DNA of 64,000 bases from Peptococcaceae bacterium 1109 (lineage in GTDB: Bacteria; Bacillota; Limnochordia; Darwinibacteriales; Darwinibacteriaceae). The notes below the pieces were generated by a model, which was given only the letters and a program-made list of their open reading frames with translations, was not told the DNA's origin and searched no databases. The stretch covers positions 186,001 through 250,000 of the forward strand of contig LDJB01000002.1 of NCBI GenBank assembly GCA_001028815.1, in the 5' to 3' direction. Made by a program: the position numbers and the translations under genes. This document shows, piece after piece, positions 1 to 64,000 of this stretch. Position 1 is the stretch's first letter. Every line of letters starts with the position of its first letter.

Positions 1-294
1 TAGTGTAATGAAGTTAGAGGCAATAAGGACAAGGACCAGCTCCCACCAAGGGGCTGGCTGTCCTGCGCCAATGGTAAGGCTGCGCATGCGCACCCCATCC
101 AGAGCCCACGCACCCATTATGCATGCTAGGGCACCGAAGAAATAGCGCAGGGGATAGTTTTGCAGTTCCGCTAAGATCACCTTAGGATGAGCCACATTCG
201 CGAACACTAAGATAAGGGCCAGGGTGCCGGCGACGATCCCAAACACTATACCCTTCCAAGGGACTTTCCACTCCGTTGATTCTGTCTGGTTCAT
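1..294 (-). CDS. Partial N-terminus of a lysylphosphatidylglycerol synthase TM / flippase-like (UPF0104-type) membrane protein
   Basis: Reverse-strand ATG at 294..292 opens a frame to the window edge: MNQTESTEWKVPWKGIVFGIVAGTLALILVFANVAHPKVILAELQNYPLRYFFGALACIMGAWALDGVRMRSL...; hydrophobic helices and ALDGxRMR-like motif. Not in the supplied ORF track because it runs off the edge. Confidence 0.55.
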   Translation of the reverse strand, partial: MNQTESTEWKVPWKGIVFGIVAGTLALILVFANVAHPKVILAELQNYPLRYFFGALACIMGAWALDGVRMRSLTIGAGQPAPWWELVLVLIASNFITL

Positions 295-300
295 CTGTCA

Positions 301-2094
301 CTACCTCTTCTTGCTCTCTGTGTACAAGACCAAGTGCCTATCTGGATAGTACCTTTGCAGGATCTCCACGAAAGAGCGGCCGTTATCAGCCATCTGCTTG
401 GCTCCCCACTGGCTCATCCCTTGCCCGTGGCCGCTGCCGCCTCCTGAGACCTTAATTGAGCTTATTCTGCCCTCGCCATCGCGAGTGATATCCAAGCTGA
501 AATACGCACTGGGCAGCAGGGCTTGATTGAGCACCGCGCCACCGCTGCGCTCCATCACCACATCGCCGCCTCCGGTATACTGTTTAGCTGGGCGCAGGAC
601 AGAACGGACGTTCAGTTCCCCTCTAACCTCCACTTTCCCCTCTGTACCGTACACCGCAAGGCATGTGACCTGGCCCGAGCTATCCTGGGCCGCAATCCGA
701 ACGTCGGTGACGGTACCTACTTTTTGGGGCAGGGTCCGGTTGAGCATCGCACTAAGCTCCGCTCCTGAGAGGGAAAAACTCCATTTATACCAAGGAGCCG
801 CGGCATCCTCAGGGGAACTGGCATAAAAGTAGGTAGAGCCGATGGTGCCATCCCCGTGCTGCAGAATCTGCCCAAAGGTCTCATCAATGGCCCTAGTTGT
901 CCTCTCTGCTTCCCGCTGGTTATTATACACCTGAGAACTGGTGCTGTCATCTACATGATACCCCCGATGCCCGTTGCGGGAGTTTATCGCTTGGGCGACA
1001 GCGTAGGTCCGAGCGGCAACAGCCTGAGCTTTCAGGGCCTCTAGGGGCCATGAGATGGGCATCTCGCTGGGGACAACCTGGTAGAGGTATTCCTCCAAGC
1101 TCACTTCATTGATAACCTGGAACTTATCTTCAGGCCGCACGGTGAGCTCAAACTTCCCCCTGTACTGGGGGTGAAACCGGGGGGAAACACCACGCTGGAA
1201 ACTATCAATTTGGATCATGCCCCCAGGCCAAGGGGTGATGTACACTCTGTTGGCAAACTCCCAAATAGTCCCGTGGGGGTCTCGGATGAGCAGCGTTTCT
1301 CCTTTAGCCCGCACCTCAATCTGCTCCCCAGGGGATGCGGTGAATCCCCGTCCCGTGCGCCGTTCTTCTACGAAAAACCCCGCGTTCACAGGGCTGAGCC
1401 GCAGCACGGTATGCTCTGTCCGTGCAAACTGATCCGTGGTAATCAGGACTCGCATCTTGTCGATCACCTGGGGCGTGAGGATGTCAATGCGGACAATCTC
1501 TCCTTGAAAAACCGTGGCCTGCACATCCTGGGCCCCCACGATGAACTTGGAAAACTCAATGGGCCTAGCCCCGTCGGGGAAGTATTCGTAAACAGGAGCT
1601 GTGGGGGATATGGGGTACTCCCCGTGAAACTCAAACTCCAGCCTGTCCTTACTCACCATCATCACTCGGTCTGGGGGAAGGGTTATGGGCTGGTCAACTA
1701 CATACACCCGCACCCGTTCAAGTTCACGCCATGCACCAGCCCCTTCCTGCAAGGCGATAGCAACCTCCACCTGAGCGGACACCCGATCCAGCATGTGTAA
1801 GGGAGAGCGGAAGCGCACGGTCCCTTCGCTAACTTCCCCCAGCCCTTCCACCTCCATGAGAAGGGTGCCTTGATCAAAGACCTTTAGGCCTACCTGGGGA
1901 GGCTCTCCAGGCCAGTCCTCCTCAAGCTCTAACACAGCCTCTAGGAAGAAAGGCTGGCGCGGCCGAATATACCCTTGGGGAGCCCTATCTTGATCGAGTA
2001 TGCGAAGGCGCGCCTCAAGAGCAAGCTCCGCCCCTTCCCCGAGGTTGGGAAACAGGACGGCTAGGATAGTCAAGACAAACACAACTCTGGTCAT
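301..2094 (-). CDS. SpoIID/LytB domain protein (sporulation-type lytic transglycosylase family)
   Basis: VSLEEYLYQVVPSEMPISWPLEALKAQAVAARTYAVAQ and SGGGSGHGQGMSQWGAKQMA motifs; signal peptide at MTRVVFVLTILAVLFPNLGEGAE; RBS AAGGTGG upstream of ATG at 2094 (ORF track starts at 2172). Confidence 0.85.
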   Translation of the reverse strand: MTRVVFVLTILAVLFPNLGEGAELALEARLRILDQDRAPQGYIRPRQPFFLEAVLELEEDWPGEPPQVGLKVFDQGTLLMEVEGLGEVSEGTVRFRSPLHMLDRVSAQVEVAIALQEGAGAWRELERVRVYVVDQPITLPPDRVMMVSKDRLEFEFHGEYPISPTAPVYEYFPDGARPIEFSKFIVGAQDVQATVFQGEIVRIDILTPQVIDKMRVLITTDQFARTEHTVLRLSPVNAGFFVEERRTGRGFTASPGEQIEVRAKGETLLIRDPHGTIWEFANRVYITPWPGGMIQIDSFQRGVSPRFHPQYRGKFELTVRPEDKFQVINEVSLEEYLYQVVPSEMPISWPLEALKAQAVAARTYAVAQAINSRNGHRGYHVDDSTSSQVYNNQREAERTTRAIDETFGQILQHGDGTIGSTYFYASSPEDAAAPWYKWSFSLSGAELSAMLNRTLPQKVGTVTDVRIAAQDSSGQVTCLAVYGTEGKVEVRGELNVRSVLRPAKQYTGGGDVVMERSGGAVLNQALLPSAYFSLDITRDGEGRISSIKVSGGGSGHGQGMSQWGAKQMADNGRSFVEILQRYYPDRHLVLYTESKKR

Positions 2095-2104
2095 GGCAGC
2101 CACC

Positions 2105-3274
2105 TTAAGCCAGGGCCTGGCTGTGCTCAGCCTTGGCCTCGCGGAGAAGTCCTTCATCGGTGAAAAGATCATAGGCGGTGAGGGCTAGGGCTTTCGCAGC
2201 CACTACCGCAACCTCCAAGCCCTGCGGGCTTAGGCAGGCCTGGGCAAACTCTGGTGTGTGGCTTACCAGCTTTTCCCCAACAGACAAGTAAGGGTGAATC
2301 GCGGGCACCACGTGGGAGACATTGCCCATATCTGATGAACCCCCGGTTGCCTCGTACTCTTGGACATCAGTGACACCTAAAAGCTCCAAGTTGGCCCCAA
2401 AGGCCCTGGCTAGGGCTGAGTTGGATATGAGGTTGTCATTAGAGAGCTCGAACTGCCTCCACTCCACCGCTGTGCCCGTCATCAGGGCAGCACCTCGAGC
2501 AGCTTGCAGGATTCTCTCCCGAACTTCGTCGAGGTAAGCCCGGCTGGCTGCCCGGAAGTAAAACCTGGCCACTGCCCGCTCTGGCACCACATTGGGGGCA
2601 GTTCCCCCTTCACTAATGATGCCGTGGATGCGCACATCGTCCTTTAGATGCTGCCTGAGCGCGTTGATGCCGTTGAACAGCTGAATCACGCCGTCCAGGG
2701 CGTTTACTCCTTCTTCTGGCGCGGCAGCGGCATGGGCCGCCTTACCTTTAAACACAAACTCATAGGCATCCAAAGCATTGGAACTGCTCCTGAGCAGATT
2801 CACCGCGGATGGGTGAAACATCATGGCTGCATCGATGGTTTGGAACACCCCTGCCTCCACCAGCTTCACCTTGCCGCCCCCGGTTTCTTCCGCAGGGGCA
2901 CCTAGGACCACCAACGTCCCTGTGATCTCGGTTATACACTTCGCTAACGCCAGGGCGGCCCCGACGCTCGCTGCTCCAATTAAGTTGTGCCCGCAGGCGT
3001 GGCCCAACTCTGGCAGGGCATCGTACTCGCAGAGCAGGGCAATCTTGGGGCTCCCCTCCCCGAGCTGTGCATGAAAGGCTGTTTCCATGCCTGCAGTGCC
3101 GTAGCTTACCTCAAAACCTGCATCCTGCAGGGCAGAACCCAGCCACTTAGCAGCCTTGTATTCCTGAAAACCAAGCTCAGGATGTTCGCCGATGTTCCTA
3201 GCCAGAGCCTTGATCTCCTGGGCATATTCATCTACCGCGGCCAAAACCGCCTCCTTGCCTCTTGCTTCAACCAT
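2105..3274 (-). CDS. M20 family metallopeptidase / amidohydrolase
   Basis: ALLCEYDALPELGHACGHNLIG, GAPAEETGGGK and dimerisation-domain motifs of M20D peptidases; RBS before ATG at 3274. Confidence 0.88.
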   Translation of the reverse strand: MVEARGKEAVLAAVDEYAQEIKALARNIGEHPELGFQEYKAAKWLGSALQDAGFEVSYGTAGMETAFHAQLGEGSPKIALLCEYDALPELGHACGHNLIGAASVGAALALAKCITEITGTLVVLGAPAEETGGGKVKLVEAGVFQTIDAAMMFHPSAVNLLRSSSNALDAYEFVFKGKAAHAAAAPEEGVNALDGVIQLFNGINALRQHLKDDVRIHGIISEGGTAPNVVPERAVARFYFRAASRAYLDEVRERILQAARGAALMTGTAVEWRQFELSNDNLISNSALARAFGANLELLGVTDVQEYEATGGSSDMGNVSHVVPAIHPYLSVGEKLVSHTPEFAQACLSPQGLEVAVVAAKALALTAYDLFTDEGLLREAKAEHSQALA

Positions 3275-3348
3275 GAGTGCACCTTCCTTACCCAAAGGGG
3301 CCGAGTATGTTATAATGAGTATTAAGTGTTCTGCAAAGGAGAAGTATC

Positions 3349-4215
3349 TTGACTAAACAACCACCTCTGCCCAAGACATGCCTGGTTCTGGACTGCTTTG
3401 CCCTGACTTACCGAGCGTATTTTGGCCTACCCAGTACTATCCGGACCCGCTCGGGCCAGGCAATTAACGCAGTCTTGGGCTTTTACAATACCGTCTTTTC
3501 CCTCATCCAGCAATTCCGCCCAGAATACATAGTGGTGGCTTCAGATCACCCCGAACCCACCTTCCGGCATGATCTGTATTCGCAGTACAAGGCGCAAAGA
3601 CCTCCCATGCCAGAAGACCTAAAGAACCAACTCCCCCTGATCAGGGAAGTGATTGACAGCATGGAGCTGCCCCTCTTGAAAGCCCCAGGCTTTGAGGCTG
3701 ATGACGTGATCGGGACCATTACCAAGCGCTTGCCCCCAGAGACCCACTGCTACGTTATTACAACGGACCGGGATGCCCTCCAGCTTGCCCAAGACACAGT
3801 CACCATTGTGTCACCGAACAGCCGAGCCAACAAGGTGTACACTCCGGAAATCGTGGAGTACGAGTGGGGTGTGCCCCCAGAGGGAATCCCAGATATGAAG
3901 GCCTTGATGGGAGATGGCAGTGACAACATCCCAGGAGTGTCCTTGGTGGGCCCCAAGACGGCGAGGCGTTGGTTGAAGGAGTACGGTACTTTGGAAAACC
4001 TTCTCGAGCACACTCATGAACTTAAAGGAAAAGCCGCGCAGAATCTCGCGGCTTCCAAACAAGATGTGATACTGTATAAGCACTTGGCCACAATCCACTG
4101 CGATGTGCCCACAGTGGTGTGCTGGCGCCAAGCCCGCCTGAGTTTTGACCCCGCTGTCCTTCGGGAAACCTTAGGCAGCATCGGGATCAGGGCGGCTGTG
4201 CCTCACGTAGGCTAG
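3349..4215 (+). CDS. Stand-alone 5'-3' exonuclease (PolA N-terminal-like / FEN-type)
   Basis: FEADDVIGT, TTDRDALQLA, KALMGDGSDNIPGVSLVGPKTARRWL; TTG start with AAAGGAG upstream; stops without a polymerase domain. Confidence 0.9.
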   Translation: MTKQPPLPKTCLVLDCFALTYRAYFGLPSTIRTRSGQAINAVLGFYNTVFSLIQQFRPEYIVVASDHPEPTFRHDLYSQYKAQRPPMPEDLKNQLPLIREVIDSMELPLLKAPGFEADDVIGTITKRLPPETHCYVITTDRDALQLAQDTVTIVSPNSRANKVYTPEIVEYEWGVPPEGIPDMKALMGDGSDNIPGVSLVGPKTARRWLKEYGTLENLLEHTHELKGKAAQNLAASKQDVILYKHLATIHCDVPTVVCWRQARLSFDPAVLRETLGSIGIRAAVPHVG

Positions 4216-5772
4216 CTAAACAAGGGTTACAGGCAAACGCCCCTTCGCCTCGCGCTTCCCCAAAAGCACCTCTGCGCAGGCCCGTAAGGCTTCGGGGCGG
4301 CTGGAATAGGCTGCAAGGTAGTTTCTAACTTGAGGCAGATCCCCTAGCTCATATGGGGTCCGGGTGCCTATAAAAACGTGTTCCGGGCAGCGTTCCGCTA
4401 CCAGCCTCGCGAGTTCTGCCTGGCGGGCACAGCGATGAGCATTTTGGGTTACCATGATCACTAGGCCACAGCGCTCCACGAGCTCTGTGGTTTTCTCATA
4501 TTCTTCACTGGTAACTTCAGGGGTAATATAGTACGCTGCTACTTCTGCCCCTAGGTCTGCCAAGGCCTGAGCTAAAGTAGCCCCGCTGGGGCTCCCCTCC
4601 TCTGCCAGAGAGGCCGCATGGGGAAGGGTTTCAATGACTACAACTGGACGGTTGGGGAGCGGTATGAGGCCGCTGTTCCGCACCACCGTCATACTGTCTC
4701 CATAGGCTTCTGCCATCACGCGGCTATGCTCGTCCGAAGCAACCTTCCCTTCGGGGAAGGGCCATTTCACATATTTCTCCTTCGCCCGGGCGATGCGTTC
4801 GAGGGACTGGTCGATGCGTTTTTCAGCGATCCGCCCACTTCGAACCGCCTCAACTACTGTTCGGAACGCCTCTTCCTGCAGCTTAGGGGTGTGGCTTACT
4901 AAGACCATGTCACTACCCGCTTCTATCGCGAGGACTGCTGCCTCGCCCATGGGATAGTGCCCGGTCACCGCCTGCATCTCCATGCAGTCGGTGAGCACCA
5001 AGCCGTCAAAACCCAACTCTTCCCGAAGAAGGCCTGTTAGGACGGGGTATGACAGAGAGCTGGGCCTGCCAGGGATAGGTTCCAACGCGGGAAAGGCTAC
5101 GTGGGCTGCGAGGATGGCGTCCACTCCCGCAGCGATGGCTTTCTGGAAAGGTACCAGCTCAACCTCTCGCAAGCGCTCCCGGCTGTGAGAGATCATAGGC
5201 ATCCCTAAGTGGGAGTCTACAGCTGTATCCCCGTGTCCGGGAAAGTGCTTGGCTGTGGCAATCACTGATTCCTGCAGCCCCCGGATAACGGCGGACCCTA
5301 GTTCGCCCACTATTTCCGGGTCTTCCCCAAAGCTTCTTACACCGATCACGGGGTTGTGCGGATTGCTGTTCACATCCAGGCAGGGGGCGAGGTTCATGGA
5401 AAACCCCAGTGCAGCAAGTTCTTCCCCTACAATCTTCCCGATTTGGCCTGCTAGTGCCGGAGAACCTAGGGCACCCATGGCCATCTGCGCGGGGGCCACG
5501 CTTACCCCTTCGGAGATGCGGGCCACCTGACCCCCTTCTTGATCCACAGCAATAAACAACCCAACTCCAAAGGGGCTTCCCAAAGCCAACTGCTGCAGCC
5601 CAGCATTGAGTTGGGTGATCTGCCTCGGATTCTCTACATTCCGAGAAAAGATAATGATTCCCCCGAGGTTGTACTGGTGGATGAAAGTGCGGATCTGCTC
5701 GGGCACTTTCGTCCCGGCAAAGCCGAACATCATCATCTGCCCGACTTTTGCCTCTAGGGGCCAGTTATGCAT
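4216..5772 (-). CDS. nagZ: Beta-N-acetylhexosaminidase, glycoside hydrolase family 3 (NagZ-like)
   Basis: AVDQEGGQVARI, VIATAKHFPGHGDTAVDSHLGMP, VLTDCMEM: GH3 NagZ signature including the Asp-His dyad loop; no signal peptide seen. Confidence 0.9.
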   Translation of the reverse strand: MHNWPLEAKVGQMMMFGFAGTKVPEQIRTFIHQYNLGGIIIFSRNVENPRQITQLNAGLQQLALGSPFGVGLFIAVDQEGGQVARISEGVSVAPAQMAMGALGSPALAGQIGKIVGEELAALGFSMNLAPCLDVNSNPHNPVIGVRSFGEDPEIVGELGSAVIRGLQESVIATAKHFPGHGDTAVDSHLGMPMISHSRERLREVELVPFQKAIAAGVDAILAAHVAFPALEPIPGRPSSLSYPVLTGLLREELGFDGLVLTDCMEMQAVTGHYPMGEAAVLAIEAGSDMVLVSHTPKLQEEAFRTVVEAVRSGRIAEKRIDQSLERIARAKEKYVKWPFPEGKVASDEHSRVMAEAYGDSMTVVRNSGLIPLPNRPVVVIETLPHAASLAEEGSPSGATLAQALADLGAEVAAYYITPEVTSEEYEKTTELVERCGLVIMVTQNAHRCARQAELARLVAERCPEHVFIGTRTPYELGDLPQVRNYLAAYSSRPEALRACAEVLLGKREAKGRLPVTLV

Positions 5773-6760
5773 TGCGCCGCCTCTCCTTTAGTGATCCCTC
5801 TATGGAGGGAAGGATTTCAGCTGGGGCAATACCCAGTTTCCCGTACGCCACCAGCAAGGCCCCGACTACCGGGGCAAAATCAGGCAGAGTTACTTGGGCA
5901 TTGGGTGCTTTCTCTGCCAGGGCTCTTTGCATGGGCTCTAGGATTACGCTACCCGCGGAGAACACACCGCCACACGCTCCTACTCGGCAGAATTCTCCCT
6001 GAGTATCCAGCTGTCTCACCACGGCACCGGCAAGGTAGCCCAGTTCTTGCCCTGCCTCCGCGATAATGGCCTCACAGGTGGAGTTGCCTTCCTTGGCTAA
6101 GCGGACGACCACAGGCGTAAGGCTGCCCAGGTACCCCCGATTGATGGGGACATCATAGACGACCTTGATCAGTTCATCAATGCGTTCCATGTGGAAGTGT
6201 TCCAAGGCCGCCTGCTCCAATGCCATGTCCCGGGGCGCAATGCCGTCCCTGCCCTGGAGCAGCCGGCGCAAAACTTCCCGGGTAATCCAAAAGGAACTGC
6301 CCTCATCTCCCAGGATATAGCCCCAGCCGCCCACCTGCACACTGCGCCCTTTCCACTGACCCAGGCCGATTGAACCAGTGCCCGAAATGACAATCGCCCC
6401 ATCCCCACCGGACAAGGCGCCAACCAGGGCAATCAGGGCATCGAGGCTGACGGCCACTGTTTGAAAACCAGCCTCCTGCCAACCCTTTTCCAGTTTGGCA
6501 ATGGCCCCAGGGATACTTGTGCCCGAAACGCCCGCGGCCAAGGCCGCGCCTTGGGCGAGCATTTCATCCCACGTCAGTCCCCCTTGAGCCAAGGCCTCTG
6601 CGGTTGCCTCCCGAACTGCCAGCATTACTCCATCGTATCCATCAATGGCGTAGTTTCCAGGCCCGCTCTTGCCGCGGCCTACGATCTCGCCAGAACGTTT
6701 TGCAACCAAGACAGTTGTGGAAGTTCCACCACAATCTGCACCAACGATATACATTGCCAC
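5765..6760 (-). CDS. BadF/BadG/BcrA/BcrD-type ATPase; N-acetylglucosamine/N-acetylmuramic acid kinase (MurK-like)
   Basis: YIVGADCGGTSTTVLVA phosphate-1 motif, GAIVISGTGSIGLG, GWGYILGDEGSSFWI; position between nagZ and murR/murQ-type genes. Confidence 0.8.
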   Translation of the reverse strand: MAMYIVGADCGGTSTTVLVAKRSGEIVGRGKSGPGNYAIDGYDGVMLAVREATAEALAQGGLTWDEMLAQGAALAAGVSGTSIPGAIAKLEKGWQEAGFQTVAVSLDALIALVGALSGGDGAIVISGTGSIGLGQWKGRSVQVGGWGYILGDEGSSFWITREVLRRLLQGRDGIAPRDMALEQAALEHFHMERIDELIKVVYDVPINRGYLGSLTPVVVRLAKEGNSTCEAIIAEAGQELGYLAGAVVRQLDTQGEFCRVGACGGVFSAGSVILEPMQRALAEKAPNAQVTLPDFAPVVGALLVAYGKLGIAPAEILPSIEGSLKERRRNA

Positions 6761-6766
6761 TCTCGT

Positions 6767-7618
6767 TTATGCCTCCCGTCGCGCTTCAATCGCTTTTCTC
6801 GTCTTAGTGATACATGCTTGGAACCTGTCGAAGTCTTGGAGAACGGTGCTAATAAACAAAGCATCTATAGCACTGAGCTGCGCGATGCGGGACGAGATGG
6901 CCCCGGAACGGAAAACGTGCTCCCTGGAGGCGGTGAGGAGGACTATATCACACAGCTGGGCAAGGCGAGATTTGGAGAAGTTAGTAATGCAGATCGTGAC
7001 AGCCCCTGCCTCTTTAGCCAACTCGATGGCATGGGAGATTTCATAGGTATCTCCTGAGTAAGAGATTCCCACAGCAACATCCCCAGGGTTGAGCAGCACT
7101 GCCCGGGTAATCTGCATATGGGCATCCACGAAGGACCTGGCAGGAAGGCCGATACGCGCGAACTTCTGCTCCGCATCTTGTGCGACTAAGCCGCTTGCCC
7201 CAATCCCGTAAAAGTGAATCTCCCGGGCACTAAGAATCGCGTGGACCGCCTCTTCAAGGGCTGATTCGGACAGTGTCAAGGCCGTATCCTGCAGAGCTTG
7301 AATGTTGCTTTGGAAGATCTTATCTTTGACTGTGCCTAAAGAATCAGCAGGTTCGATTTCGCCGTAAACTGGTTGGGGCTTGGTAACCACATCCTGGGCG
7401 AGAAGAATCTTGAACTCCTGGAAACCCTTGTACCCCAGGCGCTTGCAGAACTTCACTACTGTAGCATCGCTCACCTGAGCGCGGCGCCCCAGCTCGCTGA
7501 TGGTCATATGCACCGCCTGTTGGGGATTTTCCAGGATTTCGTTGGCAACTCGCTGTTCTGCAGGGCGCAGTGACGGCAAGACCCCGCGAATATGCAGTAA
7601 TGTGTTTGCTTGGCCCAT
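6767..7618 (-). CDS. MurR/RpiR family transcriptional regulator (HTH_6 + SIS)
   Basis: LGRRAQVSDATVVKFCKRLGYKGFQEFK HTH and SIS domain (FYGIGASGLVAQDAEQKFARIG...VGISYSGDTYE). Confidence 0.88.
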   Translation of the reverse strand: MGQANTLLHIRGVLPSLRPAEQRVANEILENPQQAVHMTISELGRRAQVSDATVVKFCKRLGYKGFQEFKILLAQDVVTKPQPVYGEIEPADSLGTVKDKIFQSNIQALQDTALTLSESALEEAVHAILSAREIHFYGIGASGLVAQDAEQKFARIGLPARSFVDAHMQITRAVLLNPGDVAVGISYSGDTYEISHAIELAKEAGAVTICITNFSKSRLAQLCDIVLLTASREHVFRSGAISSRIAQLSAIDALFISTVLQDFDRFQACITKTRKAIEARREA

Positions 7619-7645
7619 GTTCTCTCCCCCATTCTCTCCGGCGAA

Positions 7646-8569
7646 TCAGACACCAGCAAGTTCCAGCGCCCGGCCCACAACTCCTTCGCCCTTATCCAGC
7701 AGGTCTAAGGCTCGTTCTATGGTGCAGTTAGCCTGCGCCATGACAATTGCGGCCTTGATATTCCACTGGGCGGCCTCTAGGTACTCCCAGGCCTTCTCCT
7801 GCGACACACCAGTTGTTTCTACCACGATATGCTGGGCCCTCTTCTTGAGTTTCATGTTGGTGGGAATCATATCCACCATGAAGTTCTGGTAAACCTTCCC
7901 CAATTTGATCATCACCGTGGTGCTGAGCATGTTGAGCACCATCTTCTGCGCTGTTCCTGCCTTCATGCGGGTAGAACCTGCAATAATCTCTGGTCCCACG
8001 ATCACAGCGATGGCCACTTGGGCAGCCCCTTCCATGGCACTGGGCGAGTTGCACACTAGGGCAATGGTGGAGGCCCCTGCTTTCTCGGCCCCATGGAGGG
8101 TACCGAGGACGTATGGAGTCCGCCCGCTTGCGGATATCCCTACCACAACGTCCTTACTGTTAAGGCCTACTGCTTCCACATCCTTGATCCCTGCTTCGTA
8201 GTCATCCTCTGCCTTCTCCACGGGGGAGAAAACGGCAGCCCGCCCGCCGGCGATGATTGCCTTTACCTTGTCGTCGCCCACACCAAAGGTGGGAAGAAGT
8301 TCTGCCGCATCGAGAATGCCCAGCCGGCCACTGGTTCCAGAACCTGTGTAGATCAGGCGCCCCCCGCGCTTAAAGGCGGCAGTGATAAGGTCAGCGGCCT
8401 GGACGATCTGGGGGACAGCTTGAGCCACTGCCTCAACCACTTTGCTGTCCTCGGCAGCAATCAAGCGGACGATCTCCTCTGTAGATAATCTGTCAATGTT
8501 ATTAGAAGCAGCATTGCGCTGTTCGGTAGTTAAGACAGTAAGCTGATCCAGATCATATTCCAGTCCCAT
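7646..8569 (-). CDS. murQ: N-acetylmuramic acid 6-phosphate etherase
   Basis: LTTEQRNAASNNIDRLSTEEIVRLI, RLIYTGSGTSGRLGILDAAELLPTFG, AGSTRMKAGTAQKMVLNMLST; preferred ATG at 8569 (ORF track 8602). Confidence 0.95.
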   Translation of the reverse strand: MGLEYDLDQLTVLTTEQRNAASNNIDRLSTEEIVRLIAAEDSKVVEAVAQAVPQIVQAADLITAAFKRGGRLIYTGSGTSGRLGILDAAELLPTFGVGDDKVKAIIAGGRAAVFSPVEKAEDDYEAGIKDVEAVGLNSKDVVVGISASGRTPYVLGTLHGAEKAGASTIALVCNSPSAMEGAAQVAIAVIVGPEIIAGSTRMKAGTAQKMVLNMLSTTVMIKLGKVYQNFMVDMIPTNMKLKKRAQHIVVETTGVSQEKAWEYLEAAQWNIKAAIVMAQANCTIERALDLLDKGEGVVGRALELAGV

Positions 8570-8689
8570 GGGGCACAACCTTTCTACAACATTCTTCACC
8601 ATAAGTTATTCGCAGTTCAAGTAAAAAATCCTTCCTGAACACCGTCTGGTGGCGCAACGAACTAACTATGGCAATCCATAGGACTGAGG

Positions 8690-8718
8690 TTGACAATTAT
8701 CTGACTTTTTTATATAAT
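8690..8718 (+). promoter_or_regulatory. Sigma-A-type promoter: TTGACA - 17 bp - TATAAT
   Basis: ttgaca(8690-8695) N17 tataat(8713-8718), upstream of the ATG at 8741. Confidence 0.8.
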
Positions 8719-8740
8719 TCCTACAAAGGTTGGTGATCAT

Positions 8741-9292
8741 ATGTGGCTCGTCCTTGCCCTTACCCTACTGGCCCACAGTGCTCCGTGGCTGGAGTTGACA
8801 TACAGCGGCATAACTCCCCAGTTGTATGAGTGGGACTGCGCCCCGGCCTGTGCTGATACGCTCCTGAGCTGGTCCCAAATCCCTGTTCAGGATGGAATCT
8901 GGGAAGAAGTCACAGAGCCCGGGAAGCCCATCTCCTTCAGGCACCTGCAGCACTACTTCGCGGCATACAGCCTGGAGGCTGCAGGGTACCGCCTAGATTG
9001 GGATGCCTTCAGCAGCTTTCTGGAGGGAAACAGGGGCACCCCCCTCCTAGTCCACTTTACTGAAGGCAAGGGCCATTTTGCCCTGGTGTGGGATTTGGCC
9101 CCAGAGGGAGTGCTCACTGGCGATCCGGCCCACGGTGTCCAGTTCATCCCTGAGCGCCACTTTCGGTACCTATGGTCTGGAGCCGTCCTCCATTTTCCAG
9201 ATCTCCACCGGCTCTCTGATGCCCTCGCGGTATCCGATGCAGCCCGCGGCCGAGCCCAGCTCCTGCAAGCTGTAGGAATGATAAGGCCATAG
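8741..9292 (+). CDS. Secreted C39-like (papain-fold) cysteine peptidase, stand-alone
   Basis: Signal-like N-terminus; QLYEWDCAPACADTLL (Gln at -6 and Cys as in C39), GHFALVWDLAPEGVLTGDPAHG (His...Asp). No ABC transporter domains. Confidence 0.7.
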   Translation: MWLVLALTLLAHSAPWLELTYSGITPQLYEWDCAPACADTLLSWSQIPVQDGIWEEVTEPGKPISFRHLQHYFAAYSLEAAGYRLDWDAFSSFLEGNRGTPLLVHFTEGKGHFALVWDLAPEGVLTGDPAHGVQFIPERHFRYLWSGAVLHFPDLHRLSDALAVSDAARGRAQLLQAVGMIRP

Positions 9293-9310
9293 TTGTGAAA
9301 GGATGAGAGA

Positions 9311-9943
9311 ATGAAGCGATGTGCTGTTTCCCTAATGCTAATACTGCTGCTCGCCGTCATGGCCCTCCCCACCAAGGCCCAGTGGGTGGTTGAAACCAGC
9401 CTCACCACCGTAGTCTACCAGCTCCCGAGGGAGAACATCGTCCAGCGCTTTGGCGTCCTTGAGCTGGGCCGCATGTGGCGCTGGGGAGAAAAAACCTCCA
9501 TGCAGGTCTCTCTCCCCACAGGGCTTGCCAACCCTGGAGGTGAGTTCCAGGCCACTGTGGGATGGCCCCGGGTGAAGTTGCAGGCAGCAGCTCCAACCCT
9601 GTGGGGGCCCCATGCACGGATCCAGCTCGAATGGGATCCGAACGGGCCCCAGGCCAGTGCTGAACTGGGCCTTGAGGCCACATGGGACCCGCTGTTAACC
9701 TACGCATCTTGTGCTTTCGCCCCCGGGGGCTGGGGGCTGAAAGGCGGGGTGGTGTTTGCCGCTAACCGCAGCTGGGCCCTGGGAGCTCACCTAACCTACC
9801 AAGGGCTTTCACAGCACAACCCCGCATCCAGTTTGACTTATCAGGTGTATTACCAACCGCCCTCTGGGCCAGCGATGGAACTCACCTATACGTACCACCT
9901 ACATCTAGCCCAACAGCGCTTAGGAATTAAGATGCTCTTTTGA
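9311..9943 (+). CDS. Exported beta-barrel-like (outer-membrane-type) protein
   Basis: Signal peptide MKRCAVSLMLILLLAVMALPTKAQ; repeated alternating amphipathic strands rich in aromatics (VVETSLTTVVYQL, ARIQLEWD, ASAELGLEATWD, MELTYTYHLHL) and C-terminal ...RLGIKMLF ending in Phe. Confidence 0.5.
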   Translation: MKRCAVSLMLILLLAVMALPTKAQWVVETSLTTVVYQLPRENIVQRFGVLELGRMWRWGEKTSMQVSLPTGLANPGGEFQATVGWPRVKLQAAAPTLWGPHARIQLEWDPNGPQASAELGLEATWDPLLTYASCAFAPGGWGLKGGVVFAANRSWALGAHLTYQGLSQHNPASSLTYQVYYQPPSGPAMELTYTYHLHLAQQRLGIKMLF

Positions 9944-11728
9944 CAGCTCTTCCAGCTCCGCCAAGAGCTCGCCAAAGACCTGCATGGCAGAGGTGATGGG
10001 CTGTGGAGAAGTCATATCCACCCCCGCGTTCTTCAGGAGTTCGATGGGGTAGTCGGAGCCGCCGCTGCCTAAGAAGGCTAGATAACGCTGGCGAGCTGGT
10101 TCGCCCTCTGTGAGGATCTGCTCCGCCAGGGCAATGGCTGCGGAAAAGCCAGTTGCATATTGATACACATAGAACGGACGGTAGAAGTGGGGGATCCGAG
10201 CCCATTCTAGGGCGATCAGGGGATCAACCACAATATCCTTGCCGTAGTACTTTTTGTTCAACCCATAGTAGATCTCGGAGAGCTGATCAGCAGTGAGGGA
10301 TTCCCCCTTGTTCACCTTGTCGTGCACGATGAGTTCGAACTCAGCAAACATGGTCTGCCGGAACACTGTACCCCGGAACTGCTCCAGGAAGTGGTTGAGC
10401 AAGTACATCCGTTGCTTGGGAGACTCGGTCTTGCTCAAGAGGTGACGCATGACCAAGGCCTCATTCACCGTTGAAGCCACTTCCGCCACAAAGATGCTGT
10501 ACTGGGCGTTGACAAAGGGCTGGTTTTTGTCGGAGTAGTACGAGTGCATCGCGTGCCCAAGTTCGTGGGCGAGAGTAAACATATTATCCAGGTTATCCTG
10601 GTAGTTCATCAAGACATAGGGGTGCACCCCATATGTCCCCCACGAGTAAGCCCCACTGGTCTTGCCCCGATTCTCCAACCAGTCAATCCAACCATCGGTG
10701 AACGCTTGCTTGAGGTCATTAAGGTAAGTGGGGCCCAGGGCCTCCAAGCCTTCCTGCACCATAGCGGCCGCGGCTTCCCTAGGTATGGTTTGCTGTTCGT
10801 CGTGGACCATGGGCACGTACAGGTCGTACATGTGGAGTTCATCCACTCCCAGAAGCTCCTTTCGCAGAGCCACATACTTGTGGAGGAGCTCCAGGTTGCC
10901 CTCGATGGCCTGGATCAGGTTGTGGTATACCTCAGGCTGGACATTGTCGCTGTCCAGGGCTGCTTCCAAGGCAGAGTTGTACCGCCTTGTCTTGGCAAAA
11001 AACCGCGCCTGCTTCAGCTCAGAGGTATACATCGCGCCTAAGGTGTTCTTCCACTTCTCGTATGTGGTATAAAGCGCGGTAAAGGCCTCTTCCCGCACGC
11101 GGCGATCCCGAGATTCCAGGAACTGAATGTACCGCCCGTGGGTCAGCTCCACCTTTTCCCCTTCCTCGTTGGTTATCTCCGGGAACTTCAGATCTGCATC
11201 ATTGAACATCCCGAAGATAACGCCTGGTGCCGAACCTAGCTCCCCTGCTCCTGCCAAGAGCTCTTCCTGTTCCGCAGAGAGGGTATGGGCTTTTCGGCGA
11301 AGGATGTTGTGGAGAAAATGGCGGTAGGCTTCAAGCTCGGGCTCAGCCTCAACCCATTCCCACACCACGGCACTGTCCAGGCTTAAGATCTCCGGTTCGA
11401 GGAAAGCGGAAGCACTGTTGGCCATGACCATCAGGCTCAGGGCCTGGTCAGCGTAGGCTTGGTATTTGCTGTTGCTGTTGTCCTCATCGCGCCGCATATA
11501 CGCATAGGCGAAGATGCGATCTATCAGCATGGCCAGTTCATCCCTGCGCCTTAGGGCATGCAACAGCCTCTCCTTGGAAGTAATGGTTCCCCTAAGTTCC
11601 CCGACCCCGGCGAGGCTGTCTTTGGCCTTCGCAAGGTCCTGTTCAAACAGTTCATCAGAAGCGTAAATATCCTCCAAACGCCACTTAAGTTCCGCAGGCA
11701 CCTCGTGCCTTGCCAATACCTTACTCAT
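9920..11728 (-). CDS. pepF: Oligoendopeptidase F (M3 family)
   Basis: TLAHELGHAMHSYYSDKNQPF (HExxH) and VAEVASTVNEALVM; full-length M3B family layout. Confidence 0.95.
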   Translation of the reverse strand: MSKVLARHEVPAELKWRLEDIYASDELFEQDLAKAKDSLAGVGELRGTITSKERLLHALRRRDELAMLIDRIFAYAYMRRDEDNSNSKYQAYADQALSLMVMANSASAFLEPEILSLDSAVVWEWVEAEPELEAYRHFLHNILRRKAHTLSAEQEELLAGAGELGSAPGVIFGMFNDADLKFPEITNEEGEKVELTHGRYIQFLESRDRRVREEAFTALYTTYEKWKNTLGAMYTSELKQARFFAKTRRYNSALEAALDSDNVQPEVYHNLIQAIEGNLELLHKYVALRKELLGVDELHMYDLYVPMVHDEQQTIPREAAAAMVQEGLEALGPTYLNDLKQAFTDGWIDWLENRGKTSGAYSWGTYGVHPYVLMNYQDNLDNMFTLAHELGHAMHSYYSDKNQPFVNAQYSIFVAEVASTVNEALVMRHLLSKTESPKQRMYLLNHFLEQFRGTVFRQTMFAEFELIVHDKVNKGESLTADQLSEIYYGLNKKYYGKDIVVDPLIALEWARIPHFYRPFYVYQYATGFSAAIALAEQILTEGEPARQRYLAFLGSGGSDYPIELLKNAGVDMTSPQPITSAMQVFGELLAELEELSKEHLNS

Positions 11729-11747
11729 TGCTCATTCCTCCTAAAAC

Positions 11748-11774
11748 AAGGGAAACGTCCCCTGGGACGTTCCC
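11748..11774 (-). terminator. Stem-loop between the 11775 gene and pepF
   Basis: Minus strand GGGAACGTCCCAGGGGACGTTTCCCTTGTTTT. Confidence 0.5.
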
Positions 11775-12281
11775 TCAGCGTCTATGTGTGATCCCTTGTT
11801 CTGCAGCCAGTTCGTAGCAATATAGTTCGCCGCCGCGGTCAGTTCGCTCAACCAAACCCAACCGCCACAGAAAGTCCAGGTCTGCTGCGAAAGAGTTCTC
11901 ATACGGGAACTCTTTCAACACGAGTATCCGCCCTTCTTCCATTAGTTTGAATATGACCTGCCGCCGAGGAGGTTTTAGGTAGGCCAGAAGCTTCCGCTGC
12001 CACTTCCGTTCAAAGCAGGAAGCCAGTGTTTCTACTTCCTCACCCATGGGGCCATCTCTGTTCTCTGCAAGCTCTTCCAGTTCTTCCACTGTCAAGTTTG
12101 CAAAATCAGCCAAGTCCTCGAGAAGGGACCTGTCCCCACTGTAGGCTTGAACGGCAAAGCAAGCCATGAATGAACGGTCATGCCCGCAAGTTACTTTCAC
12201 CAGAGCGAGCGCAGATGTCGCCTGTAGGCGTTGAACCACATCTTCAAAGGACTGAACCCTATGGTTCACGGTTAACAGCAA
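11775..12281 (-). CDS. Hypothetical protein, possible winged-helix-like C-terminus
   Basis: 168-aa ORF, well-formed coding frame; no family recognised. Confidence 0.55.
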   Translation of the reverse strand: MLLTVNHRVQSFEDVVQRLQATSALALVKVTCGHDRSFMACFAVQAYSGDRSLLEDLADFANLTVEELEELAENRDGPMGEEVETLASCFERKWQRKLLAYLKPPRRQVIFKLMEEGRILVLKEFPYENSFAADLDFLWRLGLVERTDRGGELYCYELAAEQGITHRR

Positions 12282-12379
12282 TTATTCAGTGGCCTCCTTA
12301 CGGACTGCCCTGGACGCACATCAAGTGATTAGGTTATTCGCTGCTATTTGGGAAAATCCTTCTAAACCTGGCTGTTTTG

Positions 12380-12853
12380 TCAGAAAATATCTATTTCACC
12401 CAATAGTTCTTTGTCTCGGTTGACAAATCGGATTGTTTCCACGCCTTCCAAATGTTCCTTGGGTAGTGTAATCATGTCCTTTGGGTAGGTGAACGCCATA
12501 GTGACCATTGCACCAGGTGCAGGACTTCTCCGGCTCACTTGCACCACCAAAACCCGCCCCACCGCATGGACTCCATCGATTTGCACCGCATAGCCCCCGG
12601 TGGGATGCTCCCCGAGATAAACTAGGATGGGGAACTCCTGCTCCCAATCTACCTCAGGCAGGTTGGGGGGCATAGGTTCTAACTGGGCCAGCTGCCGCTC
12701 CCACTCCTCTTGCGTCCCAGCTGCGGCAAACTGAAGTGGCCGGTTGCCTTCATACGCCCAGCTTGCTGTATCCCGGGGATTCTCATACAGTACCACTTCA
12801 TTCGCCCCCAAAAGTATAAACCCCACCAACAGCGCGAAAATCAGCCTGTACAT
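12380..12853 (-). CDS. Exported protein with PrcB C-terminal-like domain
   Basis: ILVYLGEHPTGGYAVQIDGVHAVGRVLVVQVSRRSPAPGAMVTMAFTYPKDMITLPK resembles PrcB_C; N-terminal hydrophobic segment. Confidence 0.65.
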   Translation of the reverse strand: MYRLIFALLVGFILLGANEVVLYENPRDTASWAYEGNRPLQFAAAGTQEEWERQLAQLEPMPPNLPEVDWEQEFPILVYLGEHPTGGYAVQIDGVHAVGRVLVVQVSRRSPAPGAMVTMAFTYPKDMITLPKEHLEGVETIRFVNRDKELLGEIDIF

Positions 12854-12870
12854 GTCTTCGCCCCTAATCT

Positions 12871-13818
12871 CTACTCCTCAGGATTATCCGGTATCACCAA
12901 GACTTGGCCGGTACGGAGCCTGGAAGGATTAGAGATATTATTCGCCTCTGCAATCAGTCTATACAAACGAGCATCGCCGTAGACCTTCTCAGCAATGGTC
13001 CACAGGCTGTCCCCTCTAGCTACAACGTACTCCCGGGGCTTAGGCGGCTCCGGTCGCTGCTCCGCCGATTGAGATTGAGTTACGGATGGAGGAGCGGGAG
13101 TGACCGTCACCACCGACTCCTGGCCCGAAGGTACCGGAACGGGTTCCGTATTCTGCGCCACTTGAGAAGGGGACGGCTCTATATAGCGGCTGCTAACCCA
13201 CTGATACCCCAGCACCCCGGCGCATACTAAGAGAATGAACAGCAACAGCGATGCCACTCTTCGGGGCCAGCGAGCACCTCTTCCCCGATCACCCGATGGG
13301 CCGTATTCACTCCGCAAGATGTAGTAGCCAGGCAATTCACGCCAGGCATGATCCACGCAGTGGTACAGCGCCCGTTCCCCCAACTGGGCATCGATAACGT
13401 AAGCGATCTGCCACGGGCGGTTAAACAGCCGCTCGTGCTGCTGTTTATCAAAGGCAGAGAGGAAAACGCCAAATCCCGGATGGCTGTGCATCCAACCCAC
13501 AATCCGCAGGTTGCTGCCGCTGCTCTGTAAGGAGCGCTGCACCGCTTGGTAGTGGTCTTTTGTCAGGGCAAACCGCGATGCGCCTCCCCGGGCCTGAGCC
13601 AAGGGGACAAACTGGTCCACTACAATTTCATACTCCTCAAGGCTCTTGAGGTTGCGCTTTCTTCCCACCAAAAAACCGCCGCTTTCGCCTGAGGGATGCT
13701 CCTGGGCAAACTGGTCCATCTGGGCGAAGACTTCCTCTCGGAAAACGACGCGGGGAAAGGGTCCGGCTTGGCCCACCAAGAATCGTCTTACACCTACAAC
13801 CCTGGGATCCCCATTCAT
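12871..13818 (-). CDS. JAMM/MPN (Mov34-like) metalloprotease domain - TM helix - LysM fusion
   Basis: GESGGFLVG...GWMHSHPGFGVFLSAFD (E...HxH...SxxD JAMM motif); TM VASLLLFILLVCAGVLGYQWV; C-terminal LysM YVVARGDSLWTIAEKVYGDARLYRLIAEANNISNPSRLRTGQVLVIP. Confidence 0.82.
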   Translation of the reverse strand: MNGDPRVVGVRRFLVGQAGPFPRVVFREEVFAQMDQFAQEHPSGESGGFLVGRKRNLKSLEEYEIVVDQFVPLAQARGGASRFALTKDHYQAVQRSLQSSGSNLRIVGWMHSHPGFGVFLSAFDKQQHERLFNRPWQIAYVIDAQLGERALYHCVDHAWRELPGYYILRSEYGPSGDRGRGARWPRRVASLLLFILLVCAGVLGYQWVSSRYIEPSPSQVAQNTEPVPVPSGQESVVTVTPAPPSVTQSQSAEQRPEPPKPREYVVARGDSLWTIAEKVYGDARLYRLIAEANNISNPSRLRTGQVLVIPDNPEE

Positions 13819-13832
13819 GGCGTTCTCTCCCT

Positions 13833-14753
13833 TTAGAAAATGCTCAGATCCAGCCGGCGGGATAGGTCACACAGTATCCTGAAGCCCACCACACTGTTGC
13901 CCTTACTGTCCAGGGCCGGGCCAAAGGTGCCAATGCCAAACTGGCCGGGAACTGCTGCTAAGATGCCGCCGGCCACGCCGCTCTTGGCTGGAATGCCTGC
14001 TTTGATGGCGAACTCACCGGAAGCATTGTACATTCCACACGTTACCATAAAGGTCGTAACCAAGCGGACAATACTCGGGGGTAGCAGGCGTTTGCCTGTC
14101 AAAGCCACTCCTTTGGTGGCTAGGAAAAAGCCAATTCGGGCTAGTTCCTCACAGGTGACAAGTATAGAACATTGACGAAAATAGAGGTCAACTACCTCTT
14201 CTACATCCCCCTCCAGCACTCCTGTGTCCTTTAGAAAATATGCCAGAGCCCGGTTGCGGTGGCCTGTGGCTTTCTCCGATTGATACACCTGCTCGTCGAT
14301 GAAAACCTCCCGCCCTAAGATCTCAGCCAGGAGGCTGGTGACATGGGCGAAGCGCTCTTCCACTGTGTTCCCTATTAAAAGGCTGCACACTGCAATTGCC
14401 CCTGCGTTGATCATGGGATTTAAGGGGCGCCGCTCGGAGATCTCCAGTTTCAAGATACTGTTAAAGGGGTCTCCAGTGGGCTCTGGGCCCACCCGGGAGA
14501 ACACCTCTGCTTCACCCCGTTGTTCCAGCACCACCATCAAGGTGATGATCTTCGAAATGCTTTGCAGGGTAAAGGGGACCTGCGTGTCTCCGGCAGCCAC
14601 CAGGCCATCAGGGCCCCAAACCGCGATTCCCGCCAGGGCCGGGTTGCCCTTCTTCAACTCAGGAATATATGATGCCACTTCTCCTTCTGTATACGCACTG
14701 CGGTGTTGATCTATTAGGCTTTCCAGAATCTCGTGAAGATGAGCCTGACCCAC
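13833..14753 (-). CDS. glsA: Glutaminase
   Basis: YIPELKKGNPALAGIAVWGPDG, FTLQSISKIITLMVVLE, NPMINAGAIAV, SGVAGGILAAVPG. Start probably GTG at 14753 with GGGAG upstream, since the ORF-track N-terminus crosses a terminator. Confidence 0.92.
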   Translation of the reverse strand: MGQAHLHEILESLIDQHRSAYTEGEVASYIPELKKGNPALAGIAVWGPDGLVAAGDTQVPFTLQSISKIITLMVVLEQRGEAEVFSRVGPEPTGDPFNSILKLEISERRPLNPMINAGAIAVCSLLIGNTVEERFAHVTSLLAEILGREVFIDEQVYQSEKATGHRNRALAYFLKDTGVLEGDVEEVVDLYFRQCSILVTCEELARIGFFLATKGVALTGKRLLPPSIVRLVTTFMVTCGMYNASGEFAIKAGIPAKSGVAGGILAAVPGQFGIGTFGPALDSKGNSVVGFRILCDLSRRLDLSIF

Positions 14754-14791
14754 CAGTATCGCTCCCTTCCACCGGGCAAGGTACTGCAGTA

Positions 14792-14814
14792 AAAAAAAAG
14801 CCCGCAGGGGGCAA
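14792..14814 (-). terminator. Rho-independent terminator of the GGDEF gene
   Basis: Minus strand GCCCCCTGCGGGCTTTTTTTTT directly after the stop codon at 14815. Confidence 0.6.
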
Positions 14815-16017
14815 TTAGACAGAGTGAACGACAGCACTTTCACCCCAGGAATGACAGCAGTCCTTTCCAGACCGCTTCGCTTCGTACATGGCCTGATCTG
14901 CCAATCCTAAGAGGTGATGCTTGTCCTTGGTATCCTCAGGGCAAGCGGCGATCCCTATGGAGACAGTGAGGGATTGATCCCGCCGGGGGAAGCGCACATT
15001 CTTGAGGGACGTTTGAATGCGCCTCGCCACCCGCTTTGCACCGGCCCGGGTCATATTCGGGAGAAGGACAACGAACTCTTCACCGCCGTACCGGATCACA
15101 GCATCATCGGCCCGGATTACGCTTTTAATGAGGTTGGCGAGGGTAATCAGAGCTTCATCCCCAGCTGCGTGTCCATGGCGGTCGTTAAAGGCTTTGAAAT
15201 CATCGATGTCAATAAACAGTACTGCCGTTGGATCCACTGCCGGATCAGCCAGCCATTCCGTCAGATAGCGGAAGTTGTACACTCCCGTTTTGGAATCAAT
15301 AAGCAGTTCCCGCTCGAGCTCTTGGCGCATGCCCCGCTCAACACTCATCTTCACGCCCATTTCGATAAACCGCGAAAACTGGGCAAAGACCATGCCTAGC
15401 AGGATAATGCCCCAGGTGGAGTATTCAGCCACAAACAAGGTGAACACCACGCCCCAAAAGCCTGCACTAAAGTCCTTGTCCATGGTGCGCAGCAAACCCC
15501 GGAGGCGAGAACGGACTGCCCTGCCCAGGGCCATTGCGCTGAGGCTCACCACCAGAGACACATTGATGACAATGTAGACGAAGCCTGCGATGAGCAGGGG
15601 CCAGATGTCAGCCAAGGACACCGCGTAGCCAAAAGTACCCCCGAGCCTTCCGTAGACCGTGCCGCACACCACCGCACTCAAAGACAGCTGGGCCGCATTG
15701 AACAGCATCCGGTCTACAGTCTTCTTGTGGGCAACGGAATCGACCACCGCAGCCAAGGTGGTAACGATCATGGCCGCACCTACTCCGTAGATGTAGAGCA
15801 CAGGGAAAAACACCGCGGTGCCCAAAGAATAGTTCATCCGGTTCTCTACTTTGACTGTGCGAGCATGCAAATAGATGGTGAGCGCGCTAAAGAGCGCCAA
15901 CTGCGGCCAGCTGTCCCAAGGTATAGTTGGAAGATAGCGGACTGCAGCCGCGCCTGCGCAAGCCACAGACAAAGCAATGGCAGAATTGTACAACACCCTC
16001 GAGCCCCCGTTAACCAT
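14815..16017 (-). CDS. Membrane-anchored diguanylate cyclase (GGDEF domain)
   Basis: VLFIDIDDFKAFNDRHGHAAGDEAL and RYGGEEFVVLLP; several N-terminal TM helices. Confidence 0.93.
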   Translation of the reverse strand: MVNGGSRVLYNSAIALSVACAGAAAVRYLPTIPWDSWPQLALFSALTIYLHARTVKVENRMNYSLGTAVFFPVLYIYGVGAAMIVTTLAAVVDSVAHKKTVDRMLFNAAQLSLSAVVCGTVYGRLGGTFGYAVSLADIWPLLIAGFVYIVINVSLVVSLSAMALGRAVRSRLRGLLRTMDKDFSAGFWGVVFTLFVAEYSTWGIILLGMVFAQFSRFIEMGVKMSVERGMRQELERELLIDSKTGVYNFRYLTEWLADPAVDPTAVLFIDIDDFKAFNDRHGHAAGDEALITLANLIKSVIRADDAVIRYGGEEFVVLLPNMTRAGAKRVARRIQTSLKNVRFPRRDQSLTVSIGIAACPEDTKDKHHLLGLADQAMYEAKRSGKDCCHSWGESAVVHSV

Positions 16018-16053
16018 TAGATTCCCTCTTGGCTTTACCAGTAATTTAGAGAG

Positions 16054-16659
16054 TTATTCGCCAATTCCGCTACTTCTCCTGCTTCCACTAACGAAATTTG
16101 CTATTTCCTGCCAGATGGCCTCTGCCCCATGCCCGGTTTCCGCGGAAAAAGGAAGAGCCTCCACCCCCAAGGTTTCCCGGATCACCTTCAGATGGCGGGC
16201 CCACTGGCCCCTGCTCACCTTGTCCGCTTTCGTTGCAACTACGAGGAAAGGCTTGTCCAGAGCCTTAAGCCAGTCGCACATCAGGCAATCATCTTCGGTA
16301 GGCTTATGGCGAATATCCACCAGCTGAATGATGCCTTTCAGGTTTGGCCTCTTGGTTAGGTAACTCTCTATCATTGGGCCCCAGTTTTCCCGGATCTTCC
16401 GGGGTACCTGGGCAAACCCATAGCCCGGTAGATCCACTAGGACGAGGCGGTCCACCCGGTAAAAATTCAGAGTTTGGGTCATGCCGGGCCTGCTGGAGGT
16501 GCGGGCGAACTTCCTGCGCCGCACCAATGTGTTAATTAAAGAGGACTTCCCTACGTTGGAGCGGCCCACGAGTGCCACCTCTGGCAACTCGTGGGCAGGA
16601 TAATGACTCTCGTGGACAGCGCTGAGCATAAACTCACTGTTGTGCAGGTTCAGCTTCAC
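16054..16659 (-). CDS. engB: Ribosome biogenesis GTP-binding protein YsxC/EngB
   Basis: [42 protein letters not shown]. Confidence 0.95.
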
Positions 16660-19073
16660 TGCTGATCACCAACCCATGTCTCGGAAGGTGCCTCCGAGCC
16701 CGGGATAAAGGCTAAATCGGGCACTTCCCCATCCCCTTCCTCTTCCTTAGGAAGGAGTGCCTTAGCCATCACTTCATCCATGTGCTCCACAAACTCCACA
16801 TTCAGCTTGCGGAGAATGTTCTCGGGCACATCCTGCAGATCCCGGGCATTTTCCTCCGGCAGGAGGACTGTATAAATCCCAGCTCGATGGGCGGCAAGCA
16901 GCTTCTCCTTCACCCCGCCGATGGGTAGTACCCTCCCCCGGAGGGTGATTTCTCCTGTCATTGAGAGGTCGTGCCGCACAGGGCGCTCCGTCAGTGCGCT
17001 GGCCAAGGCTACTGCGATAGTGATCCCGGCACTAGGACCATCTTTGGGAACAGCGCCTTCAGGAATGTGCATATGGATGTCGTACTTCTCATGAAACTGC
17101 GGGTCAATGCCCCAATCCAGGGCACGGGAGCGCAGGTAGCTGAGGGCAGCCTGAGCCGATTCCCGCATCACTTCCCCAAGCTTGCCTGTGAGGGTGATCT
17201 TGCCCTTCCCAGGCACGACGGTTACTTCGATTGGCATAATCTCGCCGCCAAATTGGGTGTAAGCCAACCCGTTGGCCACCCCTACCCGGTCTTCCAACTC
17301 TGCCAGGGTGTGACGGTAGCGTGGGGTGCCCAAGAACTTGCTCACGTTATTCTGGGTAACCCGGACGCCTTTGGCATTCCCCCGCACCACTTCAGCCGCG
17401 ACTTTCCGGCAAATAGTGCCTAGCATGCGCTCGAGATTGCGCACCCCTGCCTCCCGAGTGTATTCCGAGATCACCTTCAGGATGGCGTTATCGGAAATGC
17501 GCACCTGTTCTGCGCTGAGCCCGTGGTTCTTCAGTTGTTTTGGCCAGAGATAGCCCTTGGCAATCTGGAGTTTTTCATCATCAGTGTAGCCAGGAATCTC
17601 AATTACTTCCATCCGGTCCCTGAGAGGCCCTGGGATGGTGTAGAGTACATTTGCAGTTGTAATGAACAAGACCTCAGATAGGTCAAAGGGCACCTCAATG
17701 TAGTGATCGCCAAACTTGTTGTTCTGTTCTGGGTCGAGCACTTCCAAGAGTGCGGAGGCAGGGTCACCCCGGAAATCAGCACCGAGTTTATCCACTTCAT
17801 CCAAGAGAATAACGGGGTTCTTGGTGCCTCCATTCTTCATTGCCTGGATGATTTTCCCTGGCATGGAGCCGATGTAAGTACGGCGGTGGCCGCGGATTTC
17901 TGCTTCATCCCGCACGCCCCCCAAGCTTAGGCGGACAAACTCCCGGCCCAGGGCTTCTGCCACCGATGAGGCCAGAGAGGTTTTGCCCACCCCTGGCGGC
18001 CCTACCAAGCACAAGATCGGGGCCTTGAGGTTCCCTGCCAGCTTGCGCACGGCCAGGAACTCCAGGATGCGCTCTTTCACCTTTGCCAGGCCGTAGTGAT
18101 CCCGCTCCAAGATGCGTTCTGCTTCCTCCAGGTCCAAGCGGTCCGTGGTCCGCTTCGACCAAGGCAAGCTCAGCATCCAATCCACATAGGTCCGGATAAC
18201 CCCCGACTCCGCAGCCATGGGAGGCATCTTCTCCAGCCTGCGAATCTCGTGGAGTACCTTGGCGCGTGCCTCTTTTGGCAGTTTCGCCTTTACTAGCTTC
18301 TGCCGAAGCTCATCGGCCTCAGAGGCTCGGTCATCCCCTTCCCCTAGTTCCTGTTGGATGGCCCTGATCTGTTCCCGCAGGTAGTATTCACGCTGGGCCT
18401 TGTCCATCTGTTTTCTAACCCTTTGCTGAATGGTCTTCTCCAGGGAGACAATCTCCAGTTCCCGGTAAAGCACCTCCAGCACCCGCTCTAAGCGGGCAAA
18501 GGGTGAAAAGATTTCTAGTACTTGCTGTTTCTCTGCTAGTTCCACGTTAAGCTGCCCAATCACTGTATCTGCCAGTCGCCCCGGGTCAGCAATGGATTTG
18601 ATTGCATTCATCACTTCCGCGGGGATCTTCTTGCTTACCCGGACGTATTCCTGAAAACGGTCGTGCACAGTTCGCACTAGGGCAGCCCCTTCGCTTTCGG
18701 GGCGTTCATCCATCTCGTCCACTTCTGGTACGGTAATGGTAGCTTCGTAGTATCCTTCTTTGTCCGCTAAACCGTGCACTACCACCCGTTCAAGGCCTTC
18801 CACCAAGATGCGGAGCTGGCCCTCGGGCATTTTCAGAATCTGCTTGATTTCACACAGTGTGCCAATGGTATAAATATCATCGGGCGTAGGTTCTTCCACC
18901 GCCGCCTGATGCTGGGCAGCTAAAACAATACGCCGATCACCTAGCAAGGCCTGTTCCACCGCTTGGATGGAACGCTCCCTTCCCACTTCAAAGGGAGTAA
19001 CCATGTGAGGAAAGACCAGCGTACCACGGAGAGGCAGTAATGGAACCTTGTAAGAAGCAGTCTTCTTCGTCAT
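16656..19073 (-). CDS. lon: ATP-dependent protease La (LonA)
   Basis: Lon N-domain, [24 protein letters not shown], proteolytic [15 protein letters not shown]. Confidence 0.97.
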
Positions 19074-19137
19074 CTGCCTGCACCCCCAATTCTTCTGGTG
19101 AATTCATTATAACACAGTTTAGGAATTCTTGGTACGA

Positions 19138-20826
19138 TTAGGGGGTCAGGCTGGCATTGGACGCGGAAAGGAGGCCCCCTTCTGGCACTCCTCTGGAAAT
19201 GTGGGACAGGGGCTCTCGACTTCCCACTACAGCGTGGCGCAGTGCTTCGCTTACATGCCGGATGGGGATCACTTCGATCCCAGAAAGCCCAGTGAAGAGC
19301 TCCTGCCAGTTGTCCTTTGGGATAAGCACGCGCTTGGCCCCCGCTTCCCGGGCAGCATTCACTTTGGCGACGATCCCCCCTACGCCCTGGACTTGGCCGT
19401 GGATGGTCACTTCCCCGGTCATAGCCACCGTATTGTCCACCGCTTTGCCGGAAATAGCTGAGTAGATCGCGATGACCATGGTCACCCCTGCACTAGGCCC
19501 ATCGATGGGAACACCACCTGGGAAGTTCACATGGATGTGGAAGTCTTCGGGGGAAAGGCCCAAGACTGCTTTAAGGACTGTAAGGACGTTGTCCACAGAG
19601 TTCCGTGCCTGGGAACGCCCGCGCATGGTCCGCCCCACGCCTCCGATTTCTTCCTCATCCATCACTCCTGTCACCTTGATAGACCCCTGCCCAGGAGCCA
19701 CCGGAATGGCAGCGGCCTCAGCGGTGATCAACATCCCCATATTGGGGCCGTACACGGCCAGGCCGTTGACCAAACCCACTGCAGGCTCTTTCGGGATGCG
19801 CCGCTGCAGGCGAGGGGAGTACTGCCCGCTGTTTACCACCCATTCAATATCCCCTTGAGCAATCTCCCTGCGCTTATCCATCTGCACGATCCCCGCGGCG
19901 ATCTGCACCATGTTCACCGCATCACGGCCGTTTGAGGCGTAGCGCTGCAAGACTTCCAGGGCAGCAGGGGTCAGAGGAATCCCGATCCTCTCCCCTGCGT
20001 GCTGTGCGATGGTGCCGATTTCCTCTGGGCTTAAGGGGCGGAAGAAGATCTCTAGGCAGCGAGACCGCAAGGCAGGAGGAAGTTCATGGGGCATGCGTGT
20101 TGTAGCTCCCACCAAACGGAAATCTGCTGGGAGCCCCTTTTGGAAGATTTCGTGGATGTGCGCGGGGATGTTTGTGTCTTCAGAGGAGTAGTAGGCACTT
20201 TCCAGAAACACTTTGCGGTCTTCTAGCACCTTAAGAAGTTTGTTCATCTGGATGGGGTGCAGTTCGCCGATCTCATCGATGAAGAGGATGCCGCCATGAG
20301 CCTTGGTAACCGCACCTGGTTTAGGCTGCGGTATGCCCGCGATCCCAAGGGGCCCTGCCCCCTGGTAGATAGGATCATGGACTGATCCCATCAAGGGATC
20401 CGCAATGCCCCGTTCATCAAAGCGGGATGTGGTGGCATCCACCTCCACGAACTTGGCATCATCCGCAAAAGGAGAGAGGGGGTTCTTCTTAGCCTCTTCC
20501 AGCACTACTCGGGCCGCGGCGGTCTTCCCCACTCCTGGAGGCCCGTAGATGATAACATGCTGCGGGTTAGGCCCGCACAGCGCGGCCCGCAGGGCTTTGA
20601 GCCCATCATCCTGGCCAATGATCTCCCCCATGGCTTGGGGCCGGGTTCTCTCTGACAGGGGTTCTGTCAAGGAAATGGCCTTCAGCCGGTTGAGTTTGTC
20701 CAGTTCCTTGCGGCTTTCCCGGTCTACAGCGAACTTACTAGACTGCTGTTGGCGGTAAAGATTCCAAAAATACAGGCCGATCACAATTGCGAAGAACAAG
20801 TTGATCAGCCCTAGGATGCCCATCAT
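19138..20826 (-). CDS. lonB: ATP-dependent protease LonB (sporulation-associated, membrane-anchored)
   Basis: N-terminal TM (MMGILGLINLFFAIVIGLYFW), [38 protein letters not shown]; start taken at 20826. Confidence 0.93.
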   Translation of the reverse strand: MMGILGLINLFFAIVIGLYFWNLYRQQQSSKFAVDRESRKELDKLNRLKAISLTEPLSERTRPQAMGEIIGQDDGLKALRAALCGPNPQHVIIYGPPGVGKTAAARVVLEEAKKNPLSPFADDAKFVEVDATTSRFDERGIADPLMGSVHDPIYQGAGPLGIAGIPQPKPGAVTKAHGGILFIDEIGELHPIQMNKLLKVLEDRKVFLESAYYSSEDTNIPAHIHEIFQKGLPADFRLVGATTRMPHELPPALRSRCLEIFFRPLSPEEIGTIAQHAGERIGIPLTPAALEVLQRYASNGRDAVNMVQIAAGIVQMDKRREIAQGDIEWVVNSGQYSPRLQRRIPKEPAVGLVNGLAVYGPNMGMLITAEAAAIPVAPGQGSIKVTGVMDEEEIGGVGRTMRGRSQARNSVDNVLTVLKAVLGLSPEDFHIHVNFPGGVPIDGPSAGVTMVIAIYSAISGKAVDNTVAMTGEVTIHGQVQGVGGIVAKVNAAREAGAKRVLIPKDNWQELFTGLSGIEVIPIRHVSEALRHAVVGSREPLSHISRGVPEGGLLSASNASLTP

Positions 20827-20876
20827 AGGATCACTCTCCCCCTGCACGCTGCTCCCTTTAGTATGCCCGGGGAGAA

Positions 20877-20908
20877 TAAAAAAATGAGGTGGGGTATCCC
20901 ACCTCATG
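20877..20908 (-). terminator. Rho-independent terminator between clpX and the lonB start
   Basis: Minus strand ATGAGGTGGGATACCCCACCTCATTTTTTT. Confidence 0.8.
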
Positions 20909-20915
20909 GCGTTTG

Positions 20916-22172
20916 CTATGCGCTTTCTTCTTGGCCAGCCTCATCCACCCGAATCAGCCGGGGTGGCTCTGCGCCCTCTACACAAGCTTGGGTTATTACG
21001 CACTTCTTGATGTTTTCCTGGGACGGAAGTTCAAACATGACATCCATCATCAGGTTTTCTACAATAGTGCGGAGACCCCTAGCCCCTGTCTTTTGCTCCA
21101 TGGCCTTTTGGGCAATGCGGCGCAGGGCGTCCTCTTGAAATTCTAGCTCTGTGCCGTCCATGTTCAGCAAGGCCTTAAACTGCTTCACAAGGGCATTCTT
21201 TGGCTGGGTAAGGATGGACACCAAGGCCTCTTCATCCAAGGCATCCAGGGTGCAAACTACGGGCACCCGTCCCACGAACTCTGGAATCAAGCCGTACTTC
21301 AAGAGATCTTCCGGCATGATCTGGCGCAGGACATCGCCTATCTGTTTTTCCTCCCGCTTGCGGATATCTGCGCCAAACCCAATGGTTTTCTGGCCCACAC
21401 GCCGCTCGATGATCTTCTCCAGGCCATCGAAGGCACCTCCGCAGATGAAGAGGATGTTCGTGGTGTCAATCTGAATGAACTCCTGATGAGGGTGCTTCCG
21501 CCCGCCCTGCGGCGGTACGCTGGCAATGGTTCCCTCCAGGATCTTCAAAAGGGCCTGCTGCACTCCTTCGCCGGATACATCACGGGTAATAGAAGGGTTC
21601 TCCGATTTCCGGGCAATCTTATCGATTTCATCGATATAGACGATCCCCTTCTCTGCCCTTTCCACATCGTAATCTGCCGCTTGGATGAGCTTGAGGAGGA
21701 TGTTCTCCACGTCTTCGCCCACATAACCTGCTTCCGTGAGGCTCGTGGCATCGGCGATGGCAAAGGGTACGTTCAGGATCCGGGCCAAGGTCTGTGCAAG
21801 CAGAGTTTTCCCACTACCGGTGGGCCCTAGCATGAGAATGTTGCTCTTCTGCAGCTCCACATCGGCATTGCGTGTATTTGAGTTGATCCGTTTGTAGTGA
21901 TTGTACACCGCAACGGACAAGGCCTTCTTCGCTTCTTCCTGACCGATGACGTACTCATCGAGAATTGCCTTGATTTCCTTGGGTTTGAGAATGTTATCTA
22001 GCTGGACATCTTGGTCTTCAGTGAACTCTTCTTCGATGATCTCGTTGCAGAGTTCAATGCACTCGTCGCAGATGTAGACCCCTGGTCCGGCGATGAGCTT
22101 TTTGACCTGTTCCTGAGCTTTGCCGCAGAAGGAACATTTCAGCTGCCCTTTTTCATCGCCAAATTTGAACAT
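20916..22172 (-). CDS. clpX: ATP-dependent Clp protease ATP-binding subunit ClpX
   Basis: Zinc-binding CSFCGKAQ...[27 protein letters not shown], ClpX C-terminal domain. Confidence 0.98.
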
Positions 22173-22190
22173 CTTATCACCTCTTTGACC

Positions 22191-22787
22191 CTACCTGGGA
22201 TCTGGCTTCCTGGTCAGCACGCCGTCGATGATGCCGTATGCTACTGCCTCTTCCGCGGACATGTAGAAGTCCCGGTCGGTGTCACGTTCAATGCGTTCGT
22301 AAGGCTGTCCAGTGTGCTTGCTTAAGATTTCATTTCCCAGCCGCTTCAAGTAGAGAATTTCCTTGGCTTCAATTTCAATCTGGCTCGCCTGTCCCCTAGC
22401 GCCGCCCATGGGTTGGTGAATCATAACCCGGGATGCAGGGAGAGCAAAACGCTTGCCCTTCGCCCCTGCGGCGAGGAGCAGTGCGGCCATGCTGGCAGCC
22501 ATGCCCACACAAATGGTGGAAACATCTGCCCGAATATATTGGATTGTGTCGTAGATTGCCAATCCTGAATAGACTACCCCGCCGGGGCTGTTGATATACA
22601 GGTGAATGTCTTTCTCTGGGTCTTCCGACTCAAGGAACAACAGCTGCGCAATAACTAAGTTGGCCACGTGGTCGTCAATGGGGCCGCCCAGGAAAATGAT
22701 GCGGTCCTTCAGCAAGCGGGAATAGATGTCAAATGCCCGCTCTCCCCGACTCGTCTGTTCAATGACCATTGGAATCAAAGCACTCAT
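22191..22787 (-). CDS. clpP: ATP-dependent Clp protease proteolytic subunit ClpP
   Basis: [64 protein letters not shown]; start taken at 22787. Confidence 0.97.
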
Positions 22788-22824
22788 CCTGATCCCTTCC
22801 TTTCCCCCATAGTTATACGCCAAA

Positions 22825-24168
22825 TCACTCGTTATCTTGGGGTACATCCTCCTGCTCAGGTTCGGCTCCTGCTTCGACTTCAGTGATTTGTGCGTGCTCC
22901 ACAATAGCTTCTATGGTCTTCTGCCGTTCAAGCATCAGCCGCAGCGACTCTTTTTGGCTTTCAAAGTACTTGCGAGCTTCCTCTTCCCGGCCTTCATTTT
23001 CTGCAACCCGCCGATCGATCTCAGCAGCAACTTCGTCATCGGAGACTTCGATCCCTTCCGCCTTTGCTACCGCTTCCAGGATGAGGTCGTTCCGGAGACG
23101 CCGAGCAGCTTCCCCTTCAAACTGGGTCACCAGCTGTTCTTCTGTTTGGTTGGTGATCTCCAGGTACCGCTCCCGGGAAATCCCTTGGTAGAGCATGTTC
23201 ATAAAGAAGTCATCCACAAGGTGCTCTGCCTGATGCCGCACCATGGACTGGGGCAGCTCGATCTTGCTGTTTTCCCCAATCTTATCTAACAGTTTATTCT
23301 CCAGCGCGACAGTAGTTCGCCGCTCTGCCTCTTCTTCTAAGTTTTTCCGGATTTCTTCCCGTAATTCAGCCAAGGTGGAAGCGCTCTCGCTGATGTCCTT
23401 GGCGAAGTCATCATCTAGCTCGGCAACGATGCGCTCTTTCAGTTCCTTGATGGTCACCTTAAAGGTAGCCTCTTTGCCAGCCAGGTGCTCAGCGTGGTAG
23501 TCTTCGGGGAAGGTGACCACAACGTCCTTAGTTTCCCCAACATTCATCCCCACTAACTGCTCTTCGAAGCCGGGAATAAATTGCCCTGAACCCACTTGCA
23601 GCATGTGGTCTTGGGCTGCGCCGCCGCTGAAGGGTTCGCCGTCGATGTACCCGGCGAAATCGATAATAGCGTAGTCCCCTTCCTGCACGTCGGTGCGGCT
23701 ATCTACTACAATCAGCTCTGCTGAGCGGTTCTGGTAGTCGCGCAAAATCCGGTCAACGTCCTCTTCTGTGACGTTCACCTTTTCCTTTTCTGCCTCTAGG
23801 CCAAAGTATGTACCCAATTCTACCTCTGGGTAAACATCTACCTCGATCTTGAAAGTAACACCGGTACCGAGGTCAATCTCCTCGATGTCCACATCTGGTT
23901 GATCCACTGCCTGGATGCCCGTTTCATCCAAAGCCTGCTTGTATGCTTTCGGGAAGAGGATGTCCACCGCATCTTCAAAAAACACTTCGGGGCCGTAGTT
24001 GAGCTCAATCAACTTCCGGGGAGCCCGCCCCTTGCGGAAACCTGGGATGGTAATGCGCTTGGCTACCCGCCGATAGGCACCCTGAATGGCTTCCTCTAGA
24101 GCCTCAGCATCGCACTCTACTGTCAGGCGTACGCGGCTGTTTTCCAGCCGTTCCATAGTTGTCTTCAT
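22825..24168 (-). CDS. tig: Trigger factor
   Basis: [46 protein letters not shown] domain; C-terminal helical domain. Confidence 0.97.
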
Positions 24169-24252
24169 ACTGTTCCCCTTTCAGCTCCCTCCACGGGAAA
24201 AAAGAATATTCTCCGGTGAATTGCAAATATTCGGGAGATCTAAGTAATAAAA

Positions 24253-24338
24253 TGGTGCAGGCGGAGAGACTCGAACTCTCACGGGGATCGCCCACTAGAT
24301 CCTAAGTCTAGCGCGTCTGCCAATTCCGCCACGCCTGC
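24253..24338 (-). tRNA. tRNA-Leu (anticodon TAG), CCA encoded
   Basis: Minus strand GCAGGCGTGGCGGAATTGGCAGACGCGCTAGACTTAGGATCTAGTGGGCGATCCCCGTGAGAGTTCGAGTCTCTCCGCCTGCACCA with long variable arm. Confidence 0.97.
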
Positions 24339-24367
24339 ACAGAGTTTACATAAATGGCAAAAAGAAA

Positions 24368-24443
24368 TGGTGAGCCATCCGCGACTCGAACGCGGGACAC
24401 CCGGATTAAAAGTCCGGTGCTCTACCGACTGAGCTAATGGCTC
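24368..24443 (-). tRNA. tRNA-Lys (anticodon TTT), CCA encoded
   Basis: Minus strand GAGCCATTAGCTCAGTCGGTAGAGCACCGGACTTTTAATCCGGGTGTCCCGCGTTCGAGTCGCGGATGGCTCACCA. Confidence 0.97.
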
Positions 24444-24457
24444 ATCACCGCTATGAT

Positions 24458-24486
24458 ATTATAACAGAGTGGTTTTCCTCGGTCAA
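24458..24486 (-). promoter_or_regulatory. Sigma-A-type promoter of the tRNA-Lys/tRNA-Leu unit: TTGACC - 17 bp - TATAAT
   Basis: Minus strand TTGACCGAGGAAAACCACTCTGTTATAAT, just upstream of the tRNA-Lys 5' end. Confidence 0.75.
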
Positions 24487-24557
24487 CTCCCATTTATGGT
24501 AGTATGTCCGGCCTAGAAAGAGTATAATAGAGTCAGCAGTTTTGGGAGTGAACTAAG

Positions 24558-25691
24558 ATGGAAGTCCCTCGTCGTTACTGGCGTTACCTTGACTGGCCCC
24601 TCATTCTCGCGGTGGCGGCACTGATTGCCATCGGCTTTGTTGTGATCTACTCCGCCTCCTATTCTCAGCTGGTGCAAGCGGGCATCAGCCCCTTTTACTA
24701 TGTAACTCGGCAGTTCCTCGGACTCATTCTAGGCCTTGCAGCAGTGATCGTAATTATCAGCATTGATTACCGGGCATGGAAGCGCTGGACCCGCCTGATA
24801 TACTTCGTGAGCATCGGCATGTTAGCTGTACTCTTGGTGCTAGGCACCGTGGTCTTCGGGTCCCAGAGGTGGTTCCGAATCGGCCCCTTGAGCATTCAGC
24901 CTTCCGAACTTGCCAAGCTTGCCCTAGTCCTCGTGCTCGCGAAGCACCTGGAAGTGCGGGAACATGTGGCCGGGTGGAACCTGTGGACAACCTTTGCTTT
25001 GACTGCCGTTCCCGCGGGGCTGATCGTCATCCAACCGGACCTAGGCACCTCAGCGATTTTCATCGGCCTGGCTTTTGCAATGCTGTTCTTCGCGGGCGCC
25101 GATGTGAAAAAGCTGGGGATATGTGCCGCTGGCTTAGCCTTAGTGGCCTTTACCGCGATCTTTGTGTCCTGGAAGGGCTGGATTTCGATTATCAAACCGT
25201 ATCAGCTCAGCCGCTTGCTGGTGTTTCTCGACCCCTATGCGGACCGCAACAACGCAGGGTGGAACATCATTCAATCTATCATTGCCATCGGCTCGGGAGG
25301 CTTTACAGGGAAGGGTATTCTCAGCGGCACCCAAAGCCAGCTCCACTTCCTTCCCGCAAACCACACAGACTTCGTGTTTTCCGTCATTGCGGAAGAGTTC
25401 GGCTTCCTTGGCACCTTGGTGGTCCTCATTCTCTACGCATTGGTCATCTGGCGGGGGCTGCGCATTGCCATCCTGGCAAAAGACACATACGGAATGCTGC
25501 TAGCCAGCGGTGCGGTAAGCATCTTCTTCTTCCACCTCATCATTAATGTAGGCATGACCTTGGGCATGATGCCCATTACCGGGTTACCCCTTCCCTTTAT
25601 TACTGCAGGGGGAAGTACCCTACTCACTAGCCTAATGGCCATCGGTATCATCCTCAACGTGGGCCTTAGGCGGCAGAAGATCATGTTTTAG
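24558..25691 (+). CDS. rodA: Rod shape-determining SEDS protein (RodA/FtsW family)
   Basis: PSELAKLALVLVLAKHLE, ILSGTQSQLHFLPANHTDFVFSVIAEEFGFLG, TGLPLPFITAGGSTLLTSL. Confidence 0.92.
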   Translation: MEVPRRYWRYLDWPLILAVAALIAIGFVVIYSASYSQLVQAGISPFYYVTRQFLGLILGLAAVIVIISIDYRAWKRWTRLIYFVSIGMLAVLLVLGTVVFGSQRWFRIGPLSIQPSELAKLALVLVLAKHLEVREHVAGWNLWTTFALTAVPAGLIVIQPDLGTSAIFIGLAFAMLFFAGADVKKLGICAAGLALVAFTAIFVSWKGWISIIKPYQLSRLLVFLDPYADRNNAGWNIIQSIIAIGSGGFTGKGILSGTQSQLHFLPANHTDFVFSVIAEEFGFLGTLVVLILYALVIWRGLRIAILAKDTYGMLLASGAVSIFFFHLIINVGMTLGMMPITGLPLPFITAGGSTLLTSLMAIGIILNVGLRRQKIMF

Positions 25692-27773
25692 CAGGCGGTA
25701 ATCTAACGCCAGCACCGCCATGGTGGTGGCAGCGAAGAACACACATGTGGCCGCAGCCACAACTCCAGAATCATTAAATACTAACGCGGCAGTACCTGCC
25801 ACAACTGTCCCCCAGAGGCCCTTGGCGAGCTGGGGGTATTTTTCTTTAAGCCACACCATGAAGCGGGACGGCCTAATGAAGCTAGCTCCCATGATCCCCA
25901 AAGCCATAATCCACGCCCGGCTCCAGATGCTGTAGCGAATCAGGCGGAGGTTCATGGACAGCTTGCGCTGGATAATATTGTACACCGCAATCGCCCCGTC
26001 CCCAGCAATAAGCTGGACAGTGCGGCCAATGTGGGACTGCTCTTCCAAGGGGCGGCTCGAGTCAATCAGCATGAAAATCCCCAGCACTATGCAGAGTGAG
26101 AGAGTCAACGCCCCCGCAGCGCGCCATGATAGCCTGACCTCACAGAGAGCACCTAAGGTGACTCCAAAGCCCAAGACCGCAGTGATGGCACCGCCAACAT
26201 TCGTGCCCCACCAGGGCGCAGCCACCAAGGCTGTGGCAGCCAGAAACAGTGGGATGGCTCCCGCTGCAGCAGCCCCCTTGGTGAGCTTCAGGAGCTCTGC
26301 AAGGCACACCCACCCCATAATTAAGGCCCCAATCATGATGCCCATATATTCGTTCCCCAAACCGTAAAACCGGGCACCCCCAATTGGATCATACCCCAAA
26401 AAGGAAAAGCGCATCAAGGAACTCCCGGTCAAGGTATCAAGGCCTACTAACAGGGCAGTGATCAACCCAACCCCTGCCACCATCCACAGGAAAGCTCTGC
26501 TTATGAGCTTCACAAGGACGAGGGCCCCCGTTAAGACAAGTGCTGCCCACACCCCTAAGGGCATGACCAAAAGATAGGCGGGTACTGCGAGGGCGAGGAT
26601 TAATAGAAGTTGGATCAAGCTCACCAGGCCCCCGGGAAGTTTGGTATCTAAGGTCATTGCGGCTAGCGCGGCCAGGTACACCCCAATCTGAGTCCCGACC
26701 AGGCCCCGAAGTACCGGCCCCCGGTAGGCAGAGAGCCAGAGGAGTTTCTGTTCTAGCTGCTCCACGTGCCCTTGAGCTGATCCAAGAGGCATGGGGAGGA
26801 CACTTGCTCCGCTCCCGATCATAAACAGGGGTGGGTTCAGCCCTAGAAGCTCGAGGACAGTAGGGGCAATATCCATGTTTGTGATAATCCCCGGCCACTT
26901 GGTGGTAGGGGATGTCAAAAGGCCCGTTTCCTCCCCAAACAGGACGACAGGGGCGAGCCAGAGGCTTTGGCTGGCTCTGGTTCGTCCGGGATGGGGGCTT
27001 ACCACCAAGACCGCTGAGCTGTCCGGAAGCTCCTGGAGGATCCTAAGTATAAACCCCCTAGCTTCTGCCACCATTTCTTCCCTCAGGCGCTGGTATTGGC
27101 TGGGGAGAAAGCTTGAGGCTGCTTCGTCAAAACGGTAGGGATCGCCCAGATCTACCGCTATAAAGTGAGCACTGCTCCCTAACACAAGCTCCAGTAGACG
27201 ATCATAATCTGTGCCCACGCCAAAGGGGCGTATCTCATCGCTCACCAGGAGCCCCCTGCCCACAGTGCCTTCAGGAACGCGCCCCAGTTCGTCCCCTGCT
27301 ATGGCCCCAGCCCACCTCGCCAACCGATCGGTGTCACTATTGCCAAAGGCCGCAGCGCTGAGGCCGCCTTCCGCGAGGGCCGTGCCCAGGGCTCCAGGAC
27401 GGACGGTGTAGGTTGTATTCTGCCCCTGTCTTATCCGCCACACCTCCGGTTGGACTACGGCCCAAGGCTCCAGGCCCGTATTCAGGGTATAGGTGTGATC
27501 TTCGTCTTGGTTAAAGGCCGCTCCCGCACCAGCAACTCCCACAGCCCGGGCGCCGCTGGAGATGCTGAGATAGGCCCCTTCTACCCCTGCACCGCCCCCT
27601 GTTCGGGTATTCATAAGGCCCCAAGCCTGGGGCATGTGGGGGGCAATCTCCAAGAGATCATGCACCTCTGCCCCGTGCCAGAGGACCATTATAACTTGGC
27701 TGTACTGGGCCTTAGCTGGGCACGCCCCCACTGCTACTGCCAACAGTAAAACCAGCACCAGGGCTGACCTCAA
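25632..27773 (-). CDS. Exported alkaline-phosphatase-superfamily-like domain followed by polytopic membrane domain
   Basis: Signal peptide; ALP-like features (SAVLVVSPHPGR, IITNMDIAPTVLELLG) then many TM helices. Confidence 0.6.
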   Translation of the reverse strand: MRSALVLVLLLAVAVGACPAKAQYSQVIMVLWHGAEVHDLLEIAPHMPQAWGLMNTRTGGGAGVEGAYLSISSGARAVGVAGAGAAFNQDEDHTYTLNTGLEPWAVVQPEVWRIRQGQNTTYTVRPGALGTALAEGGLSAAAFGNSDTDRLARWAGAIAGDELGRVPEGTVGRGLLVSDEIRPFGVGTDYDRLLELVLGSSAHFIAVDLGDPYRFDEAASSFLPSQYQRLREEMVAEARGFILRILQELPDSSAVLVVSPHPGRTRASQSLWLAPVVLFGEETGLLTSPTTKWPGIITNMDIAPTVLELLGLNPPLFMIGSGASVLPMPLGSAQGHVEQLEQKLLWLSAYRGPVLRGLVGTQIGVYLAALAAMTLDTKLPGGLVSLIQLLLILALAVPAYLLVMPLGVWAALVLTGALVLVKLISRAFLWMVAGVGLITALLVGLDTLTGSSLMRFSFLGYDPIGGARFYGLGNEYMGIMIGALIMGWVCLAELLKLTKGAAAAGAIPLFLAATALVAAPWWGTNVGGAITAVLGFGVTLGALCEVRLSWRAAGALTLSLCIVLGIFMLIDSSRPLEEQSHIGRTVQLIAGDGAIAVYNIIQRKLSMNLRLIRYSIWSRAWIMALGIMGASFIRPSRFMVWLKEKYPQLAKGLWGTVVAGTAALVFNDSGVVAAATCVFFAATTMAVLALDYRLLKHDLLPPKAHVEDDTDGH

Positions 27774-28870
27774 GAGTGATTCAACCCTTCATATACTGCA
27801 CGGGTACAGGCAATCATCTGTTCCTGGCCAAACAGTGCGGCCGCCCGCTCCCGGTTAAACTCACCCATCTGCCTTGCCCGCCGAGGGTCCCGGAGGACAT
27901 TGAGGATAGCCGCGGCCAGTTCTGGTGCATCCCCTGGTTTGGTCAAGTAGCCACTCTTCCCCACTACGACAGCCTCCCGCATCGAGTCTAGATCGGAGAC
28001 CACCACTGGCAGGCCTGAGGCCATGGCCTCCAGAACGCTTAAGCTGAATCCCTCACTGGAACTGGGAAGAATGAACACATCCCACCCAGCCATGAGCCGC
28101 GGCACATCTTCCCGCCAGCCCAGGAAATGCACCCGTTTGGCAAGGCCCAAGGCCTCTCCGTAGCTTTCGAACTTACCCCGCTCTGGCCCATCCCCCACCA
28201 CCACAAAGTGGAGGTCTGGGACAATCCGGGTGAGGAGGGATACCGCCTCCAAAGCCGTGGTAATCCCCTTGCCCGCGATGAGGCGGGCGGTCATCCCTAC
28301 GATCTTGGCCGTTTCGGGAATCTCAAGCTCGGCCCGGACAGCTGCTCGGGGGTAACCCCGGAAGCGTTCCACAGGAATGCCGTTGCGGATGGTGATCACT
28401 CGATCAGGTGCAGCGTATTCCACCAATCGGTCCCGGAGAGCCTCTGAAACAGTGATGACCATATCCATAAGGCGGAACATGCGCCGGAGAGCCACCCCAT
28501 AAGCCATCTGAGAGATCACCGCCTTAGGCTGGGGGAGATTGTTGTGCACTGTGAAAACCAGGCGGGGCCGCTTGGGATACAGGCTGAGGGCAGCCGCGGT
28601 CACAAGTGCGGCCTTGAGGCCATGGCTGTGGACCAGCTGAGGCTGTAAGCTGCGGACTAAGCGGCGCAGCTCTCCCGCGGCCCTAAGATCAGCTCTCAGG
28701 CTCAAGCCATCGCCGATTTCCACAGGAAAAAACCGCCGGCCCTTTGCCAAATCCTCCAGGGACCTGGGTGCGGCGATAAGGATTTCCTGATCCGCCAGCC
28801 CCACAAGGAGTTGACTGATGTGGCTCAGCATCCCTCCCTCTGCGGGGCGGATTACCCACATGATTCTCAT
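27770..28870 (-). CDS. Glycosyltransferase family 4 protein
   Basis: LVHSHGLKAALVTAA, VGMTARLIAGKGITTALEAVSLL, VFILPSSSEGFSLSVLEAMASGLPVVVSD. Confidence 0.92.
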   Translation of the reverse strand: MRIMWVIRPAEGGMLSHISQLLVGLADQEILIAAPRSLEDLAKGRRFFPVEIGDGLSLRADLRAAGELRRLVRSLQPQLVHSHGLKAALVTAAALSLYPKRPRLVFTVHNNLPQPKAVISQMAYGVALRRMFRLMDMVITVSEALRDRLVEYAAPDRVITIRNGIPVERFRGYPRAAVRAELEIPETAKIVGMTARLIAGKGITTALEAVSLLTRIVPDLHFVVVGDGPERGKFESYGEALGLAKRVHFLGWREDVPRLMAGWDVFILPSSSEGFSLSVLEAMASGLPVVVSDLDSMREAVVVGKSGYLTKPGDAPELAAAILNVLRDPRRARQMGEFNRERAAALFGQEQMIACTRAVYEGLNHS

Positions 28871-28959
28871 AGGCTACCTCCTCCTTTCCCTCTAAATTAT
28901 TGTGAACCAATCTTCTCAATCAATACGGGGAATACTGATCGGGGAAAGGAGGTCACACA

Positions 28960-29379
28960 GTGCGCAGACAAATCTTCATCACCCTCGTGCTCTTGGGAGT
29001 TGTGGCCCTCGCCGCCTTACAGCTAACGGGGAACCTCTCCGGGCCGCAGGATGAGGGTAATGTACGGAACGTACGCTTCACCGATTTTGCCCCCTTAAGC
29101 CCGCCCACCGCTCCCAACACCGCTAGCCTCCAGACATCTCTCGACCGCATTTCCCGCACTGCCCTAGACGGACAGTGGGCCGCGGCAGTACATGAAGTGC
29201 ACCGCCTGGAAGACCTGTGGAGAACCATTGGGGCTGATTCCGGCGGATCACTGCAGATTGAACAAGCCATCTCCCGGGGCATAGAAACCCTGCACGTCCG
29301 CGTCCTTGCCCGGGACGCACAGGGTGTGCTGGAGACAGCGGAAGAACTCACGGGATATTTTGGCCAGCTGCGGTCGTGA
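28960..29379 (+). CDS. Exported small protein, DUF4363-like
   Basis: GTG start with GGAGG upstream; N-terminal membrane anchor; ALDGQWAAAVHEVHRLEDLW...ARDAQGVLETAEELTGYFGQL pattern. Confidence 0.5.
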   Translation: MRRQIFITLVLLGVVALAALQLTGNLSGPQDEGNVRNVRFTDFAPLSPPTAPNTASLQTSLDRISRTALDGQWAAAVHEVHRLEDLWRTIGADSGGSLQIEQAISRGIETLHVRVLARDAQGVLETAEELTGYFGQLRS

Positions 29380-29383
29380 TGAG

Positions 29384-29416
29384 ATCACAAAGGGGAGTGG
29401 AAAACACTCCCCCTTC
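29384..29416. terminator. Bidirectional stem-loop between convergent genes
   Basis: aaaggggagtggaaaacactcccccttc. Confidence 0.55.
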
Positions 29417-29419
29417 ACG

Positions 29420-29611
29420 TTAACTTTGCTTTTCTGGCTTCGGCCTTTTCTGGCTCTGCATCTGCTGGCCATCTTGCTGCTTTTGGTACTGCTGCTGCCT
29501 GCCTAGTTCTTCTCCAGTCTCATAGAGATTCCCCGCATTGGGCATAGCACCCATCTGCTGCTTTTGTGTGCGGCGCGCCTTCTTGCCCTCGTTGCGTTTG
29601 TCTTTGGGCAC
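29420..29611 (-). CDS. Small Q/K-rich basic protein (possible spore-associated protein)
   Basis: GTG start preceded by a strong SD (AAGGAGGTGG); MPKDKRNEGKKARRTQKQQMGAMPNAGNLYETGEELGRQQQYQKQQDGQQMQSQKRPKPEKQS. Confidence 0.55.
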   Translation of the reverse strand: MPKDKRNEGKKARRTQKQQMGAMPNAGNLYETGEELGRQQQYQKQQDGQQMQSQKRPKPEKQS

Positions 29612-29705
29612 CCGTTGCCACCTCCTTCATCCGTTATTATGGACGAAGGGGATTTCTTTTATGATGGCGAAATAAGCTGAGGAGATGCTAACAGGAGGTT
29701 GGCCT

Positions 29706-30584
29706 ATGAGTCTAGCCATTATCGCCAACCCCGCGGCTGGGCGTGGCCGAGGCCAGCGGGTTGCCCATTTAGTCGAAGATATGCTTAAGGATAGGGCAGT
29801 GGATTTTGAAATACTCTACACCAAGAAGCACCGCCACGGTATCGAACTGGCGGAGAAGGCAAGCAGGAACCATGAAATTGTGGCAGCCATAGGCGGTGAT
29901 GGCACAATCGGCGAGGTTCTGGAGGGGATCCTGCACTCCAACAGTATTCTGGGGATCATCCCTGGGGGCACCGGCAATGACTACTCCCGGGGGCTGGGGC
30001 TGCCCCGGCAAACTGAGGCGGCGCTGGACGTCATCCTCGGGGGAAATCCCACCCGCATTGATGTGGGTGTAGAAACAGATAAAGTCTTCGGAGTACTGGC
30101 CTCCATTGGTTTTCCCGTTACCGTCATCGAACATACCAATGAACACCGGGATGGCCCTTTGAAAGGGTCTTTAGCTATTTTGGCCAGCGTTGCCTACACG
30201 TTGAGAAACCTCCGCACCTACCCCGTGGAGATCACCCTGGATAACCAGGTGATTGTAGAGGACGTAGTGGGGATTATGGTCATGAACATGCCTTACGGAG
30301 GTGGGGGACTGAAGTTCGCTCCTGATGCCCGCTACGATGACGGCCACTTTACCGTGGTTATCATCGGCCGAGTGGGAAAACTGGAGCTTGCTACTACTCT
30401 GCCGAAAGTCTACTCTGGCGGCCACGTAGGGCATCCCAAGGTGACCATGATCCGGGCCCAACGGGTTAAGATCGAATGTGAACCCCTGCCAAAGATGTTT
30501 GACGGCGACCTCTGCTCCGCGACTCCCTTCAATGCTCACATCCGCCCCCAAGCGGCAAGAGTTATGATGCCGAAAAAGCCCTGA
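29706..30584 (+). CDS. Diacylglycerol kinase / YegS-BmrU family lipid kinase
   Basis: LAIIANPAAGRGRGQR, VAAIGGDGTIGEVLEGI, LGIIPGGTGNDYSRGLG; RBS AGGAGG before ATG at 29706. Confidence 0.93.
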   Translation: MSLAIIANPAAGRGRGQRVAHLVEDMLKDRAVDFEILYTKKHRHGIELAEKASRNHEIVAAIGGDGTIGEVLEGILHSNSILGIIPGGTGNDYSRGLGLPRQTEAALDVILGGNPTRIDVGVETDKVFGVLASIGFPVTVIEHTNEHRDGPLKGSLAILASVAYTLRNLRTYPVEITLDNQVIVEDVVGIMVMNMPYGGGGLKFAPDARYDDGHFTVVIIGRVGKLELATTLPKVYSGGHVGHPKVTMIRAQRVKIECEPLPKMFDGDLCSATPFNAHIRPQAARVMMPKKP

Positions 30585-30605
30585 CCGTAAGGTCAGGGCT
30601 TCATC
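30574..30605. terminator. Bidirectional stem-loop between lipid kinase and kbl
   Basis: aaagccctgaccgtaaggtcagggcttcatcttt. Confidence 0.7.
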
Positions 30606-30606
30606 T

Positions 30607-31778
<1,172 letters not shown>

Positions 31779-31779
<1 letters not shown>

Positions 31780-32837
31780 TATTTATCACTCCCATTCGGA
31801 TATATTACAATCTTGCCGCATTGGCCCGTTCTCATGAGCTCCATGGCTTGATCCATCTGGGTAAAGTCGAAACGGTGAGTAATTAGGGACTTTAGGTCCA
31901 GGCCCTTCTCAATGAGAGCCTGCCCCTGGTACCAGGTTTCAAACATCTTCCTGCCGTTAATGCCGTACAGCCTTGCCCCTTTGAAAATAACGCCGTCCGC
32001 GAGGTCTAGGGTTACCCGCCGGGACGGAATGCCAAGGAGGGACACTTCACCACCCTTGGCAAGGCATGCCAGCCCGCCGTTGATGGCAGATTCATTGCCA
32101 GACATCTCCAGGATAACATCAACGCCCCAGCCAGAGGTAGCTTCCATGATAGCCTCTTTCATGTCCACTTCCCCCACGTTTATGGCACTATCCGCGCCTA
32201 GCTTGCACGCGAGGTTCAAGCGGTAAGCGCTCACATCAGTGCAGATTACTTGGAAAGCGCCTGCAGCCTTCGCAATGAGAATGGCGGCGAGGCCGATGGG
32301 GCCCACTCCAGTAATCAAGACCCTTTTGCCCACAAGGTCACACTCTAGAGCGGTGTGCACTGCGTTGCCATAAGGGTCTTGAATAGCAGCGATCTCCGGA
32401 TCTACCTCTGTCTTCCACACCCAGAGGTTCTCCGCGGGGACGGTGACGTATTCCGCAAAACACCCATCCCGATCAACGCCGACGATCTTCACGTCTTCAC
32501 ATATGTGGCCCCGGCCTGTCCGGCAGTAGCGGCAGATCCCGCAGGTAAAATGGGTTTCCACCGAAACATAATCGCCTACAGCAGCGCCTTTCACGCCTGG
32601 GCCCAATTCTACAACAGTACCGCAAAACTCATGTCCGAAAATCAGAGGCGGGTTGATCCGCGACTGGGCCCATTGGTCCCAGCTGTAGATGTGGACATCG
32701 GTTCCGCAGATAGCAGCTACCTTAACTTTGACCAGCACTTCACCTGGGCCAGGTGTGGGAATAGGAGCTTCGATAATCTCCGCTCCCGGCCGGGCCCCCA
32801 CCTTTGCAACAGCTCTCATTGTACCTGTCATAGACAT
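31779..32837 (-). CDS. tdh: L-threonine 3-dehydrogenase
   Basis: [35 protein letters not shown], zinc motif [15 protein letters not shown], operon with kbl. Confidence 0.94.
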
Positions 32838-32966
32838 CCCTTTCGCACCTATAGAGGTTGTTCTAACAAGGTATTCTTCAATTATTTATTGGGGGAATCC
32901 TGCCTCATAGACAGGAATAATGCGGGGCCCACAGAAAGTAATTCAGCTAAAGGAGTGATTTTTTAT

Positions 32967-33818
32967 ATGAACCAAGTTGGTATTGTTGGCGGCGGCAAGG
33001 GCGGGGCTTCCCTGCTCAGCTGCATGCTCCAAACTCCAGGCATCAAGGTCCTGGGCATCGCGGACACCAACCTAGGAAGCCCAGGAATACAGCTTGCGAA
33101 GGCACACGGCATTTTTACCACCACCGATTTTCGCGACTTGCTTGCCCTGCCCGGCAAAAAGACAATTATCGATGCTACAGGTGTGCCTGAAGTCGCCAGG
33201 GCTTTGAAGGAGATGGATGGGGACAACCTCCAGGTAGTCTCCCCGGAGGTGGCAGAGCTCTTGTGGACGATCATTGAAGACCGGGAATCAACTAACCGGG
33301 TGCTAATGCAGGAGTCTTCCAGCCTGCTGTCCTTTATCCAGACCGGCATCGTCCAGCTCGAGGAGATGAACGACGAATCGGAAGCAGCTTTAGGCGCTGC
33401 AGCCCACCGCATTCAATCCCTCGCTGAACTCACCGCCAACAGCCACGAACTCCTGCAGCACACAGAGGCCATCATTAAGATCGTCCGCAACGTGGCTGAC
33501 AAGAGCCGCATCTTAGGCATCAATGCTGCCATCGAAAGCGCCCGGGCGGGAGAGCAAGGGAGAGGCTTCGGTGTGGTAGCCGATGCTATTCACGAGCTGG
33601 CTGCCCACTCAGTGGAGTCGGTTCAGTCTGTCACGGGTACCATTAAGGAGATCTATACGACCCTCGCCTCCATTCGAGAACAGGTCGAGATTGCACTTCA
33701 GGACATCCACCGTTTGGAGGAAAAACAAAGCGCCCTCACCCAGGAACTCCACGCTGCCTTCGAGGAAATGGGCACCAGCGCAGAGAACCTTCGCAAGTTA
33801 AGCGAAGCAAAAAAGTGA
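32967..33818 (+). CDS. Soluble chemoreceptor: N-terminal Rossmann-like nucleotide-binding domain fused to MCP signalling domain
   Basis: NQVGIVGGGKGGASLLSCML at N-terminus; LGINAAIESARAGEQGRGFGVVADAIHELAAHS MCP hairpin tip; ATG at 32967 with AAAGGAG; no TM helix. Confidence 0.85.
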   Translation: MNQVGIVGGGKGGASLLSCMLQTPGIKVLGIADTNLGSPGIQLAKAHGIFTTTDFRDLLALPGKKTIIDATGVPEVARALKEMDGDNLQVVSPEVAELLWTIIEDRESTNRVLMQESSSLLSFIQTGIVQLEEMNDESEAALGAAAHRIQSLAELTANSHELLQHTEAIIKIVRNVADKSRILGINAAIESARAGEQGRGFGVVADAIHELAAHSVESVQSVTGTIKEIYTTLASIREQVEIALQDIHRLEEKQSALTQELHAAFEEMGTSAENLRKLSEAKK

Positions 33819-33838
33819 CTCTAGAGAGTCACTTTTTG
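33809..33838 (+). terminator. Rho-independent terminator after the MCP gene
   Basis: aaaaagtgactctagagagtcacttttt. Confidence 0.85.
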
Positions 33839-33884
33839 CATACAAGAAAGGACCCAGCAATAGCTGAGCCCCTTTGAGTACATA

Positions 33885-33962
33885 TGGGGTGAGTAACCGG
33901 ATTCGAACCGGCGACCTCCAGGGCCACAACCTGGCGCTCTAACCAGCTGAGCTATACCCACC
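33885..33962 (-). tRNA. tRNA-His (anticodon GTG), with G-1 and CCA encoded
   Basis: Minus strand GGTGGGTATAGCTCAGCTGGTTAGAGCGCCAGGTTGTGGCCCTGGAGGTCGCCGGTTCGAATCCGGTTACTCACCCCA. Confidence 0.97.
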
Positions 33963-33969
33963 ACGACTA

Positions 33970-34045
33970 TGGCGCGCCTGGCAGGAATCGAACCTGCGGC
34001 ACTCGGATTAGAAGTCCGATGCTCTATCCCCTGAGCTACAGGCGC
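33970..34045 (-). tRNA. tRNA-Arg (anticodon TCT), CCA encoded
   Basis: Minus strand GCGCCTGTAGCTCAGGGGATAGAGCATCGGACTTCTAATCCGAGTGCCGCAGGTTCGATTCCTGCCAGGCGCGCCA. Confidence 0.97.
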
Positions 34046-34068
34046 CTGCCTTCGCGAAAAAATAGGGA

Positions 34069-34142
34069 TGGAGCGGGTGATGAGAATCGAACTCACACTG
34101 CCGGCTTGGAAGGCCGGTGCTCTACCATTGAGCTACACCCGC
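34069..34142 (-). tRNA. tRNA-Gly (anticodon TCC), CCA encoded
   Basis: Minus strand GCGGGTGTAGCTCAATGGTAGAGCACCGGCCTTCCAAGCCGGCAGTGTGAGTTCGATTCTCATCACCCGCTCCA. Confidence 0.97.
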
Positions 34143-34148
34143 ATTAAA

Positions 34149-34226
34149 TGGTCGGGGCGAGAGGATTTGAACCTCCGGCCTCCTGCTCCCAAGGCAGGCG
34201 CGCTAGCCAAACTGCGCTACGCCCCG
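34149..34226 (-). tRNA. tRNA-Pro (anticodon TGG), CCA encoded
   Basis: Minus strand CGGGGCGTAGCGCAGTTTGGCTAGCGCGCCTGCCTTGGGAGCAGGAGGCCGGAGGTTCAAATCCTCTCGCCCCGACCA. Confidence 0.97.
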
Positions 34227-34242
34227 TTGACTGACATCATCA

Positions 34243-34272
34243 ATGTTACCATACAATTCGATGGGATGTCAA
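34243..34272 (-). promoter_or_regulatory. Probable sigma-A promoter of the Pro-Gly-Arg-His tRNA unit: TTGACA - 18 bp - TAACAT
   Basis: Minus strand TTGACATCCCATCGAATTGTATGGTAACAT upstream of tRNA-Pro. Confidence 0.6.
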
Positions 34273-34279
34273 TATCCTT

Positions 34280-34900
34280 CTAGGGATTTTGGTACTGCTC
34301 CAAGAGCTGCTTAAGCCCTGCCAAGGCCCGGGCCCGGTGGCTGATCCCGTTTTTCAGCTCCGGCCCTAGCTCGGCAAAGGTCTTGCCCAGTTCCGGCACT
34401 ATGAAAAGGGGATCATACCCGAAGCCCTGGCTCCCCCGGGGCTCAAAGCCGATTGTTCCCCGGCAGATCCCTTCCGCGAAGTGGACAGGCCCCTCCGGCA
34501 CCGCCAAAGCTATGACACAGCGGAACTGGGCGCCCCGCTTCTCAGGGGGCACATCCGCTAATAGCCGCAGTAGTTTGGCGTTGTTGGCCTCATCAGTGCT
34601 GCGCTTTCCTTCCTCAGCAGCAAAGCGGGCAGAGTGGACTCCTGGAGCGCCGTCCAAGGCATCCACCTCCAACCCTGAATCATCTGCCACCACCAGCTCC
34701 TTAACCCACGTCATGGCCTGCACTGCCTTCTTGCGGGCATTATCGGTAAAGGTCTCCCCATCTTCCACCACTTCAGGGAAGTCCCCTAGTTCCCCAATGG
34801 ATATCACCTGAAAGGGAAGATCCTGGAGGATTGCTTGAATCTCCTCGATCTTCTTGTGGTTGCGGGAAGCCACTACCAGCAAGCGCTTCCGTTGAGCCAT
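34280..34900 (-). CDS. rdgB: XTP/dITP diphosphatase (RdgB/HAM1)
   Basis: LLVVASRNHKKIEEIQAIL, VVADDSGLEVDALDGAPGVHSARFA, GFGYDPLFIVPELGKTFAEL. Confidence 0.95.
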   Translation of the reverse strand: MAQRKRLLVVASRNHKKIEEIQAILQDLPFQVISIGELGDFPEVVEDGETFTDNARKKAVQAMTWVKELVVADDSGLEVDALDGAPGVHSARFAAEEGKRSTDEANNAKLLRLLADVPPEKRGAQFRCVIALAVPEGPVHFAEGICRGTIGFEPRGSQGFGYDPLFIVPELGKTFAELGPELKNGISHRARALAGLKQLLEQYQNP

Positions 34901-34901
34901 G

Positions 34902-35654
34902 CTACTGCCCTCCAAACTTGGCAGCGAGGTCTTCTGTGAACAGCTGTTGCTGTATGGCGATGAGTTCCTGGATACCCCCCTCGGCCAAGTCCAGCAGGGC
35001 GATGAGTTCTTCCCTGCTGAAGGGGCTTTCTTCCCCAGTCCCCTGTACTTCCACGATTTTGCCGCGCCCCGTCATAACTACGTTGAAGTCTACCTGGGCT
35101 GCGGAGTCCTCACTGTAGTCTAAATCGAGCAAGGGAACGCCGTCCACGATCCCAACGCTTACCGCAGCGAGGTAGTCGTTGATCCCTGTGGAGCTGCTGT
35201 TAGTAAGCTGCTGCAGCTTGCGCAGGGCATCCATCAAAGCCACAAAGGACCCCGTGATGGAAGCAGTCCTGGTTCCCCCATCAGCTGTAATTACATCGCA
35301 GTCAATCCAGATGGTCCGTTCACCTAGAACCTTCAGATCCACCACAGACCGGAGGGCCCGGCCGATAAGGCGTTGGATTTCGTGGGTCCTTCCTCCCAGC
35401 CTTCCTTTGGCTGCTTCCCGCACATTCCGGACTTCCGTGGCCCGGGGAATCATAGAGTATTCCGCGGTAATCCAGCCTGTACCCTGGCCCCGCAAAAATG
35501 GAGGAACCTTATCCTCAATGCTCGCGGTGCAGATCACCTTGGTGTTCCCCATTTCAATTAGTACTGAGCCTTCAGCATGGGGAATGAATCCCCGGGTGAT
35601 TTTGACAGGGCGCAGCTGTGCCGCTGTCCGGCCGTCCCTGCGTAGGTTAGTCAT
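34902..35654 (-). CDS. rph: Ribonuclease PH
   Basis: [65 protein letters not shown]. Confidence 0.96.
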
Positions 35655-36214
35655 CTGAACGCCTCCTCAAGGCTGGGATCCCGATACTGGGCGGAACCCG
35701 AAGTAAAAATGTTGCCGCCGTGACTGTCAATGGCCACAATCAAAGGCAAGTCCTTCACTACCATGCGGTGCACTGCCTCTGGGCCTAACTCAGGATAGGC
35801 CACTACCTCAACTTCCTTGATGCACTGGGCAATGTAAGCCCCCGCTCCCCCCACGGCAGCAAAATACACTGCGCCGTGCCGAGCGATGGCATCCTGAACC
35901 TCTTTGCTGCGGCCCCCTTTGCCGATCATGCCCTTCAGGCCCTGTTCCAAGAGGGGAATGGTGAGGCTGTCCATGCGCGTTGCAGTGGTGGGGCCTGCAG
36001 AGCCAATCACTTCCCCAGGCGGTGCAGGACAGGGCCCCACATAGTAGATCACTGATCCAGAAAGGGGTATGGGAAGCTCCTTACCCTCAGCTATTAACTT
36101 AACCAACCGCTGATGTGCGGCGTCCCGGGCCGTATAGATCACTCCCGAGAGCTTCACTTCATCTCCAGCATGGAGGAAACTCAGATCCTCCAGTGGAGTT
36201 GTCAAAATATGCAT
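35651..36214 (-). CDS. Class I (Fe-S) fumarate hydratase beta-subunit / C-terminal domain protein
   Basis: [61 protein letters not shown]. Confidence 0.9.
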
Positions 36215-36217
36215 AAC

Positions 36218-37594
36218 TCAGTCCTCCTGTAAGAACTCCTGCACGAGCCGGCGAAAATGGGCCCCCCGCTCCGCAAAGTTACTGTACATCCCGTAGCTGG
36301 CGCAGCCTGGAGACAAGAGCACCACATCGCCGGGAACGGCCAAGGAACGACTGATGGCAACGGCTTCCTCCATGCCCTCAGCCATATATACGGGGAAATC
36401 TCCTAAGGCAAGGACCGCTTGGGCAATCTGCTGCGCGGTATCCCCAAAGAGCACCACCGCCTTAGCCCGAGCATGGATTTCCTCCGCCAACTGACTAAAA
36501 GAGAGCCGCTTGTCGTAGCCCCCTGCTAACAGGATCACAGGGCCGGGGAAAGTCTTCAGCCCTGCAATCGCCCTCGCGGGAGTGGTGGCGATGGAATCGT
36601 TGTAAAACCGCACCCCAGCCCTTTCCCCCACGAGCTCCAAGCGGTGTTCTACTCCGGGAAAGGTGCGGCACACCTCGGTGATAGCTGGCCACGGGGCTCC
36701 GCCCAGATGGGCTAATGCTGCCGCCGCCAAAACATTCTCCAAGTTGTGTTCCCCAGGGAGTTTGATGTCGCTGACATGTGCAAAAACCCTCTCTTCTTCC
36801 CCGTCCCGCCACACTAACTGCGCTCCCCTCAGGAAAGCGCCTTGCTCTAGCTCTTGCTTCCGGCTGAAGTAATAAACCCTGCCCCTTGCCTGGGCAGACA
36901 TCTCCACCGTTACCGGATCGTCCCAGTTGAACACCGCCACATCGTCGGTGGTTTGGAAGCGGTAAATCTGCCTTTTGGCCGCAGTGTAGCTTGCCATAGT
37001 ACCGTGGACGTCTAGGTGATTCTCACTTATGTTGGTTACAAGGGCATATTCTGGGCTCATGGTAAGCTGTTCCAGCTGAAAACTGGAGAGTTCCAAGACT
37101 ACCCGTGCCTCAGGGGGGACGTCCAGAACCTGCTCAATAAGGGGAGTGCCAATGTTCCCCCCAACGTAAGTTTGGAATCCGCCTTTCCGGAACATCTCTC
37201 CTACCAAGGTGGTGGTGGTGGTCTTGCCGCTGCTTCCGGTGATGCCGAAAATCGGTGCTGGGCAGTAGCGCATTACTAATGCTATCTCACTGGAAAGCTC
37301 GACCTTCCCCAAAAGAGCCTCTAGCTGGGGAAGGTTCTTAGGGACGCCAGGGCTGAGGAACACCACATCATAGTCTTCCAGCCCCTCTAGATATCCATCG
37401 CCCAACACCAGTTCTACTCCCAGCTGGGACAGGCCCGCTGCCCGTTCTCCCAAAGCCTCCCTAGTGGCCATATCTCGGCCAGAAACCTTGGCGCCAAATC
37501 GGCGCAAAAAACGAATTAAGGGGACATTGCTGACCCCTAAGCCGATTACGGCTGTTGATTTTCCCTGCCATTCATGGCGAAGCCGTTCTTCCAT
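36218..37594 (-). CDS. murD: UDP-N-acetylmuramoyl-L-alanine--D-glutamate ligase
   Basis: FGITGSSGKTTTTTLVGEMF, LELSSFQLEQL, YNDSIATTPARAIAGLKTF, GGYDKRLSF. Confidence 0.95.
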   Translation of the reverse strand: MEERLRHEWQGKSTAVIGLGVSNVPLIRFLRRFGAKVSGRDMATREALGERAAGLSQLGVELVLGDGYLEGLEDYDVVFLSPGVPKNLPQLEALLGKVELSSEIALVMRYCPAPIFGITGSSGKTTTTTLVGEMFRKGGFQTYVGGNIGTPLIEQVLDVPPEARVVLELSSFQLEQLTMSPEYALVTNISENHLDVHGTMASYTAAKRQIYRFQTTDDVAVFNWDDPVTVEMSAQARGRVYYFSRKQELEQGAFLRGAQLVWRDGEEERVFAHVSDIKLPGEHNLENVLAAAALAHLGGAPWPAITEVCRTFPGVEHRLELVGERAGVRFYNDSIATTPARAIAGLKTFPGPVILLAGGYDKRLSFSQLAEEIHARAKAVVLFGDTAQQIAQAVLALGDFPVYMAEGMEEAVAISRSLAVPGDVVLLSPGCASYGMYSNFAERGAHFRRLVQEFLQED

Positions 37595-38382
37595 TACATC
37601 CCTTCTCCAGATGGACGATACCTCTGCACAGCGGGGATATCCAATCCCGTAAAGGCCCTAGCCAGGTGCCGGAACTTCCACGGATCACCGCTGACCCAAA
37701 ACTCCGATTTGCACTCCCCGGGCTGGCACTCTCCTTTTCCCTGAAGGAAGTCCTCCACTACAACGCGAATCTGCTGAGCTGGATCTAAGATGGGCATGTG
37801 GGGGCCGACTATCCTTCTGATCTCAGGCAAGACAAAGGGGTAGTGAGTACAGCCGAGGATGATTGTATCCACTTCTGCCTCTAAGAGAGGCACCACATAT
37901 TCTTTCACCGCTTGTTCGATGATGGAGCCCGTGCGATACCCTGCTTCGATGAAGGGCACAAGCTTAGGACAGGCCTGGACCACCACTTCCACGCTGGGAT
38001 CCACCCCATGGAATGCCCGAGGGTAAGCGCGGCTTTCCGTGGTAGCCCTGGTGGCAAGCACCCCAATACGGCCTTTAGTCACAGTGAGGGCTTGAGTCAC
38101 TGCGGCATCAATGATGTTGATCAGGGGTACGGGAGGTTCTTTGATGCGAGGCATAACCACTGCGCTCATAGTGTTACACGCCATCACTACTGCGCTCACC
38201 TGCCTCTGCACAAAAAACGCCATGATCCTCTGAAAGTACCCAAACAGCTCATCGGGGGTTTTATCCCCGTAGGGCACGTGGATCGTATCGCCGAAGTATA
38301 TGATATGCTGTGTGGCTGTGGGCTGCAAGGCCTGCCACACCGTTAAGCCGCCGACACCCGAGTCAAAAATCCCCAATGCCAT
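37594..38382 (-). CDS. murI: Glutamate racemase
   Basis: LGIFDSGVGGLTVWQAL, MACNTMSAV, LGCTHYPFV. Confidence 0.93.
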   Translation of the reverse strand: MALGIFDSGVGGLTVWQALQPTATQHIIYFGDTIHVPYGDKTPDELFGYFQRIMAFFVQRQVSAVVMACNTMSAVVMPRIKEPPVPLINIIDAAVTQALTVTKGRIGVLATRATTESRAYPRAFHGVDPSVEVVVQACPKLVPFIEAGYRTGSIIEQAVKEYVVPLLEAEVDTIILGCTHYPFVLPEIRRIVGPHMPILDPAQQIRVVVEDFLQGKGECQPGECKSEFWVSGDPWKFRHLARAFTGLDIPAVQRYRPSGEGM

Positions 38383-38421
38383 GTGCAAATCCCCCCTTAG
38401 TATATGCACCCAGGCCAGATC

Positions 38422-38940
38422 TTAGATCAAAGAGGCACCGGCTAAGGCGTAATCAGGCGAAAGAGGTTCCAACGTGGAGACGTGGCCCGCGATTGTTTCT
38501 ACCCGGCGGCCTTCCACCCAGATCTGCACCTTCTCTGCCCCATGGGCATTCACCAATGTGTTCACAATGCCATACACAGTAACCAGCTCTCCAGAGCTCC
38601 CACCTGGATGGGCGCTCAGGAGCTCCCTGCTGAAATTGACGTGCACAACAGCACCCATTTGCCGGGCTCCCAAGATCTTGGTTCCCTCGGGCAAGACCTG
38701 CAGCAGCCCTGGGGTTTGGGGGCCCGCAGCTAAGAGTGTAAGGAGTTCTTCCAAGGTTGGCTGTCCAAAGTGGATTTCCGGTTCAAGCTGAACGTCCGCA
38801 GAACTCGCAAAGTACACGCCAAAGGCCGGGCCCTGCAGCGAGCCTACAACGGCCATCGTGTCATCCCTTACGAGTATGCGCACCCCGAGAGCGATCATGA
38901 CCATGCCCAGGAGTACTGCGATCAGCCGTTCCCGCCCCAT
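38422..38940 (-). CDS. Exported GerMN domain protein (sporulation/germination)
   Basis: ELLTLLAAGPQTPGLLQVLPEGTKILGARQMGAVVHVNFSRELLSAHPGGSSGELVTVYGIVNTL is typical GerMN; N-terminal TM. Confidence 0.82.
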   Translation of the reverse strand: MGRERLIAVLLGMVMIALGVRILVRDDTMAVVGSLQGPAFGVYFASSADVQLEPEIHFGQPTLEELLTLLAAGPQTPGLLQVLPEGTKILGARQMGAVVHVNFSRELLSAHPGGSSGELVTVYGIVNTLVNAHGAEKVQIWVEGRRVETIAGHVSTLEPLSPDYALAGASLI

Positions 38941-38942
38941 AC

Positions 38943-40766
38943 TTATTCCTCCTCGGGGAACTCTTCAGCGAAATACCTTTCGATCCCGTTAAAGATGCCC
39001 TGGGCCGCCGCGGCTTGAAAACCTGGAGCCCTCAGCAAGACTTCTTCATCTGGATGGTTGATGAAAGCCACTTCCACCAAGGCTGTGGGGATCGTGGAGC
39101 CGTTGAGGACGGCCAAATCGGTACGCTGCCTGAGCCCCCTGTCGTAAAGCTGGAGCTCCTTGACGATTTCTGTCTGAAGATACTGGGCTAACACCTTGTT
39201 CTGCCCATTGCCTGGATTGTACAGGGTCTCTGTGCCCCGGGCAATGCGGTCATCGAGGTATGCGTTGGCGTGCACGGACACCATGATTTCTGCCCCTGCA
39301 TCTCTAGCCATCTGCGGGCGCTCGAAAATGGAAACATACACATCTTCTGCCCGTGTGTAGTGCACCACCGCCCCTGCCTCTTCCAATAAGGCTCCCAAGA
39401 AGAGGGCAATGGCCAGGTTCACTTCTTTTTCAAAGGTGCCGTAGGGCCCAATGGCCCCAGGATCAGACCCGCCGTGGCCTGGATCGATCATTACAACTCT
39501 GCCTGCTAGGGGGCCCTCTCCCCGAGGTTCACCATCTGGAGCAGGATCCTTCCTCTGCTGAGCCTGAGCCAGCTCTTGGGCCCTTTGGCGGGCTTCCCGC
39601 TCCCGGGCCTCTCTTTCCAAGGCTTCTCGCTTAGCTTGGGCCTGGGCGTAGGTCCCCTCAAAGAGGGTCAAGGCATAGCGCCCACCACTGCCCGTTACCT
39701 CCCATAGGGTTGCCGGCTCGTTAAGCTCCAAGACAATGCGGGCCACTTGGGGCGTGTTCTGGTTTACTCTAACCCGCCTGACCACAGGATCATCCACGGC
39801 AAACTCTACAGCGCTGCCGATGAGCGAAGTGTTTTGGAGGTCAAGCACGAGCCGCGCGGGATTCTCCAGGTGGATCACCTCCACTTGGGGCTGATCAGTA
39901 ACATCAAGGATCAGCTGGGGCCCTCCATCTCCCCGCTCAAACCCGACCTTCATGAGCTGGTAGTTAAACTCTACTTCCAGCCCCCCCTCAGGCCAGGGCG
40001 TGATCTTATAGCCAGTAGCTGCGTTGAGGTCAAACACGATTCTGATGGTGTTGCCGTCAAAGAGGCTCGTCCGGATCTGCCGCACTATCAGGCCGCCTAC
40101 TGCCTGATCCGGGAGAGGTGCCCCGGAGACGCCGAACAAATCCAGTACTAGCCGGTCAGGATTGACAAGCAGCATTGTCTGGTAGCCGCTGTAGTCCGAC
40201 ACATCCACAAACACACGGGAGCGAGGCCCCCCAATGTACACAATCTCTTTTAGGCTTGGTTCAGGCCCCGGAACTTCACCTGGTTGTGTGGGGCTTTCCC
40301 CCACTTCCGCGAATTCCCCGCCTGTAACTTTCAGAGCCCCGATTTTGTCATCGAAGCCCAGCTTCAGGCCGAGATGATCGACAATAAAACGCAGGGGTAC
40401 CATCAGATCACCCTGACTGAACTCCACGGGTACGTCCAGACGATACGAGGTGCCATTTACCAGTGCACTTTCCTGCCCAACATGCATAGTTATGGTTAGA
40501 TTGTCAAATGCCAGTTCAACCTTTTGCCCCTTTGCGGACCAGGTCACCTGCCCGCCAAGGTAATCCGCTACCACCTGCAGCGGTACCAATATGCTGCCGT
40601 TTACAATGCTAACAGGCTGGCTAAGCCTGGCTTCTTGCTCCCCAAAATACAGGCCCAGGCTGGCGTATGTAGAGGCCGCCCCAAACCAGGCGGTAAGTAG
40701 GACAAAAAATAAAAGTATGAGTGCAGGTTTCTTCATGCCTTCTCCTCCTGTTAATGTCACTTGCAC
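38943..40766 (-). CDS. N-acetylmuramoyl-L-alanine amidase with Cu-amine-oxidase-like N-domain, two AMIN-like domains and amidase_3
   Basis: VMIDPGHGGSDPGAIGPYGTFEKEVNLAIA, VSVHANAYLD, ALVEVAFINHPDEEVLL; repeated stalk-binding N-domain motifs; charged linker. Confidence 0.92.
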   Translation of the reverse strand: MQVTLTGGEGMKKPALILLFFVLLTAWFGAASTYASLGLYFGEQEARLSQPVSIVNGSILVPLQVVADYLGGQVTWSAKGQKVELAFDNLTITMHVGQESALVNGTSYRLDVPVEFSQGDLMVPLRFIVDHLGLKLGFDDKIGALKVTGGEFAEVGESPTQPGEVPGPEPSLKEIVYIGGPRSRVFVDVSDYSGYQTMLLVNPDRLVLDLFGVSGAPLPDQAVGGLIVRQIRTSLFDGNTIRIVFDLNAATGYKITPWPEGGLEVEFNYQLMKVGFERGDGGPQLILDVTDQPQVEVIHLENPARLVLDLQNTSLIGSAVEFAVDDPVVRRVRVNQNTPQVARIVLELNEPATLWEVTGSGGRYALTLFEGTYAQAQAKREALEREAREREARQRAQELAQAQQRKDPAPDGEPRGEGPLAGRVVMIDPGHGGSDPGAIGPYGTFEKEVNLAIALFLGALLEEAGAVVHYTRAEDVYVSIFERPQMARDAGAEIMVSVHANAYLDDRIARGTETLYNPGNGQNKVLAQYLQTEIVKELQLYDRGLRQRTDLAVLNGSTIPTALVEVAFINHPDEEVLLRAPGFQAAAAQGIFNGIERYFAEEFPEEE

Positions 40767-40817
40767 AGTTTCGCTATCCCCGGAGGGTTATCCTGCATCC
40801 CAAGGAGGAAACTAGCA

Positions 40818-41642
40818 GTGTTTAGGCGCTCCTGGAAAGGCGTTGTTTATGCAGTATCGGTAGTAGTCGCGCTGTACGGCATTGCCGTTGGCAGCCTCTT
40901 GATCACTACTATTATTCGCAATGAGCTCCAGATTTGGGGCGGACGGGAAGTGCCAGCCCTAGCCGGGCCTGAGGGCTCAGCCCACCTCCATATGTACGTC
41001 CGGAACGTGTTTGGCGATCCCCTGCCTTACGCAGTGATTTATGTGGCTGGGCGGGTGGCCCAAGCAGATAGCACGGGCTTTGTGGAACTTGCAGGCCTTA
41101 AGCCAGGGCGCTATGAGATGGCGGTGTTTGCCGGCGGATACCAGCCCCTCACCTTGGAAGTCCACTTGGAGCCAGGGAGAAACAGCCCCGTTATCAAGTA
41201 CGATACGGGCCTGTGGCCGGAAGACTTCCTGGTGGATTTTCACCTCTACCACAGCAGTGACCAGCGCCTCATGGGAATGCTCGGATTCGCCAACGGATCT
41301 GCCGAACCGATCTATATCCACCGGGCCGCACTCCTTTCTCCCCAGGGCGGCCTAATCACTGATTTCCTCCACGATGGCGATGGCTTTGCTTATTTTGCAG
41401 GCCTTTCCACCAAGATTACGGTGGTAGAGGAACCCCAAAGGGCCCTGGTGTGGCCGCCCCGCACCTGGCAGCCGGGAGAATTCCCGCCCATCCCCGGTTC
41501 TTTCCAGGCAGGCACCTACACTTTGGAGATCCACTACGGCAGTGAAGGGGAGCATCAGGCGGGAGAATACCGCACCCTCCGCATCAATAACCACCTCTAC
41601 TATGACCTCACAGGAAATCCCCATTCTGGCAATGGCTATTGA
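40818..41642 (+). CDS. Membrane-anchored protein with carboxypeptidase-regulatory-like (Ig-like) domain
   Basis: GTG start with AAGGAGG; N-terminal TM; MYVRNVFGDPLPYAVIYVAGRVAQADSTGFVELAGLKPGRYEMAVFAGGYQPLTLEVHLEPG. Confidence 0.6.
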   Translation: MFRRSWKGVVYAVSVVVALYGIAVGSLLITTIIRNELQIWGGREVPALAGPEGSAHLHMYVRNVFGDPLPYAVIYVAGRVAQADSTGFVELAGLKPGRYEMAVFAGGYQPLTLEVHLEPGRNSPVIKYDTGLWPEDFLVDFHLYHSSDQRLMGMLGFANGSAEPIYIHRAALLSPQGGLITDFLHDGDGFAYFAGLSTKITVVEEPQRALVWPPRTWQPGEFPPIPGSFQAGTYTLEIHYGSEGEHQAGEYRTLRINNHLYYDLTGNPHSGNGY

Positions 41643-41687
41643 GTACGGGCCAGCTGTTTGCTATACTTAAGTGCAGGAGGGATTGCT

Positions 41688-42146
41688 GTGGCTGACAAAT
41701 ACCAGCGGATTGCGGAAAACCGCAAAGCGCGCCATGATTTCCACATTGAAGAGACCATCGAAGCAGGCATTGCCCTCCAAGGGACGGAGGTTAAATCGCT
41801 CCGCTTAGGGCGGGTCAATCTGCGGGACAGCTTCGCCAAGGTGGAAAAGGGTGAAGTGTTCTTGCACGGCTTGCACATCAGCCCGTATGAGCAAGGAAAC
41901 CGCTTCAACCACGACCCGCTTCGGGTTCGGAAACTGCTCCTCCATAGGCGGGAGATCCGACGCCTCATTGGCAAGACAAGGGAAGAAGGCTACACCCTTG
42001 TCCCCACTAAGCTCTACTTCAAGAACGGCAAGTGCAAGGTGGAACTGGCGCTGGCTAAGGGTAAGAAGCTGTACGACAAGCGGGACACCATCGCCAAGCG
42101 GGATGCAGAGCGCCGAGCCCGCCAGGCCACAGCTCGACAAGCTTGA
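41688..42146 (+). CDS. smpB: SsrA-binding protein SmpB
   Basis: [63 protein letters not shown] tail; GTG start at 41688. Confidence 0.97.
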
Positions 42147-42172
42147 CGAGGAAGCCCGTTCTGTGGTATTCT
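42143..42172 (+). promoter_or_regulatory. Candidate ssrA promoter TTGACG - 18 bp - TATTCT overlapping the smpB stop codon
   Basis: TTGACG 42143-42148, TATTCT 42167-42172, 12 nt before the tmRNA 5' end. Confidence 0.45.
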
Positions 42173-42184
42173 TGATGTACCACG

Positions 42185-42535
42185 GGGGGTGAATTAGTTT
42201 CGACGTGGATCGGGAGTGCATCAGCAGCGAGCCGAGGTCCCCAATCCCTCGTTAAACCTGGGACCCTAAAGTAACTGCAAACAATAACTACGCTTTAGCT
42301 GCTTAAGTTCAGCTAACACCGCTTAGTTCGATGCCTGTTCGAACTAAATCGGTGTCATAATACAGGCTACCTTGAGCGGTTTGCCTGGTCCGCTTAAGGG
42401 AAATCTCACAGGCTGGCTCGCCTGACAGCTTGCTGTAGAGCAGTTGGGCAAGCGAGAATGAAACTGCAGCTGCGCTCGGAGAGGCTGGTGTTGGCCCATT
42501 CGCGGACAGCGGTGCAACTCCGCTCACCTCCACCA
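42185..42535 (+). ncRNA. ssrA: Transfer-messenger RNA (tmRNA), encoded tag ANNNYALAA
   Basis: GGGGGTGAATTAGTTTCGACG 5' end, reading frame gcaaacaataactacgctttagctgcttaa, T-arm GGTGCAACTCCGCTCACCTCCACCA 3' end pairing with 5' end. Confidence 0.97.
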
Positions 42536-42554
42536 TAATTTCATTGTCACAAAA

Positions 42555-42588
42555 GAAACCGGGAACCTGAGTGGGTTCCCGGTTTTTG
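42555..42588 (+). terminator. Rho-independent terminator of ssrA
   Basis: aaccgggaacctgagtgggttcccggtttttg. Confidence 0.88.
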
Positions 42589-42593
42589 TACAT

Positions 42594-42623
42594 GAAAAAA
42601 CCCCTGTCCGGAGACAGAGGGTA
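42594..42623 (-). terminator. Rho-independent terminator of secG
   Basis: Minus strand ACCCTCTGTCTCCGGACAGGGGTTTTTTC. Confidence 0.8.
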
Positions 42624-42643
42624 AAAACTTCTTTCGCCTTAAT

Positions 42644-42877
42644 CTAGAACCAAATTGCCAGAACTACCGACAGGACCAAGAATCCCACGGCAAGATAGGT
42701 GGTGGCAGTCTCGAGCAGCTGCTCCATGCCTTTGCGCTTGCTGAAGAACAGAGTGCTCCCCCCACCCACCGAACCTAAACCTTCGCCTTTACTTTCCTGA
42801 AGGACCACGACGACGATCAAACCGATGGAGACGAGGAATTGGATAATCATTAGAAAGGTTCCCATGCCTGAAGACAC
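42644..42877 (-). CDS. secG: Preprotein translocase subunit SecG
   Basis: VSIGLIVVVVLQESKGEGLGSVGGGSTLFFSKRKGMEQLLETATTYLAVGFLVLSVVLAI. Confidence 0.92.
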   Translation of the reverse strand: MSSGMGTFLMIIQFLVSIGLIVVVVLQESKGEGLGSVGGGSTLFFSKRKGMEQLLETATTYLAVGFLVLSVVLAIWF

Positions 42878-42949
42878 CTCCCTGCCGGCTAGTTGTTGTC
42901 ACACTACGGTATTTTACCATATAGTTGGGCCTAGAGGCAAGATGTAAAT

Positions 42950-42969
42950 CTGGGCCCCGTAGGGCCCAG
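42950..42969 (-). terminator. GC-rich stem-loop with TACG loop after eno
   Basis: Minus strand CTGGGCCC TACG GGGCCCAG. Confidence 0.5.
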
Positions 42970-42970
42970 G

Positions 42971-44254
<1,284 letters not shown>

Positions 44255-45793
44255 TTATTCTGCCTCCTTCACGATAATGCTCTTGCCTGTCATCTCTGCA
44301 GGCTTGGGGATCCCCATGAGATCAAGCACTGTGGGCGCCATATCCGCCAAGATCCCCGATGTGATTTTATCATATTTGGAATTAAACAACCAGACAGGCA
44401 CAAGGTTTGTGGTATGCGCGGTGTACGGCTCGCCAGTCTCTGGATCGACCATGCGCTCCGCATTGCCGTGATCTGCGGTGATGATGGCCTGGCCGTTATT
44501 GCGCTTGATAGCCTCCAAAACCTGCGCCAGCCCGGCGTCCACTGTTTCCACGGCTCGAACAGCGGCCTCCATTACGCCTGTGTGCCCCACCATGTCGCAG
44601 TTTGCGTAGTTGAGCACAATCAGGTCGTAGATGCCCTTGTCGATTTCCTCCACTACCCGCCGGGTTACTTCTGGGGCACTCATTTCCGGCTGGAGATCAT
44701 AAGTGGCCACCTTCGGAGAGGGGACAAGCACTCGCTCTTCTCCAGGGAAAGGCTGCTCAACCCCGCCATTGAAGAAGAACGTTACGTGGGCATACTTCTC
44801 GGTTTCCGCAATGCGCAGCTGCGTTTTGCCCAGCTTGGAGAGGTATTCCCCCAGGGTGTTGCTGAGATCCTGCGGCGTAAAGGCGTATGGCGCGTTGAGC
44901 TTGATGTCGTACTGTGTCATGGTGGCATAGTGTACGTTCAATTTCTCGCCCCGGTCGAAGCCTGTAAACTCTTCGTCTACAAAGACGTAAGACAGCTGGC
45001 GAGCCCGATCAGCCCGGAAGTTGAAGAACAGCACCGCATCGTTGTCCTTGATGGGCCCAACTGGCTTGCCGTCCCTCACGATTACTGTAGGGATGACGAA
45101 CTCATCGGTTTCACCGTGGGTGTAAGCATATTGAATGGCTTCCCTGCTGCTTTCTGCTGTCCGCCCTTCGCCCAGGAGAGCGCGGTAAGCTTTTTCCGTC
45201 CGCTCCCAGCGCCGGTCCCGATCCATCGCGTAGTATCTCCCAGAGATGGTGGCAACTTGGCCTACCCCGATCTCCTTAATGGCTTCTTCTAGATCTTCTA
45301 GATACTGGGCCGCGCTGGAAGGGGGCACGTCCCGGCCGTCTAAAAATGCGTGGACGTATACCTCAGATAAGCCTTCCTGCTTTGCCATGCGCAAAAGCGC
45401 ATACAGATGTTCCGAATGGCTGTGTACTCCACCGGGGGAAACGAGCCCCATCAAGTGGAGCGCGCTGTTTTGCCCTTTGGCGTGGCGCATGGCCCCCAAA
45501 AGGACAGGATTTTCAAAGAAACTGCCATCTTCGATGGTCTTGGAAATCCGCACCACGTCTTGGTAGACAATCCGCCCAGCTCCAAGGTTCAGATGGCCCA
45601 CATTGGAGTCGCCCATCTGGCCATCCATCAGGCCCACACTGCCCCCAGATGCGGAGAGAGTGCTGTTGGGTGTATTGGCGTAGAGCCAATCCATGGTGGG
45701 TGTTTTGGCAGCACGTACAGCGTTGCCGTTGATGCTGTTATCGAGGCCGCATCCATCGAGGATAATTAGGGCAACAGGCCTTTTTTTCTCCAA
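44255..45793 (-). CDS. gpmI: 2,3-bisphosphoglycerate-independent phosphoglycerate mutase
   Basis: PVALIILDGCGLDNS, MGDSNVGHLNLGAGRIVYQD, ITADHGNAERM. Confidence 0.98.
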   Translation of the reverse strand: MEKKRPVALIILDGCGLDNSINGNAVRAAKTPTMDWLYANTPNSTLSASGGSVGLMDGQMGDSNVGHLNLGAGRIVYQDVVRISKTIEDGSFFENPVLLGAMRHAKGQNSALHLMGLVSPGGVHSHSEHLYALLRMAKQEGLSEVYVHAFLDGRDVPPSSAAQYLEDLEEAIKEIGVGQVATISGRYYAMDRDRRWERTEKAYRALLGEGRTAESSREAIQYAYTHGETDEFVIPTVIVRDGKPVGPIKDNDAVLFFNFRADRARQLSYVFVDEEFTGFDRGEKLNVHYATMTQYDIKLNAPYAFTPQDLSNTLGEYLSKLGKTQLRIAETEKYAHVTFFFNGGVEQPFPGEERVLVPSPKVATYDLQPEMSAPEVTRRVVEEIDKGIYDLIVLNYANCDMVGHTGVMEAAVRAVETVDAGLAQVLEAIKRNNGQAIITADHGNAERMVDPETGEPYTAHTTNLVPVWLFNSKYDKITSGILADMAPTVLDLMGIPKPAEMTGKSIIVKEAE

Positions 45794-45807
45794 CCTAACC
45801 CCTCCAT

Positions 45808-46554
45808 CTACTTATACTGCACGATATTGATGAAATCGTCAGCGGCCAGGCTTGCGCCCCCTACCAACGCTCCATCGATCTCTGGTTGGTTCATGAACTC
45901 GGAAATGTTCTCCGGTTTGACACTGCCGCCATATTGAATTCTGACTTGGCCGGCTTTTTCCTCCCCGAAGAGTTCTGCAATTGTGGCACGAATGGTGCCG
46001 ATTACTTCGTTGGCATCATCGCCAGTGGAGGTCTCCCCGGTGCCGATTGCCCAGATGGGTTCATAGGCAATTACCACATCGGTAACCTGGTCAGGCTGCA
46101 CCTTCGCCAGAGCGCCCTTGGTCTGGCTCACAACCACCTCAGCAGTCTGGCCGGCGCGGCGCTGGTCAATGGACTCACCTACGCAGATAATGGGCTTAAT
46201 GCCGTATTCCAAAGCCTTGGCTGCCTTAGCCGCGACCAGCTCATCATCTTCTTTGAAGTACTGCCGCCGCTCAGAGTGCCCTAGAATTACGTACTGGCAG
46301 CCCACATCCTTGAGCATCACAGGGGAGATTTCACCTGTGTAAGCTCCTTTGTCCGCGTGGTACATGTTCTGGGCGCCCAGCTTCACCTTGGTAAGCCCCA
46401 AAGCAAAGACCGCAGACAGGGCCGTAAAGGGCGGGCAGACAACAACTTCCACCGGGCTGTCCTGGAGAGCCGACTCGAGCTTGCGGCAGAGTTCTACCGC
46501 TTGGCTCACTGTCTTGTTCATCTTCCAGTTGCCAGCGATAATCGGTGTGCGCAT
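45808..46554 (-). CDS. tpiA: Triosephosphate isomerase
   Basis: [40 protein letters not shown]. Confidence 0.98.
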
Positions 46555-46567
46555 CTTTGTCACCTCG

Positions 46568-47749
46568 TTATTTATCATTTAAAGCGGCTACACCTGGGAG
46601 TTCCTTGCCTTCCAAGAACTCAAGGGAGGCGCCTCCGCCGGTGGAAACGTGGGTCATTTTTTCTGCAAGGCCCGCTTGTTCTACAGCAGCTGCAGAGTCG
46701 CCGCCGCCAATGACGGTAATGGCCTGAGATTCAGCCAGAGCCTGGGCAACAGCATTGGTACCCTTAGCGAAGGCCTCAAACTCGAATACACCCATGGGGC
46801 CGTTCCAAACAACGGTAGCCGCATCTTTAACAGCATTCTTAAACAGCTCAATGGTCTTGGGCCCAATATCCAGGCCTTCCCAATCAGCAGGGATTGCAGT
46901 GGCGTCAACCACTTTGTGCTCGGCATCCGCTGCGAACTCCTTTGCTACCACCACGTCCACAGGAAGGAGCAGCTTTACGCCTGCCTTTTCGGCCTTATCC
47001 AAGATGTCCCTGCAAAAGTCCAGGCGTTCCTCATCGAGGAGGGAGTTGCCGATCTCATAGCCTTGAGCCTTCAAGAAAGTATACGCCATTCCGCCCCCGA
47101 TGATCAAGGTGTCAACTTTCTCAAGGAGGGACTCGATGACTTTGATCTTATCCTTTACTTTAGCGCCGCCGAGGATAGCCACAAAGGGACGCTTAGGGTC
47201 GTTCACAGCTCCGCCCAAGAATTCCAGCTCTTTCTCCATGAGGAAGCCAGAGACTGCAGGCAAGTACTTGGCCACGCCTTCTGTGGATGCGTGGGCCCGG
47301 TGGGCAGTGCCGAAAGCATCATTCACGTAGATGTCGCCTAGATCCGCGAGCTTCTTCGCGAACTCAGGATCGTTCTTCTCTTCTTCTGCATAGAAGCGGA
47401 CATTTTCCAAGAGGATGACGTCCCCAGGCTGCATCTTGTTCACCGCATCTTGAGGCTCGTCGCCGATGCAGTCATTTACCTTGGTAACAGGGGTGCCTAA
47501 CAGCTCACTTAAGCGCGCTGCTATGGGGTCAAGGCGAAACTCATCCACAGCTTTCCCCTTGGGACGGCCAAAGTGGGACATGAGGATAACCTTGGCGCCT
47601 TTCTCCCGCAGGTACTCGATGGTGGGCAGTGCAGCCCGGATGCGCTTGTCATCAGTGATTTCCCCATCACGCATGGGTACGTTGAAATCAGCCCGCATCA
47701 ATACTCGCTTGTTGTAGACATCAACATCACGAACTGTCAGTTTAGCCAT
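46568..47749 (-). CDS. pgk: Phosphoglycerate kinase
   Basis: [55 protein letters not shown]. Confidence 0.99.
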
Positions 47750-47797
47750 TTTTCTAACCTCCAATTCAACAAGGGGGGTATGGATGCCCCCCTGTCA

Positions 47798-49847
<2,050 letters not shown>

Positions 49848-49869
49848 TTGGGTCCTTCTCCAGCAGTGG

Positions 49870-49905
49870 GACATTTTCTGTCCCGCTAGGTTATTCTGTG
49901 TCCCG
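49870..49905 (-). promoter_or_regulatory. CggR operator (two direct repeats)
   Basis: Minus strand CGGGAC-ACAGAA-TAAC-CTAG-CGGGAC-AGAAAA-TGTC matches the architecture CGGGACN6TGTCN4CGGGACN6TGTC known from B. subtilis. Confidence 0.85.
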
Positions 49906-49927
49906 CTCGTGGTATGTTATTCTTTTC

Positions 49928-49947
49928 GTGGCAGGGGTTTCCTGCCA
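49928..49947 (-). terminator. Stem-loop after whiA
   Basis: Minus strand GGCAGGAAACCCCTGCC between whiA and the CggR operator; no strong T tract. Confidence 0.4.
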
Positions 49948-49961
49948 AAGTGATGTTAAAT

Positions 49962-50882
49962 CTATTTGTAAAGGCGCGCGATTTCCGCGGCCTTCTCCCT
50001 TAGCTGGCGGATCCGGTAATTGACCCCTGATTTGCTCATAGGAGGGACGCACATGTCCCCCAACTCTTTCAGGGACGCATAGGGGTTCTCCAAGCGGAGT
50101 TTGGCCACTTGCCGCAGCTTGGCCGGGAGTTCATCCAAACCCATGTGCTCTTCGATAAGGCGAATATCTTCCACTTGGGACATAGCTGCCTTTATAGTCT
50201 TGTCCACATTCGCGGTTTCACAGTTTACCAGGCGGTTCACCTGATTGCGCATCTCCTTTAAGACCCGTACGTTCTCAAACTGCAGGAGGGCTTGGTGAGC
50301 ACCCATGAGATTGAGAAGGGTGACAATGTCTTCTCCGTCCTTGACATAGATGACTAAGCTCCCTTTACGCTGAGTGACACCTGCGTTGATGTGGAATGAT
50401 TTGATGGAAGCCAAGACCCGTTCTGCCGCTTGGGAGTGGTCTGTGGAAATCTCCAAGTGGTAGGTGCGCTCTGGATTAGTAATGGAACCGTGGCTTAAAA
50501 ACGCGCCCCGGATGTAGGCACGGCGGCAGCACTTTTTCCGCAAATACCGGCCTTTAGCCGCGTAGTTCTGACTGCGCATCTCCTCATAGACTGCCAGGGC
50601 TTCCTGGGTGTCTAAGATTCGCACAGTACAGTTTTGGGTGCGGCGAGAGCGGGAGCGCCTCACTAGTACCTGGGCAGAGATCTCTGGGTACAAGCTCCGC
50701 AGGAGGGTCAATACTTTCCTGGCCACAACTGGGGCAGAGGTGGTGAAGTCTAGATACTGGTTGGCAGTGCCCATGAGCATGCCATCTAGGTCATAAAAGG
50801 CGCTGAGTTCCGCCAGCCTGCAGCAGCGGGCAGAGGGAATCACCCGGGCCAGTTCATTTCGAGTCTCATCGGAAAATGCCAT
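49962..50882 (-). CDS. whiA: DNA-binding protein WhiA
   Basis: SFSDETRNELARV-type N-terminus (MAFSDETRNELARVIP), KCCRRAYIRGAFLSHGSITNPERTYHLEI, C-terminal HTH LRLENPYASLKELGDMCVPPMSKSGVNYRIRQL. Confidence 0.95.
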   Translation of the reverse strand: MAFSDETRNELARVIPSARCCRLAELSAFYDLDGMLMGTANQYLDFTTSAPVVARKVLTLLRSLYPEISAQVLVRRSRSRRTQNCTVRILDTQEALAVYEEMRSQNYAAKGRYLRKKCCRRAYIRGAFLSHGSITNPERTYHLEISTDHSQAAERVLASIKSFHINAGVTQRKGSLVIYVKDGEDIVTLLNLMGAHQALLQFENVRVLKEMRNQVNRLVNCETANVDKTIKAAMSQVEDIRLIEEHMGLDELPAKLRQVAKLRLENPYASLKELGDMCVPPMSKSGVNYRIRQLREKAAEIARLYK

Positions 50883-50883
50883 G

Positions 50884-51705
50884 TTAGTCATTCCTCCCCA
50901 CAATCCAAACCCGCACGCGCCAACCTTGAATGCCTGCTCTGACGATCACTGGATGCTCTGTATTATTGCGGAACTTAAAGTCGGTATGTGGCCAAGCTAC
51001 CGTTGCATCCCTACCGTGCTGAATGTAGCTAGGGGCTATGGAATGGATGCGCCGCTCTACCACTTCCAGCCCGGCGGCCCGCACCGCATTGTACAAAGTA
51101 GTGGAGGTCTGGCAGATCCCTCCGCCCACCCCGGGTACTACCGCTTCACCCAGGATAATGGGCGCGTTGCGGTACCCCTTTTCTGGTGTTCTTTCCCCCA
51201 CCACGCCGTTGAAGGAAAAGACCTCACCAGGGAGGACTAAGGTGTTGTTGATGGCCGCGAGGGACAGGCGAATATTGTTCACCCGCGCGGGGCTGCCCAT
51301 CACAGGCGTGGAAAAGTCCCCTAACACCTTGGTAAGCTCCGCAAGGTGCTCTGTGCGGAGCTGGGGCACAATTTCCACCCTTTCCACTTTAAGCTCTGTG
51401 CCCCCAGTGGCCTGGAGGACTTGGTGGACTGTAGCATCGATGTCCACGTAGATGCCATTTGCATGGGGGATGATCTCCCCTGTTTCCTTATGGATGGCCG
51501 CAGGGCGGGGCGGCCTTTGAATGCTTCGAGCCAGCTCTTCCACGACCACCCATACTTCTCGCCCGTAGTAGCCTTCCATGCGCCGCCCTTCCAAGGTCAC
51601 CCCTGGCCTGACGCCAAAAAACCGCCTGTGAACTGCCCTGAGCGTAAGGGGAATCCCCATGCTGAAAAGGGACACTATCAGTACTGCCGTCAGGATGCGC
51701 CGCAC
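50884..51705 (-). CDS. VanW family protein
   Basis: NTLVLPGEVFSFNGVVGERTPEKGYRNAPIILGEAVVPGVGGGICQTSTTLYNAVRAAGLEVVERRIHS. Confidence 0.93.
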   Translation of the reverse strand: MRRILTAVLIVSLFSMGIPLTLRAVHRRFFGVRPGVTLEGRRMEGYYGREVWVVVEELARSIQRPPRPAAIHKETGEIIPHANGIYVDIDATVHQVLQATGGTELKVERVEIVPQLRTEHLAELTKVLGDFSTPVMGSPARVNNIRLSLAAINNTLVLPGEVFSFNGVVGERTPEKGYRNAPIILGEAVVPGVGGGICQTSTTLYNAVRAAGLEVVERRIHSIAPSYIQHGRDATVAWPHTDFKFRNNTEHPVIVRAGIQGWRVRVWIVGRND

Positions 51706-51716
51706 AATAACCCCTC

Positions 51717-51741
51717 CCCCAACAGATCTATTCCGTTGGGG
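51717..51741 (-). other. Intergenic stem-loop between vanW and glmR
   Basis: ccccaacagatctattccgttgggg, 7-bp stem; no T tract. Confidence 0.45.
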
Positions 51742-51757
51742 AAGGAATTAACCCAGA

Positions 51758-53053
51758 TCACTTGCGGGCATCTAAGATATCCAGCAGTGCCTCCGCGAGC
51801 CGGATGCTGTTGTGGCGTACCAGATGGTTGTGATCGATGAAATCTCCGCTGACCACATCTAAGCCCATGGCCTCCAAGCGCGCCTTGTCCACTTTCACAG
51901 GAAAAGCCTTTTGCTCTGCGTATTTTTCCTCCTGCCAGGGAGAGATGGGGCCACTGTTCACCACCACAGTATCTACGATCCGGCGGTTATCCCCGTGTTT
52001 CAACAGAGCCTCCACATGATCTCCAGCGGTGAAGCCGTCCGTTTCCCCTGGCTGGGTCATAACATTGCATACATATACCCTGGGTGCTGTGGCCTGCTCC
52101 AAGGCGGCCACGATGGGATCCACCAAAAGGTTGGGGATGACGCTGGTGAACAGCGAGCCTGGCCCGAGAACGATCAGGTCTGCGGAGGCAATGGCTTCCA
52201 AGGCATCTGGAAGGGCTGGGGCGTATTCGGGGCTGAGATAGATCCGCTCAATTGCCCGTCCTGGTTGAGGGATGCTTTCCTCACCAACAACCTCGCCCCC
52301 ATCCTGGTAGCGAGCTTTAAGCTGAACCGTTTCCAGGGTAGAGGGGATGACCTTCCCCCGCACAGCCAAGACCTTGCTGAATTCTTGAATGGACTCTTCA
52401 AAGTCTCCGGTGATATCGGCCATAGCCGCTAAGAATAGGTTGCCAAAACTGTGCCCTTTCAACCCCTCGCCCCAGGAAAAGCGGTATTGGAAAAGCTTTT
52501 CCATGAGGGGCTCTGTGTCGGCCAGAGCGATCAAGGTGTTGCGGATATCCCCTGGCGGAAGGATGCCTAGTTCATCTCTGATGCGGCCAGAACTGCCTCC
52601 GTTGTCTGTGACAGTGACGATTGCAGTAATGTTGCCGGTGTAGTGCTTCAATCCCCGCAACATTGTGGAAAGGCCGGTGCCGCCTCCAATGACCACAATG
52701 TGGGGCCCCTTTTCTAGGTTGCGCTGTTTATACACTTCGCTGGCAAGCTCAGAGGTGGCTTGAGGCCTAATGGCCCGGATCACTGAGTCCAAGCCAAAGC
52801 GGATGCCTACGGCAATGCACACCATCCCCATCAATACCAGCCCTGTACCGTAAAACGGCGAATAGGAACCGCCGAACCAGTCTAAGAGCTGCTGTTCCAC
52901 AGAACTCATCCAAGGCAGGTTTAACAGCACCGCGACCCCTACCGCGATGCCGAACACTCCCATGATAATGAGCGCGAGCCAGCGCTTGACTCGCATCCCA
53001 GGATAGAGCCATTTTAACTTCTCCATAACTGGAACCTCGCAATCACAGCGCAC
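51758..53053 (-). CDS. glmR: Gluconeogenesis factor YvcK/GlmR with N-terminal TM region
   Basis: HIVVIGGGTGLSTMLRGLKHYTGNITAIVTVTDNGGSSGRIRDELGILPPGDIRN. Confidence 0.95.
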   Translation of the reverse strand: MRCDCEVPVMEKLKWLYPGMRVKRWLALIIMGVFGIAVGVAVLLNLPWMSSVEQQLLDWFGGSYSPFYGTGLVLMGMVCIAVGIRFGLDSVIRAIRPQATSELASEVYKQRNLEKGPHIVVIGGGTGLSTMLRGLKHYTGNITAIVTVTDNGGSSGRIRDELGILPPGDIRNTLIALADTEPLMEKLFQYRFSWGEGLKGHSFGNLFLAAMADITGDFEESIQEFSKVLAVRGKVIPSTLETVQLKARYQDGGEVVGEESIPQPGRAIERIYLSPEYAPALPDALEAIASADLIVLGPGSLFTSVIPNLLVDPIVAALEQATAPRVYVCNVMTQPGETDGFTAGDHVEALLKHGDNRRIVDTVVVNSGPISPWQEEKYAEQKAFPVKVDKARLEAMGLDVVSGDFIDHNHLVRHNSIRLAEALLDILDARK

Positions 53054-53783
53054 GTGCGTTGATAATCTGCTCAGGGCTCAGGCCTGCTGCCTTCGCCAGC
53101 CTTATACCCTTCGCAAAATCCCCTACCCGTTCTGGGGAGTGGGCATCACTGCCAATGACGAACTGCACTCCTTCCTCCGCAGCAATGCGCAGGTACTCCA
53201 CTGTTGTATGATCGTGGCCGCAGTTAATCTCCATGGCAGTGCCCCGTTCCCGGCAAGCTTTAGCCACCGCCCGGGTGTCGATGTTAAAACGGTGCCCAGG
53301 GTGGGTGATGATGTGGATGCGATTTTTATACACCGCATTCACCACAGCCTCTGTGTTGTAGAACCGGGACCTTTTGGACCACGGCTCCCACAGCTTGCCC
53401 AGATAGTGCCACCCATAGATCCTGCCAAAATCGCGGGCGCTGGCTAAGCGGACTGAAGCGTGGAGCCCCGCCTGGACCAGGTCAACTAAGTGGGCCCGCT
53501 CAGGGGGAAGGTCAAGATCGCCGTCGGTGCTGATGATGTTAGCCTCAATGCTCACCAAACCCTTAACCTGGGGGAACTCTGCACAGGCCGCCTTAAGGTC
53601 CTCCCTGATGCGGGACAGCACCGTAAGATCCTTTATGCCGAACAAGGAGAGGTGATTGGGCCCGTGGTCGCTGATGGCGATCTCTTCCAATCCCTTACGA
53701 GCTGCTGCCTCCACATTGTCCCGCACGCTGCCTTTGCCGTGACTGTAGTAGGTATGGGTGTGGTAGTCAGCAAAGCAGATCAT
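53043..53783 (-). CDS. PHP domain metal-dependent phosphoesterase
   Basis: ADYHTHTYYSHGKGSVRDNVEAAARKGLEEIAISDHGPNH; HIITHPGH; GSDAHSPERVG. Confidence 0.92.
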   Translation of the reverse strand: MICFADYHTHTYYSHGKGSVRDNVEAAARKGLEEIAISDHGPNHLSLFGIKDLTVLSRIREDLKAACAEFPQVKGLVSIEANIISTDGDLDLPPERAHLVDLVQAGLHASVRLASARDFGRIYGWHYLGKLWEPWSKRSRFYNTEAVVNAVYKNRIHIITHPGHRFNIDTRAVAKACRERGTAMEINCGHDHTTVEYLRIAAEEGVQFVIGSDAHSPERVGDFAKGIRLAKAAGLSPEQIINARAL

Positions 53784-54506
53784 CTAGAGCAGCCTTCCCG
53801 CCGCCTCATCAATGATGAACTGGACATTTGGGTGGAGCTGGAGTACAGAAGCAGGCAGTTCAGGGGTAATGGGCCCTTTCACTGCAGCTGCCACTGCTTC
53901 CGCCTTGTGCTCCCCATTCGCGAGGAGAATAATCCGCCGCGCGTGCATGATGGACTTAATTCCCATGGAAATTGCGTGCGTGGGCACCTCGTCCATAGAG
54001 CTGAAGAAGCGGGCATTGGCCTCCCTTGTGCTCTCTGTAAGTTCCGCAACATGGGTTAGAGTGTTAAAGGGAGTGCCTGGTTCGTTAAAGCCGATGTGGC
54101 CGTTGATCCCGATGCCTAGGACCTGGAGGTCAATACCGCCTGCCTTGCGGATGCGCTCTTCATAGGCCTGGCACTCCTCATCAGGATTCTCAGCCATGCC
54201 GTTGGGGACATGGATGCTGCCTTTGGGGACATTTACTTTCCCGAAGAGGTGCTCTTCCATGAAGTAGCGGTAACTCGCGGGGTGATCTCCCGCAAGGCCA
54301 ATGTACTCATCTAGGTTGAAAGTGGTGACCTTCGAAAAATCTAAGCCAGCCTCATGATATTTGATCAGCCATTCATACATCCCCAAGGGCGTACTCCCCG
54401 TGGCAAAACCCAGCACAGTCTGGGGCTGCTTCTCCATGTGCTCCTTGTAGATGTCCGCGGCCTTCTTGCTTACTTCCTCATAGTTCTTAGTGATGATAAT
54501 CTCCAT
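53784..54506 (-). CDS. nagB: Glucosamine-6-phosphate deaminase
   Basis: TVLGFATGSTPLGMYEWLI, FNLDEYIGLAGDHPASYRYFMEEHLF, GIGINGHIGFNEPGT. Confidence 0.97.
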   Translation of the reverse strand: MEIIITKNYEEVSKKAADIYKEHMEKQPQTVLGFATGSTPLGMYEWLIKYHEAGLDFSKVTTFNLDEYIGLAGDHPASYRYFMEEHLFGKVNVPKGSIHVPNGMAENPDEECQAYEERIRKAGGIDLQVLGIGINGHIGFNEPGTPFNTLTHVAELTESTREANARFFSSMDEVPTHAISMGIKSIMHARRIILLANGEHKAEAVAAAVKGPITPELPASVLQLHPNVQFIIDEAAGRLL

Positions 54507-55696
54507 TATTGCCCTCCTTCGCCTTTCTTTCCATCATACGCGACAGCGCCTCCTATGATGGTCATCTTCAGTTCCAAATCAGGAGAAAGGACTAACAGGT
54601 CAGCATCGTAGCCTTCCCGAATCCAGCCTTTATCTTTCAATCCCACTGCTTCAGCTGGGTTCCTACTGGCCATTTGGAAAACTTCTTCCATGGGCAGGCC
54701 CAAGACTTCGATCATGTTCCGTACGGCCTTGAGAAGGGAGAGGGTACTTCCTGCAAGGTTACCTTCCGCAAGGCGCGCCGCGCCGTCCTTGACAAAGATG
54801 CGCTGATCCCCTAAGACGTACTCTCCATCGGGAAGGCCTGTAGCCTGCACCGCATCAGTGATCAAGAGCACCCGCTCGAGGGGCTTGCATGCCAAAGCAA
54901 CCTTGATTGCCCCTGGGTGGATGTGGATCATATCAGCGATAATCTGCACATAAGCATCAGGTTCAGCAAGGAGCGCGCCTACCACGCCCGGCTCCCGGTG
55001 GTGCAGGCCCCGCATGCCATTGTAGAGATGGGTGCCGTGGTTAGCTCCCCGCCTAATTGCCGCGGTGGCCTCCTCATAGGTCGCAGCAGAATGGCCAATG
55101 GCCACAGGAATGTCCCGCTCCACGAGCCAATCAATGGCTCCCATGGCACCAGGTGTTTCCGGGGCCAGTGTCACCAGTCGCATCTTGTCCCCGAGGATGC
55201 TGAAGAGGGACTTCAGTTCCTCCAAGTCTGCCTCTCGGATGGCAGGCCCGTACTGGGCGCCCTTATACTCTGCATTGATGTACGGCCCCTCCAAGTGGAT
55301 ACCTAGCACATCAGCTTCATCTGGTTCCCGCTTGAAGGATGCCACAAGCTCCGCGACCCTCCTGGTGTTCTCCTTGGAGGCCGTGACAGTGCTGGGGAGG
55401 AAACCCACAGTACCCGTGCTCGCCAGGTAGCGGGCAAATGTGTGCAGCGCCTCATCAGTGCCGTCCATCAGATCCACGCCTGCAGATCCGTGGATGTGGA
55501 TATCAATCAAGCCAGGGGCAATGTATCCCCCTTGAGCATCAATTATCTGAAACACCGACCGATCAGCTGCCTTGAGGAGCAGTCGGCTATCCCGTTCATC
55601 GCCTACGAAGAGAATCTTGTTGCCGATAATAACCACTGCCCCGCCAGGAATCAAGCGGTCGCCGATCACTGTACCATTGGTGATGATCAGATTCAT
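54506..55696 (-). CDS. nagA: N-acetylglucosamine-6-phosphate deacetylase
   Basis: YIAPGLIDIHIHGSAGVDLMDG, HLEGPYINAEYKGAQ, HLYNGMRGLHHREPGVVGA, LITDAVQATGLPDGEY; start taken at 55696. Confidence 0.96.
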   Translation of the reverse strand: MNLIITNGTVIGDRLIPGGAVVIIGNKILFVGDERDSRLLLKAADRSVFQIIDAQGGYIAPGLIDIHIHGSAGVDLMDGTDEALHTFARYLASTGTVGFLPSTVTASKENTRRVAELVASFKREPDEADVLGIHLEGPYINAEYKGAQYGPAIREADLEELKSLFSILGDKMRLVTLAPETPGAMGAIDWLVERDIPVAIGHSAATYEEATAAIRRGANHGTHLYNGMRGLHHREPGVVGALLAEPDAYVQIIADMIHIHPGAIKVALACKPLERVLLITDAVQATGLPDGEYVLGDQRIFVKDGAARLAEGNLAGSTLSLLKAVRNMIEVLGLPMEEVFQMASRNPAEAVGLKDKGWIREGYDADLLVLSPDLELKMTIIGGAVAYDGKKGEGGQ

Positions 55697-55779
55697 ATTT
55701 ATCAACCTCCCAAATCTTGTAATTCTAGGAATTAGGAGGGTATCCTCCCTTTTTAACAAGGAATAAATATAGATGCAAC

Positions 55780-55808
55780 TTGCATATTCTTGCATAGTGC
55801 TTTATAAT
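55780..55808 (+). promoter_or_regulatory. Sigma-A-type promoter TTGCAT - 17 bp - TATAAT for the ABC operon
   Basis: TTGCAT 55780-55785, TATAAT 55803-55808; embedded in TGCA-containing repeats. Confidence 0.65.
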
Positions 55809-55851
55809 GATACACATGAATACAATCCCGCATTTAAGGACGGTGTCGTAC

Positions 55852-56598
55852 ATGAAGAAGCTAATGGGACTGATGCTGTGTGCTGTGTTGCTGGTTGTCT
55901 TGGCCCAAGGGGCACTGGCCCAGGGGAAGCTGAAAGTGGCAACTGAAGCAGGGTTTATGCCCTTCGAGTTTGTTGCGGAAGACGGCAGCCTCATGGGTTT
56001 TGACATGGACCTCATGAAGGCAATCGCAGATAAGCTCGACATGGAACTAACGATCGACAACATCAGCTGGGATGGCTTAATCCCCGCCCTCCAGAACGGC
56101 AACTACGATGCAATCATGGCTGGAATTACTATCACCCCTGAACGGGCCCAGTCGGTAGCATTCTCAGAACCATACTTTGAATCGGTCCTCACCATCGTGG
56201 TCCGCTCTAATAACAATGATATCACTGATCTAGATTCCCTCAAGGGGAAGACTGTGGCGGTCCAGATCAGCACTACCGGTGACTACGCTGCAGAAGAGAT
56301 CGAAGGCATCGGCGGCCTCTTGCGCTACAACACAGTGCCAGAAGCCATGCAAAACGTGATCATGGGGACTGCCCATGCAATGGTCATCGATCTACCTGTG
56401 GCAGAAGCCTACTTGGCTGCCAATCCCAATGCTCCCTTAAAGCATGTGGGCCCGGTAGCAGATAACGAGTTTTTCGGCATTGCAGTGCATAAGGAGAACA
56501 CTGAGCTCCTAGCCAAGATTAACTGGGCCCTGGCTCAGCTCCACGCAGATGGCACTTACGATGCAATCTATAATACATGGTTTGGCGTGCAAGAATAA
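55852..56598 (+). CDS. Polar amino acid ABC transporter substrate-binding protein
   Basis: Signal peptide MKKLMGLMLCAVLLVVLAQGALAQ; MPFEFVAEDGSLMGFDMDLMKAIADKL; WDGLIPALQNGNYDAIMAGITITPERAQSVAFSEPYF. The ORF-track ATG at 55807 overlaps the -10 box, so the start is placed at 55852. Confidence 0.95.
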   Translation: MKKLMGLMLCAVLLVVLAQGALAQGKLKVATEAGFMPFEFVAEDGSLMGFDMDLMKAIADKLDMELTIDNISWDGLIPALQNGNYDAIMAGITITPERAQSVAFSEPYFESVLTIVVRSNNNDITDLDSLKGKTVAVQISTTGDYAAEEIEGIGGLLRYNTVPEAMQNVIMGTAHAMVIDLPVAEAYLAANPNAPLKHVGPVADNEFFGIAVHKENTELLAKINWALAQLHADGTYDAIYNTWFGVQE

Positions 56599-56686
56599 GT
56601 TTAGCTCAAGTTAATACGGATACCGGTGCAGCACCCTTAGGGGTGCTGCACACTGTGTTAGGACGAGAAGGTGAGGAGGAACATCC

Positions 56687-57343
56687 ATGGATTTTCGCTG
56701 GGACCTAGTGTGGTCATCCATGCCGCTGCTGCTTGAGGGCACTCGGCTTACGGTCCAGCTGACGGCGATTGCCGTCTTTTTTGGGGTTATCATTGGTACG
56801 GTTGCAGGCATGGCCCGCCTTTCTCGGGGGCCGCAGCGGTACATTGCCGCAGTGTATATCGATTTTATCCGGGGCACGCCCCTCCTCGTGCAGACATTTA
56901 TCGTATTCTATGGCCTGCCAGGACTTATCGGGCAGCCTATTCCCGCGTACTGGGCAGCAGTCTTAGCCCTGAGCATCAACAGCGGCGCGTACGTCGCGGA
57001 GATCGTTCGGTCGGGAATCCAGTCCATCGACAAAGGACAAGGAGAGGCCGCTGTGTCCTTGGGGATGACTGGGCCCCAGACCATGCGCCATATCATTCTC
57101 CCCCAAGCCTTCCGCCGGATCATCCCCCCGTTGGGCAACGAGTTTATTGCCCTGCTCAAGGACTCTTCGCTGGTTTCTGTTATCGCCTTGGAGGAGTTGG
57201 TACGCAAGGGACAGATTATTATTGGCCGTACATTCCGCCCCTTTGAAGTATGGCTGGCGGTGGCTTTGATTTACTTAGCAATGACTTTCGCAGTGTCCCG
57301 CCTTGTGAGCATTGCGGAAAAAAGGATGAAGACAGATGCATAA
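56687..57343 (+). CDS. Polar amino acid ABC transporter permease
   Basis: [78 protein letters not shown]. Confidence 0.96.
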
Positions 57344-58070
57344 ACAGCCAATGATCGAAGTGCGCAGCTTGTATAAAAACTACGGCAGCCTTGAGGTACT
57401 GCGGGGCGTATCCCTAACAGTTTCCCGGGGCGAAGTGGTGGTGATTATCGGCCCCTCAGGCAGCGGCAAGAGTACCTTCCTCCGCTGCCTCAATTACCTG
57501 GAAACCCCCACTAGCGGGGAGATTTTCCTCGACGGCGTGCAAGTGGATCCTAAGCGCAACCTCAGGCAGGTGCGGCAGGAAATGGGCATGGTCTTCCAAA
57601 ACTTTAACCTTTTCCCTCACATGAAGGTCCTGGACAACCTCACCTTGGCCCCCAAGAAAGTCCTGGGGCTTGAGGCTAAGGCCGCGGAGGAAAGGGCCCG
57701 GAAGCTCCTGGGCAAGGTAGGCTTGGCAGACAAGGCAGAAAGCTACCCTGATGCCCTCTCTGGCGGCCAGCGCCAGCGGGTGGCCATCGCGCGGGCCCTT
57801 GCCATGGAGCCTCAAGTGATGCTCTTCGACGAGCCCACCTCTGCCCTTGATCCTGAAATGATTGGGGAAGTATTGGACGTCATGAAGCAGCTTGCCCAGG
57901 AAGGCCGCACCATGCTGGTGGTCACTCACGAGATGGGTTTTGCCCGGGAAGTGGGAGATCGGGTGGTGTTTATGGATGAGGGCCTGATTGTCGAACAAGG
58001 CCCCCCGCAGGAGGTCTTTTCCCACCCGCAGGAGGCCCGTACGAAGGAGTTCTTGAGCAAGATTTTGTAG
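57336..58070 (+). CDS. Polar amino acid ABC transporter ATP-binding protein (GlnQ-like)
   Basis: [21 protein letters not shown] Walker [35 protein letters not shown]. Confidence 0.97.
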
Positions 58071-58084
58071 GTATAGCGAATATG

Positions 58085-58921
58085 TCAATATCCGTACCGC
58101 TGGAGGCGGTAGTCAGGCCCATGGAGCACTAGGGCCACGTTATGCCCTAAGATCCGGGAAGCCAGGCGCATCCCTAGGCGCTTATCTAAGTCTGCCGCCT
58201 CGTAGTTGGTAGTATAGATGGTGGGCCGGCCGTGCACGAGCCGCCCCTCTACGATAATCAACAGCCGCTCTGTGGTCCAGGGGGATTCCCGCTCACTGCC
58301 AATATCGTCTAAAATAAGGAGCTGGGCATTAACCAGTGCCTCCAGGTCAACACTGCCGCTCCGCATTTTCTCCAGAAGAGTGGGCACATGGGCGAACCGG
58401 ACTACATACCTCTCCTTTAAGGCATTGGCCACGGCACAGGCTAAGTGGGTCTTGCCCGTCCCCGATTTCCCCGTCAAAATCAGGCCCTGCCCGTTCTTCA
58501 GCTCTCCAAAGCGCTCCACATAAGCAGAGCAAATCCTATAGGGCTCTTCGTTGTATGGGGCCACCTTGAAATTGTCGAAGGCATGGCTTTGAAGCGCTGG
58601 TGGAAGAGGATCCACCGGCTTAATCTCAATCAGCTCTCGCCAGGCACTCCGCTGGGCCCGGCGTGCTGCCGTGATGCACTGGCAGTCCCCTAAAAACCAC
58701 TGCCCCCTGCCGTAGGGGCCCGGAAGAGGAAAGGGATGAAAGCGGTACACTTTGCGCCGGACAACGCCGCATGAGGGGCATGCCTCACCGCCCTTAAGGT
58801 GGCGGCGGATACCCCATCGCTTAATCCAGGAACGGGAAGAGCTCTTTATTTGGCTTGGGCGGAGCTTTGTATGTGAAGTCTGCCCGGGTAAACTTCCCCT
58901 TGCCAGCCTGTACATGTGCAT
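58085..58921 (-). CDS. DnaC/DnaI-like helicase-loader ATPase with N-terminal zinc-binding motif
   Basis: CPSC...GDCQC, LILTGKSGTGKTHLACAVANAL, LLILDDIGSERESPWTTERLLIIVEGRL. Exact start uncertain. Confidence 0.88.
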   Translation of the reverse strand: MHMYRLARGSLPGQTSHTKLRPSQIKSSSRSWIKRWGIRRHLKGGEACPSCGVVRRKVYRFHPFPLPGPYGRGQWFLGDCQCITAARRAQRSAWRELIEIKPVDPLPPALQSHAFDNFKVAPYNEEPYRICSAYVERFGELKNGQGLILTGKSGTGKTHLACAVANALKERYVVRFAHVPTLLEKMRSGSVDLEALVNAQLLILDDIGSERESPWTTERLLIIVEGRLVHGRPTIYTTNYEAADLDKRLGMRLASRILGHNVALVLHGPDYRLQRYGY

Positions 58922-59246
58922 CCCCCCGCTTTCCTTGTGACTGCTTGTCCTCACTCACTGCTTGCCAATAAGCCATGAATGCTTCATCTGTAGTAATGCC
59001 ATGATTCAGCCAATCCTCAATAATGCGGTAGATATAGTTGAAGGAAATGTGCTTCTGCTTTCCCTTGAGAAGGTTTAGGCGCTGCTCCTGTTTGGCCCGC
59101 AAAATCGCGCAGCCGATGACAAAGGGAGACATGCCCTCGTCACGGGCAGCCAAGAGCTTCTCCTTTTGCGCGCTAGACAGGAGAGCCACTTTCCGCTGGT
59201 ATAAACGGAACACATCTTCCATAGTTACCTCTTCTGCTTCAGGCAT
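58821..59246 (-). CDS. DnaD domain protein (primosome-like)
   Basis: LLSSAQKEKLLAARDEGMSPFVIGCAILRAKQEQRLNLLKGKQKHISFNYIYRIIEDWLNHGIT; RBS GGAGGTGG before ATG at 59246. Confidence 0.75.
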   Translation of the reverse strand: MPEAEEVTMEDVFRLYQRKVALLSSAQKEKLLAARDEGMSPFVIGCAILRAKQEQRLNLLKGKQKHISFNYIYRIIEDWLNHGITTDEAFMAYWQAVSEDKQSQGKRGDAHVQAGKGKFTRADFTYKAPPKPNKELFPFLD

Positions 59247-59263
59247 GCTTCCACCTCCGCCCA

Positions 59264-60373
59264 TCAAGTGTAAACCCGCTCCACCCGGCTGCTGATTAAA
59301 CACGTCACTTCATAGTTGATGGTATCCATCCACCGAGCCCAATCATCTGCAGTTATCTTGGTCTGGCCCGAACTGCCTATGAGCACCACCTCATCCCCAA
59401 CGGAGACAGGTAGGTGATCCACATCTACGATAGTGTGGTCCATGGTCACCTTCCCCACAATGGGGCAGGGCTGGCCTGCAATGAGCACGTGGCCTATGTT
59501 GCTGAGCTTGCGGGAAAGCCCATCTGCGTAACCAATGGGCAAGACTGCGAGAGTAGTGTCCTTCCAGGTGACATATGTACAGCCATAGCTTACCGGGGTA
59601 CCCGCGGGAACGCGCTTTAGCGCGGCGATGCGAGTCTTAAGGGACAGCGCGGGCTTCAGGGGTATGGAACTGCGGCCATTGGGGTACATGCCATAAAGCC
59701 CCAGCCCTACCCGGACCATATCTAGGTGTGACTCAGGGAAGAACAATGTGGCGGCAGTGTTGGCCGCATGGCAGCATGGAATGTGCACCCCATCCCGCTT
59801 CAGGGTGGCGATCACCCGCTCAAAGCGCTGCCACTGCCAGTGGAGGTATTCCTGGTTGGGATTCTCCGCATCGGCGAAGTGGGTAAATACGCCCTGCACT
59901 TCAATCCCCGGTAGCCGGGCCACACTGCGGATGAACTCTACAGCGGCCCCATCGGGTATCCCCAAGCGGCTCATTCCCGTATCCACCTTGATGTGGACTT
60001 TTGCTGCCTTCTGGAGCTTACGAGCAGTGTTGGCCAAGATGCGGGCAATCTGCGGCTCATATAAAGTGACCGCCAAATCCTTCGCAACGCAAACCTCTAC
60101 CTCTTCTGGGCCCACTGCACCTAGCACTAATATGGGCGCAGCAATGCCTGCCCTGCGCAGGCGCACCCCTTCTTCTGGAATCGCGACCGCCAACCAGCTG
60201 GCACCGTTGGCCAGGACTGTATGGGCAACTTCCAAAGCGCCGTGGCCGTAGGCGTTTGCCTTTACCACTGCCATCAACTGGCTGTCTCCGATCAGTCTGC
60301 GGATCTGCTGTGTGTTAAAGGCAATGTCTTGGAGGTTAACTTCGGCCCAGACTGATCTAGTAAGCTTACTCAT
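59264..60373 (-). CDS. alr: Alanine racemase
   Basis: AVVKANAYGHGALEVA (PLP Lys), KVDTGMSRLGI, GLGLYGMYP, VTMDHTIVDV. Confidence 0.97.
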   Translation of the reverse strand: MSKLTRSVWAEVNLQDIAFNTQQIRRLIGDSQLMAVVKANAYGHGALEVAHTVLANGASWLAVAIPEEGVRLRRAGIAAPILVLGAVGPEEVEVCVAKDLAVTLYEPQIARILANTARKLQKAAKVHIKVDTGMSRLGIPDGAAVEFIRSVARLPGIEVQGVFTHFADAENPNQEYLHWQWQRFERVIATLKRDGVHIPCCHAANTAATLFFPESHLDMVRVGLGLYGMYPNGRSSIPLKPALSLKTRIAALKRVPAGTPVSYGCTYVTWKDTTLAVLPIGYADGLSRKLSNIGHVLIAGQPCPIVGKVTMDHTIVDVDHLPVSVGDEVVLIGSSGQTKITADDWARWMDTINYEVTCLISSRVERVYT

Positions 60374-60389
60374 GGGTTACACTCCAATT

Positions 60390-61910
60390 TCAATCTAGAA
60401 TCAACTGCACAGCCGCGAGGCAATCACTCGCGGTAAGGCCCCGCTTGCCCTTTTCGCCAGCAGCATCTCCGGCCAGCCCATGTACATAGGCCCCTAGGGC
60501 TGCAGCCTCTAAGGGCTCCATCCCCTGACCGATGAACGCGGCGATCACGCCGGTGAGCACATCGCCCATCCCAGCGGAGCCCATACCAGAGTTTCCGGCT
60601 GTACTAATATATATTCGGCCTGGCCCGCTTATTACCGTAGGTGCCCCCTTGAGAAGTACCGTCACTCCCCAGCGGGAAGCAAGCTCTTGCCCAACCGTTC
60701 CCCTGTGGGCATTGACCCACTGGGGCGGCCTGTCAATCAAGCGCCCCATCTCCCCAGGGTGGGGTGTAAGCACCCAGCCCCGGCGCTGCTCGGGGGTGAG
60801 AGACATGACAAACTCGTCAGCGAGTACGTTCAGCCCGTCCGCATCGATTACTGCTGGCCCTGTCCAAGACCGGAGGAGGTATTCTACTACCTGTTTTACC
60901 TCAGGCCTGTTCGACAAGCCCGGCCCTACCGCGAGGACATCCTTCCCCTTCAGAAGTTCTCGTAGTGACTCAATGCTGGGGCTCCCTAGCGTGCCTTCTG
61001 GGGTATCTGGAATTGGCTTTACGATGACTTCATCTGGAGAGAAGCGCTGAACGATAGAGGCAGGGACAGCCAAGGTCACCATGCCCCCTCCACCCCGATA
61101 CACGGCCTTGGCGCATAGGGCCGCTGCCCCAGCCATGCCCACTGAACCGGCAACTACCAAAGTATGGCCGAAGGTGCCCTTGTGCCCCCATGGAGGCCGG
61201 GGCGGCAGCTTGGCCAGGTCATCACGGTCTAAAAGAAACCGCTGAATGCCCTGAGCAAGCTTAACGGGAATACCGATATCCAGCACTGCGTATTCCCCTA
61301 CATAGCTGCGGCCGGGGTAGAACAAACAACCCTGTTTGAGAAACCCTAAAGCCACAGTGAAATCCGCCTCCACTGCGGGGCCTGCCACCTCCCCGGTGGT
61401 GGCGTCCACTCCTGTGGGGACATCGATTGCCACCACAGGGCGCCGCACTTCATTCACAACCGAGACAATCTCCCCTAAGGTGCCCTTGAGGGGCCCTTGC
61501 GCGCCTGTGCCCAAGATGGCGTCCACAATCACATCTGCAAAGGAAAGGCTAAACTTGAGGTTGCGCCGTTGTGATGTGTCTAAGGATACAACTTCCCCAT
61601 CCAAGCGGCGGAAAATCTCCAAGTTAACCTGGCACTCCTGGGAACACTTATCCTCTGGGTGGGTAAGGTACACCTTAGGCCTTGCTCCCAAGTTGAGCAG
61701 GTGGCGAGCTACCACCAACCCGTCCCCGCCGTTGTTGCCCGGGCCCACCAAAATATGTACCCGCTTGTCCTTTAAGGGCCCAAACTTGTCCACGAGAAAG
61801 CGCACGGCCTGCGCGCCTGCGTTTTCCATCAAGGCCAAGCTGGCAATGCCGATCTTGTGAATGGCTTCCTCATCGAGTCTCCGCATCTCCAAAGCAGTCA
61901 CGACTTGCAT
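60390..61910 (-). CDS. nnr: Bifunctional ADP-dependent NAD(P)H-hydrate dehydratase / NAD(P)H-hydrate epimerase
   Basis: VHILVGPGNNGGDGLVVARHL (YjeF_N), VVAGSVGMAGAAALCAKAVYRGGGGMVTL and TAGNSGMGSAGMGDVLTGVIAAFIGQG (carbohydrate-kinase-like). Confidence 0.96.
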   Translation of the reverse strand: MQVVTALEMRRLDEEAIHKIGIASLALMENAGAQAVRFLVDKFGPLKDKRVHILVGPGNNGGDGLVVARHLLNLGARPKVYLTHPEDKCSQECQVNLEIFRRLDGEVVSLDTSQRRNLKFSLSFADVIVDAILGTGAQGPLKGTLGEIVSVVNEVRRPVVAIDVPTGVDATTGEVAGPAVEADFTVALGFLKQGCLFYPGRSYVGEYAVLDIGIPVKLAQGIQRFLLDRDDLAKLPPRPPWGHKGTFGHTLVVAGSVGMAGAAALCAKAVYRGGGGMVTLAVPASIVQRFSPDEVIVKPIPDTPEGTLGSPSIESLRELLKGKDVLAVGPGLSNRPEVKQVVEYLLRSWTGPAVIDADGLNVLADEFVMSLTPEQRRGWVLTPHPGEMGRLIDRPPQWVNAHRGTVGQELASRWGVTVLLKGAPTVISGPGRIYISTAGNSGMGSAGMGDVLTGVIAAFIGQGMEPLEAAALGAYVHGLAGDAAGEKGKRGLTASDCLAAVQLILD

Positions 61911-61911
61911 A

Positions 61912-62289
61912 TCACATCTCCTCACCTACTGCCACCGCAAAGGCGACGGCATAATCGCGGCTGTGCGAAATGCTCACGAAGATTTCCTTCACACCAAGTG
62001 TTCGGCTGATTTCCAGGGCTGTGCCGGAGAGTTTGACTATAGGGCGGCCTGTCTCTAGGGTAAGGATCTCAATCTGCCCGAAGCCAACTCCCCGGCTCCA
62101 GCCTGTGCCAATGGCTTTCATCACCGCCTCTTTAGCGGCAAAGCGCCCCGCCCACGACTGCGTCCCCTTACCCGCAAGCTGTTCCCGTTCAGCCTGGGAG
62201 AAAACTCGCTCCTGGAACCGGGTTCTAGCCACGGCCTTGGCGATCCGTTCAGTTTCCACAATGTCCACGCCGCAGCCTAGAATACTCAT
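61912..62289 (-). CDS. acpS: Holo-[acyl-carrier-protein] synthase
   Basis: GCGVDIVETERIAKA, WAGRFAAKEAVMKAIGTG, VSISHSRDYAVAFAV. Confidence 0.95.
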   Translation of the reverse strand: MSILGCGVDIVETERIAKAVARTRFQERVFSQAEREQLAGKGTQSWAGRFAAKEAVMKAIGTGWSRGVGFGQIEILTLETGRPIVKLSGTALEISRTLGVKEIFVSISHSRDYAVAFAVAVGEEM

Positions 62290-63647
62290 CAGTCCATCCC
62301 CAAGCAGATTTGAATGCATTCTGCCACCTTTTGCACAGTAGAGTTGACCAACTCACCGTTGGGATGCTCACCCATGATGCGGATCACCGGTTCGGTCCCA
62401 GAAGGCCGGATGAAAATCCGCCCCTCTGGGGCGAGGGCTTGCTTCGCTTCTTCCACTGTAGCAGCGATTTCTGGGGTGCTGTCCCAGCCATTCTTATCCC
62501 TGACTCGCACATTAACTAGGGCTTGAGGGAATACAGGCATAACCTTTGCCAATTCTGCCAGAGGCTTTCCAGTCCGGGCCATAACCTCCAGGAGCTTCAG
62601 CGCGCTAAGGATGCCGTCCCCGGTAGTGCTGTCTCGCAGGAAGATGATGTGCCCCGACTGCTCGCCTCCCAGCACTAAGCCTTCCTTCAGCATAGCCTCG
62701 AGGACATACCGGTCCCCCGCCTGCGTAATTACCACATCTCCCCCTGCATCCCTGAAGGCCTTGATGAGCCCGCCGTTGGAATAAGCAGTAGCAGCGATTT
62801 TACCCTGAGCCAGCTCTCCTCGGCTAAGGAGATCAAGCCCGCAGATGGACAAGATCCTGTCCCCGTCCACAAGTGCTCCCGTATGATCCACCGCGATCAC
62901 TCGGTCCGCATCACCATCGTGCGCTATCCCCAGATCAGCCCCAACCGCCTGTACTAAGGCCTGCACGCTTTCAGGGTGGGTAGAACCGCATTCTAAGTTA
63001 ATATTAGTCCCATCAGGATCGTTGTGGATCACAGTCACCCGGGCCCCTAGGCGGCGCAATACTTCCGGGGCGCACGCGGATGCCGCGCCGTTGGCACAGT
63101 CCAAAGCCACGTGAATCCCTTTTAGATCAACAGGTACTGCCTGGCAGAGATAGGCGATGTACCTCCGCAGGCCGTCCTCGCAGCGAATTACCCTGCCCAC
63201 CTCAGCTCCAATGGGCCGGGGGCCGTTGGGCGGGTTGTGTACCAAGGCTTCGATTTCATCCTCCAGCTCATCTGGGAGCTTAAAACCGTTGGCCGCGAAG
63301 AACTTAATGCCATTATCTTCTACCGGATTGTGGGAAGCGGAGATCACTACCCCTGCATCACACTTCAGCTCCTGGGTAAGAAAGGCCACTGCTGGGGTGG
63401 GCATGACCCCTACCAGCACCGCATCAGCCCCAGCGGAGGTGACTCCTGCCACCAGGGCCGCTTCCAGCATTTCTCCGGAGATGCGCGTATCCCGGCCGAT
63501 CAACACTTTGGCCTTCCCACTCTCACTGCTCCGGCCCCTAGACAGCACCAAGGCCCCTGCTCGTCCTAGAGCGAAAGCTATCTCTGGGGTTAACTCTTCG
63601 TTGGCAACCCCCCGTACTCCATCGGTACCAAACATACGCTTCATCAA
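62289..63647 (-). CDS. glmM: Phosphoglucosamine mutase
   Basis: RMFGTDGVRGVANEELTPE, VISASHNPVEDNGIKFFAANG, HDGDADRVIAVD, RIFIRPSGTEPVIRIM. Confidence 0.98.
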   Translation of the reverse strand: MMKRMFGTDGVRGVANEELTPEIAFALGRAGALVLSRGRSSESGKAKVLIGRDTRISGEMLEAALVAGVTSAGADAVLVGVMPTPAVAFLTQELKCDAGVVISASHNPVEDNGIKFFAANGFKLPDELEDEIEALVHNPPNGPRPIGAEVGRVIRCEDGLRRYIAYLCQAVPVDLKGIHVALDCANGAASACAPEVLRRLGARVTVIHNDPDGTNINLECGSTHPESVQALVQAVGADLGIAHDGDADRVIAVDHTGALVDGDRILSICGLDLLSRGELAQGKIAATAYSNGGLIKAFRDAGGDVVITQAGDRYVLEAMLKEGLVLGGEQSGHIIFLRDSTTGDGILSALKLLEVMARTGKPLAELAKVMPVFPQALVNVRVRDKNGWDSTPEIAATVEEAKQALAPEGRIFIRPSGTEPVIRIMGEHPNGELVNSTVQKVAECIQICLGMD

Positions 63648-64000
63648 GATTCCCCCTCTGGCTCCTCTGCATAGACTTGCTCGATTGTGAGAGTAATCTC
63701 CTGTGGATTGATTTGAACGTTTTGAACAGGCCTACCTGCCTGATCAATGGCTGTTAAGGGCACTACAGCGGTTAGGTCATCGGCAATTTCATCCACACTA
63801 ATATATGCCACTACCTGATCCACCTGCGCCACAATACTGCGGGGAGCCGTCACCAAAACTTCCGCAGGATTAGGTTTCACCTGGAAAGTTAAGGCACGGG
63901 GATATACATCTAGCAAACCTACCCGCACAGGGAACGCATCTGCCAAGACCTGCTCAGTCCGGACAGTAACCCGCGCGGGGGCGATGCTCACAACCTCCAC
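63644..64000 (-). CDS. cdaR: CdaR / YbbR-domain protein, partial (N-terminus outside the window)
   Basis: YbbR repeat-like YPRALTFQVKPNPAEVLVTAPRSIVAQVDQVVAYISVDEIADDLTAVVPLTAIDQAGRPV; directly upstream of glmM. Confidence 0.8.
   Translation of the reverse strand: MEVVSIAPARVTVRTEQVLADAFPVRVGLLDVYPRALTFQVKPNPAEVLVTAPRSIVAQVDQVVAYISVDEIADDLTAVVPLTAIDQAGRPVQNVQINPQEITLTIEQVYAEEPEGES

Follow-up and report, generated by a model that had tools for sequence, protein, structure and literature searches.

An exported C39 peptidase and a FapF-like barrel as the probable maturation and outer-membrane half of a peptide export system in diderm Bacillota

We have analyzed a window of 64,000 nucleotides from Peptococcaceae bacterium 1109 (contig LDJB01000002.1, positions 186,001 to 250,000), in which two plus-strand genes, 18 bp apart, are enclosed by minus-strand genes on both sides (Table 1). 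The arrangement is exactly the one claimed in a preliminary description of this DNA. The end of the oligopeptidase F gene and the second gene of the pair (ORF2) overlap by 24 bp.

Table 1. Features of the C39-barrel locus (positions in the window) and of the precursor locus (positions on contig C3 of the source genome)
Feature	Position	Strand	Basis or remark
SIS-domain MurQ/GKRP-like protein gene, left flank of the pair	7646-8602	-	domain search
Promoter of the pair, TTGACA-17-TATAAT (sigma-A type, 12/12 consensus)	8690..8718	+	direct reading of the sequence
Exported stand-alone C39 cysteine peptidase, 183 aa	8741..9292	+	PF03412, AlphaFold2, Foldseek
Oxyanion Gln27 of the C39 peptidase	8819..8821	+	invariant in the alignment of relatives
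Catalytic Cys33 of the C39 peptidase	8837..8839	+	invariant in the alignment of relatives
Catalytic His112 of the C39 peptidase	9074..9076	+	invariant in the alignment of relatives
Catalytic Asp128 of the C39 peptidase	9122..9124	+	near-invariant; Asn in G021, G022
Predicted FapF-like outer-membrane beta-barrel (ORF2), 210 aa, signal peptide, C-terminal Phe	9311..9943	+	AlphaFold2, Foldseek
Oligopeptidase F gene, right flank of the pair	9920-11728	-	domain search
Precursor peptide (candidate substrate), 100 aa	C3:128080-128382
Small membrane protein gene	C3:128447-128761		TTG start behind AAAGGAG

The product of the first gene matches the Pfam family PF03412 (E=2.5e-10; 40.7 bits at a cut-off of 22) and its residues Q27, C33, H112 and D128 align with the C39 active site, which in CvaB is formed by Cys32/His105/Asp121 (PMC10233263). 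In the alignment of relatives P129 is invariant as well. The AlphaFold2 model, which was built on a 9-sequence alignment (pLDDT 77, pTM 0.72), folds like the C39 peptidases, and the top PDB folds retrieved by Foldseek were the ComA peptidase, the leader-bound PCAT peptidase 6mpz and PCAT1. A narrow C39 alignment yielded 8 loci in the contig search, and these loci also fed AlphaFold. Pfam detected no ABC membrane or ATPase domains within the 183 residues, so that the protein is not a PCAT. Judging from the sequence, the short hydrophobic segment at its N-terminus would be a signal peptide or an anchor; in the C39 proteins of family f1 the signal peptide is short and has few basic residues. The best match among the NCBIfam models was FilB (NF050078; E=0.0069), a putative C39 peptidase of a pilus system that likewise stands alone and belongs to a surface system, but with a score of 15.8 versus a cut-off of 475 the window protein is not a member of that family. 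Neither does it belong to the FapD equivalog NF058616 (score 10.9, cut-off 330). General proteases and degraders of peptidoglycan or peptides can be found among stand-alone C39-like and PeiR-type enzymes, and the window protein does show weak sequence similarity to PeiR and other papain-fold enzymes. It is nevertheless very improbable that the window protein is such a general envelope protease or degrader, unrelated to the precursor peptides described below: in sequence and in fold the double-glycine peptidases are closest to it, including 6mpz, which was solved with a leader peptide, and the precursors with a double-glycine-type leader co-occur exclusively with this type of enzyme.

For ORF2 the AlphaFold2 model (8-sequence alignment; pLDDT 86, pTM 0.74) begins with a signal helix, after which come 12-13 strands. 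In a Foldseek comparison with 350,542 PDB chains, ranks 1-16 were all taken by FapF, the best with E=4.3e-8 and a TMq of 0.66; FadL came next (1.5e-5), and KdgM and other channels were also among the fold matches. On the basis of the model the protein is predicted to be an outer-membrane barrel of about 12 strands that resembles FapF and, as far as the fold tells, may function like it. At the sequence level there is no match to FapF: a search of the PDB up to E=10 and a search of Pfam retrieved nothing for ORF2, and PF13557 and the other Pfam barrel families matched neither ORF2 nor eight divergent relatives. Moreover, FapF has an N-terminal periplasmic coiled coil and a plug, whereas the window barrel has neither, strand 1 of the model starting at residue 22, directly after the signal helix. 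These results bear out what had been read from the letters of the two genes, namely the C39 residues without ABC domains in the first protein and, in the second, alternating strands, a Phe at the C-terminus and a signal peptide, now seen as a hydrophobic helix at the N-terminus. The barrel fold of ORF2 had been put forward beforehand as a point on which the description could fail, as had the catalytic geometry of the C39 protein; both came out in its favor, FapF being the top structural match and all catalytic residues being present.

The class Limnochordia has been described as diderm, and three closed genomes have been reported for it (PMC11456536). Omp85 was found in 71 of the 73 class genomes, including the source genome, which supports a diderm envelope for the class of the source genome; the class carrying the pair is probably the Limnochordia, a diderm lineage of the Bacillota. 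Most of the class genomes are metagenome assemblies and absences are therefore weaker than presences. The C39 profile revealed an exported stand-alone C39 protein in 42 of the 73 genomes, with the Cys and His site intact in 39 of them (the proteins of G048, G038 and G030 could be read in part, up to where the alignment or the contig ends). Exceptions among the intact copies are an Asn for Asp in G021 and G022 and a missing Gln in G066. Nearly all exported C39 copies in the class are followed by an ORF2-type gene, and in family f1 each clear ORF2 homologue lies directly 3' of a C39 gene. Side by side, the two genes recur in about 12 families, which is more than chance would give, and the preliminary description, which had made conservation in relatives a test of its reading, is upheld by this comparison of gene neighborhoods. 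Iterative profiles tie the barrels of the other families, as well as that of G152, a genome from outside the class, to the window barrel; the same profiles gave no tie for the barrel of G053 and for the tails found in family f13. The latter are strand-rich stretches of 265-280 aa in frame with the C39 domain in three f13 genomes (G059, G048 and G066, at loci L046, L053 and L132), and, although they have no profile link, they are suggestive of a natural fusion of C39 and barrel. The barrel of G015, with 152 aa, was not counted as decay because the apparent gap is a run of N. Searches with PADLOC and PHROGs gave no matches.

In four genomes (G027, G051, G040 and G056) the pair is adjoined by a protein that combines a signal peptide with a double-glycine-type leader. 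The leader was first spotted through this adjacency and then used as a DNA pattern. A strict version of the pattern missed the precursor of the source genome because leader position 6 is Met there, and a looser version found it. This precursor is composed of a Sec signal peptide, the leader LSDAEMAEVEGE and a hydrophobic peptide rich in Gly and Ala, in consecutive parts MGKTITRFVALLLAITLLVPVGASAAADTPFGPGAV-PLSDAEMAEVEGE-FSPLVTSAVAGGLISTASYLITTPASQWTLGGAVRHAIAGAVSGLAGYFLR. The earlier remark that no substrate gene adjoins the pair thus stands for the window locus but falls for the genome as a whole, in which the search for GG-leader peptides that had been recommended delivered this candidate.

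A profile of the precursors gathered 33 of them, with the leader consensus L-S/T-x-E-E-L/M-x-x-V-x-G-E/A/G. Position -2 is G and position -12 hydrophobic in all 33, E is found at -8 and V/I/L at -4 in 30 each, and L/M at -7 in 28. The leaders of class II microcins and bacteriocins of the CvaB type share the E at -8, the hydrophobic residues at -4/-7/-12 and an ending on G(G/A), and the C39 domain of CvaB shares the Cys/His/Asp triad (PMC10233263). The final residue of the leader, at -1, is E in 18 precursors, A in 8, G in 4, D in 2 and K in 1; GE is therefore the commonest ending, atypical compared with the GG/GA of the class II leaders, and as most leaders end in this way the exact cut site is uncertain. 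The mature parts are 47-109 aa long, with 18-41% Gly+Ala and at most 6.4% N+Q. They are hydrophobic and Gly-zipper-like, a motif SYLxTTPxSxW is recognizable across families, and no fitting family was found in Pfam or NCBIfam. Nearly all precursor-bearing genomes have a single precursor. In the family of the source genome the precursor and the C39-barrel pair are at separate loci, and compact clusters occur in G027, G040, G051, G056, G057, G067 and G068. Many matches to the leader pattern were discarded because they belonged to ordinary proteins, among them RecA, carbamoyl-phosphate synthase, GatC and dihydrolipoamide dehydrogenase. The profile match in G081 proved on reading to be an RHS-like Gly-rich ORF, the one in G239 had no leader, and those at G000:C1:1048049 and in G024 were unrelated long ORFs. 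At another locus (L022, 4813-5424 as oriented) a protein is encoded that consists of DCSREEIDCKREE-type repeats, i.e. low-complexity heptads.

The C39-barrel pair and the precursor occur together, and are lost together, across the class. The precursor is present in 31 of the 73 genomes, that is in 31 of the 39 with an intact exported C39 and in none of the 34 others (Fisher p=1.6e-13). The association persists with one entry per genus (p=2.4e-8), per family (p=0.0027) and when labels are shuffled within families (p<=5e-5). For eight genomes with an intact C39 no precursor was detected (G003, G015, all three of family f6 and three of f11), which would be due to incompleteness or divergence. In three genomes of family f1 the active site has decayed, to HSYD (G018), ECGD (G014) and NCRD (G019), and there both the barrel and the precursor are missing. 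At L025, L036 and L039 the conserved site beside oligopeptidase F holds a C39 gene in decay, its catalytic residues destroyed and the barrel deleted. A phylum-wide search by the precursor profile alone led to G152, where a precursor, a small membrane protein, a C39 protein and a barrel-like protein are encoded side by side. None of these three lines of evidence, i.e. the co-occurrence test, the decayed copies and G152, depends on the adjacency step that revealed the leader. Together, co-occurrence and co-loss of the pair and the precursor point to an undescribed route of peptide export.

An alternative for the barrel is that of an ordinary small porin, transcribed from the same promoter as the C39 gene; the peptidase alone would then act on the precursor, with the peptide being released or inserted by another route. 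Beta-barrels are common, channels such as KdgM are among the fold matches, and the transit of the peptide through the barrel is something that we infer. We consider this unlikely, given that the two genes keep together in so many families, that FapF precedes every other fold, that the genomes with a destroyed active site lost the barrel along with the precursor, and that three f13 genomes have a C39 domain and a strand-rich tail, albeit one without a profile link, in one ORF.

Of the 30 precursor genes whose downstream sequence is long enough, 25 are followed by a gene for a small membrane protein, versus 14 of 233 control genes (6%; p=2.6e-20), and such a gene is present in the source genome as well (Table 1). 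Bacteriocin-immunity pairs have this same layout. By analogy, the small membrane protein may protect the producer or handle the peptide. In G051 a multi-pass membrane protein, larger than the usual partner (199 aa), is encoded between the precursor and C39 genes (L042, oriented 7453-8106). We rate the chances of a bacteriocin-like role of the mature peptide as about even. A somewhat less probable, yet serious, alternative is that the same maturation route yields a surface peptide with a structural or adhesive role, or a small membrane-inserted protein, with the membrane partner as its anchor or chaperone. There is one precursor per genome nearly throughout, conserved by descent, and the mature motif stays recognizable across families, a slower change than expected for a peptide used in warfare; in addition, Fap makes surface fibres (PMC5557850). 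Against this speak the small size of the mature peptides, their hydrophobic, Gly-zipper-like character with few N and Q, the lack of a fitting Pfam or NCBIfam family, and the membrane gene that accompanies them as in bacteriocin-immunity pairs.

Considering the computational evidence as a whole, we propose, with a probability of roughly 70%, that diderm Bacillota possess a multi-gene system for peptide export, in which the pair constitutes the half for maturation and the outer membrane. The preliminary description had suggested that the pair could be a minimal module for processing and secretion or for surface maturation; this is supported, with the amendment that the candidate substrate is encoded, in this family, at another locus and that the cargo is not amyloid-like. 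Within this proposal, we lean slightly towards a previously undescribed two-step route for double-glycine-leader peptides that involves Sec, an exported C39 peptidase in the periplasm, a FapF-like barrel and a membrane partner or immunity protein. Sec would carry the precursor across the inner membrane, after which signal peptidase would leave a pro-peptide with a short linker and the double-glycine-type leader. The exported C39 peptidase would then bind the leader and cleave at the end of the G-E/A/G motif, or inside it, in the periplasm rather than within an ABC exporter. The freed Gly/Ala-rich hydrophobic peptide of 47-109 aa would exit via the adjacent FapF-like barrel and may have antibacterial activity once secreted, and the small membrane protein encoded beside the precursor might shield the inner membrane of the producer or handle the peptide. 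A literature search of partial coverage yielded no description of a combined Sec and double-glycine export route, which is a weak sign of novelty.

Export and cleavage by a PCAT does not fit the data: a signal peptide precedes the leader, and 26 of the 31 precursor-bearing genomes, including the source genome, have no other C39 domain (E<=0.001), so that no ABC-type peptidase is available there for the leader. The class II microcins and bacteriocins do share a short hydrophobic peptide beside a small membrane protein, but here a Sec signal peptide comes before the leader, the peptidase is exported without ABC domains, and no one-step export of the TolC type is implied. Related double-glycine-leader peptides that have no signal peptide occur in G034 and G025, which possess ABC-type C39 exporters. 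At two loci from class genomes with such exporters (L155:1248-1508 and L156:1250-1513) canonical double-glycine bacteriocin-like peptides, LSEEQLQEIDGG and LSESELEKIEGG, were found without a signal peptide.

The Fap system of Pseudomonas shares with the present one a Sec-exported stand-alone C39 protein, a barrel for which FapF is the best structural match in the PDB, and export in two steps, the processing taking place outside the cytoplasm (PMC5557850). FapD- and FapF-like parts could thus belong to a true Fap amyloid system with unrecognized amyloid subunits. This is extremely improbable, however, as the C39 protein falls far below the FapD cut-off, the barrel has no coiled coil, and neither window protein matches the FapD or FapF models at the sequence level. 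Moreover, Fap cargo is N/Q-rich, with the N/Q-repeat subunits FapB and FapC, whereas the cargo found here has at most 6.4% N+Q, is accompanied by a small membrane protein and is a Gly/Ala-rich peptide with a recognizable double-glycine-type leader, and we therefore regard the system as Fap-like machinery with a bacteriocin-like cargo rather than as a Fap system.

To our knowledge, FapD is the only periplasmic C39 enzyme that has been studied well. Its Cys is needed for Fap secretion, and the study that characterized it described its target as unclear and called this class of C39 peptidases uncharacterized (PMC5557850). The system described here provides exported C39 enzymes with a concrete, genetically linked candidate target that has a recognizable leader, and its presence in closed genomes, apparently those of the three cultivated Limnochordia, makes the question of that target directly testable. 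If the proposal is true, exported C39 peptidases, possibly including FapD, recognize double-glycine-type leaders behind Sec signal peptides. Hidden secreted peptides could then be searched for by a simple rule, a double-glycine-type leader placed after a signal peptide. The system would also extend Fap-like peptide export to the diderm Bacillota, a lineage that is used in arguments on the origin of the outer membrane.

Further along the window, a minus-strand gene (12871-13818) combines a prokaryotic JAB metalloprotease domain (PF14464), a transmembrane stretch and LysM (PF01476) in one protein, and it is adjoined by a gene for a PrcB_C-domain protein (12380-12853).
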